NCBI GenBank assembly: GCA_947179485.1
Contig: OX359247.1
Span: forward strand, 50,379,131-50,443,130
Direction of reading: 5' to 3'
Source: Allacma fusca
Taxonomy: Eukaryota > Arthropoda > Collembola > Symphypleona > Sminthuridae
DNA: 64,000 nucleotides
In this document: in pieces, positions 1 through 64,000 of the stretch
Layout of the letters: every line of letters starts with the position of its first letter
Numbering within the stretch: the first letter of the stretch is position 1
Program-made: the position numbers and the translations under genes
Notes under the pieces: generated by a model
Database searches by the model: none
Told to the model about the DNA's origin: nothing
The model's input: only the letters and a program-made list of their open reading frames with translations

Positions 1-110
1 AAATGTCTATCTAGTTTTAAGTGCCAGGTGGTTGAATAATTTTAATATCATTAATTTTAGTATCACTTAGAAACGAATATCTGTGTACAATATTCTAATT
101 TGCCCCTTAC

Positions 111-486
111 CAATGGTTGTCTGATTTTCCGGGGATTCCGTTGAGCCACTTGCCATTCCTGTGGGTGGAGATGTGTTTGGAAATGCTGCAGCCATTGCTG
201 CACAAAATCCTACAAAAATATTAAATTTTAGAAATTTTCAGTTGTACAGAATTTTCAAAGTATCGCTTTACTTCTTAGACATTTATAGGCAATGATCAAT
301 GACTTTTCCCCTAAAGACAAAATAATCCACAGGCATTTTGTTTTTTAATGAGCAAAAATTAGAAAATATGATGTATGTAGATCATTTTGAATCGAAAATA
401 GATTATATTGCCTCTTCACCAACGGACTACCTAAGGAAATTACAAATAAAGTATTTACCCAACGTAACAAAAATCACACTCTTCAT
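111..486 (-). CDS. Secreted SnoaL-like protein, 5' exons only (gene 1, cut by left edge)
   Basis: Two exons can be read: 459-486 (ATG at 486, starts MKSVIFVTLG) and 111-209. The donors are GTAAAT and GTAAGG and the acceptor is TTTGTAG. Both exons have exactly the same lengths (28 and 99 nt) and phase 1 as the first two exons of the gene at 7418-8404, and the encoded text is clearly related (AAFPNTSPPTG against AAFPNTTPALM). They encode a signal peptide and a Ser/Thr-rich linker. The SnoaL-like domain exon should lie left of position 1. That follows from the paralog, where the next intron is about 213 nt, and only 110 nt remain here. Exon calls are firm; the missing domain is inferred. Confidence 0.8.
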
Positions 487-1130
487 ATTGAACGCGTGCT
501 GTGGATTTAGTTCTGATTCTTATAGAATTTTGGAATTCTTCCTCCGTATATTGTTTACTAGAGGAGTAGTAGTTCGTATATGTTGAGTTATCAATTACGA
601 AGTTCTTTTATATACTGTCATGTTCAGGAATCAAGTGTGAATTAGCCTCGTTTGTGTGTCATATTTTTATTTAACACATTTAAATTAATTTGATTGGTGC
701 TTGTAGAAAACCTGTCGCAAAGTTCGAGATCATTTCCTTACCTCACAATAGGCGTGTTAATTTCAAACCATCATCGTGGTCAGAATAAAATACATGAAAG
801 ATGATTGTCGTATAAAATATCAAACTTCTTTAGGTGCTTTATTTGTAAATACATCCACAGCTTATGTCTTAACCACTGATTGACCCTGAATAAATTATTA
901 GGAGTATCTGCATACATACATAAGTATTTTATTTATAAAAATCATCTCAGAAATATTTGTATACATCGTAGTAGTGATTTGTTAAAAAGTGATTCATGAA
1001 ATCTGTGGTTACATAAACTACTGGAAAGGAGCGTATGTGTAAACACTTGATTTATGGAAAAGGTAGCTCAAAAGATCTGCAAGAGTGGCTCCTTAAAATT
1101 TAAGTATACACACTTCAATAGCAGCTATCT
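487..1130. repeat. Duplicated upstream block, copy 1 (partner 8405-9010)
   Basis: No gene is seen. The stretch aligns piece by piece with 8405-9010: the 5' UTR, the TATA region, a shared segment AGGCGTGTTAATTTCAAACC, a shared GTGGTTACATAAAC segment, and a shared GAGTGGCTCCTT/AGTGGCTCCTT segment. It is the upstream flank of gene 1, copied together with the gene. The similarity is lost near 1130, where foreign sequence begins. Confidence 0.75.
606..614 (-). promoter_or_regulatory. TATA box of SnoaL-like gene 1
   Basis: On the minus strand this reads TATATAAAA, 120 nt upstream of the ATG at 486. The paralog at 7418-8404 has TATATAAAT at the same distance (121 nt), which supports function. Confidence 0.6.
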
Positions 1131-1279
1131 GTTATCGTTTCTTCCAGTCTCATAACATTTTTAAAGCGAAGTGTACAGTAAAATTGCCCGATTTTTATCT
1201 TCTGACTCATACGGCTTTTGTACGGAAGCATCTATAAAGACGAAACCAACGGCAAATGAAATGTTTCATCGTGTAGTTG

Positions 1280-1800
1280 GTCAAACTGCCGTTAGTTTTC
1301 CGATTTTCGAAATTTCATGAAATTTTGAAAAATATTGAAACTGGCGTTGGCCATTTGATTTGTGTACTTGAAGCAATACCAAATCATATTATAGTTGATT
1401 TCTGGTTTTCCATTTTCGAAATTTCCTAATATTTCGAAATTCCTCTTGAACATTGATTTTAGTACTTCAAGTATTAATGCCAAATCATGATGTAGGTTTA
1501 ACTGCCTTTTGTTTTGTTTTTTCTAAATTTCACAAAATTTTTAAAAGTTTCTAGTAGTATAATAAAGTGTCTAGTAGTAAATAGTCTAGGACTATTGGCA
1601 CCTGCCTTCAATTTTCCAATTTCCAAAATTTCATGATATTTCGAAAAAAAATCAAGTTTGCGTAAAAATATGATTTAATCACGGAAATGAATTCGATGGT
1701 CACTGAGGCCGTGGAAAATACCTTCCCCACCCAGGAAGTCGAAATTTCATGAAAATTTATGACACTTGCGAAAAATTCCAATTTGACTTCACAATTGAAT
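1280..1800. repeat. Degenerate tandem repeats with a GAAATTTCATGAAATTTT core
   Basis: A motif close to TTTTCCGATTTTCGAAATTTC followed by ATGAAATTTT recurs, degenerate, near 1293, 1410, 1530, 1610 and 1740, often with TTTGAT/AAATCAT text between. The core is partly palindromic. The block lies inside the stretch absent from the paralogous unit (about 9020-9080), so it was probably inserted together with the foldback element to its right. No coding potential is evident. Confidence 0.5.
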
Positions 1801-1912
1801 TCGGTTTTCACTGCGGCCGTGAAAAATAATTTTGACAACTTTTTGTTTAATTCGTAATTATCCCCTTTTCCTGGCAATCCAACCTCCTCATGTAATGACG
1901 TATAAAAATACT

Positions 1913-3182
1913 TACAAGTAACCCACGCCCCATGCCCACTCGGGATCGGAATGGAATTTTGTTGGAGCTTAGGTACCTGGCCCAATGTCCCAGCTTGAGC
2001 AAAAGTTTGTGTCATCTCGCCCTGGTCTGCGCGGGAAATCGCGCTGAAGTTTTAAATTCTTGAACTTAAATTTTCCAATGTTAAATCCCATAAGGAATCT
2101 TCAATGTCAAATTTCACGAAAAAAATAAAAATGCATCAAAGCTAATTAATTTCCCTTATAACACAATATTAGCATGTTTGCAAACCTGATTTGGGCCATC
2201 TCGCCCATGTTTTCGGTGGAAACCGGATTTACGTTGGAAATTTTTTAAAAGATATAAGCGTCCCCAAACATCCATTGGCTTTCAGAGGAGCTATTCAGCA
2301 GGTCTCTACGTTGCGAATTGTGGTCATGATCCGTTAGAACAGACGACCAGTTTTGGGAAATTCATCTTTTGGGGGCAAAAACGACTGTTGAATAGCTAAT
2401 CTGAACTCCCACGGAATTATTTCTTACAAACAACGTTAAACATTATTTGAAACAAAACATGAAATTTGAGTGAATAATTTTAATAATATCCTTTGAAACC
2501 CAAATTTGATTTTTTATTAACAACGTGGCAATATAAGAATTCCCAATGTTCAACGGAAAGGGTTTCCAATTTTGCAAAATTTAAGCCAATGGATGTTTCC
2601 AATGTTATGAAACACCGTATAAAATTAAAATCAACAAAGACATTTCCACTAATATTGTCCTACTGGTGTAGTTTGGTAGCATGTGCTAATATAATATTGT
2701 ATGGCATATTAATGACCTGTTACTCGTTTTTAGCATTTTTATTTTTTTCGCGAAATTTGAAAATGGAGTTCTCTTATGGGATATAAAATTTTAAAGCAGA
2801 CTGGGACCCTTATATCTTTTTAAAAAATTTCCAGGGTAAATCCGGTTTCCACCGGAAACATGGGCGAGATGGCACAAATCAAGTTTGCAAACATGCTAAT
2901 ATTGTGTTATAAGGGAAATTAATTAGCTTTGATGCATTTTTATTTTTATCGTGAAATTGGAAAATGAAGCTTCCTGATGGGATTTAACATTGGAAAATTT
3001 AAGTTGGACAGGAGGGAGGGACCCTTTGTTCAAGAATTTAAAACTTCTGCGCGATTTCCCGTGCAAACCAGGGCGAGATGACACATACTTTTGCTCAAGC
3101 TGGGACATTGGGCCAGGTACCTAAGGTCCCACAAAATTTCATTCCGATCCCGAGTGGGCATGGGGCGTGGGTTACTTGTGAG
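1913..3182. mobile_element. Foldback-type element with long inverted arms
   Basis: The left arm (about 1913-2266) is repeated as its reverse complement in the right arm (about 2808-3182). Examples are CCCATGCCCACTCGGGATCG against CGATCCCGAGTGGGCATGGG, and CCCAATGTCCCAGCTTGAGC against GCTCAAGCTGGGACATTGGG. The arms are roughly 350-375 bp with scattered differences and surround a spacer of about 540 bp. The spacer holds a second, weaker copy of part of the right arm (about 2700-2815 resembles 2920-3050). Each arm keeps the same short open frame (peptide start TFAQAGTLGQVPK), probably just shared ancestry. No transposase is present, so the element is presumably non-autonomous. The comparable position in the sister unit (near 9020-9080) lacks this DNA. 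The exact termini and target duplication are not resolved. Confidence 0.7.
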
Positions 3183-4254
3183 CTTTGTTGTATACATCTA
3201 CTTCGGAATGCATGGCATGCACCATGCACAGATCCCCGGACACAATCAGCCAACCAATACATTGACTATCAGCTAATCTTACACTAGCTTGACACGAGCG
3301 CTTCGCTTCAATTGCTATCGATTCATTGACTACAGCTCGGGATTTTTATATGCTGGAATGAGTCTGCATCCATATTTTATCACAGTTGTTACACATGCCT
3401 CCATCTGGTAATCGCAACATTTGTTTGGTTCTAAAAAACCTGTTTTTATTACTATATGTTTATTACAGGTATGGGTTAAAACTATGTTTAATTTGAATTG
3501 TATTGTACGTTATAACTTGCGCATGAGATAATATATTTGCGAAGTATTAGTGAAAATATTATCAATTGGTAGTACGTATACAAAGTAAATTATTGGAATG
3601 AAGCAAACATAATTCTGCAAAAATAGCCTTCCTTCATTTCAAGCCTTCATTCATTACAAAATTTTATAAATGCTACCGAAAGTTGCATTAATTTTGAAAA
3701 CCAATAAGTAGCTTTGATCCCCAGTATCGTGTAAGAGTGAAAGTGAGGAATGAAAGCTCGTAAATATTAATAACACTGGCACCTCTTTCTTGCATTTTGT
3801 GCATAAAGCGTCATCTGCTTGATGCCTTCAATGCATCCGAATGCTTCAAAACCTACCTTCAAATCCCCCTACAATTTTTGGTAAATTTTATGAAGCCTTC
3901 CCTCAGCCTTGTTGAAAACATTCAGCATATCTACGTCGTCCATTGTACCATCTCAAAACATTTTTATGTACTGGAATGATTCCACAATCATATTTTATCA
4001 GGAGTGTCACGTCACATGCCTCAATCCTGTAAGTGTATCAATTTTAGGGTTGTATAAGCCTCTGCGTTTTATTTTTGCAGGTACAGATTCAAGAGAAGTT
4101 TAGTTTGATTTGTATTGTACGTAAATAAGTATGTAGTTTTGAACAGTATAAGTATGCAGCACAGTTATGAGTATAATGAGTAGATTCCTGATTTAATGAG
4201 ACAAACAAGATTGCATTAAAACAAAGTTCAGCATTGTCAAATGATAGTTAGATA
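3183..4254. repeat. Intergenic DNA with two copies of a duplicated segment
   Basis: No gene is seen. Copies near 3345-3480 and 3935-4100 share a pattern (TGGAATGA, then TCATATTTTATCA, then CACATGCCTC) with a third copy at about 9070-9190. The copies lie upstream or downstream of the SnoaL-like genes. They mark the edges of the duplicated units and show that DNA left and right of the foldback insertion was once contiguous. Confidence 0.55.
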
Positions 4255-4985
4255 CTAAAATAGCGGGTGAGGGTTCTTGCTCTTGCCCAACTCAGGCACG
4301 GGTTGAACCACATCCCAATGTTCAGCGATTCGGTCATTCTCAATGCGGAAGATATCCATGATGGCTATTTCCTTTTCGTCAATTCCTCTGATCTTGACAT
4401 GACTCCAAACCAAGTCTCCCTCAGCAGATATTCTGTAGAAATGAATTTTCTCCTTTTCCTTATTTTTGACCCAATTTGCAGCAAATATCTTAAACGCCTC
4501 TAATCCATCTTTTTCATATTGATTGTGCTCAATGACATCGGTTGTGAAGTACTTGTCCGCTGCTTCAATGTTATGATCACCGATTACCTCCTGGAATGCT
4601 CTCATAACTAATTCCTTGTTCTTTTGTCTTTGAGCTCGGTCATCCAGGCAGGATGATTCTATTGGCAGGGAAGGTGTAGTAGCTGGTTGATTTTCGGATT
4701 GCACTGTCAGCTCGTGCTCTTTGCCTTCTTGTGGGAGGGCTGTGCAGGTGACAATCAGTGCAGCTGGAAGGATAAAATACACTATTATTAATAAAACTGC
4801 TTTCAATTTGTTCCAATAATGTATTAATATAATTAATCCAAGCCCTTAAGATCGTTGATAAACGTAAGCTACCAGAGATGCAAGCTTGTGATATTAACTA
4901 CATATTATTTTTGTATGCTTTTTATTGAACTGAAAATATTTAACTTGCCTAGTGCTGTAACAACCAAAATTTTATGATTGTGCAT
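4255..4985 (-). CDS. Secreted SnoaL-like protein, two exons (gene 3)
   Basis: The model is exon 1 at 4949-4985 and exon 2 at 4255-4763, giving 181 aa. Exon 1 (MHNHKILVVTAL) plus the start of exon 2 (ALIVTCTALP) form a signal peptide. The body is a SnoaL-like/NTF2-fold domain with family marks: FQEVIGDHNIEAADKYF near the start, AEGDLVWSHVK in the middle, EHWDVVQPVPE and NPHPLF at the C-terminus. Bacterial SnoaL-family proteins have very similar endings (EHWDVxQ). The intron has donor GC instead of GT (AG|GCAAGT), with acceptor CTTCCAG. Its closest relative is the gene at 9479-10217, with the same exon phase and flanks. The substrate is unknown; members include polyketide cyclases and many proteins without known activity. 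A start at 4806 was not used because that codon is TTG inside the intron. Confidence 0.85.
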
Positions 4986-5080
4986 TATTCCGTCTGGGGG
5001 ATGTATAATATTAGTAACCTAGTGTTCGATAGTTCGCAATTCCAGATCATCTAATGATATTGAATACAAAATTTAACCGA

Positions 5081-5088
5081 TATTTATA
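5081..5088 (-). promoter_or_regulatory. TATA box of SnoaL-like gene 3
   Basis: Minus-strand TATAAATA, 96 nt upstream of the ATG at 4985. The whole neighbourhood is conserved in the upstream DNA of gene 4, where the box is at 15005-15012. Confidence 0.6.
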
Positions 5089-5249
5089 CATGGAGTCATA
5101 TCACCTAGTGCCAAGTCATTTACAATAATTAAAGGAAAATTTATATAAGTAGATTTGTTTGCCCATGACTTTGAATTTGAGAGTTCCAAAACAGAAACAC
5201 ACTTGTAATTTTTTGACGATCTGGCTGCTGTTGAGGGCACTCTAATCGA

Positions 5250-7417
5250 GCTTGCCTGTTGTCATGTATTGACATTTGTCATGGTTTTTTGTTTGTAAAT
5301 GTACTTGACTATAATTTGTTTACTTTAAAAGAATTCTTCTTCATAAGGCATTCGTAGATCTAATGTTATTACATTACAGTATACTCTCATAATTGCGGAA
5401 AACAAAAATGTGTGGGGACAAAGTGGGATAAAGTGAAGATTAAATGTCAATAATTCGTATGGAGGTGCACTTGGCGTGTAACCACACGTTACGTAGGAAC
5501 CTTCCTTTAAAGCATGGAATTGTAAGACAAAATTTCTTAAAGTCAACTTGCTGTGTAAGTCTAAACTTTTTAAAGTTTAATTAGACTTTAGCGTTATCAT
5601 TTACAAGGTTTAATGTATTACATGATTGTTATTTATCCATTAAAGGACAAATGTATATGAGGTGTCTGCTCCGTCGTTCAGCTGTTTCAAAACCTTGATT
5701 TATTGTATGTTATAAAAGCTTATTAATGTAATTTGGATGACAATTTTTTATCACAAGTGACTTTTTTGAATGTACTCGGGGAATCTAAAGGTAATCCAAT
5801 TTCAGGGGTAGTAGCTATTTTTAGGCGGACCTCTTCAGAGTATTTTTATTGGGACTTGTATTTGATGTATGTAGTTTTGTAGTGCACCTACCATGAATCC
5901 TGAATAGTGTACACAACAAATTACAGAGAAGTAATTTTCAGAACTATCTAGCTGTTGTTTCTACAGTATGAACTTTGAATGGGAAGACTATGCGCCAAAA
6001 TATTTATAAGTTACAAAATGCATTCCAAATGTTTTGAAATCCATCTTAAATATTTTGTATCATTATTGTAAAACGTTGAATGCAACTAGTGCCGTGTTTG
6101 CATATAAACTGGGTCGTGTTTACTACTTTATCATGCCTTAATATCCTTAAATATTTTCCAGAATCAAATACTGCAGCTCCTACGATAACAGTTTTCGAAA
6201 AAAGAATCATTCGAATGTGTGCAAATACATTTGGTTCAGAATTCCCTTCATAAATATTTGTAGCATGTAACAGGGCATAGAAATATGGTTTTAAGTACAG
6301 CATAATATGTGCCTCCGCTGAATTTTCTGTTCAAAAATTGTTAAACCCTATTTTGTAATGTGATGCACATAACTCGTATTCCTTTCTATGAATGTCAACG
6401 AAAATGAATGCTAAAGAATGTTTTAGCAGTGTTGTTTTCTTTTGAGAGATTTTTATTAACTTTTCATACTCACAATCAGCATTGCAACGTGTTTTTGCTA
6501 AAGCTTGACAATCCAAAAATTCTGTGATTTTACTCATTCACGTGTAATTATTACACAAGTAATTATGTATAATTATTACAGCACAGCACACTGGTAAACA
6601 CAAAACTGCGCAAAATAAGGAAGTTTGGTCTTTTATGTATGTACATATGTATTTCCCAATAGCGGCATACTGTACAATTTGAGTTAGCCCTACACTAAAC
6701 CCCATCAGCACAAATTCTTATCATACTTCTTCCCCCCCCCCCTTAGAAGCTGGGTGAACATTGAAATGATTATGATTTAAAAATATAGTTTGCTAAAAAT
6801 ACTGTCTGTGTTTAATCAAAACATAAAGTCATTGATCGTAACTTGCAGCAATTTATTGTGAAAATAAAAAATATTTAAATAATTATTAACCTTTTGCGTA
6901 AATACTGACGAATGGCAATTGTGAGTTGTAAGAATCAGGTTAGAACTAAATGACCTGAAGTGACATCTTGTGAGGCTGTACGTAAGAGAAATTATATTTA
7001 TATAATTGGGTAATGCCTATAAGGTATATCTGTCTTCATGAATGCTAAACCTCCAAGTGATGAAAATATTTTCTTTCCACTATAAATTTTATTCAAAATG
7101 TTTAGAAATTTATTTTACAAAAATGAAATCATAATCATTGGAACTTTAGTTACAAGCTTAAGTCACATTTTCAAATCGATTTATATATATCTATAGTTCA
7201 ATTAGCAGGAAACGGAAAGACATGTACATATGCACATAAATATAGATATGAAAGCATAATGTGTGTACGTATAGTGAAAGGATACAGGTCAAGGAAGCAC
7301 GTATACATTGTAAATGTATACTTTGATCAACTAGGACAGGTTAGTCAAATATTACAGAGTATAGAACATAAAGAGTAGAAGTTAATTAATCACTGGTAGT
7401 AAGATACCCTGTGCAAG
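5250..7417. other. Intergenic stretch between SnoaL-like genes 2 and 3
   Basis: AT-rich sequence with no recognised gene apart from a doubtful decayed reading frame at 6046-6537. It includes a run of 11 C (about 6732-6742) and ordinary simple AT text. It separates the two duplicated units. Confidence 0.5.
6046..6537 (-). pseudogene. Possible decayed reading frame of unknown origin
   Basis: Two open stretches lie in the same minus-strand frame: 6331-6537, with a true ATG at 6537, and 6046-6303. Only about 9 codons and one clear stop separate them, so some 160 codons carry very few stops in AT-rich DNA. The conceptual product has a Cys-rich, Lys-rich start (CNADCEYEKLIKISQKK). I recognise no family. 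It may be a broken transposon-derived ORF or chance. Confidence 0.2.
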
Positions 7418-8404
7418 TTAAAAGAAAGGATGAGGATTTTTGCTTGCGCTTGCATCAGGAATCTCTTGGATAACATCCCAATGTTCGACAATTAACCCGT
7501 CCTCTACTCGGAAGATATCAATAATGGCCAAGTCTTTCCCGTCCGGGGAATGACTTTTAAGATGAATCCAAACCAAATCCCCGTCAGCAGAGACCCTACG
7601 AATGTCCACCATCTTTTTCTCCTGTCCCTGAGTAAAGACCTTGGCAAAGTCTTTCAACCCTTGGGTTCCATCGGGGACATCGGGGTTATGTTGGATGTAG
7701 TCCGAGCGGAAAAATCTGTCCACGGCATCATCAATATTATAGTCACCAAAGATTTCTTGATATGCCATCAGAACAAGTTCCTTGTTTCTTTCTTCTAGAG
7801 CCTTCTGGTCCTCGCAGGTACCATAAGACGTGGGTACATCAAAACTGTCTGCATTCGTAAGGGGTTCGAATCCCGCTGTAGCTCCAAATAAGTAATTGCC
7901 TGAGGTATCTAAAAAAAATATTGTATTTAAAAACAATTAATTTTTAAGTTCAGCTCTTTGATCGAACTACCCCTACACATAGATACATTTGTTCCTAAAA
8001 ATACCTAATTATGGGTAGATGACAATATTACATATTTAAAGGCCAAAGGGTAGACTAATTATCAGTATTAAAGTATTGTACACAAACGAATTCCTGCACC
8101 CCATGCCACTTTCCTACTTACCAGTGGTTGTCTGATTATCCGGTGAGTCCGTAGAGTCACTTGTTCTCATTAGGGCTGGGGTTGTGTTTGGGAATGCTGC
8201 AACTATTGTTGAGCAAATTCCTAAAAAATAAAAATTTCAGTAAATTTGTCTTTTACAGTATGTTCAATGCACTTGTATAGACATTTTTTTATTATTGAAG
8301 TTTTTCTTCTACGTGCTTTAAAAATCTATAATAATTACTTATAATTGACTAATTAAAATTCAAAATATATACGTACCAAATGCTACTAAAAGTACACTCT
8401 TCAT
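7418..8404 (-). CDS. Secreted SnoaL-like protein, three exons (gene 2)
   Basis: Exons are 8377-8404, 8122-8220 and 7418-7908, with donors GTACGT and GTAAGT and acceptors ending TTTTTTAG. Both introns are phase 1, and the product is 205 aa. Residues 1 to about 20 (MKSVLLVAFGICSTIVAAFP) are a signal peptide. Next comes a Ser/Thr/Asn-rich linker of about 50 residues. The SnoaL-like domain follows, with YQEIFGDYNIDDAVDRFF, YIQHNPDVPDG, RRVSADGDLVWIHLK, IVEHWDVIQEIPD and the C-terminal NPHPFF. The extra middle exon separates this type (shared with gene 1) from the two-exon type. It is probably extracellular; its function is unknown. The position 7936 start seen in the unspliced frame is TTG and lies in the intron, so it was not used. 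Confidence 0.87.
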
Positions 8405-9200
8405 ATTGAACTTGTCCTGTGGATTTAGTTCAGATTCTTATGAAATTGTGGAATTCTTCCTCTGTTTATTGTTTACCGGAGGAGAAGTAGTTCGTATATG
8501 TTGAGTTATCCATTTGGGAATTCCATTTATATACTGTTTAGCAACAAAAGTGTGAATGATTCTCTTCATATTTTTATACCACATGTTTAAATTAATTTGA
8601 ATGGTGCTTGTAGAATCTGCCTCAAAGACTGAGATCATTTACTTACCTCACACTAAGTAGGCGTGTTAATTTCAAACCACTATCATGGTCAAAATAAAAT
8701 GCATGAAAGATGATTGTTGCATGAAATATTAGTCTTCTTTGGGTGGTATATAAGTACCAGTGCTAGGATCGAGCCCATCGTATTGACCCTGAATGAATTG
8801 CTATTATTACATATGTACACTTTTTGCCTTATAAAAACGGTCTCGTAAATATTTTCATACATTGTAACAATTATTATGATTTATTAAAAAGCGAATTATG
8901 ATTTTGTGGTTACATAAACCACTGGAATGGAATGCATGTATAATCCACGGAACAGGTAGTACATAAGATTTGATTGAGTGGCTCCTTCAAATGCATGCAA
9001 ATTCAATGACAGGTATCCATTATATAAGTTTAGCCTGAGTTATAAGTGTATCATCTACCATCTCATAACATTTATATATGATGGAATGATTCTGCGTTCA
9101 TATTCTATCATGTGTTACCTGCATCCTATGAGCGCAACATTAATTTCTTTGGTTGTTGTTACAGGCTTAGGTGACACCGAGGTTTAGACTTTGTTTAAAA
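8405..9200. repeat. Duplicated upstream block, copy 2 (uninterrupted)
   Basis: No gene is seen. Positions 8405-9010 match 487-1130, and about 9070-9190 match 3345-3480. The two parts are adjacent here but separated by about 2.2 kb in the other unit. This copy is therefore the reference for the foldback-containing insertion. Confidence 0.7.
8525..8533 (-). promoter_or_regulatory. TATA box of SnoaL-like gene 2
   Basis: Minus-strand TATATAAAT, 121 nt upstream of the ATG at 8404. The position matches gene 1. Confidence 0.6.
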
Positions 9201-9478
9201 AGACTAATTTGTAGGCATTTATGTGCGTATGCTGTGATCATGATTTATTGATTGCTGAGAATGAGTAAAAACATTTAACTGATAATTATCAGTGATAATT
9301 TTAATTTACCTGACTCAGTTTCATTTTTTTGTATCTATGGAAATTGGTGCTTATCACTGATGACTTGATGTCATAAAGCTATTATTACTTTACAATTTTA
9401 AATAATAGGCTAAACCAAGTATGTACTGATTTAATGAAACGAAGAAATTACGACTGAGTTCAGCATTGTCGTAAGGTA

Positions 9479-10217
9479 CTAAAACAGAGGATGAGGATTC
9501 TTGCTCGACTCAGGAACGGTTTGAACGACATCCCAATGCTCAACGATGAGACCATTCTCAATGCGGAAGATATCCATGAAGGCTATGTCCTTTCCATCAG
9601 TGCCTCTCATCCTGACATGGGTCCAAACCAAGTCTCCTTCAGCAGATACTCTACGGAAGTCAATTTTCTCCTTTTCTCTATTTTTGGTCCAAAATCCCAC
9701 GAATTCCTTAAATGACTCGACTCCATCTGCTTCCAGTGGATTGTGCTGAATGACATTAGGATGGAAGTACTTGTCGGCTGCTTCAATGTTATGATCCCCC
9801 AATACCTCCTGGTACGCTCCCATAGCTATTGCCTTGTTCTTTTCTTCCTGAGCTCGTTTTTCTAGGCAGGATGATTCACTTGGCAGGGAAGGTGTTGTAG
9901 CTGGTTGATCTTCGGATCGCACTGTCAACTCAAGCTCTTTATTCCCTGCCTGTGGGAAGGCTGTACAGGTGGCAATCATTGCAGCTAGAATTATTATAAA
10001 ATACACTCTTTATTAATACCTTACTATCAATCCTTGATAATCTATTAATATTGTTCTAGCGTTTAGATATTATTATTACAATTATTATAAGTTACCACAT
10101 GCAAATATATGAGACACATTATTTGCTATGCACACTATTTTTGTATGACTTTTATGAACTAAAATTATTTCACTTACCTATTGCTGCAATAATCCAAATT
10201 TTGTAGCTACGAGTCAT
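9479..10217 (-). CDS. Secreted SnoaL-like protein, two exons, promoter split by a transposon (gene 4)
   Basis: Exon 1 is 10178-10217 (ATG at 10217, MTRSYKIWIIAAI) and exon 2 is 9479-9984. The donor is GTAAGT and the acceptor is AATTCTAG. The product is 181 aa. The signal peptide continues into exon 2 (AAMIATCTAFPQAG). The domain shows YQEVLGDHNIEAADKYF, VIQHNPLEADG, RRVSAEGDLVWTHVRMRG, IVEHWDVVQTVPE and the end NPHPLF. The coding frame is intact. Only 76 bp upstream of the ATG the conserved 5' flank is cut by the transposon 10294-14987, with the old TATA box on the far side. The gene may therefore be silent or driven from within the element. It is the closest paralog of gene 3. A start at 10006 (GTG, in the intron) was rejected. 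Confidence 0.87.
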
Positions 10218-10293
10218 TTTGCCTTGGAGGTCTAGAATACCAGTGACCTGGTGTTTGATAGTTCGCAATGTCAGATCATCCAATGATTACAAT

Positions 10294-10320
10294 CCCAAGT
10301 AGAATTGTACGGTCGCTGTT
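10294..10320 (+). repeat. Left terminal inverted repeat of the transposon
   Basis: CCCAAGTAGAATTGTACGG matches the right end with CCCAAGT, GAA and TGT conserved. Beyond about 15 bp the match is imperfect but includes CGTAAAT. Confidence 0.8.
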
Positions 10321-10716
10321 CGTAAATACACCGTTAAAAACTAACGTAATAACGTAATATAACCGTCATAGTTTTTAGTAAATTGTAGGCAGAAATGTCC
10401 GCCCCGGAGAGGTTGGTTAAACGTTAGACATTTGCGACCTTTAAAGGTACAGAAAGTCGTAAAATATACGTAAAAAACTTCCTCGTATTAACCAACGCAA
10501 GTTTACTTAAATTAACGTCTTTAGAAGCTTAATTTTATTAATTTGTTTTCTTAGGAAAACTATTTGCAAAATGAATATTATAAAAACAAATAATTAGAAA
10601 CGTTACTGTGAACATCATGTACTTTATTTGTTAATCCAAACCTGACGTGAATATATACTCACAGCTTCAAAAAAATCAAAACAACAGGTAAAGCCAAATA
10701 GTAACGGAATAGGATT

Positions 10717-12363
10717 TTAATTAAAGACAGAATTATCTGCTCGATTAGCAGTGTCTCTTCCCGGAGCAGTCTTGAGCCAATATTTAGCAGTTTCTTCAAT
10801 ACCTTTGTCTGTTGCAGCAGGAATAATTGTACGAACTGCGCCTTTGAAATCAATAATAAAATGAAAAAGTATTGTAATCGAAAAATCAAATTTTGCTTAG
10901 TATAATAATCATTACTGTAATTAAAATTAATCGGTATACATTTCGAATTTCATGTTAAATACCATATGTCGAAGGAACTTACATTTCAAAAGTTTCACCA
11001 AATTCCGAAACGTGACCAAACCAATTTTGGAAGGATTAGTTTTCCTTACAATCCCTTTCCAATTAAGCTTAGAAGCGAGACTGTCAGAAAGAATTTCTGC
11101 CAAAACCCGCTTAGTAGCTTCCTCCACGTTCTTGCCACCGGTTTTTGATAGAAAATCCGCCTGAAATTTCAGAATCAAATGAATAGGTTAAAACATTAAT
11201 ATAGGAATAAATAAAATAACAAATCTAACGAAGCCTTAATGTGCAAATAATTTCGTTAACCATTAATTGTAAGTTCTCAACGGAACTTATGTAGACCTCG
11301 AAGGTATCCACATCCAATAAGGAACTTATTGGCAGTGAAGGGCAGTTTGGTGGAAACTCAACCCGATGAGACGGACTATTTGAAATTCGTCTTACGTCTT
11401 CCTGAACTTCTCCAATCTTCCGCTCAATTTTTTCCAAACGCCGAATAATTAATTTTTGAAATTCTATAATAAATTAAATAATTTATATGAAAATGGTTTA
11501 TCTCAGGTTTGGCTGCAATTACGGACCGTATTATATTTTTCTGCTCCATAATCAAAATTTAATCGACTATTTTATCCTTTGACGTAAATTTCATTCAAAT
11601 ATTATTAAATAGTTAATCGAATAGTTTTTTAGTATCAACCAGTAGAAGTATCCGGTCTTTGGCTCCCGCAGGCTTCTACATTAGAGCCAATAGCATTGGT
11701 TTCACCGGGTGGTGGTTCTTCAAGAATATCAATAATCAATGGTTGATTTTCTCCAGTACATATTCCATTGACATCTTCAATGTTAAACAAGTCGTTGGTT
11801 GGTAAAAACACAGGTGCTTGTGGTAGCGTCACACTGAATTTTTTGCGTTTCGGGGGGATCACATCTGATTCATCCGAGCTAGAACCGGGGCTTACTGATG
11901 ACTTGTTTTTAGAACAACTTGCAGTCGAAAATCTTCTGGTTTCCGATTCAGAACCATCATTTGCAGTTGACTCCAGCAAATACTCATCTCTTTTTTTGCG
12001 GAGAAATTCCAAATCAGCTGGGAATAAAATAAATATCGTATTAATTCTGCTACTACTTTGATTGTAACAGTTGAGTGTACCATTAGAATTACTGTAACGT
12101 TCATTTTGCATACCTCCACACATTCAATCCGTATGTAAATAATTGCAAAAAAGCTCACCCGAAAAATGTTTGATCTTACAAACTGGCGTTTTCCATTTTG
12201 GACCCGGAACGCAATTTTGTTTCTTAAATTCCCTCTGGTACGACGAATTTCCAGGCCAGTGACAAAATTTTAAATTGGAGCTAACCCATGTCATTGGCAC
12301 AATCTCACAAGCTGTGCTTCCATCTTCAGCTTTTTCTTCGTAGAAGTTCGCAAGTGCGTACAT
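10717..12363 (-). CDS. Transposon accessory protein, DUF4806-like, five exons
   Basis: Exons are 12159-12363, 11640-12017, 11261-11463, 10983-11160 and 10717-10841. Phases are consistent throughout and the product is 362 aa. The N-terminal part (MYALANF, then VPMTWV and FCHWP) resembles the opening of arthropod proteins that carry the DUF4806 domain. Residues about 70-190 are Ser/Asp/Pro-rich with a basic patch PPKRKK that could be a nuclear signal. The DUF4806-like domain runs over exons 3-5: a short coiled segment ending QEDVRRI, then LPISSLLDVDTFEVYI, FLSKTGGKNVEEATKRVLAE, KLNWKG and a C-terminal WLKTAP. The exon 3 donor at ATG|GTTAAC was chosen because it restores family spacing before the TGGKN segment. 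It lies just downstream of the transposase gene in the same orientation, so it belongs to the element. It may bind DNA as a CACTA-type TNPA analogue; that is inference. Confidence 0.7.
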
Positions 12364-12429
12364 TTTCAAAGAACTGAAAATTTATCATTAATTTTTATGA
12401 TGACACTATAAAAATATTTGTATTAATTC

Positions 12430-14469
12430 CTACACAGTGTGACAGATAGGTAGCAATACAACTTTTAGGTTTTTATCTGGTATAGCAAATAGTTTTTCTG
12501 AAATTTGGTTGAATTCAACAGAGAACAGTTTAGAGCTAGCTAATTTAGTTACATGTATTCCTAGATTTTCGGATGAAATGGGGTAATCAAATAAATTTGA
12601 AACTGTTGTCATTTTCTTAAAAATAACATAAGTATCTGAATTTCGCTGTATTAAATTCACAATTTGTATAATTTCCCCAAGTTTAGTTTTACAGTAGCAA
12701 TCACGGCTACTTGTGCTCAATGTAAAATTACTTGTTACCAATTTTTTAAATTTTAAAAAACTATCGTCGTCATATTGGGGCAAAAGTGGTCCAAAAGAAT
12801 TTTTGATTGATAAAGACGGAATTGGCTGTGAAACATTTGTCTCATTTACGGTTTCCATAATTCTTCGATGAAGCTGCTGAAGCGGTTTGTTTCCTGACCG
12901 TAATTTTGATTTTAGTTTCCCCAAGTAAGATTCAAAACGAAAAGCACTGAAAGCGTCTAAACTCCCGTGTCGCTTAGCCTCATCTGCAAGATGAATTATG
13001 TTGTGTACATTATAAACTACATGTTCCTTTCCGTAAAGACCTCGGTAATGTTCCACAAACAATTTTAAAAGGTCTCCTCCAGTGGTGTATAAAGTGACAT
13101 TTTTGGTAAGCAAAATACGGATACCTACGCTGAGTAACATAAAATTAGAAAATACTTCGGGTTTAAGTACGTTTTGAAGAATGACAGGGCCTACGTAAAT
13201 AAGGAACAAACGGCATTCTGTTGCTTTCCATCTGGAAAAAACTTCTAATTCTCGAGGTTTTCTTTGAAATTCGGAAGGAATGCAAGATCTGCACTTTCGT
13301 AGGCTTTCAGATATTACTTTCACTTCATTGCTTGACAGTCGTGTCCTTGTGGGGCCTTTCGTCCAAAGATGTAATAACTTTCGCACAATTCCAAGGCAGA
13401 CTAAGTGCATGTACTCGAGTGGGATCTGAGTACACATGCCGATGCCTATTGTTTCCAATGGGGAAGGTTTAGAATCGTAAGGGTACAAATGATGTTCTTC
13501 CTGAGCACGGGCAGTAAACGATTCATCCGTTCTTACTTTGTCATTAAAATATGGGAAGACCACTTTATTTTCCCACACCCCCTCCGTCTCACATTTTTCA
13601 CACCCAAAATAACCTGAATGACCTTTAATTGCTTTGATAAAAGCTCTTGCGGGCGCATCGCAGACGAATATGCACTTGGATTTATTGATGTGCAACAATT
13701 GGTCGCCAATTTTCAATCCTTCTCGAAGAACGGCTACGAATTCTGTACAAAATCTCCCAAAAAAATTGTCTAAGCTTTTTGGTTTTGAATATCCCAAGTA
13801 AATTTGAATCCCAAATGGGGTCTCATCCAAACATTCATTTACAATTGCTAAAATTGGCCACAGTGAAAGATTTGAACTATTAAAGGGTGGTATACCATCA
13901 ATATTAAATTGAAGAGATATTGTGGAGACACCAGGTTTTAAACCTGCTTTAAGTTTTGCTAAAATACCATCTTTCAAGCCTAAATACAGTAATTCTCCTG
14001 TACCGCACTCAATAACATTACTAAACAGGGGCGTCTTTAACAATGTCTTCGCACTTTTCGGAAGTTCGGGATGATATCCAGAAAGTATGTGAAGTAACTT
14101 GTCCACAGCTTGATGGGAAATATTTTGTTGTAATGCCCAATTTTGGAGTTGCTGCTCAAGTGTTTCAGGAATTGAATCTTCGTGATCCTCGAATCTTCGA
14201 GTAACTTCTTCATTCGTGGAGTAGGAAAATTCCGACTCAGTATTACTGTCACCAAAGATACTTTCCTGAAGTACATCGGAATCACTGTCACTGTTATTTT
14301 GATCATCATAATTTGTAGGCTGATGATTTTGTAGGGAAACACTTAATTGACTTTGCCGAGTTGAAACCGTTGTAATTTCTAATGATGATTGCAAAGTACT
14401 TAAATCTAATGCAACTGCTTTTGCAATGTGACGGCGAGTCTGTCGTTTACTTAGTTTTACTTTACCCAT
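12430..14469 (-). CDS. TNP2/CACTA-like transposase, intact single exon
   Basis: A 679-aa frame with a true ATG (MGKVKLSKRQTRRH) and no stops. The first 110 residues are basic, then Ser/Asp/Glu-rich. The core has features of transposases from animal CACTA-like elements: LQFNIDGIPPFNSSNLSLWP (about residues 185-205), FVCDAPARAFIKAIKG with a zinc-knuckle-like CEKC just after, PLEYMHLVCLGIVRKLLHLW, RKPRELEVFSRWKATECRLF, and VYNVHNIIHLADEAKRHGSL followed by FRFESYLGKLKS. Asp residues of IDG and CDAP and an acidic residue near YMH are candidate DDE/D catalytic positions. I infer these from conservation and not from structure. The family usually has D where LEYMH has E. Length is in the usual range for a full transposase. 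It would cut and join the CCCAAGT ends. Confidence 0.8.
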   Translation of the reverse strand: MGKVKLSKRQTRRHIAKAVALDLSTLQSSLEITTVSTRQSQLSVSLQNHQPTNYDDQNNSDSDSDVLQESIFGDSNTESEFSYSTNEEVTRRFEDHEDSIPETLEQQLQNWALQQNISHQAVDKLLHILSGYHPELPKSAKTLLKTPLFSNVIECGTGELLYLGLKDGILAKLKAGLKPGVSTISLQFNIDGIPPFNSSNLSLWPILAIVNECLDETPFGIQIYLGYSKPKSLDNFFGRFCTEFVAVLREGLKIGDQLLHINKSKCIFVCDAPARAFIKAIKGHSGYFGCEKCETEGVWENKVVFPYFNDKVRTDESFTARAQEEHHLYPYDSKPSPLETIGIGMCTQIPLEYMHLVCLGIVRKLLHLWTKGPTRTRLSSNEVKVISESLRKCRSCIPSEFQRKPRELEVFSRWKATECRLFLIYVGPVILQNVLKPEVFSNFMLLSVGIRILLTKNVTLYTTGGDLLKLFVEHYRGLYGKEHVVYNVHNIIHLADEAKRHGSLDAFSAFRFESYLGKLKSKLRSGNKPLQQLHRRIMETVNETNVSQPIPSLSIKNSFGPLLPQYDDDSFLKFKKLVTSNFTLSTSSRDCYCKTKLGEIIQIVNLIQRNSDTYVIFKKMTTVSNLFDYPISSENLGIHVTKLASSKLFSVEFNQISEKLFAIPDKNLKVVLLPICHTV

Positions 14470-14960
14470 TTTTAAAATGTTGACCTTGCGAAATACCTGT
14501 TACCAATTAGTTACTACTTACAATGCTTTTAAATTAAGTTGACGAAAAAACTACTCACCAGTTAATACTTTTTAGCAGCTCTTCAGATTTCAGAATGGCT
14601 TACACGAGCTTGAATTATGATTGACCGTTAAATATATTCCTCAACTAGTTGAGGAAAGATATGCCGGGAAAAATGGAGTTGGATTTGAGCATGTCGAAAA
14701 ATATTTTTAGCGAATATTTGACTTCGTTTAGCGGAAAACTTATTCGTGGAATAGCGTAGTATTCTGACGTAAATTTTACGTTAGAATTTCACCATTTCGA
14801 ATACGCGCTTGAATTGTATGTAGATATACGTTACTGCAACGTCCGTACTTTACTACTTTTTTCAGGTAAACAATTAACGTTAATCTTTCGTTTAAAAATT
14901 AACGGTAAACATTTTTACGTTATTTCAACGAAAATTGTTCTTTTTGCTCTAACATTTACG

Positions 14961-14987
14961 TTAAAGCTATCGACATTTCCACTTGGG
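14961..14987 (-). repeat. Right terminal inverted repeat of the transposon
   Basis: Reads CCCAAGTGGAAATGTCG on the minus strand. It abuts the AT of the target site at 14988-14989. Confidence 0.8.
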
Positions 14988-15004
14988 ATATGGAATTCAG
15001 CCGA

Positions 15005-15012
15005 TATTTATA
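15005..15012 (-). promoter_or_regulatory. TATA box of gene 4, stranded on the far side of the transposon
   Basis: Minus-strand TATAAATA in the conserved context CCGATATTTATACATG, shared with gene 3 (5081-5088). Without the element it would lie about 90 nt from the gene 4 ATG, as in gene 3 (96 nt). The transposon end is 17 bp downstream of it. It now points at the transposase gene, whose ATG is about 540 bp away. Confidence 0.65.
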
Positions 15013-15448
15013 CATGCTGGCATATAGTTTTGTGCTGAGTCATTTAGAATTTCAATTATATAAGTATGTAGATTTGTTTGTCCATGACTTTGACTTTAAG
15101 AGTTCCAAAACATAAAGACACTTATAATTTTTTTCTAGAATCAAATGCCAATAAACATGACAGTGTTGTTTCAGCGGATGCAACGTTTGGATGGGGCTAC
15201 ATATATATGAATTACTAATTACATGAGCAGGCCATTTTTGAAGCTGACAATAAGTTGTTTATTGCGAGTGAACTGAAAGTAAAATTCCCTTTGAATCGGT
15301 TGATACTTGATACAGATATGCACATGAAGATGGAAGACAAGGAACAGTATTATTGCTGTTACCATTTTATTCTTGAATAATTTCAGCTTTGTTAAGTAAA
15401 TGCATTTTTTTAAAGAACTCGGAAAAATGTATTCAGGAAATTAAGTGT
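15013..15448. other. Original upstream flank of gene 4
   Basis: No gene is seen. About 15013-15150 match 5089-5215 upstream of gene 3, including AGTTCCAAAACA and GATTTGTTTG. The rest is plain intergenic DNA before gene 5. Confidence 0.6.
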
Positions 15449-16080
15449 TCAAAGGAGAGGGTGAGGATTTTTGCTATGAGCCAAATCAGGAATAGGTTGA
15501 AATTGGTCCCAATGTTCGACAACCTTGCCATCCTCAAGTCGGTAAAGGTGCATGGCTGCCACATCCCGGCTAAATTTACCTCGGAGCTTGTGTTGTATCC
15601 AGACATAATCTCCCTCAGCGGTTGTTCTTCTAATGTCAAGGGGCTCTTTCTCCCTTCCTTTTCCCCAGTCGATGATGCACTCTCGGAGGCTGTCAACACC
15701 ATCAGCTAACAATGGATTGTGCTGAATGTAGGTTGTAGGATGAACGTACTTTTCCACGACACTTGTGTCATAATCATGGAAAACTCCTTTGAACAATCCA
15801 AGAACGGTCTCCAAGTTTTTGGCTTCTTTAGCTCTTTGGTCCAGGCATGTCCCCTCGCTTTGAGGTAAAGGAACCGTCAGGTTGTCCTTATACTGATGAG
15901 CGGATATGTCAGCATCTTCAAAGGGGTGAGGAAAGGCTATGGTTGCGGAAACCAGAGCTAGACAAACGTGCAATTTGAAAAAAATACAAATAAAATATAT
16001 AAACAAAATAAAGTAATTAAATGGTCAGAATAAGCAAAATTTGCCTTACCAAGCCCGACAAGAAATTGAATGGATTTCAT
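15449..16080 (-). CDS. Secreted SnoaL-like protein, divergent two-exon member (gene 5)
   Basis: Exon 1 is 16050-16080 (MKSIQFLVGL) and exon 2 is 15449-15957. The donor is GTAAGG, the acceptor GTCTAG, and the product is 179 aa. A signal peptide runs through LVSATIAFPHP. The domain has KGVFHDYDTSVVEKYVHP, YIQHNPLLADG, RRTTAEGDYVWIQHKLRG, KVVEHWDQFQPIPD and the C-terminal NPHPLL. Exon 2 has the same length (509 nt) and phase as in gene 3. The protein is clearly further from the other four, so it probably represents an older duplication. It is the rightmost gene of the array. Confidence 0.86.
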
Positions 16081-16150
16081 TTTAGAAATGGATAACTCTT
16101 GACGAGCATCTGCAGGAGAGACATTATGTTCATTTTCTTATCTACGCTTC

Positions 16151-16158
16151 TTTAAATA
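16151..16158 (-). promoter_or_regulatory. TATA-like box of SnoaL-like gene 5
   Basis: Minus-strand TATTTAAA about 70 nt upstream of the ATG at 16080. The spacing is somewhat shorter than in the other members, and there is no paralog confirmation. Confidence 0.4.
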
Positions 16159-16159
16159 C

Positions 16160-17663
16160 TCAATTCACTCGCATAGTATTCTAGAGGATTTTTTAGGTTT
16201 GAGTTGAAGGTGACTACAATATCAGCGATGATCCTTAATTGTTTTCATCTTCAAAGTCATTAAATACACAGTGCTTGAAAAGCATGGGTTTTTACTGACG
16301 GGAGTTTTTGCTGCCTCATTTTGTAAATACAAAACCAAGCGCCTCTACTACCTCAGAAAATAATAAAAATAGGAAGGATTATGAAATTTTAACTAATTTT
16401 TTTCCAGACTTCTTTAAGAAATGACTCTTGGTTTTGACATTGACCGGTCCATGGGGACAACAGGTGCTGGTGTGAAGGGGTTAACAAGAATCGTATTGTT
16501 GTGAAGTGCAATTACATATATAAAACTATGCCCTCTTGAAAATTGCTGGTTCATTATTTACTCATGTACTCCATTCTGTGGCATCGTTACATATGTATCT
16601 ACATACATGCACAAGACATTTGTACTGCTTCATACAAATGAACATCTTGGGTTCATGGCAGTTTGTATTGATGTTTAATGGTTGCGGGCCAGACCTCACA
16701 ATCAGTTGAAAGAGTAACTGAAACAATAAATAGATCTGAAGTGATGAATGAACAGAACAACCTCAAGAACACTCGAACTCGTTGAAAATAATTTGAAGAC
16801 AGTAGTCCCGGCAAAGTTGGTATGTAATAATTATACTTAAACAACACTTACGACTAGATTTATTACTGGAAACGTCTTTTCGTTCTGCTTTTACAATACA
16901 ATTCTCTACATGAGCTACTAATTACATTATGACTTATGTAAGTAATTACATACACTCATTTACGTACATCAACAGTAATTTTTAAGCAGTGCCAGGATTT
17001 TGTTTACATTTTACGTTTGCCCCTCTTTGACTACTACAGACGCAGTAGAGACCTTGAGACATTACACGTACACTGCGAGGTTTTTCCTACTCCTTAACAC
17101 TTAGCCTAATACAAACAGACAGACACATTTTTCAAAATGTTTTTAGAGTGTGGGTTCACAATTATTACATTTGTAATTTGAAAGCATTGCATATATGTAT
17201 ATACATCATTTAAAGCTACAAAACTGACAATGAGCTAATAGTACGTGCAACAATTTAGAGTTTGGAAATAAAATACTTTAATAATAACAGTTAGATCACA
17301 TGGTCTTTTATAATCTAGCACATAGAAAGTTCTATTTGCAAACACGATTAAAAATCGTTATTTGAGAGTGTCTGAAACTTAACATCCTACATTGCCAGGG
17401 AGTCAAGGTATGTAAGTGTTGAGTAAGTTCAAAGCTTAAAGTTAATCCATTAGTTACAAGGACATTTACAAAATTTCGGATGACAAACACTCAAAAACTT
17501 CCATCTCCATGTCAGTAGATGTCTTGGGGCGGTTAGGGTACCAAGGGGGCGTTGGTGGAGTGAATCCAGGAGCAGTTTCACCAGGAGGAAGAGGGATCGC
17601 CCCGTGAACGTTACAGTACCGGGGGCATCTGGAGCCCGGGTTAGGTCCAGATTTCCTTGAAGA
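16160..17663. other. Intergenic stretch and presumed 3' UTR of glutamate receptor gene A
   Basis: No gene is recognised. It contains microsatellite-like ATGTATGT/ACATACA text. The open frame at 17450-17695 runs past the receptor's stop in another frame and has no independent support. Confidence 0.5.
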
Positions 17664-20600
17664 TCAAGTGAATCCTTCCCGATCCAACCGGCCATTCATA
17701 GGAGTTGCTACTTTTGGAAATCCATAGGAATCCACAGGAAGATCCAAATAAGGATTGCTTCCGATGCCGTGACTACCATTATTGGCAAGGTCTGTATTTC
17801 CACTCAAATTTTCCTTCTTCTTCACGGGTTTGGTATTTCCTCGACATGCCAGCGCAAACTTGAATTCTGTTGTGAATTCATTCCAGAACGAGTCCTGTGC
17901 AAAATCATACCACAACAACATTACCTTTCAGAGACTCTTAAAAAATTTCAAATCAGTAAGGGCAGAAATAACAGGAAAATACGGCGTGTAAATTAGCAAA
18001 GAGCCTTTTAACTTAATTACCCCTTGTATTTTTGCAGCTTGTTTGCTTTTCCACACAAATTCCAGCAAGGCTAAAAGAACCGCAAATAACGAGCCACAGA
18101 CCAACACAACAAAGACACCGCCCACGTTTGCCAGCCTCAGAGGTTTCACTGCGTCTCCGTCAGATCCCAGCTGTAAAATTACAACCGTTAAAACAATGTC
18201 ACCGATCAACTTAGATTTTTATATGAACCTCCACGTATCTCACGAAAAATATGTCTACTATTTAAAATTTTGGAAATTAAGGGGCTTGTGCAAGTAATAA
18301 TTTCAAGATATTTTCTACCGCGCAATTCGATTCCTTCCGTTCCTCTTTCCACCATTTTCGTTTCAACTCATCCAGTGCGCCAGCTTCTTGTAAATTAAGA
18401 ATCCCGCTACTAAAAAACTGCAAATATTTTGAACCTGTACAAATATACCAAAGGTTTTTAAATATTATTGCATGCTTCCTCATAATTATAAGATAAAACC
18501 ATGAAGTAATAATAAATACAGGAGCAAATAACAATTTAAAAACCTTTCGGCAGAGCAATTCCATATCCTTTGCTATCAAGCAGCCCTCCGACCTGAGCAA
18601 GTTTACATTCTCTTTCAATAGTGTACTCAATAACGGTAGATTCCATAAAGAAAGCATAGTTGCCATTACTGGCCTTGACTTTCTCTATTCCGTGTTTATT
18701 GTCCTTCATTAGAACCATCTGCTTTGCATTTGCTTTCACAATGTTATCCCAAATTTGCTTGTTTAACTTGAAGGGTGAGTCCTGTTAATAAAATGCAAGC
18801 ATTCGATAATTTTGATACCATTTCAAAAGTATTTGTAACCAATGCATGAAAGAACTATTCTTAATATTTGCATATTGATGACTTACTCTAAAGAACGATA
18901 CCGTGGAGCCAGTTCCAACGCATCCATACTTGACTTTATCTTGTTTTGCCAAATCCTCCAGGTTCTTTATGGTTTCGTCCAAGTCTTGAACAATCAGGAA
19001 CGTAGCGAGATTAGCCGTGTAAGAAGATACCATAATGAGTGTGAAGAACCACCAGATCCCGGCAATCATCCGTGTTGAAACCGCTCTAAGATGTATAGAA
19101 AATAAAAATTATGAATGCATATTTGTACTACAGTGTGTCTTTGGAAATCCAAAATATAGATACAAAGCAATTTGAAGGATTAGTGGTTGGCAATTAAGAG
19201 CGTTAGTACTTCGGAGCCACATCGGAAGGCTGCCTGAGAAGCGAAGCCATACAAAACCAGAGAGAGTTGGTAAGTGAAACGTCGTTGAGATACACGAGAT
19301 CCCCCTCACGTTGTTCTTTGCAGGGGAAAGCCAAGGTCCACTCATAAGGAGATACCCTACTCAAACAAGTCACCATGTCAGTGTTAATGTATTTGTAATC
19401 AATAATGTGCATTATTGTCACTAAACTACACAGTTAAAGATTGTTAGATCTCTGTTGCAGACGTGAGTTGTCTGCAGGATGAATATTCACGTTTAAATTG
19501 ATGTTGCTATGTAAGTATAGGGTGACTATAATGTTTTGCTTGTCCTCTAGTTGACATAAGAGAGTGACTCATAAAAATTTTGATTCCCCCAGTCTGTGAG
19601 AAAAGTTATTAATTTTCTACAATTTTAATTCATTGACTGGGTCAATAATCGATGTTTAATGTGCTGAGGTTGTTTTTTTAAATTACAATTATTCGATATT
19701 GGATTCTCACAAAAAACTTATTTCAGAAAATGCTTTGGCACTAGCTTGTAGGAAATGTTCTGGGCTTTGCGATGAAATATTGCATAGGTCTCTACGTTTA
19801 GAATTGCGAACATGACAGGGATAGGGAACAAGGTTGGACAAATTTTGTCTGATGAAAGAAATGCGCTACTTATTAGGGAAGAATACCTAATGTTGTCAAT
19901 TTATCATGGAAGACCGTGTGACGTGATAAGTTTCAAAGCACAACGCTTGTAACAAATTTCTATCAACGATCCATATTGAAAATTGAGGCCATAGCATATA
20001 AAAATTTAAGGTAGTTTATGAATTATTTCAAAATATTATCAACGGGAACAAAAGAATTGGCTTTATTTAACCCTTTGCACACTTTTTGATGCTGTAGCCT
20101 CAATTCTGAGATGGACCGCTGAATAGTGCTGATATTTGGACATTGAATCCTAATGAAATGTATAATAAACTAGTGTCAGAGCTCTTTCTGAAACAAATTT
20201 TGTAAGAATTCAAAAATGAAGAATCGGCATTCTAAAAATACCCGGCTTTGTTTCATGTCTTGAACCCTGTGACTTCATACATTGACCTAGGCCAATGAAG
20301 TAAATGTTAGAAAATCTGGAACTAAATTTGCTCCAAAATGGGGAAGTCAAATATTTTATGAGTGCCTCCCTTAATGTCATCCCTTATGTGGACTACAGGG
20401 GGGTGCATAAGATTATAGTTACCCAGTACCATGTGTGTCTACTGGGGAATCTCTCGACGTTTGTACCGATTGGAAAGCGTTAATTAAAAGATTAAAACTC
20501 ATTTCAATGTGAAATAAGTATCTTCAAAATTAATCTACAGAGTACGATACACAAACAAAATATTACTCTTGCTCTAAACAGTCACTCGTTTCTGAAAGAA

Positions 20601-23600
20601 AAAGAAAAATACTTTGGGGCAACGTCAGAGCCTTGTTGCATGAGAGACCCAATGGTAAACCAGAAACTGTTGAGGGAAGTGAACTGGTTCACTAGCTCGT
20701 CTGGTTCCGTAATACACGGATGTGGATTACACCATTCGTATGGAGTGAGCCTTTTCAATTTGAATTTATACGTCCACGTTGATAATTGAGAATTAACTGA
20801 TTCAGATTATCTTTAACAAACATCTACTACCTGGCTAAGATGTACAGGATAACCGATACGCCGAAGAATGCGATGAACATGTAGAGCCACACATCCTTTG
20901 AGAATGGAGACAGGAAGGAAAACAAGCTGGGCGGCTTCGCTGTGGGCACCACATACAAAATTGATATCCCGAGGTTCATGAAGGGCATAGTAAAATCCAC
21001 TGCTTCTTGCCTATCCTTGCTGATAGTTAAGTCCGCTACAGCAATATCGGCTTCCTGAACATTAACAAAAACCTTTATAAGGGTTTCCAAATGCTAATAA
21101 AACTGTATCAGCCGGGGAACTCATAAAATTGATGTAATAAACGATCATAAATGAAGTAGGACAAATTAATAGATCCCTTACACCCCGAAGCACCTCACTG
21201 ATCATGCCATTCCACTCCCCCGTAGTTTGATTACGCTGTCCATAACCTCCATCACTCACAGGCTTGATGATGTACTTGAATCCAAGATTTACTGACAGTT
21301 TCTGCAGTAAATCCACAACGAACCCTTCGTACCGAGCATTTCCCAACAGTGGCTTTTCCGATCGGGTGAGCATCGTAAATGGGGCGTTCTAATCACAAGT
21401 AATTACCATTACATCAATACAATGTTAAGTGAGCAATGACTCATGCCGACTGGGATTACCGAAGACATAACTGACTGTCTAACTTTAGCCAATGAATGCT
21501 ATATATTCTAATATACTAGTATTAACCCTGGAATTTCCTCAATTTGGACCAGGCAGTGGAGTTCAGGTTACAGCTATAGTGGAACATTTTATGATAGCAC
21601 ACAAACTGATGTAGAATCCCACAATTGTAATAGGTCATGATTCATGACAACATATACTACGTTAGGTAAATCGGAAATTACTCACCAGCATTGTACTAAC
21701 TCTGAATGTTCGATTTCTGATGCTCAAGGCATCAAGTTCATCTTTAGAAACGGTTGACACAGGTCTTGACCAATTGAACTTCGAAGCAAACTTAGAGTCC
21801 CAGGCTCCAATTTTTTTCAAACCCTACAATGATTATGAAATAATAATAATTATTAGTATCATTATGTAATTAAGTACTTGTCCCTATTATGTAGTCGTAT
21901 TTCGACATATAGAATAGCCCTAATCTTTAAAGCTGTTCACATATTCTGTGACACCTGCTTCCTTCCAATTATAACAAATCGTACAAACCCTGAAACAAAT
22001 TCATTTGTAAATAGCTTCAACAACTTACTTCCGGATCCTTCAACTGAATAACGTCCAGGTTGACATCCGTTCGGAATCCCGTGGTATTGAATTGGATGAG
22101 ACCTGTCAAGCCTTGAAGTTGAACCTGGAACATGTTTGGAGTATACAGATCGATCCATTACTTCTTAAATACATTTATTCAAACTCTAACAAATTATTAA
22201 ATACATACATAGAAATTAGGATAGTAATTTTCATACCATTTTCATATAATTAATAATAGAGTATCCGTGTGGCCAGGTATCCGTGGCAGAGCAGTTCAAA
22301 CGTTTGATTTCAATACGTTGGCTGCTATCCAGGACGTGCAAGGCTTTAGCAAGTAAATAGACAGCATCATACAGCAAAGCCGTGTCGGTCTATTTGAGGG
22401 GGTTTAAATTAGCGGTAGATAATTAGCCAGCAGATTAAATTGTCTCTAACGGTAAAATGAGCTTGGAGTCATTCATTTCATTAACCCTATATATAATTAT
22501 ACCTTAAGAAGTTGCACATGATTATTTTCTGGCGCCTTTCCATTACTCGTCATCCACAATGAGCTGCCGTAATTTCCAGTGAAGGAATTCCGATTGGTTT
22601 CGGAATGTTGCTGTTGATATTGTTGCAGAACGGTCTGAACCTCTGGTCGATTCGGATCCACCATCCTAAATGCGGTGATGTTCACTTCAGCAAAGCGGAA
22701 GTCCTCCAGGTCGATCGTGTGTAAATCAAGGGTAGTTAAGACATAGCTGTATTTGTATGTCATGAGTCCAATTTGTTGCGCTTGTTTGAGAACTCCCAGG
22801 ATTTTACGAGTGTCACAGTCAAGAACAATATTCCTTATTTTTGTTTCCCGAAGGATTTCACGGAACAGCGGCCTAGCGTATAAATAAAGTAAACATAGAG
22901 ATTTTGAGGTAACTTCTTGCGTGCAGTGTGTCCTCTGTCTGTACATAGCTATACACAATTCTTCAGGATTGTCAAGAAATATCATATATCATGATAAATA
23001 TCTGAGCATACATATATGTACATATGTACGCATGTATGTATATATAGGTAATTATATATGCTAAGAAGCAAAAGTGAGCCTGCTTAAGTTTTTTGTTGAC
23101 AGCAAAATTTTACAGAGGAATAATTAAAAAAAATAATAAAAAGAGAAGCGAGACTTTTGCGTCCTGATTGCTCACAAACAAGTACAACTTGATCGGGGTC
23201 TGGAATAATTATTATTGGATCCTGAAGAAGATCACTGACTGAGATCAAAATTCATTTTTGTAAACATTGTTCGTATTCCTATTTTTTTTTCAAAATGTTT
23301 GATAAATATTGCATATTTTTTCCAAAGAAGATGTACTTTTTGGAATTCCTCTAAATTGAAAAAAAAAATCCCTTGAAAAATGGTTTAAAAAATACCTGTA
23401 ATCATCCCCGTAAGGTAATTGCCTTAAGATGGCTTGGCGTTTGGGTGGGATGGAAGCTTTAAGTAAATCCTGCAGTCGAAATAAGCCTTCGTCACCGTCG
23501 TAAATTACGATGTAAGACTCCCAGCCAAAGGCTTCCACTAAATCATTGTAAGCCTGAAAATTACCATTAAATCCTTCCTCACAATCATTTCCCAATCCCT

Positions 23601-24999
23601 TTGAGGCTGTCATCCAAACAAGCAAATGAATTTATGTAGGTTAGTAGTTTCACACATTGGGAATAAACCCGATCTATTGAATCCCGTCAAATGACTGTCA
23701 GTATATAGGTAGCATCAATAGCGATCAACCTGAAATGACATTCGGTTCGTAGAACATACATAGAACAAACACCTACCCTGCTCAGTGTGAATGGATGCGG
23801 GTACAGATTAATCATGTAGTTCTCCTTCCTAATCCGGAAATCCCATTTGGTCTCAATGTGAGGAATCTCAAATGCATCACAAATCGATTGAACATGGCTG
23901 GCAGACTCGTGAGTCTGAGGTCCGAAAATGGCAGCTACTCCCTTGGACATCATGTTGCATACTAAAGTATTCAGTGTATCCCAAGGAACAAAAAATTATA
24001 ACTATGATTTTTTCAACGTAACTACAAACTAAAAAAATTAATTACAATTTCCCTGTAGTTTTTTCATTCATTTTTTGCGTCAGCTTAATTTCCCCTCTAA
24101 TGAACCCGGAAAGAAAATAATCCTCAATTATCCGAACAAAAGTGAACGCAAGAAAGTACCAACAATTAAATAGCATCCAGTACTTATCGTAAAATGGTAC
24201 GTACCTTGGGAGGAAGCTGAGACGGAGTTGGCCGCCTGGAGATGCTCAATCTGAGCTTCAATACGGGACCTCGGAAGTAAATTGGGATCATCATTGATTC
24301 GCTGGACGGCATTTTTAAACGCGGATTTTTCATAGGGCTCCACATCATCAAATAATGCTCCTGGAGGTAATTTGTCAATAATGTCATTGAATAAGTAATC
24401 ATTTCAAGTGAATAGTTTCAAAAATACACAACCAGCTCTTCTCTATTGAAGACTGTACTCACGTAAGACTTCCCTCTACAACCAATACACAAATCCCTGC
24501 TCAGTTACTTTTTTTCCCTAAAATTTTGAAAGCAATATAATTAGCCCAGAAATTAACATGGAAGTTAAGGGCAGGATCATTTTATGTGAGTGCAGTCTTA
24601 AAAGATATCATTATTTTTGAGCACGTAGGCTATATAGGCAATGCAGTTCGCTCCATTTTTATAGGTCCATATCTACAACAGCCCGAAGAAAAAAAACCCG
24701 AAGAACCAAACTGCTCTTAAAGAGATGAGTGCTCTTATTGTGGCATGACAAGGTAATAAAATTACGCCGTATTTTAAGATCTCAAATAGTATGCACGAAA
24801 AAATAAAGTTTTTGAAGAAAATAATACTAGTAACAAAAATATGAAAAAACGTAAACAAGACTGTGGAATTACCAATCTGAACAATCTTCGTGTGTCCAGA
24901 AAGTGATGAACTCTGACCCCGACTTGGGTCAAGAAGAATGAGCTGCAGCAGTAAGATAGAGAGTAGCACGAAGCTACTGTGAGCCCCTCCCCCTACCAT
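17664..24999 (-). CDS. Kainate-type ionotropic glutamate receptor subunit (gene A), complete
   Basis: Coding exons: 24873-24999, 24205-24360, 23777-23961, 23396-23553, 22503-22872, 22237-22389, 22029-22124, 21686-21823, 21182-21388, 20831-21054, pore exon 20613-20750 or 19210-19356, 18887-19085, 18544-18781, 18319-18434, 18021-18170, 17664-17894. Phases agree throughout; 961 or 964 aa. Residues 1-29 are a signal peptide ([20 protein letters not shown]). The amino-terminal domain runs to about 461. S1 has [20 protein letters not shown] with the ligand-binding Arg. M1 ends at ILYILAR. M3 is at about 660-680, S2 has GTGSTVSFF and FMEST (agonist contacts) and [13 protein letters not shown]4 is at about 848-875, and a 75-residue cytosolic tail follows. 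The subunit would form glutamate-gated cation channels at synapses. Oddities are two alternative pore exons and SYTANLATF in M3. Family assignment is sure; the kainate subtype is likely from [12 protein letters not shown] and pore similarity. Confidence 0.93.
19210..19356 (-). CDS. Gene A alternative pore exon with Arg at the Q/R site
   Basis: 147 nt, phase 2 in and out; acceptor TTGAGTAG, donor GTACTA. It covers the same segment as 20613-20750: VSPYEW, then an unusual linker [16 protein letters not shown], then the pore loop [15 protein letters not shown] and VAPK. Aligned to the conventional MQQG, it reads LRQP. The Q/R position is Arg (codon AGG, 19233-19235) and the Gly two residues later is Pro. 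It is intact with good flanking splice sites, so it is a true exon and not a relic. It sits 124 nt from the next exon. Confidence 0.85.
20613..20750 (-). CDS. Gene A pore exon, Q version
   Basis: 138 nt, phase 2 in and out; acceptor TTGAAAAG, donor GTATTT. It encodes the M1-M2 linker ([12 protein letters not shown]) and the pore loop [15 protein letters not shown] followed by VAPK. The Q/R-site codon is CAA at 20636-20638. This is the conventional form, expected to give Ca-permeable channels unless edited. Confidence 0.9.
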
Positions 25000-27900
25000 T
25001 CTGTCTTCGCACGAGTAATCTCAACCCCCATGTAAGGATAATAAATGGTTTTAATGATGAGGGTGGACAAATGATCCCTTGTCGTTATGACGGATTGAGA
25101 CTCCTGACTACTATATCCCTAATCCAGCTTTTAAGGACGGATGATAGGGGAATAATTAATAGCTACATTTTCACAAGTTGGTAAATGTCAGGAATGTGTG
25201 GTTGGGTTCCTAACGACCACCGACGTGACAAATCGCCCTCAAAACTCCGCACCCCTTCCACTTGTCAAACACTTGGAGGTTGAGAGAGACTGACGGGTGA
25301 TATTTGATTAAGGAGATTTACTAAGGATTACAAAACTGTCTGTCCTATATGTACAGGTTTCCTCGAGGGAGAGATGAGGAAAGATGACGAAGAAGAAGAA
25401 GTAAATGGAAAGTGCAGAAAATCAAGTAAAGCTGTTAACAACATTAGGGAAAGAAGTGGTTTTGTCTAAAATTAGCCCTCCAAGCCTCTACGGAAAAATC
25501 CGTAATACGACTATACACCATTTATATCTACATTATACATTGGAGAATTACTGTTGTTTCTCCGAAAAATTTCTTGGCTCCTTGACTTTACTTGTTGTTC
25601 CGTCAGCGTTATAGCATGTGCCTTGTGTGTAGATGCCTTCCCTCTGGCTCTCCCTCTGACTACAATATTCAAGTATGCAACATTTTTTATGTCCTCTTCT
25701 CCTTTTCTTAACAAGACCAAGTAATTGAAGCGAAAGAAATGCCACATCTGGCCGGAAATTATCTGCAGAGAACAACAGCCTCGTATACATACATATACGT
25801 ACACTTTACAAATTTTCTCATGTCGTACATTTCCAGTCTTTACCCCTTTCCGTACATACATATGAATCCACGGATTTTTGTAAACCCAAGTATGCTCATC
25901 CCTTGAAAGATAGAGACGGGAACCTCCTCCCAATAAAACTTTGACTCTTGTATATTTTTACCCCACCACAATAATAATCATGTTTGTAAATTGCAGGGAA
26001 AAGCATGTACAAATACCATACAACGAAGACCGACGTGCGGACTAAGCTGATCTGTCTAATTGTAAATAATGAAGATGAAACATGAGCAATGTGTAAATAC
26101 CCTATCAGATGCACCCAATAGAGATAAATAATGTTCACAGGGACATGTTTCTATAAATTCCGGGAACTTATGGTCTCCACAAATATTTCTCATATAGAAC
26201 CCGGACTGACATTTTTCTTGTAGGTGGCCTTTGAAAGGTGAATGTAGAGATTTTATGCTCTCTCTTATATATGTATGTATATAACATCTCCATATTGATC
26301 CTTCCGCAGTATCTGCATCCTTTTAGAGTCTGCTGTCTGCATCTTTATTACAGATCCTGCATCATTTTGTGAGAGTTCCGTCTGACTATGGAAAACAAAC
26401 GTTTGGTTATCATTGAATTCGTGTATCTACTCCAACCAAAGAAAAAATCTTAGTCTGTAATTACATCCAATTTTTAGCCCCAGAGTGTTACATTACAAGT
26501 AAATTGCAGGCTCTATTTTCTCACAGTTCCGTTCAATACAGGAGAAGTTGTCAGCAGTTTTTTTTTTTTTGCAATATAGTTGCAAGAGTAAAAGCAACCT
26601 ATGTAGTACATGCATGTAATTATTACATCTACGCTCCTCGTAAGTTATTTAGGATAGTTGTGAAACTTAAGTAATGCAACATATATTTGACGCGTGTAAA
26701 TTATAAAGAGTGATAAAGTTCACACAGTTTTTTTTTCTCCAATGGGTGAGGAAGGCTAAAGGTTTGGGTGCTCACACCAAACCAACCCAAGTGTGATAGA
26801 ATTTGAAGAAGGTGGGTTAAAGTCGTTCTAAAGTTTTATTGCAGTTGGCGAGGTGACACCGAGACGATAATAATAATTTTGAGTTGAGTTTTAAACTTAG
26901 ACCTACAAATGTACAATGTATGTACAAGATGGGCTGAGCATCCACGGAGCAGTCAGTTTATGTTAGCATTGACAAACAGGAAGGTTCGTCATCCGCGGTG
27001 GAATCACTCTGATGTGTCTTCCCTTTTTTTTTTTTTTTTTATTATTTATCGGCTCATTCTACTCGAATTTATGCTACAATGAACATGTGAGAGCAGGATG
27101 CTCCTCACACTCTTTTTCTGGGTGACTTTATTCCGTTGCTCTTTGTTTACTCCCCACATCCTTGGAGATTCGAGATAAGTGTGTACTTAAATCTGGGTCT
27201 GCATGCTGCAAATATATGGGATTTTCCCCTCATGACAGTATTGGAAATTCCAGGTGTTCTCAATGCCCCAAAGTTTGTAAGTCAGATGTCAAAGGGGGTT
27301 TTTATGAGCAGAGAACACACTGGCCCAGATGAAAGCTTCCAAGTTTCATGGGAAATATGTCATCAAGAATATACAGAGCTTGAGTGATGCAAGTATAATA
27401 AATAATCTGCGCATGTACATAAATACTAAGTAGTTACCTACAAAGTAAATGAGCAATATTACCTATTTGAAAAGTTCCCAAAAAAGTACGCTAGCTCAAT
27501 ATTTTTTTTATTCCCATGTCAAAATCAAATCATATTACATGTGACTCTTGAAAGCACCTTTGCTAAAGGATTAGTTTAGAACGCTTTATGGATACATGAA
27601 TACTTAACATCTTAATAATTATTTAGAAATGATACTCCCTAAGATTACAACCATTTTGAGTCTAGTATTTAATCTCTAGAAAAATCTTCTAACAGCAAAT
27701 TCAACAAACAACATTTTTAAAACGTTAAATCTTAAAACCATTATGTAACACCGTCAACTCTATAGTGACTACAAATAATATGTTCACAATGGTAGCACCT
27801 TTAATGATATTGCTGATTAACCAGTGACTTACGTCCCACACTGTGTGAGCGATCACTGTTCCCATGCTTGTACATAGGACTACACTTCATGCTATATACG

Positions 27901-28478
27901 TATTTATGACTAATAAAATTCTAACAAAAAAAAACAATAAATTGGAAACCAAACCAAGAAATAAATCATCACTACGAAAGCAAAGTGTCCTCAAAGTGAC
28001 TTGTAAACGCTGATGTTGTAACTACATATACAGACACGTAATGTACACAGTAGAGTAGTAAAATATTGCATTATTTCTCCTTCATAAATAAAGTCCAGGT
28101 CCTTTGAGAGGAACACTGATTGTATTATTCTGTACATAATTCGTGATGACATCATAATGTTTTAAGTTCCTCTTACAAACATGTAATTTACAAGAAGTCG
28201 TATTGCTATGTACATCCATAACTGTCACTATTATTAAAATGCCTGTAATTATGACTGTTACTATTGCACGGGCAGGATTAGAATAATGACTATAGGTTGG
28301 TATACAAATACACAGACAAAAATAAAATAAAATAAAAGTCTATCCATGAACTATAAGTAATTAATTATACCTTATGTAATTACATGTATATTTGCTCTCG
28401 CAAATTAGTTTATGATTGATACATATACATACATCCTTATGTACATACTACAAGTAAGGCCACAAAAGTTGTGCTAGT
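25000..28478. other. Intergenic region between receptor genes A and B
   Basis: Holds the promoter of A (right of 24999) and the 3' UTR of B (left of 28479). No convincing ORF is present: the best open frames begin at non-ATG codons and look random. Contents are simple repeats, a T run at about 27024-27040, and many ACATACAT/ATGTATGT tracts. Confidence 0.5.
27024..27040. repeat. Poly-T run
   Basis: Seventeen T in a row in the A-B intergenic region. Confidence 0.9.
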
Positions 28479-31400
28479 TTAGCTGGAAGGTTCTCGTCGT
28501 TCCTGGTCAAAGGCGAGGTATGGAACACTTCCTGATACACTCTGTTCCCCTGGAACCTTGTTCTTCCGGACGGGCTTCGTGTCTCCCTGACATTGCAAGG
28601 CAAATCGAAGCTCCTTTATGATTTCCGTCATGAAGGATTCCTAAGGAAATAAAAACCCCGAGTGGATTAAATGGAAACTTCCAAAACTAATCTACCACCG
28701 TTACAACACACCAAGGGATAAATTACTGAATTAGTTTCCCATCACTTCAAAATAGTCACACTTACAACTCCTCACAACGGATCGCTGCTTGGAAGTAAAA
28801 CCCCAAAGTACATGAGTATTGGATTAGTTGGTTTTATCTGTGAGTCAGTCTTAAGTAGATACTTAAATAGTGTAAACAATCTTATTTGAATTACAAATCC
28901 CCGTCAATTTTTTTTCTACAAGGAAGGGGAAAAGATAAACAAAACTTACGCCTTCATGCTGAGCCAGCTTCCGTGATTTCCACAAGAATTCGATAAAGGC
29001 CATCACACATGCTAAACCACAGCCTCCAAGGAGGACCACGAAGACACCACCGACATGACCCAAGGTCAGAGGTTGAGCACCCCCAGTGGAAGTAACTTGC
29101 TCCTGCAAGTAGCATTTTATCACATTGTGCTCTTAAACTGAATTAAAAACTTCTTACTTTGAAGATAAATTTGTCTTAAATTATTCTTTATATAAAATAA
29201 AGACATAGCACAGGAATTTAGGGTACCTACACTAATAGTAGTAATTATTATAATAATTCTGAAAAATAAAACTCACTTTATTACACTTCCCACCGCCTTT
29301 CTCCACACTCTTCCACCACTTCACTTTGAGCTTCTCTAGCTCCCCTTTTTCCTGCAGCTCTAAAATCCGGCTGTTGAAGGCGTCACGGTACTTTGAGTCT
29401 GTGGATATTATAATCCCAGTGTGGGGTATATACATGCATCACGCTTTTTTGTCTTTATTTTTAATATTAAATCTAGTCCCTGTCTACTGAATTTCGTTCA
29501 ATGATGATGAGGATTATAATAATGGACGTACTTTTCCTTAAGGCAATACCATATCCTTTGGAGTCAAGAGGTCCTCCCAGCATCGTGAGGCGGCAGTCCC
29601 TTTCCGTTTGATACTCAATGGATGAGGACTCCATGAAAAAGGCATAGCGACCTTCTTCCTTCCTGACTCGGTCAACTCCTTCTGTATTGCTTTTGACGAA
29701 AGGCAAGGGCTTCATGTTTTGCATGTTATTATAAATCTCTTTGTACAAGGGAAAGCTCGAGCCCTGGACATTGTAAAAGTACATGAGGACATACAAGATT
29801 ATTTTTAAAAAAGTTCTGATAGATACAAAAATATCAGATTTATAGCCACAAATTTATTTTTAGATGAGCGAAATTAAAAGGGAACCTTGAAGAATGATAA
29901 GGTACTTCCAGAACCAATGCAGCCATACTTGACCTTATTTTGTTTCGGAAGATCTTTGATCTCCTTAATCCCTTCGTCCATACCTTCACTGGTGAGGAAA
30001 GCAGCTAAATTAGCAGTGTAGGATGAAATCATAATTAGAGTGAAGAACCACCAGATTCCAGCAACGGTTCGAGTGGAAGCCGCCCTTGAAATGCACATGA
30101 AATGTTAGATTGTTCCTAGGATATTTCACCATTATCAGCACTTACTAATTTGTACTTGTATGCAAAACAAAACATTGATCACACCGAGAGGAACAATAAT
30201 TATTATTAGATATCTTGCAGTGATTTTAAACGTGCTTCCGCGATAAAACGAATTCAGGGGTCCATGCTCTGAGGTCAAAACAGCATTGATTTATTTGATT
30301 AAAAAAATGTAAATGGCATATTTCCTGAAAAGCAGCGCAGGGACTGAATAGAATTCCAAAGCTTTCAAATCAACATATATTAGAGAGGATATTTTTTTTA
30401 GGGTGGGGGGGGGGGGAGAACTGGAGGACAATAAGATTTCAAATGTGTGTTATGTACTATTACCAAGAAAGCTCTTTTATGTATAATTATGTGTACGCTG
30501 GCTCGGACTCCGACTTTGGGATTGAAAGCACGTACAAAGTAATTATTCAATACCTCAAATGGGGATTAGTAATTTTGTAATATAGTTCGCATTTGATTAG
30601 ATTTGTGACAAGTACACTTTATCACTGGTGTGTATAACTGTGTACTACACTTGAACTGCGGGGAATAAGGATTGGTGCTTACTTCGGGGCTATATCGGAA
30701 CCCTGTTGCATGAGGGATCCCCAATTATGCCACAAGGCGTTGGACAAATTCAGGTCATTTTCTAGCTCCTCAGGGTCATCTTTGCAAGGGTGAGGATTCA
30801 ACCATTGGTACGGTGTTATCCTAGCAAGGACACTCATTAACTTACAACGGGCTCATATTTTGTTACTCTCCCTCAGAAAATATTCAATCTTCTCAAATCC
30901 AGCCTATACTATACATAATGCCTATCTCTTGAGCTGAACGACCATTGTACGCTGCTCACAAAAATCAAGATACTACTTTTAATATGTCCTTCAATATGTA
31001 CATACTCACGTTGCATAATACCGTGAGAACAGTTAAGAAGCAAATAATTCGGTATAGCCACAGGCTTTTTGAAAATGCTAAAGGAAGCATCATAATTCAA
31101 ATTTTGTATATGTATTCCACTTTTAACAAACCTGGCAATGTTTATTTTTGCTCCTTAACTGACAACACTTACAAATAGATACTTGTCAAGGTAGAATACC
31201 TATATACGCTAGCTAAAATAAGAATATCATTCTTACCTAACCCTTATTGGTATTTATGCATTTTGACGTATTTTATATCTATATGTGTAGATATCCTGTA
31301 GTAGATTCAAAATGTAAAACAAAATGTTTCAAAATCTGTGGTAGCTCAAAGAAAAAGTGATTGAAGTGAAAAAGTGAGTAGACTCATTACTCCTCTCCAA

Positions 31401-34400
31401 CAATTTCACTAAATTCTCCAGCTCTACGAACTACAACACTGCAGTGGAAAGAAAATTCATGTCAGAGATGAAAGAGTGTTGAAACGAAAAAAAAAAAAAT
31501 TAGTCAGATTTACAATCTAAAATCCCACTCCCTCTACTCAATCCAAGTTATATACAGTACATATAGTTACTAATGATTTGTACATACTATCAGAGATGCT
31601 CAGGGTCATCAGTTTTTAGGTCAAAAGTTGATTAGGATTAGGAATTTGACAAAGACGACGCCTGCGGAGCTTCAATTAATCATCACTGTAACGCTTTTGA
31701 ACAAGACATGTGGAAGCAATAATAATAAATTATTGTTACATTAGACTGGAACAGTGGAAGCATCAGCATGTTGTAAACAATAAAATAAATAATCTCTGTC
31801 AAGAACAGGTAAAGGTTCTCAGTAAGCCAGTAAGACCTGTACAGTATAGACTTGCACAGGTATCACCAATCTTTTCTAAAATTATTAAAAAAGCTCCATA
31901 CATAATGATGTGAAAGGTCAAGCAGGATTAAACTACTGTACAGTATGCATAGATAAGTGTGTTGAGCTGCCACTATAATAATATTATAGTGGCAATTATT
32001 ATCAAGGCTTGCCTACACTATATTACTACTATTACAAAACACCTTCTAGAAAATCCGCGAGTAGCTGATAGTCTAAAGGGAAATTGATTAGCTCATAAAA
32101 GGTAGTAAATACGGAAAGGTGAGAGTATAGAAAGTACTTGGGTGCAATATCGGAGCCTTGCTGCATGAGGGATCCAATAGTGAACCATAAACTGTTTGGC
32201 AAATGCAATTGTAACTCCAACTCGTCGGGCTCATCCACGCACGGATGTGGATTCAACCACTCGTAAGGACTCAACCTTTAAAGTTGGGACAAACCACCCA
32301 ATCACTAGTACACATTTCAACCATTAAATCTGACCCACCGATCAATAAAATTCCCAAAGGATGACTTTCCTCTGAATTGAATATAATCTACTATATTAAA
32401 TATTCTCTACAATTTTTAGTTCATCATTTGTAATTGGTAGTATGTACATATATGTAATTTTTTATATATATTCAAATGTTTTTTTTCTAAATGTATATAA
32501 ATAATTAATGGAAATAAGCTCGTGAAACCTCAACTGGTCCTCTGCTGACTTAAAAGACTATCCTAGAATGGTGTACGGACTAATTTACAACAGCCAATAA
32601 ATTGAAATGAAAAAAGGGACACAGTATTAGAAAAAAACACACGAAAAAAAAACACACATCACAAGTCTGCTGTGTCAAACCGTACTCTCTCAACAAGAGC
32701 TCCATACAGAACATAAAAATAAATTCAGGGAAACCAACACTCTAACATTTAGTAAGTTGAGCAACGAATCAAGTACGAGAAGAGCCCAGAGTGCTTTGTA
32801 TTATTTTGAAGATATGTAATAGTATTATTACTGTATGTGGCTACAAATTAAATTAATTAAAGTGTATAGTCAAGAGAAGCAAGAAGGGTGGAAAGGGTCC
32901 AAATCAATCCTTTTGTAGTGCCAGGGCAGCCATGACAAGGGAAAGAGTCATATATGGTTCCCAGAACAATTAAAAAGAAATTCCACAATCATTATGATTA
33001 TCGGATAAACGGATTAAAGAAGAAGGATTCACATTATTGTAAGATAAGAACAGAGCGGAATAATAATTATATATGTATGTGGCGGGGGGCTTGTCAGTTG
33101 GGAAATGCTTACTTGGGCAAGATATCACATCCTTGAGCCATGAGGGACCCAATGGCAAACCAAAGAGAGTTGACCAAACTAAATTGATTTTCCAGAATCT
33201 CTCCAGCATCTTTACTGCAAGGGGGTGGATCTTGCCATTCATAAGGCGCAATTCTATCACACCCCACCCCCCATATATACAATAACATATAGAGTGACCA
33301 TGTGTAATGATACGTGATTATACAATCAAAAGCACCAGCCTCTCACACTTTCCATCCTTCACAGAAGATAAATGGTCATGTGTTTTTTTAAAAATTTATA
33401 CATGTAATTAATTATTATGTATTTACAAATTAGCATAAAATACATTATCCCCACATCTCACTTGTACTGTAATTCCCATGTGATCTTGTGGGATAACTCT
33501 TAATGTAGGAGCTATTATTACTATTACTGTACAAAAAAAAAACACAAGAAGCTGTTATGAAATTCATTCAAGGTAGCTATTAATCAATACATTTTCAGTT
33601 TACAGTCTCTCCATTTTGTCCTACAGTACAGTACATTGCAAACCTCCCTACGTCTAATAATTGTAATTAAATACATATAATTGCATAGTAAGTCCTCTCA
33701 ACGGTACGACTGTACATATATGCACAGTTCCGTGTTCAAGTCAGTCACAGCAAGAGTTCCACTAAGTCTGGTACAGGAGAGTGCATTAATCCTCAAGGTA
33801 CATATTAAGTAAAAGTTTATAAAAATTAAACAAATAATAATTACAGATATTCAATAAATCATTATTCTGTGGTGAAAAATTAATAGAAATTACTACTTGT
33901 CAGTTATATACGTACAAATACTTACTTGGAAATAGAAAGAAACCAAATCTACGGCGCATTCCAACTTAATATTTTTTTCAGCAAAAAACAAAATTATATG
34001 TGTAATTACTTGTAGCGTGGTAGCCTCTGTCAACCAGTAAAAGACAATCAAAATAAAATAAAAATAAGCTGTGCCTCACTTCAGCACTTGTGCAGTGGGA
34101 GTCCAAACTGACTACTGTACATGATTTTTCAATTCTTAATCAGTTCTAACCTTCTATGTACTTGTTATCTTGTATATCTTGTCCTGCTTCTCTAAATTCC
34201 TACATGATTGTGTCGGCATTCTTTTGGTGGGAGAAAAGTGTAACCTGAGCTACATACATAGGATTAATTGAGCTTAACTGTATCTATCACTAAAATGCAT
34301 TCTTGCTTTTTAGTATAATTATCTATATAAATAATTACTCAGTAGAGCTTACTTGTAGCTAAAGAGTTAATTTTCAATGTAGGAAAAATTTTGATCAGTT

Positions 34401-37400
34401 AAACCTTGGAAGGAGTCTTGAGATATACGGATTAATTATTTTAAACGGATTGTGAGGTATGAAATGCATCTGGGAAGGACGTACCTGGCAAGAACGAAAA
34501 GGATGAGGGAGACTCCTAAGTATGCAGTGGCCATGTAGATCCAGACTTCATAATGGAAAGGTGCGAGGAAGGAGAAAAGGGACGGTGGCTGCTTGTCAGG
34601 TTGCCGGTACAGAATGCTAATTCCCAAGTTCATGAAGGGCATGGTGAAATCCAGGGTTTTCTCCCGGTCATGAGTGATGGTCATATCCCCGATGCCCAAG
34701 TCCGCTTGCTGTCAATTTATTACAACTGTCCACACTTATCCCTCCCTCTAGCACACTTGTATAGATATATACATTATATTTCCGCCATCAATTTCCAGCG
34801 TACAACAACTTTCTACACTAGACTTGGAACACTGCACTTCCATTACTCCCATTATACCTCCGCCTCAAGGCACTCCCTCATCGCTTCACCCTCTCAAAAA
34901 TTAAGTTAGGAGGGAAAAGACCACAGTAAAAATGTCATTTTTTCCCCCTATACGCAATAATCATACATACACACGCACAGACACATTGGGAGAGGGCAGC
35001 TAAAAGTCCAAGCACATACATACGTACAAGGCGTGTATACTGTAAATGTATGTACGTAGGTTCTATACGCATAATTACGGCAACTCTCAAAAAGAAATTC
35101 CCTCAGATGTAGGGAATTCTCTCCAATAAAATAAAAGTGCTACCTCGAAATGCAATGAGTGAGAGGAATTTGGGAGTCTCGAGGCGAAAGTCAGGAGAAA
35201 GTTATTGTTCCCAGTTTTATTTGGAGGAAGTAATTAAATTCAACGGTGGAGGATGATACTATGAGTGGAAGCTCATTACCCCAGCAAGGATTTCTCCCAC
35301 GACGCCGTTCCAACCATATTTAGACGTATTGTCGGGGTTTCCATAACTGTTGTCTAGAACTTTTGAAATGTTAAACTTGAAGGATAAGGATTGTGCGAGG
35401 AGGTTGAGTAAATCTACACCGTACCCTTCGAACGTCCCATTGATCTCCATTAGGTAAGGGTCGCTCTGAGGGATGATAATAAAAACCATTACTACAGCCC
35501 CAATTAGTGTTAACTTTCGTAAAGACATCTCTCAAAAATGTTTTTTCTTCGTTATTTGTATCGCATTGAATCCTGGCCGAGCTATCTACTTGTACTTAAT
35601 TTATATAAATGTTTAATAGAAGCGCAGATATCCGTACCACTTTTGAACTGACTCGTAAAGTTCGGTTCTTTAAATCCTCTTCTTGGATCTTGAGGGTTTC
35701 GTGTTGGGTTCTCACCCATGTGAAATGCTGTTTATTTCGATCTGGTCGGGAATCCCATATGCCAACTTTAGATAATCCCTAGAAAAATATTGTTCCAGTT
35801 GAGTCTCAAAAAATAAACTTTGAGCATTACAAGCATCAAGAACTAGAGTTGATTTCATTTCCTTCCAATATTATCTCCACTGATTTTAGATTTCACTAAC
35901 CTTTTGCGTTAGTTCCATCACATCCAATTGAAAATTGCTACGATATCCAGCCCCATCCAGTTGTATGATCCCAGTGAGGCCTTGGAATTGAACCTGGAGA
36001 AAGGATTTTACTCTGTTATTCCCTTCCCTTTGAAAGGCAAATGCCCTCTACGTATACATTGCCTTTATAATTAAGAGTAGCTATTTTTTCAGGGACATTG
36101 GAGAGATCAGGATATCCTGATTGCTCAAATGTTTTTTTTTCTGTGGGGAAGCCAGTCCATAGATTAGAAATAAATTGTTTTTGTGCAACGGAATGGATTT
36201 AACCTTTTTGAGTGCATCCAAGAGGAGATGTCCCTGCTTCCAAGTGTCGGTGGGATTAGCGGGATTACAATTAAGTGACTGCGGAGCAAAGTTTCCACGC
36301 TGGCTAGTGTCCAGGGCTTGGAGTGCTCTTGCATATAACTCAATGGCATCGTAAATCAGGGCTGTCTCCGTCTGACAAAATCAATTACAACAAAAAGCTA
36401 ACAAACGCTCACACACACACATACACACTCGCACACACCGAAACAAAACAGTTGGCTTTCCCTTCACAGCTCTGGCCAGCACTCCTTGAGCCTACGCACA
36501 TATCATGATAAATATCATTGTAAACTTATCTATGTACACTGCATGTTCCTAGTATAGAATCAAAGTTCCCTTGTTCCCCATGGCCCATCGGAACCTTTTA
36601 ATTCCAGAGAAACAATAGAAAAACAAAGCCGAAAATCTTGCTTTATTCCCGTATAAAAATAAAGCCCATATTTTTATTACTCTAGCCCTTTAGCCTCTCC
36701 CTCTCGCAACGTATTTGAATTGAAGTTCCTCTTTTTTCCCATCCTCTGCATCTGAGTCCTACTGGTTCCGATTTACATTTGAATTCCGGGGAAAACCCTC
36801 CCTTCCAAAGATATTCTTTCTCTATGTACTACCCAACGTACAATGGATGCGTTTGAGAGAAAGAGGAAAAAACGGTCGTTGCTTTCGTCCACCAAAGACT
36901 AAGAGCTTTCTCTTTGAAAGGTATAGCCGCTGGACTGACCCTCATTAAATCTTGGTCATAAATCTAATTTATTCTCCTAATGTCTTCTACTTGGCTTCTC
37001 TGCCCTACGCAGCTCTAGTATACGCACAATGAGATTCACTACCTTCCTATTTATGTACATGTGTGTCTATAATTATTATACATATATGCACACAATTATA
37101 GAACTCTCCTACATCTATGATTAAATCATCCTCCTATAGGCTTAGGTATATATATGGCTATGAATGCCTCTCGTATTTGAATCAGCTGCAGAGCTTATAG
37201 CATTAAGCATTTAAGCACCATATCGTATACACATTTGGATGTGCAGGATACATACATACATATATGGACAAAGCTGGAACTCCAAATCCTTGTAAACGGA
37301 ATTCTAGGAAACCTCTGGCTCTATTATGCACGCACTATTAGTACTACCCCAGTAGAAACTAATCGTATCATTTTCAAAGTCTAGTAAAGTACCTACTAAA

Positions 37401-40400
37401 CCTTAAGCTAAAGCTAAATTAATGTCTGTGCAGAGTTGCTGACTCAATGGTTTCTTTAGAAATAGTAACACTTGTGAGTAACACATTCATAAATATACAT
37501 AGATACATATAAATACTACTGCTACAGCAACGCAGTTTCCAAAACCGCATGTACCCAAACACTTTGCGTAAGCTATAATTAATTATATATGTAGAAATAT
37601 GTGCATGTTCTTATTTATATTTGCATATAGGCAGATATAGGAAAAATCTACTCCTGTGTAATCTATTTTGTTTGAGGCAGAAGGATTTATGCAAATTTAG
37701 CGGATTTCTATCCCTAAGCTTCTGCATGTAGACACGCTGGCTCAATATGAATTGCTCATTGGGGCTAATTTAGTTGAAGGGAGCGTTAATTCGATTTAGG
37801 ACTTGTTTATCATTTTGGGACCTAACACGGGAAATATTTATTCTGTATCAGGGGTGGTAATTCCCTCCTGGCTCCTCACTCTTGTGTTGTATCCATATAA
37901 CTTCCCATTAAGGACTGATTCATTGTGGAGATGTTTCGGAGAGGAATAAATCGTAGTAACATACGTTGCGCAATAATTAAATTAAAAACAAATAAATTTA
38001 CAATTACCAGAGATACTTATAGTTAGTTATTAGTGAGTGTGGGGACCCTACCTTGAGCATACCGTGGGGAAGAGGAGGGACGGGCTCGGAACTGCCTCTA
38101 CTGGAAGGCATGGCGATTGGAGGTCGATGACGGTTCCTTGAAGGCATTAGAGACTCATCAATAAAGAAATCCGAGGGTGAGGATTTGTCTTGAAAGCCGG
38201 AGTCTACTAAGGTCTGCCAAGCTCGGAGTACGGTGACAGTACTGGGATGGTCGCGGTCTATCATCCTGAATGCGGTGATGTTTATATCCCCGAATAAATA
38301 ACTGTCAAGGTCTAAAGTCTGAATATCCTGCACCATTCCCCAAATTAATCAGATTTATTATTACAGGTCCTCCTCTGGGATTTAGAGCCCAGCCCCGAGT
38401 ATATAGATATTTAAGGCGTGTAGGATCCCCAAAGAGGGACCCTTCCTCAAAAGAACTTACTAATGATGTAATAAAGTAGCGATTATTTGTCATCATGCCC
38501 ACTTCGCTAGCATGCTTGAAGATGAGCGGTAACTTTGAACTATCACAGTCTATCACCAAGTGTTGGAGAGTCGCCTGGATTCTTATCTCTTTGAACAAAG
38601 GCCTGAAAGGGAGGAAAACTGTCATTATCATTGTCCTAGAAAAGGAATAATTTAAGGTGACATTTCCTTTAAATAAGCTTTTTACCTGTAATCCTCCCCT
38701 GGCGGCAACTGCTTTACCGTCACCTGCCTTCCGTCTGGGTTTGACGCACGAAGTATGTCTTGGAGACGGATTAAGCTCTCGTTATTTTCGTAGATGACGA
38801 CGCAGTTTTTCCAGCCCCAGGCTTCAATCAGATCCGCGTAAGCCTGCGACGTATCATTTTTCTTCAAGCTTTTGCTTTTTTTAGAGAGAGAGGAATTTCA
38901 CCCGCCCACACCAACGCTTTCGGCTCATCATTTCTTTCATCTTCATAACTTTTAATAATTTTCTCCAACTTTCTCCTGCTTTCACCGAATTTCCCTCCAT
39001 TTTCCGTACTTTCACCAATTTCTTAGCATTATTTTGTCAACTCTCGGAAGTGTCTCCGGTTACATGTTTTAAATCCCTGTACATACTATAAAGCTACATG
39101 GAATTTTTGACTAAATGAATAATTCCAAGCTTTTCCAGCCTTCCATACCCTCCTGCCTGCCACATTCCTTAAACGGGAAAATGTATACAAAGCTTAAGTT
39201 AGTTTGAAAAGTAATTCAGGCTTGCATTTTCTTTCAACGATATTCCCGCTGTTGGAACTTTGGAAGAAGCCGCCCGCCCCGTCCTACATATTAATTTGTA
39301 GATATACGGTGACACCCGATGAAGGCAGTAAAGTATGAGAGTATGCTAATGCTGACGCTATGTTTCTGTATGAATTTCATTGTGTGGACGCCAGTATACA
39401 TATATGTTAGGTTCACTCAAAACAATGCTGGAGAAAGCTGGAGTTGTCGAGGATCAAGTCGTAAGATAAAATAAAGGACGGATAATAATAAATCCATATG
39501 GGTTATGTATAAATGCATGAACTTCCATTTCTGGATTCCATAAACCCCAGCACAGAGGAAAAAGTTGTGAAGGGTACGAAGCTGCATATATATAATTATA
39601 TATGTATGTATATGAATGTATGTTTTTTTTACATATATATACACACATGTGTGTAGGGAGCTGTAGAATCTTAAATGAACTTCCAGGATGTAGCACCAAG
39701 GAGAAATGAATGGACGGTGGAGACAGCGTGGAAGAATTGTATTCAAAACATTTTGTTCCTTTTTTTTGAGGAATTGAGATTCCTTTATGTTTTTAACAAG
39801 TCATCCAAAAAAAACGAAAGCAGGAGAGATTGTAAATTTCTCTGTACGCTTCAAAACTACAAATAAGTTTTCAATTGCAGGGGGGACTCTGTGGAGACGT
39901 TTGTACAACAAAGGACTTTGCTTGGGAGAATGTGGTGGAAGACTAAAGGGAAAAGCCTCTTCCGAGCTAATGACGATTGTCCAGAGAGCGTGACGTGACC
40001 AACAAGGGAAATATAGAATGGAGCGACGGATGATGCTCAGACAGAGAGCAAGTCCTTGTCTTTCCCAGCAACTAACTTGAATCCCTTCACTTTCACCATA
40101 CAAACATCTCAATCCGTTTGGGTCAAGCCTCCCATTTTTCTTTACGCTTTCGTCCACAGTTCACCACATTCCATGAGTGGTTCTCTCCCCTCAAAAAACG
40201 AAAGACAATCTTACAAAGTTATCCCCTCATGTTTTTACTCCGTAACTTAAGCCAAACAAGTGAAATTAATCGAGAGGAATATGTACAGATACGTACATTT
40301 ATATGTATATATAGATATAGATATATAGATGCAGTATAGGCACACAAGTACGCACAGTCCTCACTCTCTGTTCCGTAACTGCTATCCTAATACCATAAAA

Positions 40401-43400
40401 ATCCAGACTCTTACACTTACATTTTACAAGGCTCATATTTCTGGCCTAGTTTTGAGCTCATAGCTGCTCACACGCTAATAAAACTAATGCAAGGGATTAT
40501 ATGCATGTACATACTTAAGTTTCCCCGTCCTTCTCCCACCGGACCAAGCACACACTTACAAACAAGCTTCAGCCTGACTTTCCCCTCCGTCAGACAGAAT
40601 GACAAAAGTTTTTGCACGAGCATTTCCCCGGAAATAATTTTCATCTGCTCGTTCAGATTTTCCATGGATGTGTGCGCTCTGAGTGAAAGTGTCTAACTTT
40701 CTCTTGGTCCATCTTTATCATCATTATTATAATCATCTGTGGAGTAAATGATAAGAGCACTGTACAGAAAGCCATGTGCTCTTATTGACTGTCATTACTC
40801 CAAGCATGGATGTCGGTCAACTTTCACCCCATCTAATTTTCATTATCCATCCCCACAATGTCTATGCCATCAAACCCCTCCAGTCTCCATAAGTAAGCCA
40901 CAGATGCACGCTAAGTATAATTACCTCTACTGACTTTCCCATCCCACCTTGTTGTATTTGTTGAAGAATGTTACTGACTGCATCAACAAAAAACACCCAG
41001 CTTTCTTGAAACTATGGATGTATTTCCGGAGAAAGCAAATTTTAGTTTATTTTAAAATTGAACCTCCCTCAGGAACCTGGAATACTTACCAGCTAAAATC
41101 AATAGGTATCACAAAAAAACTCATATGTTTCTATACCTAGTTACACGTAAATATATGACACTATATAAAGTAGGAGCGTCCAAGATTTCTCCCCTAAAAA
41201 ACTAGCCAATAAACAAATGCAAATAGATTTGCCTGAGATTTATGAATGGTCGATTTGGCCTTTGCTCTGACAACCCGCTCATTATCGCATTAATTGCAGA
41301 AACATTTATACATACGTTTTTAAAATTCGCAAAGAAAATATTTAAATAAATTTAAAAATATTAACAAACGGTAAGAGGTGACTGCAAATATCTCAGTATT
41401 GTGGTATAGGTAAAAAATATTCGATGCTATAACAAGAGCCATCAAAAACCGACACATCTTTTTCCATTATTCATTACGTAACATTAGGTGAGTGCAAGTA
41501 CCAGTTACAAAGTGAACATTGAATGTCATAGCTGAATCTATTATGCAGTTATATCAGTAGCAAAAGAATATACAAAGATTATTAAACATATGAAAATAAG
41601 GATCAGTCTTTAACAACAACGTCGATGATCAGTGAGTCGGAAGAATGAAAAGTAGACTTTAGGAAAGTTACTATCGATATACACACGTTCATAGACACAA
41701 GTATGCATACGTATCTACTCATCTACAGATACGCTTTTGTGTACTTGTGAGTTTGATCACGACCCTTTATATTTTCCACGTTACTACATGCTCAAGTGTG
41801 AGGGAGCGAGCATGAAGGGGGAAAATATCAAACTAAACATTTTCACAGACTGGTTGACTGGAAAAAAGTTTTTTCCTGAAGCTTTACCTTGTACATGCTC
41901 GTACGTGTGTTCGTTCGTGTAAGTGCATGCACGTACATATGCACATATGTAGGTAGGACTGTGTGCAGAATATATCCAACCCTTTTAATACTACTGACAA
42001 AGCCGGATTGTGATCATGTGGGGGAGAGTGAAAGGGCCGGTGTGGCCGGTGATCAACTCTAAGGCCAAAGGATTCCAGTTTATTTTATTTCAGTTAGCCC
42101 ATAACAGATGCAAGTACCTCCAACTTTCTCCTCGTGCTTTCACCACATATACATATAATCAGCCCATTTTCAATGTTTGGAGGAGTGCGGGGGTTGGGGA
42201 AACATTTTTTTTGCTATTTCCCTTCATAACCCTTTCGAATATCTATATACGGAGCCTCGTATATTTATCTATAAATCCAATGACATATGTGGAGCCTACA
42301 GGGCTTTATAGGCATGCATATGGAATGTATTTGGGAAATACATTCCTGAAAGTTAGCCCTCTCGGCAATGGATCACGAGCCGAGACTTCTTGCTACTTTC
42401 CCCAATAATTCATTCACTTGTTCCTCCCTATAATTCATGATTCTCACTGACCAGATCTCAGGATTTATGGCTGGAAATTTGCTTACCCCACAAATTCTTC
42501 TTAACCCTGGTAATATTTTTGGTTGTACATAGATACTAATGAAGATAAATCAGACTGAAGTGCTTTTGGTGTGGGTGAGTTACTTTTTCCACTTTGAGGT
42601 ATCAATATTCCTTCCGAGATAATATTTACTTTTAGATATCTACAGTAAAGGTACCCTTACCCGACTCAGGGTGGCAGGATGGGGATGTAAATTAACGACG
42701 AAGCTCCCTCGATTTGATCTGAAGTCCCATTTTGTCTCCACATGGGGCACTTCCAGTGAATCACATACGGACTGGACGTGGGAGGAGGTGGTGGGGGTTT
42801 GAGGTCCGATTACTCCCGCCACTCCTTCTTTGAATATCTGACAAACTGTAAAGGCGGGAGGGAACGACGGAGGACATGAAATACTCCCAATTTTTAAATT
42901 GTAAATTAAATACTCCAGGAATTCTGCGAGGGTGGCAAAAGGAAGGGCTTATCAGAGGGAATCACATGAATTTTTTAAAGCATGTCCTTATCTATGTATG
43001 TATATACAAGAGGGAGGGAAATTTGCAAGCTCTGTAAATTTAACTTGGGGAAAATGTGAAGTCATTTTGCATGGAGTTGAATGGAGTAGGAAATGGCGGA
43101 GTAGAAAGAAAGAGAGCGAAAGAAAGAGAGAGAGAGAGAGAGAGAAAAACAAGTGATTGTGCATAACCACGTAGAATATATTGAAAATATTTCCCTCCTC
43201 TGACAGTCAGATAAGCTTGTTGCCCCTTTAGTTGACATTCTACAGCAGTCGGCTGATAAAAAAAGGAACTGGTGAGAACAAGTCAAGAGGAACGGACATT
43301 TTATTGAAGAGCCTTATTATTCTTATGGGGAAACTACAGGAACGAAACAGAAGCAAAAGGGGTCTGTGCTACGTACATAAGGACAGGCAAGAAGATAAAC

Positions 43401-44870
43401 GTCCACTTCCTATCTATTAAGCCCACATGCGTAGATACATAAAATTCGTATATAATTATTACATGTATGTATATACCCGTGGACTTGGGGACGCCTGCCT
43501 ATACACACCAATGTACGTACATTCACATAGTTGTACATATAATTATGTAATTATATGTATACCAATGGAAATGTATGCGTACTCTCGTGCATAAACCATG
43601 TACATTTAAATATATGTATCCTACAGGGTCCCATTAAAAACGCATTGCTTCTCACTCAGTTGTAACAAATAACACTTTGAAATATTGATTTTCCCCTCTC
43701 AGAGCTGATTTCCTAGTAAGTCTTTTAACAGTTATTTTGTGTGTTCAGCTCTGGAGTGGTCAAAATGACAAGGGAAAGTGGAAACATTCCCGATTTGGGT
43801 ATTGTTACTGTACAGTTGTTAAATCCAATGGAAATAGGAATTACAGAAAAGGAAATATGTATATACACAAGGATTAGAGGAATTCATTCTAGGGATTGCC
43901 CTTTTTCCGCTGGGGAACGCATCAGTTGAAAGGAGGGAGAGAACTGAAATCTGGAACCCTGTACTTGTGGAAATACATGCGAATATTGTATATAATTATG
44001 TATATAAGGTCGCTCGTGTACACGTGCTTATTACAACACGCAACATACACTCACATTGACAAAGGCAGCATACATTTCCATTAGTTATGCTGGTAGGAGG
44101 GAGGATAATGCTCATGTATAAACAATATACTCCCTATGGCAGGCATTCCTTATGCATAAAGCATCCCCAACAAATTGACAAAGACCATTGCATTTTGGCA
44201 TCTCATGCGAAAAAAAACTTCTCCTCGAAACTCCAGCAAGGAGTATTTTTCCCTATACGCAAGAATGCATTGAATTTCCCTTTCTTCTTTTTGCTTGCTC
44301 TCGGAGTCCAATGAACATGGTCATATGTACATAAGTGTGGGAGGTAGGGCGTGTGTGTGTGTGTGTGTGTGTGTACAGTCAGGGGAAAAAAATGCAAGTT
44401 TGGGAATACCATTCGAAATTAAGTATGGCCCGACAAGAGGCGAGATCCTCATGGATTTCCAAGCCTGCATAATATTGTATTGTTGAGGACTGGTGCAATA
44501 TATTGTTTAATGGAGAAAGCATAGGGATTATTGGAAAGTCTCTTGGACTCCGTGGTTCCCACGGCCCTGCTCGTCATAATCGATTGTATTGTATCTCGCC
44601 TGGCTTTTATTGCCTCTTAAAAAGGGCCCAAGTAGTGGGTCTTCCCTTTCACCAAAGGAATAAAGAGAGAATGGAGAGTCACGCTCAAGTATTTCTTAAT
44701 TAATTTACTCGAGGGCTATACATTACGGACCTTGTGGAGGGCAAGTAGCCTGTGTGGAGAGAAACTAATGGAATTTGCATGTTTATTTTGTTTCCATACC
44801 AACTCATTATGAGGGGGTTTTCGAGAGCAACTAACCCCAAATTTTAGTATGAGCTTTAAAATTGTGTGTA

Positions 44871-44901
<31 letters not shown>

Positions 44902-47900
44902 TTGGGGGGACTCGAGGCAGGAATATTTGCAAGATTAATTTATTAGATTCTAATTTATTATTATGGAATTTCATATAAATTCACATGACCATAAACAATA
45001 GCCTCGTGCATAGAGAAGTCAGTGGGTTCTATAGAGGAGGAAAGTCTCTGGTGAAACTTGGAGGGAAATGGAGAGAGAAAGCAACCAAACAAATTTTCTT
45101 ATGTATTCATGGAATCCAATAAAATGGCAATAAAATACTCGTACATTCTCCAATAGTAAATAACTTGCTTTCACACGCCTCTTCCCCCGTGCTTTCCCTC
45201 TATATTGTAGAATTTCTGGGGGACTGGGAAGCTCTGGTGAAAGCTCCTCCACTATTTTATGTATCTCAGACTAACTAAAAGGACTCCGGGGCGAGGAGAG
45301 CTCCGAGCTGTGCCAGCGGAAGAACTTACTCAACTGTAACTCAGTAATAATAATAATAATAATACAGTAGGAAGATTTTCCTCATATAAATTTCCAAGTT
45401 ATTTATGATTTTCTATTGGAAAATGACTACTTTTGAGATGGTGGGAACATGTGACAGGACTGTTGTCTGTGAGGAGTTGTCTGCCCCAATAATAGCTTCT
45501 TTTACTCAGAGGCCAGACAACTTTCACTTTTATTACGGTTATTCAAATTTTATATTATTAAATTACTTGCACGACTCTTCAGCCCTGCAAGTAACAACAG
45601 GGGAACATGAAAGAAGGGCAGAGAGTCAGGATGCAATCTATGTTTATTATTAGGCTTTGAAATAATAATCATGACATGTGTACTGTCTGGCTGAGTTGGA
45701 GAGGAGAATGGGGAAAGCAAGTGACGTGCCAGAATTCAAACATTCTGAGTAGGATTATTTAAGGACTTTTCCTAGTTTCTCCAACTTTTGCTTCCTCCCG
45801 ACAGCTCCAACTCTACCATTATGCTGTCTACATCCAAGGGTCTTTCAATGCTTTCACCAAAACCCAACTTTAGCCAGAACTTTCCACTGCTTTTTCCTGA
45901 GTTAAATGTAACTTGCTCAGCTTTCATCGGAATTGGTCTGCTTTCACCAGGACTTTCCCTACTTTCACTGTACTTTCACCACAGCATATGTTGCTTTCAC
46001 CAGACTTTCTCCACATAATACTGAAGAATATTCTCAATACTCTCGGAATAATTTCCTTCTGTTGGCCTGATGTCGTCTGCCAGAGTACTAGAAGACGATT
46101 CCCTGATTTTGGCATTTCTATTTTAATGAGATGGTAATTACAAAAATAAATGTCATGTTTTTCCAGCTACTCCATACTTTTTGAGCATCCCGGAAAATGT
46201 CGACATCGGGGAAGTCAAGGTAATATTTTAATTCCTATTCTAAGAATCTTGTTATAGGAGACCGCGATGGGGAAGAAACCTGTTTTGGTAAAGAATAATG
46301 GGATTATTTTTCTCTCAGCCCTAGCTATCCGTATGCACATGCTGTGTTCGGGCTGGAGGAAGAGAAAGGGACAAATTTGGGTTGATTTGAATACATTTAT
46401 TTAATATTATGTAAAAGTGTGGAGAGGAGAAGGAATGGTGGCAGATGAGAATCGTGACCTTGGTTCAAAGTAACATTTTTGGATGACTCTAGACTGAGTC
46501 CCCTCGTCTCTCTCTCTCTCTAACATAAGGAGGGCAAACCTGGGAGTCAGCGGGAACACACATAGAGCTTGACTATGAGAGAAAGGGAGAGACAGGGAAA
46601 AGAGACAAATGTCATTGGCATGCATGCAACGGGTGAAAGTGGTTTTGGCAATGGCATATTTTCTCCCTCCCAGATTGTCATGACTTTTTCTCCATTTTCC
46701 CCCTTTTTCTCCTGCCGTTGATCAGGAATCATCTGCTTTCCTCACATGAAATATGCATAGCTGAATAAAAATTGGGATTTAAAGGAAAATCATTTGGGTG
46801 AAAGCGTTAGACTTGTGGAACAGTAGAGCACACCAGTTTTTCCCCTCTCTATCTCTCCCACTCTTACCCTGGCGTTGTCACAGAAAAGAGCAAAATATGA
46901 AGGAAAAACAAGCTCGCTCATTTCCCTCTCATCGTTTTTTGTACACAAGGTTGTATCTACATCTATAGATAGCTAGATAGCGTACAAAAGACCCAGGACC
47001 AAATAAGGCTCCATTTAAATGCAAGTCAGGCCCGGGCCAACTTTCTTCACGACTTGAGTCTTTCCCCACCCTGCCTTGCATTTGATGTCAAGGGAACACG
47101 CAGATGTGGTCAGAGGAGGAAGAGACTGTCACTTGGTTTTTTTTTCTGCTTGAAGAGGAGAAAGTCCAAGGACCTGAGCAAGCCTACATTTGCCTAGTTT
47201 TCGTCTGCCTTCCCTCATCACTCCAAATAAATTCCCTCGTAAAACCATACTTTTCCTCTCCAAACATCCAACTTTCTCCACTCACAATTTAAATTCCAGT
47301 GAGTATTTATTCCTCTGGAAGTTTGCGTGCTTGTAAATACAAAATACTACCCCTGTCAACTATACTGCTTTCCTGAGTCCTACCATTGTTTGAATTCAAC
47401 AACGATTCCTCAAAATTTGCATCCATAATCATGACAAATGGCTGTCTGTCGAATCACTGGGTTTCACTGGACTCTACTGTACTTTACCACACTTTCTAAT
47501 TTCTCATAAACCAATCAAAACTTTGTTTTCCTATTGCGGATGAATGCATTTCTACAGCAAATGTATAATTTTGACAAACGAATATTCATTTCAAGAAGGA
47601 CTTTGACTTTCACCTGCTTTCTCCTAAACCAATAAAATTTGAAGGAAAAAAGTAAATTAAATTTTGTAATAATTTAAAATGAATTGTCTTTCTTTCCACT
47701 ATCCTGAGAATTAAGGAAAGCAAAGAAAGTGTACTTCCTCCAAAGTAACTACTTAATCCCAGACAAATGATCCCAGTGTGTGACTTAGTTGGTATTCCGT
47801 GTTCCAAATAAATAAAACTGGTTCTTGAGAGAGAAGGGGGACAAAAACTCGGGGACGGAAGAGACAAGAATGGGACTTATGGAACTTCCGCCTGTTTTTG

Positions 47901-48912
47901 CCCGCTTTTCCGGCTTCCCTAATATATTTCATGCTTCTTCTGTCCCTTCTCCTTCTTGACTTTCATTTTCAAACTGAAACATTCACACATGCCTTTGCCT
48001 TGTTGGGACTGCTACTACTGTATGTCTGTAAAAAAATGTGTGTATGTGGGGGAAAAAACTATAGATAGATATTTTGTAGGTTATCATTTTCCTCTCGCTC
48101 CCTCGTTCCTCCCCAGGCTAGAGCTTGTCTCCGTTCTCTCGTATCTCCGTTATATTAATGTACAAGGGACACTTGGCCCGTAATAAAGTATCTTTTTATC
48201 TTCCCTGACGTCGCTTTCTTTTAACAGTCTAAAAATAGTAATTCGCGTGTGTGTGTGTAAACAAGATCTCATGTACGTAGTCTTTTTTCTCTCCCAGTTT
48301 AAAAGCTCCGTAGAGTGCGTGAGGACTGGTGGTTCGAATCCTTCAGAACTGAATGTGCTGTATAGTAGTGTGAAGGGGAAAAAAACTCCCCATTACGATT
48401 AGTATTTATGGCGCTAGTTTTCATGTGTGAAGTGAAGAGAAGCAAAATGAAAAAGGATATCTTCATGGGAACATCACAAGGGCTATGTATGTATAGATAG
48501 GGACAATGCACATTAAAAGTACTGATTTTGGGAGGAGGACAGGGAGGAATTCATTGGACGTATCTACTGTGTATATCTATAGGTACCTATGTATGTATAT
48601 AGGATGCTACAAGGTATTTTGTGCGTACAGATCTATACACGTATGCACACATATGTACATATGTACGCACAAGCGTAGATACGCATGGTAAAATGGTGGT
48701 TTTGGAGGGAGGGAGGGATGGAGTAATAGTGACATAATTTGTGTGAGTGATGGCACCTTTTTTGGAAGCATGGAAAGAGTCGCCAGTAGGCAATCTCTCC
48801 AATTGAGCACTAAGTGACGATCGTGGCAATATATTCGAATCGCTATTGACCCTCTGGACGGCGTGCCGAAAGGCTGTCTCCTCATACCGGTCCCAAATAT
48901 CAAACAGCCCAC
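28479..48912 (-). CDS. Kainate-type ionotropic glutamate receptor subunit (gene B), first exon missing
   Basis: Coding exons found: 48757-48912, 42661-42845, 38686-38843, 38461-38602, 38052-38327, 36204-36371, 35901-35993, 35638-35778, 35280-35465, 34485-34708, one pore exon (33113-33253, 32138-32275 or 30683-30820), 29886-30084, 29532-29763, 29277-29398, 28950-29102, 28479-28640. This gives 911-912 aa plus an unseen signal-peptide exon that must end in phase 1. It starts [19 protein letters not shown]1 has [21 protein letters not shown]3 has the normal [12 protein letters not shown]2 has [15 protein letters not shown] and [12 protein letters not shown]4 is in 28950-29102, and the protein ends RREPSS. 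Exons of 156, 185, 158, 224 and 199 nt are the same length as in gene A, proving tandem duplication. Introns are long (up to 6 kb). Three alternative pore exons are the main oddity. The donor after 29886 (GTTCCC) is weak but matches gene A's boundary. Confidence 0.92.
30683..30820 (-). CDS. Gene B pore exon gamma, altered pore helix
   Basis: 138 nt, phase 2 in and out; acceptor CTTGCTAG, donor GTAAGC. Linker [12 protein letters not shown] and pore [16 protein letters not shown] then APK. Gln is kept at the Q/R site, but WFTI of the pore helix is replaced by WHNW, giving His, Asn and a second Trp. Confidence 0.86.
31969..31995. promoter_or_regulatory. Perfect 12-bp hairpin within the alternative pore exon cluster
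   Basis: TGCCACTATAAT, loop AAT, ATTATAGTGGCA: a perfect 12-bp stem with a 3-nt loop. In the minus-strand transcript it lies 143 nt after the end of pore exon beta and before gamma. It could influence splice choice or polymerase pausing; that is inference. Confidence 0.45.
32138..32275 (-). CDS. Gene B pore exon beta, conventional Q version
   Basis: 138 nt, phase 2 in and out; acceptor CTTTAAAG, donor GTACTT. Linker [12 protein letters not shown] and pore [16 protein letters not shown] then APK. It is closest to the Q exon of gene A, so it is probably the ancestral form. Confidence 0.88.
33113..33253 (-). CDS. Gene B pore exon alpha, Ala at the Q/R site
   Basis: 141 nt, phase 2 in and out; acceptor GTGATAG, donor GTAAGC. 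Linker [12 protein letters not shown] and pore [16 protein letters not shown] then LPK. The residue at the Q/R position is Ala (GCT, 33136-33138), and Cys follows Gly as in AMPA receptors. Confidence 0.85.
36372..38051. other. Intron of receptor gene B
   Basis: About 1.7 kb without coding potential. It contains an AC-rich tract near 36410-36440 and common ACATACAT text. Confidence 0.6.
38844..42660. other. Long intron of receptor gene B
   Basis: About 3.8 kb. No exon or gene is recognised on either strand. CTTTCACC motifs occur near 38978, 39008, 40088 and 42136. Short AT and TATG repeats are present. Confidence 0.55.
43125..43144. repeat. (AG)n microsatellite
   Basis: About ten AG units after an AGAAAG-rich lead. 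Confidence 0.9.
44351..44374. repeat. (GT)12 microsatellite
   Basis: Twelve uninterrupted GT units. Confidence 0.95.
44877..44901. repeat. (TG)n microsatellite
   Basis: About twelve TG units followed by TTTGGGGGG. Confidence 0.9.
45344..45363. repeat. (TAA)n microsatellite
   Basis: Six to seven TAA units. Confidence 0.85.
45780..46015. repeat. Cluster of CTTTCACC-like motifs
   Basis: The motif CTTTCACC or close variants (CTTTCAATG, CTTTCATC, CTTTCACTG) occurs about eight times in 235 bp, spaced irregularly and always in the same orientation. Scattered single copies lie in other introns of gene B. It is not a clean tandem repeat. Confidence 0.5.
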
Positions 48913-49992
48913 CTAAACACAGAAGAATCCTCTGTAGCCAATTCCATTACGCTTCCTGAGCTCCTTGCTCATTCTCAGCTGGGGAGCAAAAGTGAATTTG
49001 ATTACACATATTGAGGATGATATCAAAAATGTGCACGATTTCAAATTTTCATTCCAACATTTCTATACCATACCATGCATCATCCATCGTACGATTGTCA
49101 ACTAAGAATAAAACATAAGACTCAAAATGAAACACTGCACATCCTGTTAATCAAGCAAAACGAACACAATTACTGGCTCACTGTGTAAGACCCGAAAAAC
49201 ACATCTGCCAGCATTAGTAAATGCATCCGTGAATATCTACATACGTGACCAATTTAAAAATAAATATCGCCGCAGGAAGCAAGCTTATTAGTAAAATAAA
49301 ATAAATTGTCCTTCAATTAAATCGTTAATTTTTGACAAGTGAAAGATATTTCCTTTTACTTTTTAAAGATTCTACCAAAGATAATTTTAATAAAGTAATG
49401 CATACTATGTACATTAATTTTGCTAAATTTTGATATAATTGTTTCCTGAATAAAATTTACAAGAGCTTGTAGCAGAAATAATTATTTATTTATATTTTGC
49501 ATAGAATTCCCATGCAAATAATTTTGATTCTTTTGAGCTGATGATCCTCACATTAATTACTTCTCAGCCGTCGGCTTATAGTATGTATAATTATACTTAT
49601 ATGCATTTGGTCGTAATTTAGAAAGTGATTGTAGGACTTATCGCATGTCAAGTAGATACATTTATAATATATGTTAGTATGTTATGTACGTACGTAGGAA
49701 TGCCTGCCTTGTGTTAGCATGTTTTAATTTGTGACATAACTCAGACCCCAGAAAAAAGGTAGCACACGGTTCACACAATTTTTGTTAATAGCATCAGCAC
49801 TGCAAACAGTGGCAGTGGGGCTCAAATGACATGCCTTGTAACATATAGCATTCGAAACTGGCTCCTGAATGGGTACTCTTATGGGTGTAGTGAAAGTATC
49901 TAGCTGTAGAACAGCCGGGCTGTAAAAAACGTAAGTGAAAGCAAAGTGAAAGTACAAGATGTAATGAGTGTATTTCCCATGACTACACTGGT

Positions 49993-50015
49993 GTAGTAGT
50001 AGTAGTAGTAGTAGT
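49993..50015. repeat. (AGT)n microsatellite
   Basis: Seven GTA/AGT units. It creates a poly-Leu stretch in a spurious minus-strand frame. Confidence 0.9.
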
Positions 50016-50102
50016 AATAGTGAAATATCAAAACTCCCCGGGTAACTTGTAAAGAGGCTGGAGAAGATGAAGCCATATATATCTATAAGTGTACACGCAC
50101 AT

Positions 50103-50120
50103 AGAGAGAGAGAGAGAGAG
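50103..50120. repeat. (AG)9 microsatellite
   Basis: Nine uninterrupted units. Confidence 0.9.
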
Positions 50121-50642
50121 CCGAAGGGAGAATGAGAGAAGACTGGGAGAGATATCAGTGTAAAATAGCGCACTCCCACTGAATGCTAAGAGATTAATCC
50201 GAATTCGGTTCAGCTCCTCGCCTCTTGACAATCTGCCCAATTGACAACTAAAACTAGCTCTTTTTCCCCTGTAACTTCAAGTCTTGTAATAACATACATC
50301 CACAGCTAGCTCTGGAGATACACTCTTGGCTTTCTCCATCCCTCCCCCCCCCTCCACAAAAAAAAACTTAGGATTGAGCATCAAACTTACTCTTGGCTTC
50401 GTCGTCTTCTTTCTTCCCGCAAAAGTAACAAGTTTAGTGAGGAGTAAAAAAAAAGCTCCTTGCACTTGCGGTAGTACTTTTGACTGACTCGACACACACT
50501 ACTAAAATTAGCACGGGGTTTGAGCACATACTTTGTGGAGAGGGGTAGTGGAGAAAGTACCAAAGGACGGAATTCAATGAGTTATTACAGACTGAGAGAA
50601 AGCCAGAATGTGGGAGAGTAAAAGGGAAAGTGAAGAACAATC

Positions 50643-50750
50643 ATGTCGGGATTCGGAGCAAATTGGCTTTTATCGATTCTCCTTCTCTCACTCCTTCCAG
50701 CATTAGCTGACTATTCAATGAGATCCTTTCTCAATGAGGACACAACATAG
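50643..50750 (+). CDS. Very short ORF shaped like a signal peptide
   Basis: ATG at 50643, 35 codons then TAG. The product begins MSGFGANWLLSILLLSLLPA followed by LADY, a textbook signal peptide with a cleavable end, then only about a dozen residues. No GT donor follows the signal within the frame, so it cannot easily be a first exon. It could be a tiny secreted peptide gene, or chance. It lies on the plus strand, opposite to gene B. Confidence 0.2.
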   Translation: MSGFGANWLLSILLLSLLPALADYSMRSFLNEDTT

Positions 50751-50950
50751 GCCAAACGTGTGAAAAATGGACGGGGGAGCGGGGAACATGACAAGTGGAG
50801 TCGTACGGAAAACTCGGGACACAAAAGGACCCACAAATCCTAATTCACTTATCTTCTTGCCGATTACAGTCTGCCCACACCATAATACACGCCTTTTTAC
50901 TCCCGCCTGCCCCACGGACACTACTACAAGCCTCTGGAGTCACAATTCCA

Positions 50951-50998
50951 GTCACTTTCTCCAGTCACTTTCTCCAGTTACTTTCTCCAATCTCTCCA
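50951..50998. repeat. Short tandem repeat CAGTCACTTTCTC
   Basis: Three to four copies of a 14-mer close to CCAGTCACTTTCTC with small changes. Confidence 0.8.
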
Positions 50999-51654
50999 GT
51001 CACCCTCGTTGACCACAGAGTCCGAATCTACCCTCACATCCACTTAAAGAAACGCACCCTCGTATTCCCCTTTAGACTTTGCTTTCTCCCTTTCATGTCC
51101 CTCAATACATTTTTACATAATTACGCCCGTTTGAAATTTCAAATCTGTTTGAACTATTGAGTGAGTTAGATCAAATCTTCAACCATAACAGGAATAATTG
51201 CATACTGGATGTACTGTTTTATTGGCATTTCATTATTCCAATATTTGTAGAATGAAATTCAATTCTGGGACATATACTGGTGTACGCGGAGAAAGTACAG
51301 ATATGTGCATGCGTAATTATATAAAAATGCCAAGGATGACGAGGTTGGTCACATAAATGCCTTCGTATCCGAAATCCCCTTCCTCCCTTTTGATAGCATT
51401 GACAGCTTAGAAAATGGCTTTGGTGGAAGAAACCGCAGGGATAGATAGAGCCAGGATACGGAAATGATTGACAATTTGTCCCTTCTCTCCAGCCCCGCCA
51501 CTCTTATTTTTATTTATCCAGAAATAAGGCCTTTGATTTTTTTCCCCTGTTCGGGGCTACATAGATATACAGCCTCTTGTTCTTTGGAGGGGTTAAAGCC
51601 CTACACGCACGTAACTGTCAACAATGGACAAATTCAGGTTTATTTTAGTTTTGC

Positions 51655-51690
51655 TTTCTCTCTCTCTCTCTCTTTCTCTTTCTCTTTCTC
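51655..51690. repeat. CT-rich microsatellite
   Basis: A TC run followed by TCTTTC units. Confidence 0.9.
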
Positions 51691-54681
51691 AATTTTTTCC
51701 CCGTCCCAGACGGGGACTCTCTTTTATGAGGAAATAAGAAAAATGGAGAAGAAAGCATAGGCCATTGGTACACATACGCGGGGGGAGATGTAAGGAAAAA
51801 GTGACATTAGTTAGAGCGGAAGATGATCATTGAGAGCAGGAGATGATGTTCACTTGACGGAAATTCCTCGCGTTTGCATCTCCATTTCACCAAAAGACAT
51901 TCTTGGCCTTAATCTTGAATAATTCCATTTGCTTTACCCCCCTCTAAGCCTTTTTCAATGTTCTCAGACACTTCCTGCTCCTTCCCATCTCTCCCCTACG
52001 TCCATGCATCCCCTCAGATATCCTCCCGCCCTTGGAAATAGCATCATTGGAATAAACTCGGGATATGGAAATAAATGGAAAAAAAAACTCCTGGAAATTA
52101 TACCTGCCTCCGCAAGCTTGTTTTTTTGTGAGTAGTTCTTGTGGCAAATACCACTCACCACTACTCCCTGGGATCGTATGCATAGATAGATAGTAGATAC
52201 ATGTCTTCCAGCCAGGCGGAGCAAATAAAGGGAAAGGTACTGTAAAAAATGATGACGATGCGAAAAATGCGTTTGCGATGTAAACATTTTTTTAAAGAAT
52301 TTTTATTATTATTATTGTTGTGAAAGTATCGTATAGACCATTAAAGGAATATTCTTCCATGGGGAAGAAATAATTGGAATATGATGAACAACTACCTTGT
52401 CCACGGTGTTCTCAATGACTGTGTGAACATTTATAGTCCCATCAGGAACTAATGACGGGAAAATTAGGTCGGGGTATGCGATGCAAAATATTTGTACCCA
52501 CAATTGCAAACCCATTAAATCAGTCTTATGTGAAAACTAATTGCAGGTTCCCGTAGCAATAAAATTTGAGAAATACGACATTTATTCGTATTATACCCTA
52601 AACAAGAACCCACATCGATGCAAAACATAATGCTACCGATGTAGTCAAGTATAACCCATACTTTTGGAAATTCTATCCCGGTTAATACACAAACACTAAC
52701 GTTTGCAATATTTTAAGATAATAAATTATCTTCAAGGATTAAATTTGTCAACTGTTTTCTGAAACATTTTCATTTTTAATAACGAATCCGAGTCGATGCA
52801 TTTGTCGATTGTCATAAATTCTGCAACCAAACCCATTTTAGTCGTATAGATTCAAAATGCTTCATAGATGATAATTTCCTAGTGGAATCTTCCCTGGTGG
52901 GAAATTTAAACAAAATACAAAATACAAAAATACATACATCGATTTAATGCTTTCTTTCGATGCATCCACGACAATAAAACTTGTAAAACTTTCCATATAC
53001 TCAGGTTCTCCCAGGTTTGGACTCACACCCTAACTTCAACCCAAGAGCCAAGACACGAGACTCACTTGTCAAATTTCCCAAACTGAGACTGGGCGAATTG
53101 ACATAAAAACGACCAGAGTTTCAAAGAGCTTTCATTCCAAACTATACACCCTTCCTTGAGGAAATAATGCGGCGTTTTACACTCATATAAAACTATTGCA
53201 GGTATACGGTTCTTCTACTTCTCTCACTTGGAAAAGAGCCTCTTCGGAGCTCTGCTGGGACTGTGTTCAAAAGGCCTAGCCCAATAATACCTATTGAGGT
53301 ATATCTATGTATATATACTCCTTTGTAATAAGTATTGACGTAGACTACATACATATATACTGCCTGGGCTATAAATATCCAGGAACATATAACCCTCCTC
53401 CATATATCCCTTCAAAGACCAACGGAGCACTGAATGGCTGGGAGGATATGAGGGAAATGAAGAGAACAATAATTCCATCCCTGTTCCATGGCAAGGATCC
53501 AGAATGTGGTACAAAAATAAACCAAAACCAGCAAAACGGGCATTCACATGAAATTCACCCAGCAATAATAATAGCGGCTCTCTCTTCTCTCTTAAGTAGA
53601 AAAAGTCTTGTTTAAGTCATTTTAAGAGCCGGGATCTGTCTACATGCTCAGCATAATGTCAAGTAGAATCCGTAGAATATAATGTGAATACCTACATAGC
53701 TTATGTTCCTCTGTATAGGATCAATTGCTCTCACTCTCCAGCCCCCTGTCTCCTTAAAATTTCCCATTAAGGTTGAGAGTTCCCGTCTTGAGAGAGGAAC
53801 CCCTTTAATTTCTATTTGTACAAGCGATAACAATATCAAGGGAAAATCTCCTCTCCCCTTTGGACTTGTCAATCCAGTCAGGGACACTCTTCTAAATAAC
53901 TTCATGCTTATTTTTTTTTTGAGTTAAGTCATAACATACATAGTCCCCATCTTCTCACCACATTTAACGGGATCTTCGTATTTGTAAAATTTTTTCATTA
54001 GAATTTATGACCCAACTCTGCGGGCTGGAGGTTGTTAGGACGTGAGATTAGTAATTACAGGGAAATCCTCAGGGCTGGCTCTCCCGATTAAAATCTACGG
54101 TGGATGTTAAGGTGGGAGATTAAGACCCGTATTAACATAGAGTGCCTCATTGGGACTCCCTAATCTCCCTCCGGTACAGACCCTAGTTGGCTTTTATGCT
54201 TTTTTACACTATCTTTATGCTCCGTGCCTCGTCCCTACAAGACAACGCTCCATTCCAGACGACCCACTAAGAAGCAACAGTCCACACACCTGAGAAGACT
54301 CCAAAAAGCTAAGTCTTTGGATTTTCATTATAGTCTTGGGAATATACATATCCCAATTTTGGAAGGAACTGCAGCATAATTCCCTTTTGCCCCTTAGCCT
54401 CCACCCCTTTGAGATTAAATGTGGTTCAAGAGCTAGAAACCGCGATAAGGAAGAGTCGGATAGGAAATTAAGGCATGTATTTCTTTCGGAGTGGAAATGA
54501 ACTAAATAAATTGCTGTTAATTTGTCTGATTAAATTTATAAAACCATTTTATCGCCCTATTCCCAGGCCTTTGGAGCAAGCCCCTGGAACCCCTCGCACA
54601 GGACCCCACAAGCCTATTATCAGCTCATCCCCTCAATTCCTAGTAAACTCTTGAGCTCTGGAAATTAATTCTTCACAAGTT

Positions 54682-54700
54682 CACACACACACACACACAC
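54682..54700. repeat. (CA)n microsatellite
   Basis: About nine units. Confidence 0.9.
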
Positions 54701-57700
54701 TGAGTAATAAAATGAGACCCTGTATGAATAAAAGTAGCAAAAATTGTAGTAGTTTTGTAACATGATTGTATTTTATTTAATAACTTCCACCCTCCATATT
54801 GGAGAGTGGGAGCAGAGGGATTAAGCTGTAGTCAACTCGATTAACGGAAGAGTAGGAGATGAGGTGCAGGTGGAAGATTTCGGGATTTGTAGGAAAAAAA
54901 TTGGACAGTAATGGGAGTCGAGATGCGGAGAATGTTTGTAGAAACAAGACCTTTGGAGACTCCAGCCAAGAGTTTATTTTCAGTTGTTTTCTCTCCTTCA
55001 TCCCATCCCCATCATTCAGACTTACATACATAGCTAGCTGATACATATATGTATGTACATATGTAATATAATTTATAATACAAGCCTTCTATGGATAGAT
55101 GTATGTAACTATTTTATGTATGTACCTCTCTGTAATTATATGTACTTTGGGAGTAGAAAGTCAAGACGAGGATATTGATAGGAGAATATGTTTTGCTACT
55201 TTTCCTTGACTGCTTGCAGACAAAATCTATCGGGTTACTTTTACTGTCTGGTCTCCTTAAAACTTTTCTACCATTTCCTGCCATAGGGATTATTGGGTAT
55301 GGGGGAAGATAGGGCTTGACGGGATGCTCAAGAAGGGCTTTCATCCCTTTTTTTACTATGGTTTTGGAGAATGTTTAGGAATAATAATAATAAAAACAGT
55401 TTTCAATGGCCCCATTTTCTTTACACATTGTCAGCAGAGGGATTTGCATGGGGAAAATCAACTCAAATTACCTGGGAGGGATAGGATATTTACATACATG
55501 GGGGAAGGATCTATGTACTTGCAGATGGGTCCTTATATACATACTCATATCTAGATAGGATTTAATGTACGTGCAGGACATTCCATTACGGAGGAGAGTA
55601 AGTACTGGGACGATAGGCATGCATTTAAATGGTAGGGGAATGTATAATGCCCGGGAGTTGATTCAGTATGTGGAATGAGGGGTGGGGAAGGAAACAATCA
55701 TCGGAGTTGCCCCCATGCATTGTGAACATGCTTAACCTGAGCTTTATGTGTGGTTTATAGCCCGCTTTGCATGTAAAACGCCGGGTTTAAAACTAAGGCG
55801 GAGCTCCTCCTGCGAATGAGTCTCTTCAAGCAGTGGACGTATAGGATGCTAAAAAGTATTTTTCTTATATTATTATTCCCTCAGAAATTATTCGATTCCC
55901 GGATCCTGTCTCAGATTTTAATAATTTGTATTCCACTTCAACCTATGTATGTACATATGTCCACGTTTAGAGTCTCAGACACCAAAACTTGGTAAATTTT
56001 AAATTTCAAATTATGTCAAGGGAAATATAATGTTCTTCGAAGCTTTTGAAGTCATATTCCTGAAGATGTTACTTTTGCCAACATTTCCAGTCCGGAAATT
56101 TGAGCAAAGTTACTGCGACAAGCCTTCACAATTTTTTAAAATGGTTTCTAAAAATGCGTTTAAAAATGCCAATATCTAGTGAAAGTAGAATGACGCCAGT
56201 CCTTTGGAAGATCTCACCCGATATTAATAATCAAATTCCTCGGGTCCAATTTTGAGCCAGAATTTGGGTAACCTTGTCCCTTATTGGTTTATTGTTGTGG
56301 CGACGATTCCCAACATAGTAGTCTGGCAAGCAGTTTATGAGAAATCCCATAAAAGTTTCTCTAAACGAGCATGAAAATTTATTTCCTGGCAAGCGTACTA
56401 CTGTAGTGTGAGAACCAAAAATGTAATTTAAATTTCTCCAAGGAAATTCTCGTTTTGATTCACATTCTTGGCCACTGAGGCTACAAAAATATTCATGTAG
56501 GTCAGTGAAATAAATATGAAGGAAAAACTGGAGGATTTACGGCGATTTACTACAAAATTTGGGGAATCAAATATTTCAAGCTCAGTTCTTATATGCAGCC
56601 GGAGCCAGAGCGGAGGAAATTGTTTCTTGGACCCTTGTACATTCAATATGTACACTTCTGGGGGATTTTTTCAGACACAGGAGATTCAGAATGCATATGG
56701 ATACTTGTAAGTACAGTACAATAGGAGTGCATACGCGGGTTGCACTTCTCTAATATGATTAGGTACACGGGGATGTTTATATGTACTCAAGTAATAACCC
56801 TGCATTTACACGGTCAATTGAAGCCGACTGTCCGAACTCGGGCTCCAAGGGCTGAAACTACTATTATGTATGCGGAGGGAAGCGTAAATCGATGACTGGC
56901 GATCCGTATAAAATAACGACCCTCAAATTCATCCATTTTCCACACAAAAACTTGAAACTTATTTACCTTCCGCAAGGTCCACGTTCCCTCTTCAATAATT
57001 TTTCCTTCCACAAAAATATACAGACTCACGAAATAAGTCCTGAGGACCGTGTACTACCCTTGGTATTCAATACAGACGTTCAAACCTACATGTAAGACAC
57101 TATGTCATTTTGTTTATCTATATCTGTACCCTAATCCGTACGTAGATTACAAGGACGCACCTGAAAATATATGCACGTAGTTTTTTACAGCCTATGGCTA
57201 GAGCACTCCATAAATTGATACATATTTAGAATCCTATGCTTATACTACAAAGCTCATATCCCCAAACCCAAGAGTGAGCTATCAACAGCGATGATGGAAA
57301 GAACCGCTGAACACTTGCCAAACATGGAGAATGAATTGCCTTAAACGACGTCAATTCAAATGTAACGGTCGGAGCTCTGTCTCCCAATCAGACTCCCTCA
57401 AATACATACATACATATATACTCAACACGAGTCCTTGCTCCCCATCCTTAGTTATCGCTCACTCAAGTACAAGATTATCGTCATCAGTTCCCGTTCCGAA
57501 TACTACTTCAAGGGGTAGTATCAAAATAATTCTGTCAGGTATTTCACCCATCCCAAATCACACACTACACTGACTCTACAGGATTATCCTATCATCCCAT
57601 ATAAAAATTCCGAGTGGATTTGCCATGTAATTAAAGGAATGTTGTGAGACCTTGTTTTTCGCATATCATGTCATTGTTTATGCATAAGTGGCAGCTTCAA

Positions 57701-59201
57701 AGGGAATATCCGGAGCTACTGCCAAAAAAAAGTGGAAACAGTGACTGGGGGGAGTAAATCAGAATGAGATGACAGGTATTGAATGTGGGCTAGTGAAATT
57801 GGAACCATATATATGTACATATAAAGACATGCAGGCAGAGAAACGGGACTCGCTCCTGTTATTTTATACGATGGGAATTGTGTTTGTACGAGACCCTTAT
57901 CATGGTGTATCTACAATTTATGTGTAACCATGTATGTACATATAAATATGTACATACATGCATAGCTACTCACATACAAGGAGCGATATTTGAGCTGACA
58001 AGGAGAGAGTTCGTTATGGGTGTCTGGAGTGTATTGGAGAAGAGCATTAAATAGAAATATTTTGGCGACACAACGGAAAGGCATCGGATATTATTTGTTG
58101 GCATTATTTGTCAATCCTGTCAAATTCAGTACAAGCTAAGTTTCCTGTTGGGGCGGTCCGGATATTATTAAATTCAAGAATGAAATATGTAGATACATAT
58201 AGGGATTGTGGGGTCCATCCTTTTTATCACGTCCCGAACTACACTCTCATTTCTCCTGCAAAGTCTGAGCTTGTAATTATGTACATACATACGTAGACGC
58301 AGTACTGTACACATTGCGTGGGGACTGTGCACTTGCTGAAGGAAGAATCCTTAAATTGTAAAATTAATTATATAGCAGTGAATAATTCCGTATTATACAT
58401 TCAAGTATCTAGTTTCAAAAATTTGTTAAAGGACCACATCAGCTACAAAATCTGGGATGGTGACTCAATCCGACTCTCATCCTTCCGGTCCTACACACAC
58501 ACACACACATACAGTATGACGTGAGAAATAAAATATAGTGGAGAACCCCAAGGAGAAGTGAGAACCTCTTGAAGAGTGAACATGTACTTAAGTCAGCGGA
58601 GCAGGACTATCACCGCATGATAACTCAATCTGTAAACTTAAGGTACATTTACGTCCTCCTGATAAGATAAAATTGGAGCGTGCTTTGAAATCATAATGGG
58701 AAAGCCGGCATCGACGACTGCCAACTCAAGTGAGAGTAATGGCCCGGCTAAATATTACCTGACTTTCACTTCAGACTTTCCCCCGTCTCTCCTCCCCCAC
58801 TACCTGTTGTGATAAATACAACTGAGCGGAGAGCCTCCTCCCCAATCTTATAATACAGAGACCTTAATTTGAACTTAACTATTCAAGAACATCTGGGGGG
58901 GGGGGAAATATTCCTCGAGAAGGGACATTTGTACGAAGGGGGTGAACCCTATAAAAAGATAAATACAGGTTAGTAATTAGAAGGGATTGTTGGTCCTTCA
59001 CTACAGTTCCCATCCTCGGAATTAACATTCATTCCATGGACAGGAGGACAAATATTCCCTCTTTATGGAATTTTCAACATTTGACTATTACTAAAGCCCC
59101 TCTGCATATGCATATGCAGACGGGGGTCTCAACTCCCGAAAATTCCTCTATTGCTTCATACTCTCGAAAGTAGGGCCTCTACTTTTTAGTAGTTTACTCA
59201 C

Positions 59202-59384
59202 GCTCCTCCCGTCGTCTCCGATATCATTCGGAGGCTTTCCCTTACAACTAGCGTCTTTGTAAAGGCTCTTTGATTTGCACGTGTGATGTTTACATGCTCC
59301 GAAGGTGTTTGATATTTCAGCATCCTTTTCTCCATAAATACTCCGACAGTAGTCAGCTCCGAGTGGGTCCTTTCTTTCCAATAT
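59202..59384 (-). CDS. Candidate orphan exon, unknown gene
   Basis: 183 nt (61 codons) between acceptor GAATTAG and a perfect donor GTGAGT. Two minus-strand frames are open across it. One gives a Cys-rich peptide (DPLGADYCRSIYGEKD, then ACKHHTCKSKSLYKDASCK). The other begins YWKERTHSELTTVG. I recognise neither. It could be part of an unknown minus-strand gene upstream of receptor B; it could also be chance. Confidence 0.25.
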
Positions 59385-59607
59385 CTAATTCTCCAGAACA
59401 ATCGGCTATCAAAGTAAGTCAAGGCTGGGAATTATGAAGTTCCAAGAAACTTCTTGAAACAGGGGTCCTGGGAAGGGTGCCAAACATAAAAATTGCTTTA
59501 TAATAATTATTATTATTATTATAGATAAATGACAAATCTTGAGATTCAGTGACTCAATGAGCTATGTCAATAATTTTTATGGAATCAATTCCACCCACAA
59601 GACTCAC

Positions 59608-59850
59608 ATCTGACGTTGTTGTGCTTTGGCCAAGCCCCATGGGCTAGCCCAATATGAGAAATTTATCCCAGTGGTGTTAAAGTTTAAAAATTTGGGAAGA
59701 AAGCATTTCCTTACGGAGATGATGCGTTCCGAGCCTGTTGTGTGAGTCTGGTGACAAGAGAAGGTAAAATGTGACTCAATTGTGCCCGTATAAACATTGA
59801 ATAGAGGCAAGAAGTTGATGATGGCCTCTGGAGACCCATAACGATGAAAT
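59608..59850 (-). CDS. Candidate orphan exon, unknown gene
   Basis: A minus-strand frame open from about 59850 to donor GTGAGT at 59607 encodes text such as PEAIINFLPLFNVYTGTIE and GINFSYWASPWGLAKAQQRQ. A second donor, GTAAGG, occurs inside it near 59715. The text looks protein-like but matches no family I know. The left boundary of this exon is a good donor; the upstream boundary is uncertain. Confidence 0.22.
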
Positions 59851-60755
59851 AATGGTTACCCTGCCTGTACATACCAAATCACAGGAGTTTTGCCCGGGCT
59901 CCCGTCCCAATGTAAGGACTTCCCTGGAAGTGCCTCGAAGCAAGGAGTCTACTTATGTATAGATACATTAAGTTTGAAGTTATATGTATATATATCTAAA
60001 TACATCCACTCCCACGAAGAAACCCAACACAGTAACAACCCCCGTCCTTCACTATTCACATATTACATTTCAACTTTTATCTGAGATGGTGAATCTGAAA
60101 AAAGTTTCTCCACCCGCTACTCTCCCGTGTGTCTTCCTTCCCTTCAACATGACCATTGAACTATACATACAAAGTATCCTCCATACACAAGACTTTGTAG
60201 ATACAATGTGTATTATTAGTTTTATGTATCTATGTATATCTATCTGTAAATATGTAGGTACCGTTCCCTCGGAGGAGTCTCACTACCCACTGCATCATGA
60301 TGGTGCTGATCATCATCATCATCTTCACACAGTGGCACACGCGGATACATTATAATAATAATAATTCCTCTATGTTCCTTTACAGAGACAGAGACAGAGA
60401 AGCACACAGTCCCAGCCTCTCTTCCCCACCGGCACAAAGAAAGGGGAATAATACAGGAGATAAATACTCTGGAGCATATTGTGCCGGGCCGGAATGAAAC
60501 GTCCGCCTCATTTCAGTTCCTCCTTTTGTTCACTCAAGCCTTATTACATGTCAGTTCATACTTTCTTTTCCGGCTGTGATTAAGATCTATTTATCATCCC
60601 ATAAAAATACTCTGGAAAGTATTTATATCCCCGCATTTACGTTCCAGTTACATGCCCCGTTCTTATCTATAATAGATATCTATTTTCTATAAGGACTGAG
60701 CCCAGCCTCCTCCTTCCCCCCAGCACTTCCAGTAACAATAACAGTCTCCCACATA

Positions 60756-60774
60756 GACACACACACACACACAC
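60756..60774. repeat. (AC)n microsatellite
   Basis: About nine AC units. Confidence 0.9.
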
Positions 60775-62278
60775 ATCTGGCCCTATATGGCTATACAAGA
60801 GCATATTTACACAAAAAACATTTTTATAGTTGTTGTTTCTAACTTGTTTTGTAAAAAGCTCTCAACCTTAGCCTAGCAGGAAATAACCTTCCGTAAAATA
60901 CCATGGCCTGTTTCACCTCCCGGTTGTTTGTCCACTCTCGGGAATGAGGATCCGTAGACACACAAGTTTTAGCACATAACATTCAATGTCCTGGATGTAA
61001 TCCCCAGACAATGTTCACAATCCTTTGAGAGACCCATTCTATTTCTTCCTATATGTTATTGCCTGGGCTCTTCCCAGTTACAGATGATCAGGTTGAATGT
61101 ATGTAATTATGTATCTGTAGATATCTCTATGTACATGAATATGTATATGGAATAGGAGCCGTGAGAGTTATTAGGGGCACACATTTATCAAAGATTAAAA
61201 TTTATGGGGATTTTAACTCTTTTAAATTCCAAAAGTTGTTATCCCCAAACGTTAATTAACTGGCTTTTGAATGGTTCAAGTAATAAATATTTTTGAGTTC
61301 AAAAGCAGTCATGTTTTTATAGTCAGTCTGGAAAATCTACATTGTAAATTAAATTCCAAAACTTTCTGTGTATCTTCCCGGTTTAATTGGAAGAGTGAAT
61401 TCTGTTTTGGGAACGGGAAACTTGTGTGTCTGTTTATTTTCGGGAGATGCATCCAATACTCTACTCTATATGAAAAGTTTGATACATACATACATACAAA
61501 TATAAGCGTATTTACAAAATGTGTACAAATAAAAGACTGGAGAGTTGTTGTTTTTGATGTATAGGAGAAATTATGTATGTGCAATAATTACTTACTTGGG
61601 CGACAGCCCTATGTTTTAGAATTAATTGCGTCAAGTCCACCCCCCCCCGCTCCCCATCACGCCCCATAGGCAAAAGTATAACTAACCAGTCATGCTCACA
61701 TTACCCCATGAACTGACAATAATAATCCTGGCTGACATATAATGGTCATTATCTATGGACACGAGCTAATTTAATTTTTTAGTACATGCTCCGTTGATAC
61801 AAAAAGCAAGGGTATAAATCTATTCCTGTCCTTGTAACAGGCCCCGCGTGCTGGAGTATATAATTATCTAATAATTATAGAACTATGCACAGTCCAGGGG
61901 ATATGTAGATATGCCTTGAGTGAGCCTAAACTAAACAGGGTGTGCATTCAGACGGATATGAGCGTACACAGTAAGACTCCTCAGGATCCCGGAACCTTTG
62001 TACAAGACTGAGCTGATAATTACGTGCTACTTCCAGGGCATCCCCGAGTGGGAACACAAGAGGAGTAAATACTGATGATCGTTATTAGTTAAAAGTTTCT
62101 CGAGTGCACATAAGCAGGAGCATTCATGGACTGGTGCAGTATGACTTGACTGTGCGAACACTGCACTCAATTCTATGTTGAGTAGAGCTATGTATGTTTG
62201 ACAAAGACCCAAACATGGAACCAATTCCAGAGTCCATGAGATGGAAGAAATGTGCTTGATATAAAATGAGTCTTGGCT

Positions 62279-62282
<4 letters not shown>

Positions 62283-62340
<58 letters not shown>
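62283..62340. repeat. (TC)29 microsatellite
   Basis: Twenty-nine uninterrupted TC units, the longest pure simple repeat in the window. On the minus strand it yields a meaningless Arg-Glu repeat frame. Confidence 0.97.
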
Positions 62341-62344
<4 letters not shown>

Positions 62345-64000
62345 TCTTCTTAAAATAAAACTACAAAATATATCTAACATGTACATAAATGTACCATTAC
62401 GGACTCGGCAGAGCTATAAAGCCGAAGCCTGTGAAGAAGAAAAAGCAGAAGAATAAGAGAGAAGTCTCATAATCATTTATCATAAGAATTGTGTCCTCCA
62501 TGTCCCTACTTATGCATGGACTCATAACGAACTACGTGTGCAAGACTTTATAGTTGATAGGGGAATTGGGGGGACGACAACATGACTGTGTCCCAAGAGT
62601 AGTCCCCCAGCAAAGTATATTCTTATACCCAAGTGCTTGCACATTCCCAGGGAGTGAATTTTTTGAGAAATGTCCCGTTCCCAGATAAATGATCTTATCT
62701 CTTTCACTCTCTACATATTTTTATTTCATAGTATTTACGGGTCCGGGTCCCAAAAAAGAACATTAGAGTCAGGCTCCTTGCAAGGAAAGCTTGCAGTTTT
62801 TTAAAGTACTTTCATAATTCATGGTTTTATTAGAAATTTCTAATTTTTTCCCGTGGTTTTGAGCCGTCCATGTAGCTTTGGGGTAATCTTTCGGAGGAAT
62901 CTATATTTGATAATAGGGACTTCCTCCCTCCCTCCCCCCCCCAAGGCTGTAGGTCGGGGCGGGCTAAATGCACATAGGAAATAAGGGAAGAGTGAGAGAG
63001 GGGGAGGGGGGAAATGACGGAGTTTCTTAGTAGCAGAGACACAGGGACTGTAATGTGAAAAGTCAGAGGCATTTTTCATTTCTGTTTTGTTGACTCACAC
63101 CCAGTCGACAAACGACGCCGACATGGCAAATGGGAAGCCAAGGAAGGAAAAAGCGGAGAAAAAATAATAGCAAACATTTGCCGATTCTCTTGTACAATTT
63201 CAACAAATGACACACAAGGAATAGGAGTATACAAGTAGATTCTATAGTATACAAGTATATAGTGTATAAGTCGTATCTGAGAATCAGAGGAGGTATCCCC
63301 CAGCCTCCACATCATACTTTTCTTGAAGTTTCCTTTGTAGTTTAAAAACAGTACCCAAAAATATACCATGTGTATAGGAAAAGTTATGGGGAAAAAACCT
63401 CAGGAAAAAAAAAAGTTACTCTTTTTTTAACATGTCTAGATCCATATGTAGAGAAATGTGAAGCCACTTGGTTCCCTTTCGTACATTTCCTATGAGGAAA
63501 TCCCTCCGCACATGTACCCTTAAACTGTTACATGGAGAAACACCAAGTTGTACATGTCAGCTGTAGAGAGCTGTATAACTCCAAGTGTAGATACATGCAC
63601 TGACTTGTATAGAGAGAACCATGTTGATGATTTTTTTTCTCCCTCAACTGGAGAAAGATATACAGCAAATTCTCCCCAATATAATTTCCTCCTTCATTTC
63701 CTCCCTGGCAGAAACCTCATTGACTAACAATAGGAGACCTAGTTTCTTGGAACCCAAAATTTTGGATTCTCTCAACAATGTGTCTCCAAATACATATTCA
63801 TCCTACGTTACTCTCTCTCCTTCGGAAAATTCAGGAGAGAAATATTTTTCTTGCTACATTGATTTTTTTTTTCGTATAAAATATCAAACTCCGATTCACA
63901 TCTATACAGTACATACATATATACATCCCAAGGAGACTTCCATTGAAGAGAGACGTAAGAGACATGTAGAGCCATTCCCTTATGGGGGCAGAGATTTGTA

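Follow-up and report, generated by a model that had tools for sequence, protein, structure and literature searches.

The DNA analysed here, a stretch of 64,000 nucleotides referred to below as the window, comes from the springtail Allacma fusca, where it lies on chromosome 3, and holds two adjoining ionotropic glutamate receptor genes, A and B (Table 1). The 16-exon model of gene A is open from ATG to TGA with either of its two candidate pore exons, giving 961 or 964 amino acids, and it is identical to the Allacma gene model P0005 at 931 of 966 aligned positions. Three Pfam profiles lie on it above cut-off, ANF_receptor (residues 54-412), Lig_chan-Glu_bd (454-567) and Lig_chan (582-864), with the ATD, the two-part ligand-binding domain and the Lig_chan core standing in order. 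Among the 60 solved chains listed as nearest to its 190-residue core, kainate subunits lead, with GluK3 at the top, followed by AMPA subunits, and many of the named homologues among those listed are kainate 2 or KaiR1D models. Judged by domain order and nearest relatives, gene A encodes a glutamate receptor subunit of the kainate type.

Table 1. Receptor gene features, numbered from the first letter of the window
Feature	Position	Strand	Basis
Gene A (ionotropic glutamate receptor of kainate type; each isoform with 16 coding exons)	17664..24999	-	exon model
Gene A exon upstream of the pore pair, encoding the end of S1 plus M1 and ending at 20831	20831..21054	-	exon model
A1, first pore exon of gene A (138 nt, phase 2-2), encoding LMQQGSD with Gln (CAA) at the Q/R site	20613..20750	-	exon model; used in P0005
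Intron separating A1 and A2, 1,256 nt	19357..20612	-	exon model
A2, second pore exon of gene A (147 nt, phase 2-2), encoding LLRQPSD with Arg (AGG) at the Q/R site	19210..19356	-	exon model; used in P0001
Gene A exon downstream of the pore pair: M3 (SYTANLA) and start of S2	18887..19085	-	exon model; A2 junction in P0001
Gene B exon upstream of the three pore exons (M1)	34485..34708	-	sequence
B1, first pore exon of gene B (141 nt), with Ala at the Q/R site	33113..33253	-	sequence
B2, second pore exon of gene B (138 nt), with Gln at the Q/R site	32138..32275	-	sequence
B3, third pore exon of gene B (138 nt), with Gln at the Q/R site	30683..30820	-	sequence
Gene B exon downstream of the three pore exons (M3)	29886..30084	-	sequence

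Gene B carries three pore exons, with Ala, Gln and Gln at the site. For the M1-plus-pore cassettes of another kainate-type group, described at the end, a comparison by local tblastn over fetched Allacma loci rather than the whole genome placed the two states in separate genes, Arg in C5 and Gln in C8, as far as the fetched stretches show.

The two pore exons of gene A

An initial annotation of this DNA had described A1 and A2 as intact exons for the same segment, and we recovered both in the same places and phase, on the minus strand, between an upstream exon that ends at 20831 and a downstream exon that starts at 19085, as annotated. AG precedes and GT follows both exons, neither contains an in-frame stop, and the splice-site scores of A2 fall inside the range of the constitutive sites of gene A. 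Adjacent, homologous, of similar length (138 and 147 nt) and in the same phase, they have the features of an alternative exon pair. They encode the same segment with 45% amino-acid identity over 47 aligned codons, a likeness above chance, since a whole-genome search with A2 recovered, besides itself, nine other pore exons (E values of 1.2e-6 to 4.2e-5 for the best six and 0.07 to 1.4 for the remaining three). Between A1 and A2, codon positions 1, 2 and 3 differ in 21, 15 and 34 of the 47 codons (Fisher p = 1.7e-4 for position 2 against 3), and the same test was weaker for A2 against B2, C1b and B3 (p = 0.0018, 0.012 and 0.058). We consider it probable that the pore loop of gene A is supplied by one of these two tandem homologous exons through alternative splicing, as one case of a recurrent arthropod pattern.

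In an alignment with GluK3, the Arg of A2 coincides with the first of the two Gln in MQQ and occupies precisely the Q/R site. Editing there converts a Gln codon of the genome to Arg through a single A-to-I change, while the Arg of A2 is already encoded as AGG, so it is not an editing product, and RNA editing as its origin is ruled out. A2 also departs from A1 at about 25 other exon residues. Two residues past the Q/R site, at +2, the filter glycine has become proline; A2 retains Gln at +1 and Asp at +4, and its M1 and M3 neighbours are unchanged in kind. The proposal in the initial annotation that the Q/R switch is built into the DNA holds in part. The interchangeable exons, the genomically fixed Arg, the gene model P0001 and a Folsomia counterpart (both described below) speak for it, but the change is more than a Q-to-R swap, because A2 replaces Gly with Pro and the Folsomia exon lacks both that Gly and the acidic +4 residue.

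In vertebrate AMPA and kainate receptors, the change from Gln to Arg lowers or abolishes Ca permeability [PMC8257547, PMC12226733]. Under alternative splicing of A1 and A2, each transcript would carry a single pore exon, Gln subunits would form Ca-permeable, polyamine-blocked channels, and Arg subunits would join them in tetramers, cutting both Ca entry and polyamine block. The choice of exon in gene A would then be the equivalent, by splicing, of the ADAR editing of this residue, and the tandem pore cassettes of arthropod kainate-type genes carry Gln, Arg, Ala or Cys there.

Because the Arg exon also turns the filter glycine into proline, the idea of a simple Ca switch has a serious competitor: the exon may be used while its subunit hardly conducts, acting in a dominant-negative or structural manner, with splicing tuning the size of the current rather than its Ca selectivity. 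We regard this as quite possible, although we lean away from it. It fits the altered filter of the Folsomia exon, the other Arg cassettes, which read RQGSG or RQPSG and lack the +4 Asp, and the poor conduction of homomers with four Arg [PMC12226733]. The homomer result, however, does not extend to mixed tetramers, and the residues and neighbours that A2 has retained argue for a conducting subunit.

Age and probable maintenance of the Arg exon

The Folsomia model P0012, a cluster of 4 sequences, reads RITPYEW...YINDLSLFNALWVIMGGLFRQ at the place of the pore. It contains an Arg exon with the motif LFRQKPN, in which RQ is followed by K, P and N. In a tree of 30 flank sequences from which the pore exon had been removed, P0012 groups with A, C1a, C1b and Orchesella (93), and B comes next (100). 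In a tree of 65 pore exons, the exon of P0012 pairs with A2 (UFBoot 89; about 50 residues), and A2 is also its best match among the 64 other pore exons, with a score of 113 vs 85 for the next. The relationship is one-sided in reverse: the Folsomia exon is only the 16th best of the 64 matches of A2, and A1 is the 36th. Both trees rest on hand-picked hits, with 36 of the 120 listed proteins supplying pore segments; for the 65-exon set, one camel segment and two that matched C1a and C1b exactly were removed, seven segments from Arg copies and nine exons of Allacma were brought in, and the C8 and C9 exons were left out.

A single clade of the A1, A2 and C1 exons was rejected by the AU test (p = 0.021), and with it a recent duplication of A1 inside gene A after the split from C1. 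Neither A2 as sister to A1 alone (p = 0.078) nor the Folsomia exon placed among the A-line Gln exons (p = 0.10) was rejected. These data suggest that the P0012 exon is a probable orthologue of A2, and an Arg exon that predates the split of Allacma and Folsomia and has been maintained under selection is supported, with moderate statistics. AlphaFold2 models of P0012 and P0005 (23 aligned sequences each) place M1, the pore helix and M3 in order, at low confidence, the loop having a mean pLDDT of 33-51 per ten-residue block.

Could A2 instead be a decaying or cryptic copy, spliced in rarely or never? Its identity to A1 is only 45%, whereas A1 shares 81-83% identity with the C1 genes, which hold a single pore exon between short introns, and A2 is absent from P0005. 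Nevertheless, the open frame of A2, its intact AG and GT, splice scores like those of constitutive sites of gene A, its codon-position bias and the use of the probable orthologue in the Folsomia model make such decay unlikely.

Exon choice and gene models

The lengths of A1 and A2 are both divisible by three, so joining both or skipping both keeps the frame, and the frame does not enforce exclusivity. At A1/A2 we found no exclusion device among those looked for, namely frame shift, splice-site closeness and intron pairing. The A1-A2 intron showed no pairing with its two neighbouring introns beyond that of shuffled sequences, the observed energies of three intron pairs being reached by 17.5%, 90% and 55% of 40 shuffles. 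To our knowledge, an enforcing device is not required in all cases of mutually exclusive exons.

Of the public Allacma models, the fuller one, P0005, uses A1 only. P0001, on a separate contig of 1,375 bases, joins A2 directly to the M3 exon, which is the 19210/19085 junction that the initial annotation had predicted. P0001 is a partial gene prediction, and it may be ab initio, because its first residues derive from intron. With the full-length query, a protein search returned nothing for the A2 region at E <= 0.001 (3 candidates), and the short A2 exon as query recovered P0001. That A2 is an assembly error or part of another gene can be set aside with near certainty. We found nothing in its favour; the published assembly was built from HiFi reads at QV 58.7 [PMC10427803], and the separate contig carries the same A2 exon followed by the same M3 exon. 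This exact copy on another contig led us to reject an assembly artefact as the source of A2.

Tandem pores in arthropods and known systems

Two pore segments stand ahead of one M3 in 46 of the 120 best homologues (of 6,693), which is not a frequency, as the ranking score rewards a repeated pore and enriches double-pore models. An Arg copy is present in 17, of which 16 also hold a Gln copy. In Vespa velutina, isoform X12 (P0016) holds two pore segments and isoform X10 (P0069) is Gln-only. In the 65-exon tree, gene B exons B1 and B3 fall with exon types from the tandem-pore models of the arthropod kainate 2 / KaiR1D type (76 and 97).

Such models, among them a named isoform, and the lengths of A1 and A2 in multiples of three, might be taken to mean that both pore exons are included together in a real protein. 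We hold this to be very improbable, given the enrichment of the listing in double-pore models and the single pore exon in each of P0001, P0005 and P0012. Two re-entrant loops between M1 and M3 would, moreover, break the known receptor topology.

As read from these gene models, tandem pore exons are not peculiar to gene A, and splice-chosen pores look like a recurrent arthropod pattern. A broader view, for which we see the prospects as evenly balanced, is that tandem splice-chosen pore cassettes are a general DNA-encoded alternative to Q/R editing, in which Arg arose several times in different cassette types and some cassettes carry Ala or Cys. The types with a separate origin of Arg would be the springtail A2 line, the wasp/bee QGCD cassette, the GTLLRQGSG cassette and a spider cassette.

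The initial annotation knew of no ionotropic glutamate receptor with alternative pore exons. Open-licence papers likewise yielded neither an account of this kind nor any prior description of splice-chosen receptor pores, and term counts over the main text of individual papers on insect mutually exclusive exons and human tandem exons found no mention of glutamate or kainate receptors. If both isoforms are made, splicing in arthropods would switch the very residue that ADAR editing switches in vertebrates. Such a switch would be set cell by cell, without editing enzymes, and would offer an explanation of how neurons or muscles of arthropods might tune Ca entry via kainate-type receptors. The natural series of filters (Gln, Arg, Ala, Cys and altered neighbours) would be useful for permeation work, and we suggest a check of those models of such receptor genes in which two pore loops are joined.

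Compared with ADAR editing at the Q/R site of GluA2, GluK1 and GluK2, gene A shares the residue and its two states, and the same consequences for Ca permeability and polyamine block are to be expected [PMC8257547, PMC12226733]. Unlike in editing, the Arg of gene A lies in the DNA together with the other differences of its exon, and the choice would be made by splicing. Some fish AMPA subunits also have a genome-encoded Arg at this site, like A2, but with one state per gene and no known choice of exon.

The flip/flop exons of vertebrate AMPA receptors, like A1 and A2, are tandem homologous exons of an ionotropic glutamate receptor; they are spliced in a mutually exclusive manner, lie at the end of S2 and shift the frame when both are included [PMC8257547]. 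Gene A, in contrast, exchanges the pore loop, and all four combinations stay in frame.

The tandem pores of the arthropod kainate 2 / KaiR1D type share with gene A the position of the segment and a similar length (44-50 residues). They are known here from public gene models, where the two copies are often joined; in the wasp and bee models the Arg copy, or a close variant of it, stands ahead of the Gln copy, and gene A differs in its order, with the Gln exon first and the Arg exon second. In another kainate-type group, cassettes of M1 plus pore occur in models from Armadillidium, Scylla, Penaeus, Tribolium, Schistocerca and Pollicipes. There, as in gene A, an Arg copy (GTLLRQGSG, or with RQPSG) and a Gln copy (GTLMQQGSD) stand in one gene model; unlike the exons of gene A, the repeated unit spans about 86 residues and includes M1.

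The two pore exons of gene A

The window lies at C10:50,379,131–50,443,130, on chromosome 3 of the springtail Allacma fusca, and carries gene A, a kainate-type ionotropic glutamate receptor gene. The genome used in our searches comprised 392.74 Mb in 91 contigs; the accessible part of the genome description (PMC10427803) gives 392.8 Mb in 95 scaffolds for the published assembly GCA_947179485.1, with chromosomes 1–4, X1 and X2 of 81.9, 75.61, 66.08, 58.81, 55.59 and 48.07 Mb, respectively. The frame of gene A is unbroken with either pore exon (961 or 964 aa), and all introns of the model start with GT and end with AG. The Pfam domains ANF_receptor, Lig_chan-Glu_bd and Lig_chan were detected in that order, kainate subunits were the best solved chains, and, of 966 positions aligned between the Gln model and the public Allacma protein P0005, 931 are identical, with mismatches around exon 4 and five added residues.

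Receptor genes, pore exons and other open frames, by sequence and position
Feature	Sequence	Positions	Strand	Description
Gene A	window	24999 (ATG) to 17664 (TGA)	minus	16 coding exons, model read from sequence
A1 pore exon	window	20750-20613	minus	phase 2 to phase 2
A2 pore exon	window	19356-19210	minus	phase 2 to phase 2
Gene B pore exons (B1, B2, B3)	window	33253-30683	minus	three in tandem, all phase 2-2; Ala, Gln, Gln
C5 pore exon	L011 (chromosome X1)	4775-4915		separate kainate-type gene, Arg codon CGA, TFLRQGSGLNPK
C10:41.1 Mb pore exon	L012	5034-4894		kainate-type gene, Cys at Q/R site (YLCQGA)
SnoaL-like frames	window	9479-10009; 15449-16024	minus	two open frames, ~5.4 kb apart (Pfam)
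689-residue open frame	window	12430-14499	minus	no Pfam match at E <= 0.001

The initial annotation had described two intact pore exons here, one with Gln and one with genomically fixed Arg at the Q/R site, the pore position switched by ADAR editing in vertebrates. Both exons were found, and alignment to GluK3 puts the Arg of A2 on the first Gln of LMQQG; its codon, AGG, differs from CAG at two bases and from A1's CAA at all three. The exon pair is a real and well-founded observation. Using a splice-site score matrix built from the constitutive sites of gene A (14 acceptors, 14 donors), acceptor and donor scores were 1.6 and 5.6 for A1 and 2.8 and 4.1 for A2, with leave-one-out scores of the constitutive sites ranging from -8.3 to 7.6 (acceptors) and from 1.6 to 9.6 (donors). 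The predicted 19210/19085 junction is present in the Allacma gene model P0001, which comes from a contig of 1,375 bases, is identical to A2 and then continues directly with the M3 exon; being a prediction that begins within an intron, this model supports the sequence and the junction and is no proof of a transcript. Over 47 codons, A1 and A2 differ 21 times at codon position 1, 15 times at position 2 and 34 times at position 3 (p = 1.7e-4 for position 2 versus 3), and the same test on A2 gave p = 0.0018 with B2, 0.012 with C1b (a receptor gene on contig C1) and 0.058 with B3.

Elsewhere in the window, the 689-residue frame is perhaps derived from a mobile element.

Proposed splicing switch

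Most likely, either A1 or A2 is spliced in between the exons carrying M1 and M3. On the model of GluA2 and kainate subunits, as treated in the accessible parts of PMC8257547 and PMC12226733, Gln subunits would be expected to allow Ca passage and polyamine block, and Arg subunits in mixed tetramers to lower both. The Arg isoform may lower current and not Ca selectivity only, given that Pro replaces Gly at +2 (counted from the Q/R site) in A2, that neither the Folsomia exon nor the GSG cassettes have the acidic +4 residue, and that the accessible part of PMC12226733 describes this residue as critical to polyamine block and reports that homomers with Arg conduct poorly. The reading frame does not force the choice of one pore exon in gene A, and a search for intron pairing at its pore exons gave none that stood out. 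Two complete pore exons and an Arg written in the DNA speak for the splice-chosen Q/R switch of the initial annotation, an interpretation that is partly supported.

Pore exons in the Allacma genome and their ancestry

A whole-genome search with A2 matched ten places, namely A2 itself, A1, three in gene B (the neighbouring receptor gene) and one in each of two C1 genes, C5, C10:41.1 Mb and C9; B1 matched twelve, the new ones being C8 and a weak match at C10:64.3 Mb. Of the genes at the matched places, only A and B carry multiple pore exons, in searches that are incomplete for glutamate receptors, a pore exon in L007 (C9) having surfaced only in local comparison. Each C1 gene has a single pore exon, flanked by introns of ~90 to 135 bases. 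The Q/R-site residue is Gln in A1, B2, B3, C1a, C1b, C8 and C9, Arg in A2 and C5, Ala in B1 and Cys at C10:41.1 Mb; a Gln counterpart of the C5 Arg exon is in a different gene, on C8. A genome-wide PF00060 search (150 of 510 candidates scored) also gave many Lig_chan matches in long single open frames of 500–700 residues and more, suggesting a sizeable complement of divergent ionotropic receptors.

Trees were built from 65 pore exons and, separately, from 30 flank sequences with the pore exon left out. Because a pore exon has ~50 residues, tree supports are moderate. In the 65-exon tree, A2 paired with the Folsomia exon (89), this pair joined a Gln-bearing Halocaridina segment (87), B1 fell within a clade of QGCD-LPK type segments (76), and B3 paired with a segment of the dragonfly Ladona and one of the mayfly Cloeon (97), followed by an ostracod segment (81); the Arg copies of GSG type, C5 included, formed one clade (100). 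In the flank tree, Folsomia P0012 grouped with A, C1a, C1b and Orchesella (93), with B adjoining (100). Among 64 exons, the top match of the Folsomia exon was A2 (score 113 vs 85 for the next), and A2 itself matched Halocaridina best (133), with Folsomia 16th and A1 36th. A2 as sister of A1 alone was not rejected (p = 0.078), nor was a grouping of the Folsomia exon with the A-line Gln exons (p = 0.10). One clade of A1, A2 and the C1 exons was rejected (p = 0.021). At these moderate supports, we read the sequences as suggesting that genes A and B share an ancestral gene in which several pore exons were already present, and that the Arg exon is probably older than the Allacma-Folsomia split.

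Paired pore segments in other arthropods

The accessible open-licence literature on the topic yielded no account of an ionotropic glutamate receptor with alternative pore exons. A homologue search matched 6,693 proteins, and a motif scan for the pore helix in the best 120 gave one helix in 71 and two in 49. Both pores precede a single SYTANL motif in 46 of these 49, and P0002, P0003 and P0084 have them in separate or distant copies. Within the same best 120, Arg occupies the Q/R site in 17 models (14 species by name), 16 of which also have a Gln copy, with only Arg in Folsomia P0012; Tribolium supplies four of the 17, so the entries are not independent, and the ranking score favours a repeated pore, so these counts give no estimate of frequency. 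In Vespa, Bombus, Apis and Timema models, among others, the copies lie 46 to 49 residues apart (one pore segment). The distance is ~86 residues in Armadillidium, Scylla, Penaeus, Tribolium, Schistocerca and Pollicipes, where the unit comprises M1 and the pore, 75 in Dufourea and 133 in the spider Caerostris. The repeat in these gene models suggests that the paired pores of relatives are tandem exons.

In models such as P0016, P0017, P0026 and P0043, two pore loops are joined in one receptor, which may reflect misannotated exon pairs or, rarely, inclusion of both exons.

The exon pair of gene A opens onto a wider arthropod pattern. YLCQGA of L012 resembles the FLCQGAD copies that, among the best 120, are paired with Gln copies in P0037 and P0040, and TFLRQGSGLNPK of the C5 gene resembles the Arg cassette of crustacean, beetle and locust models.
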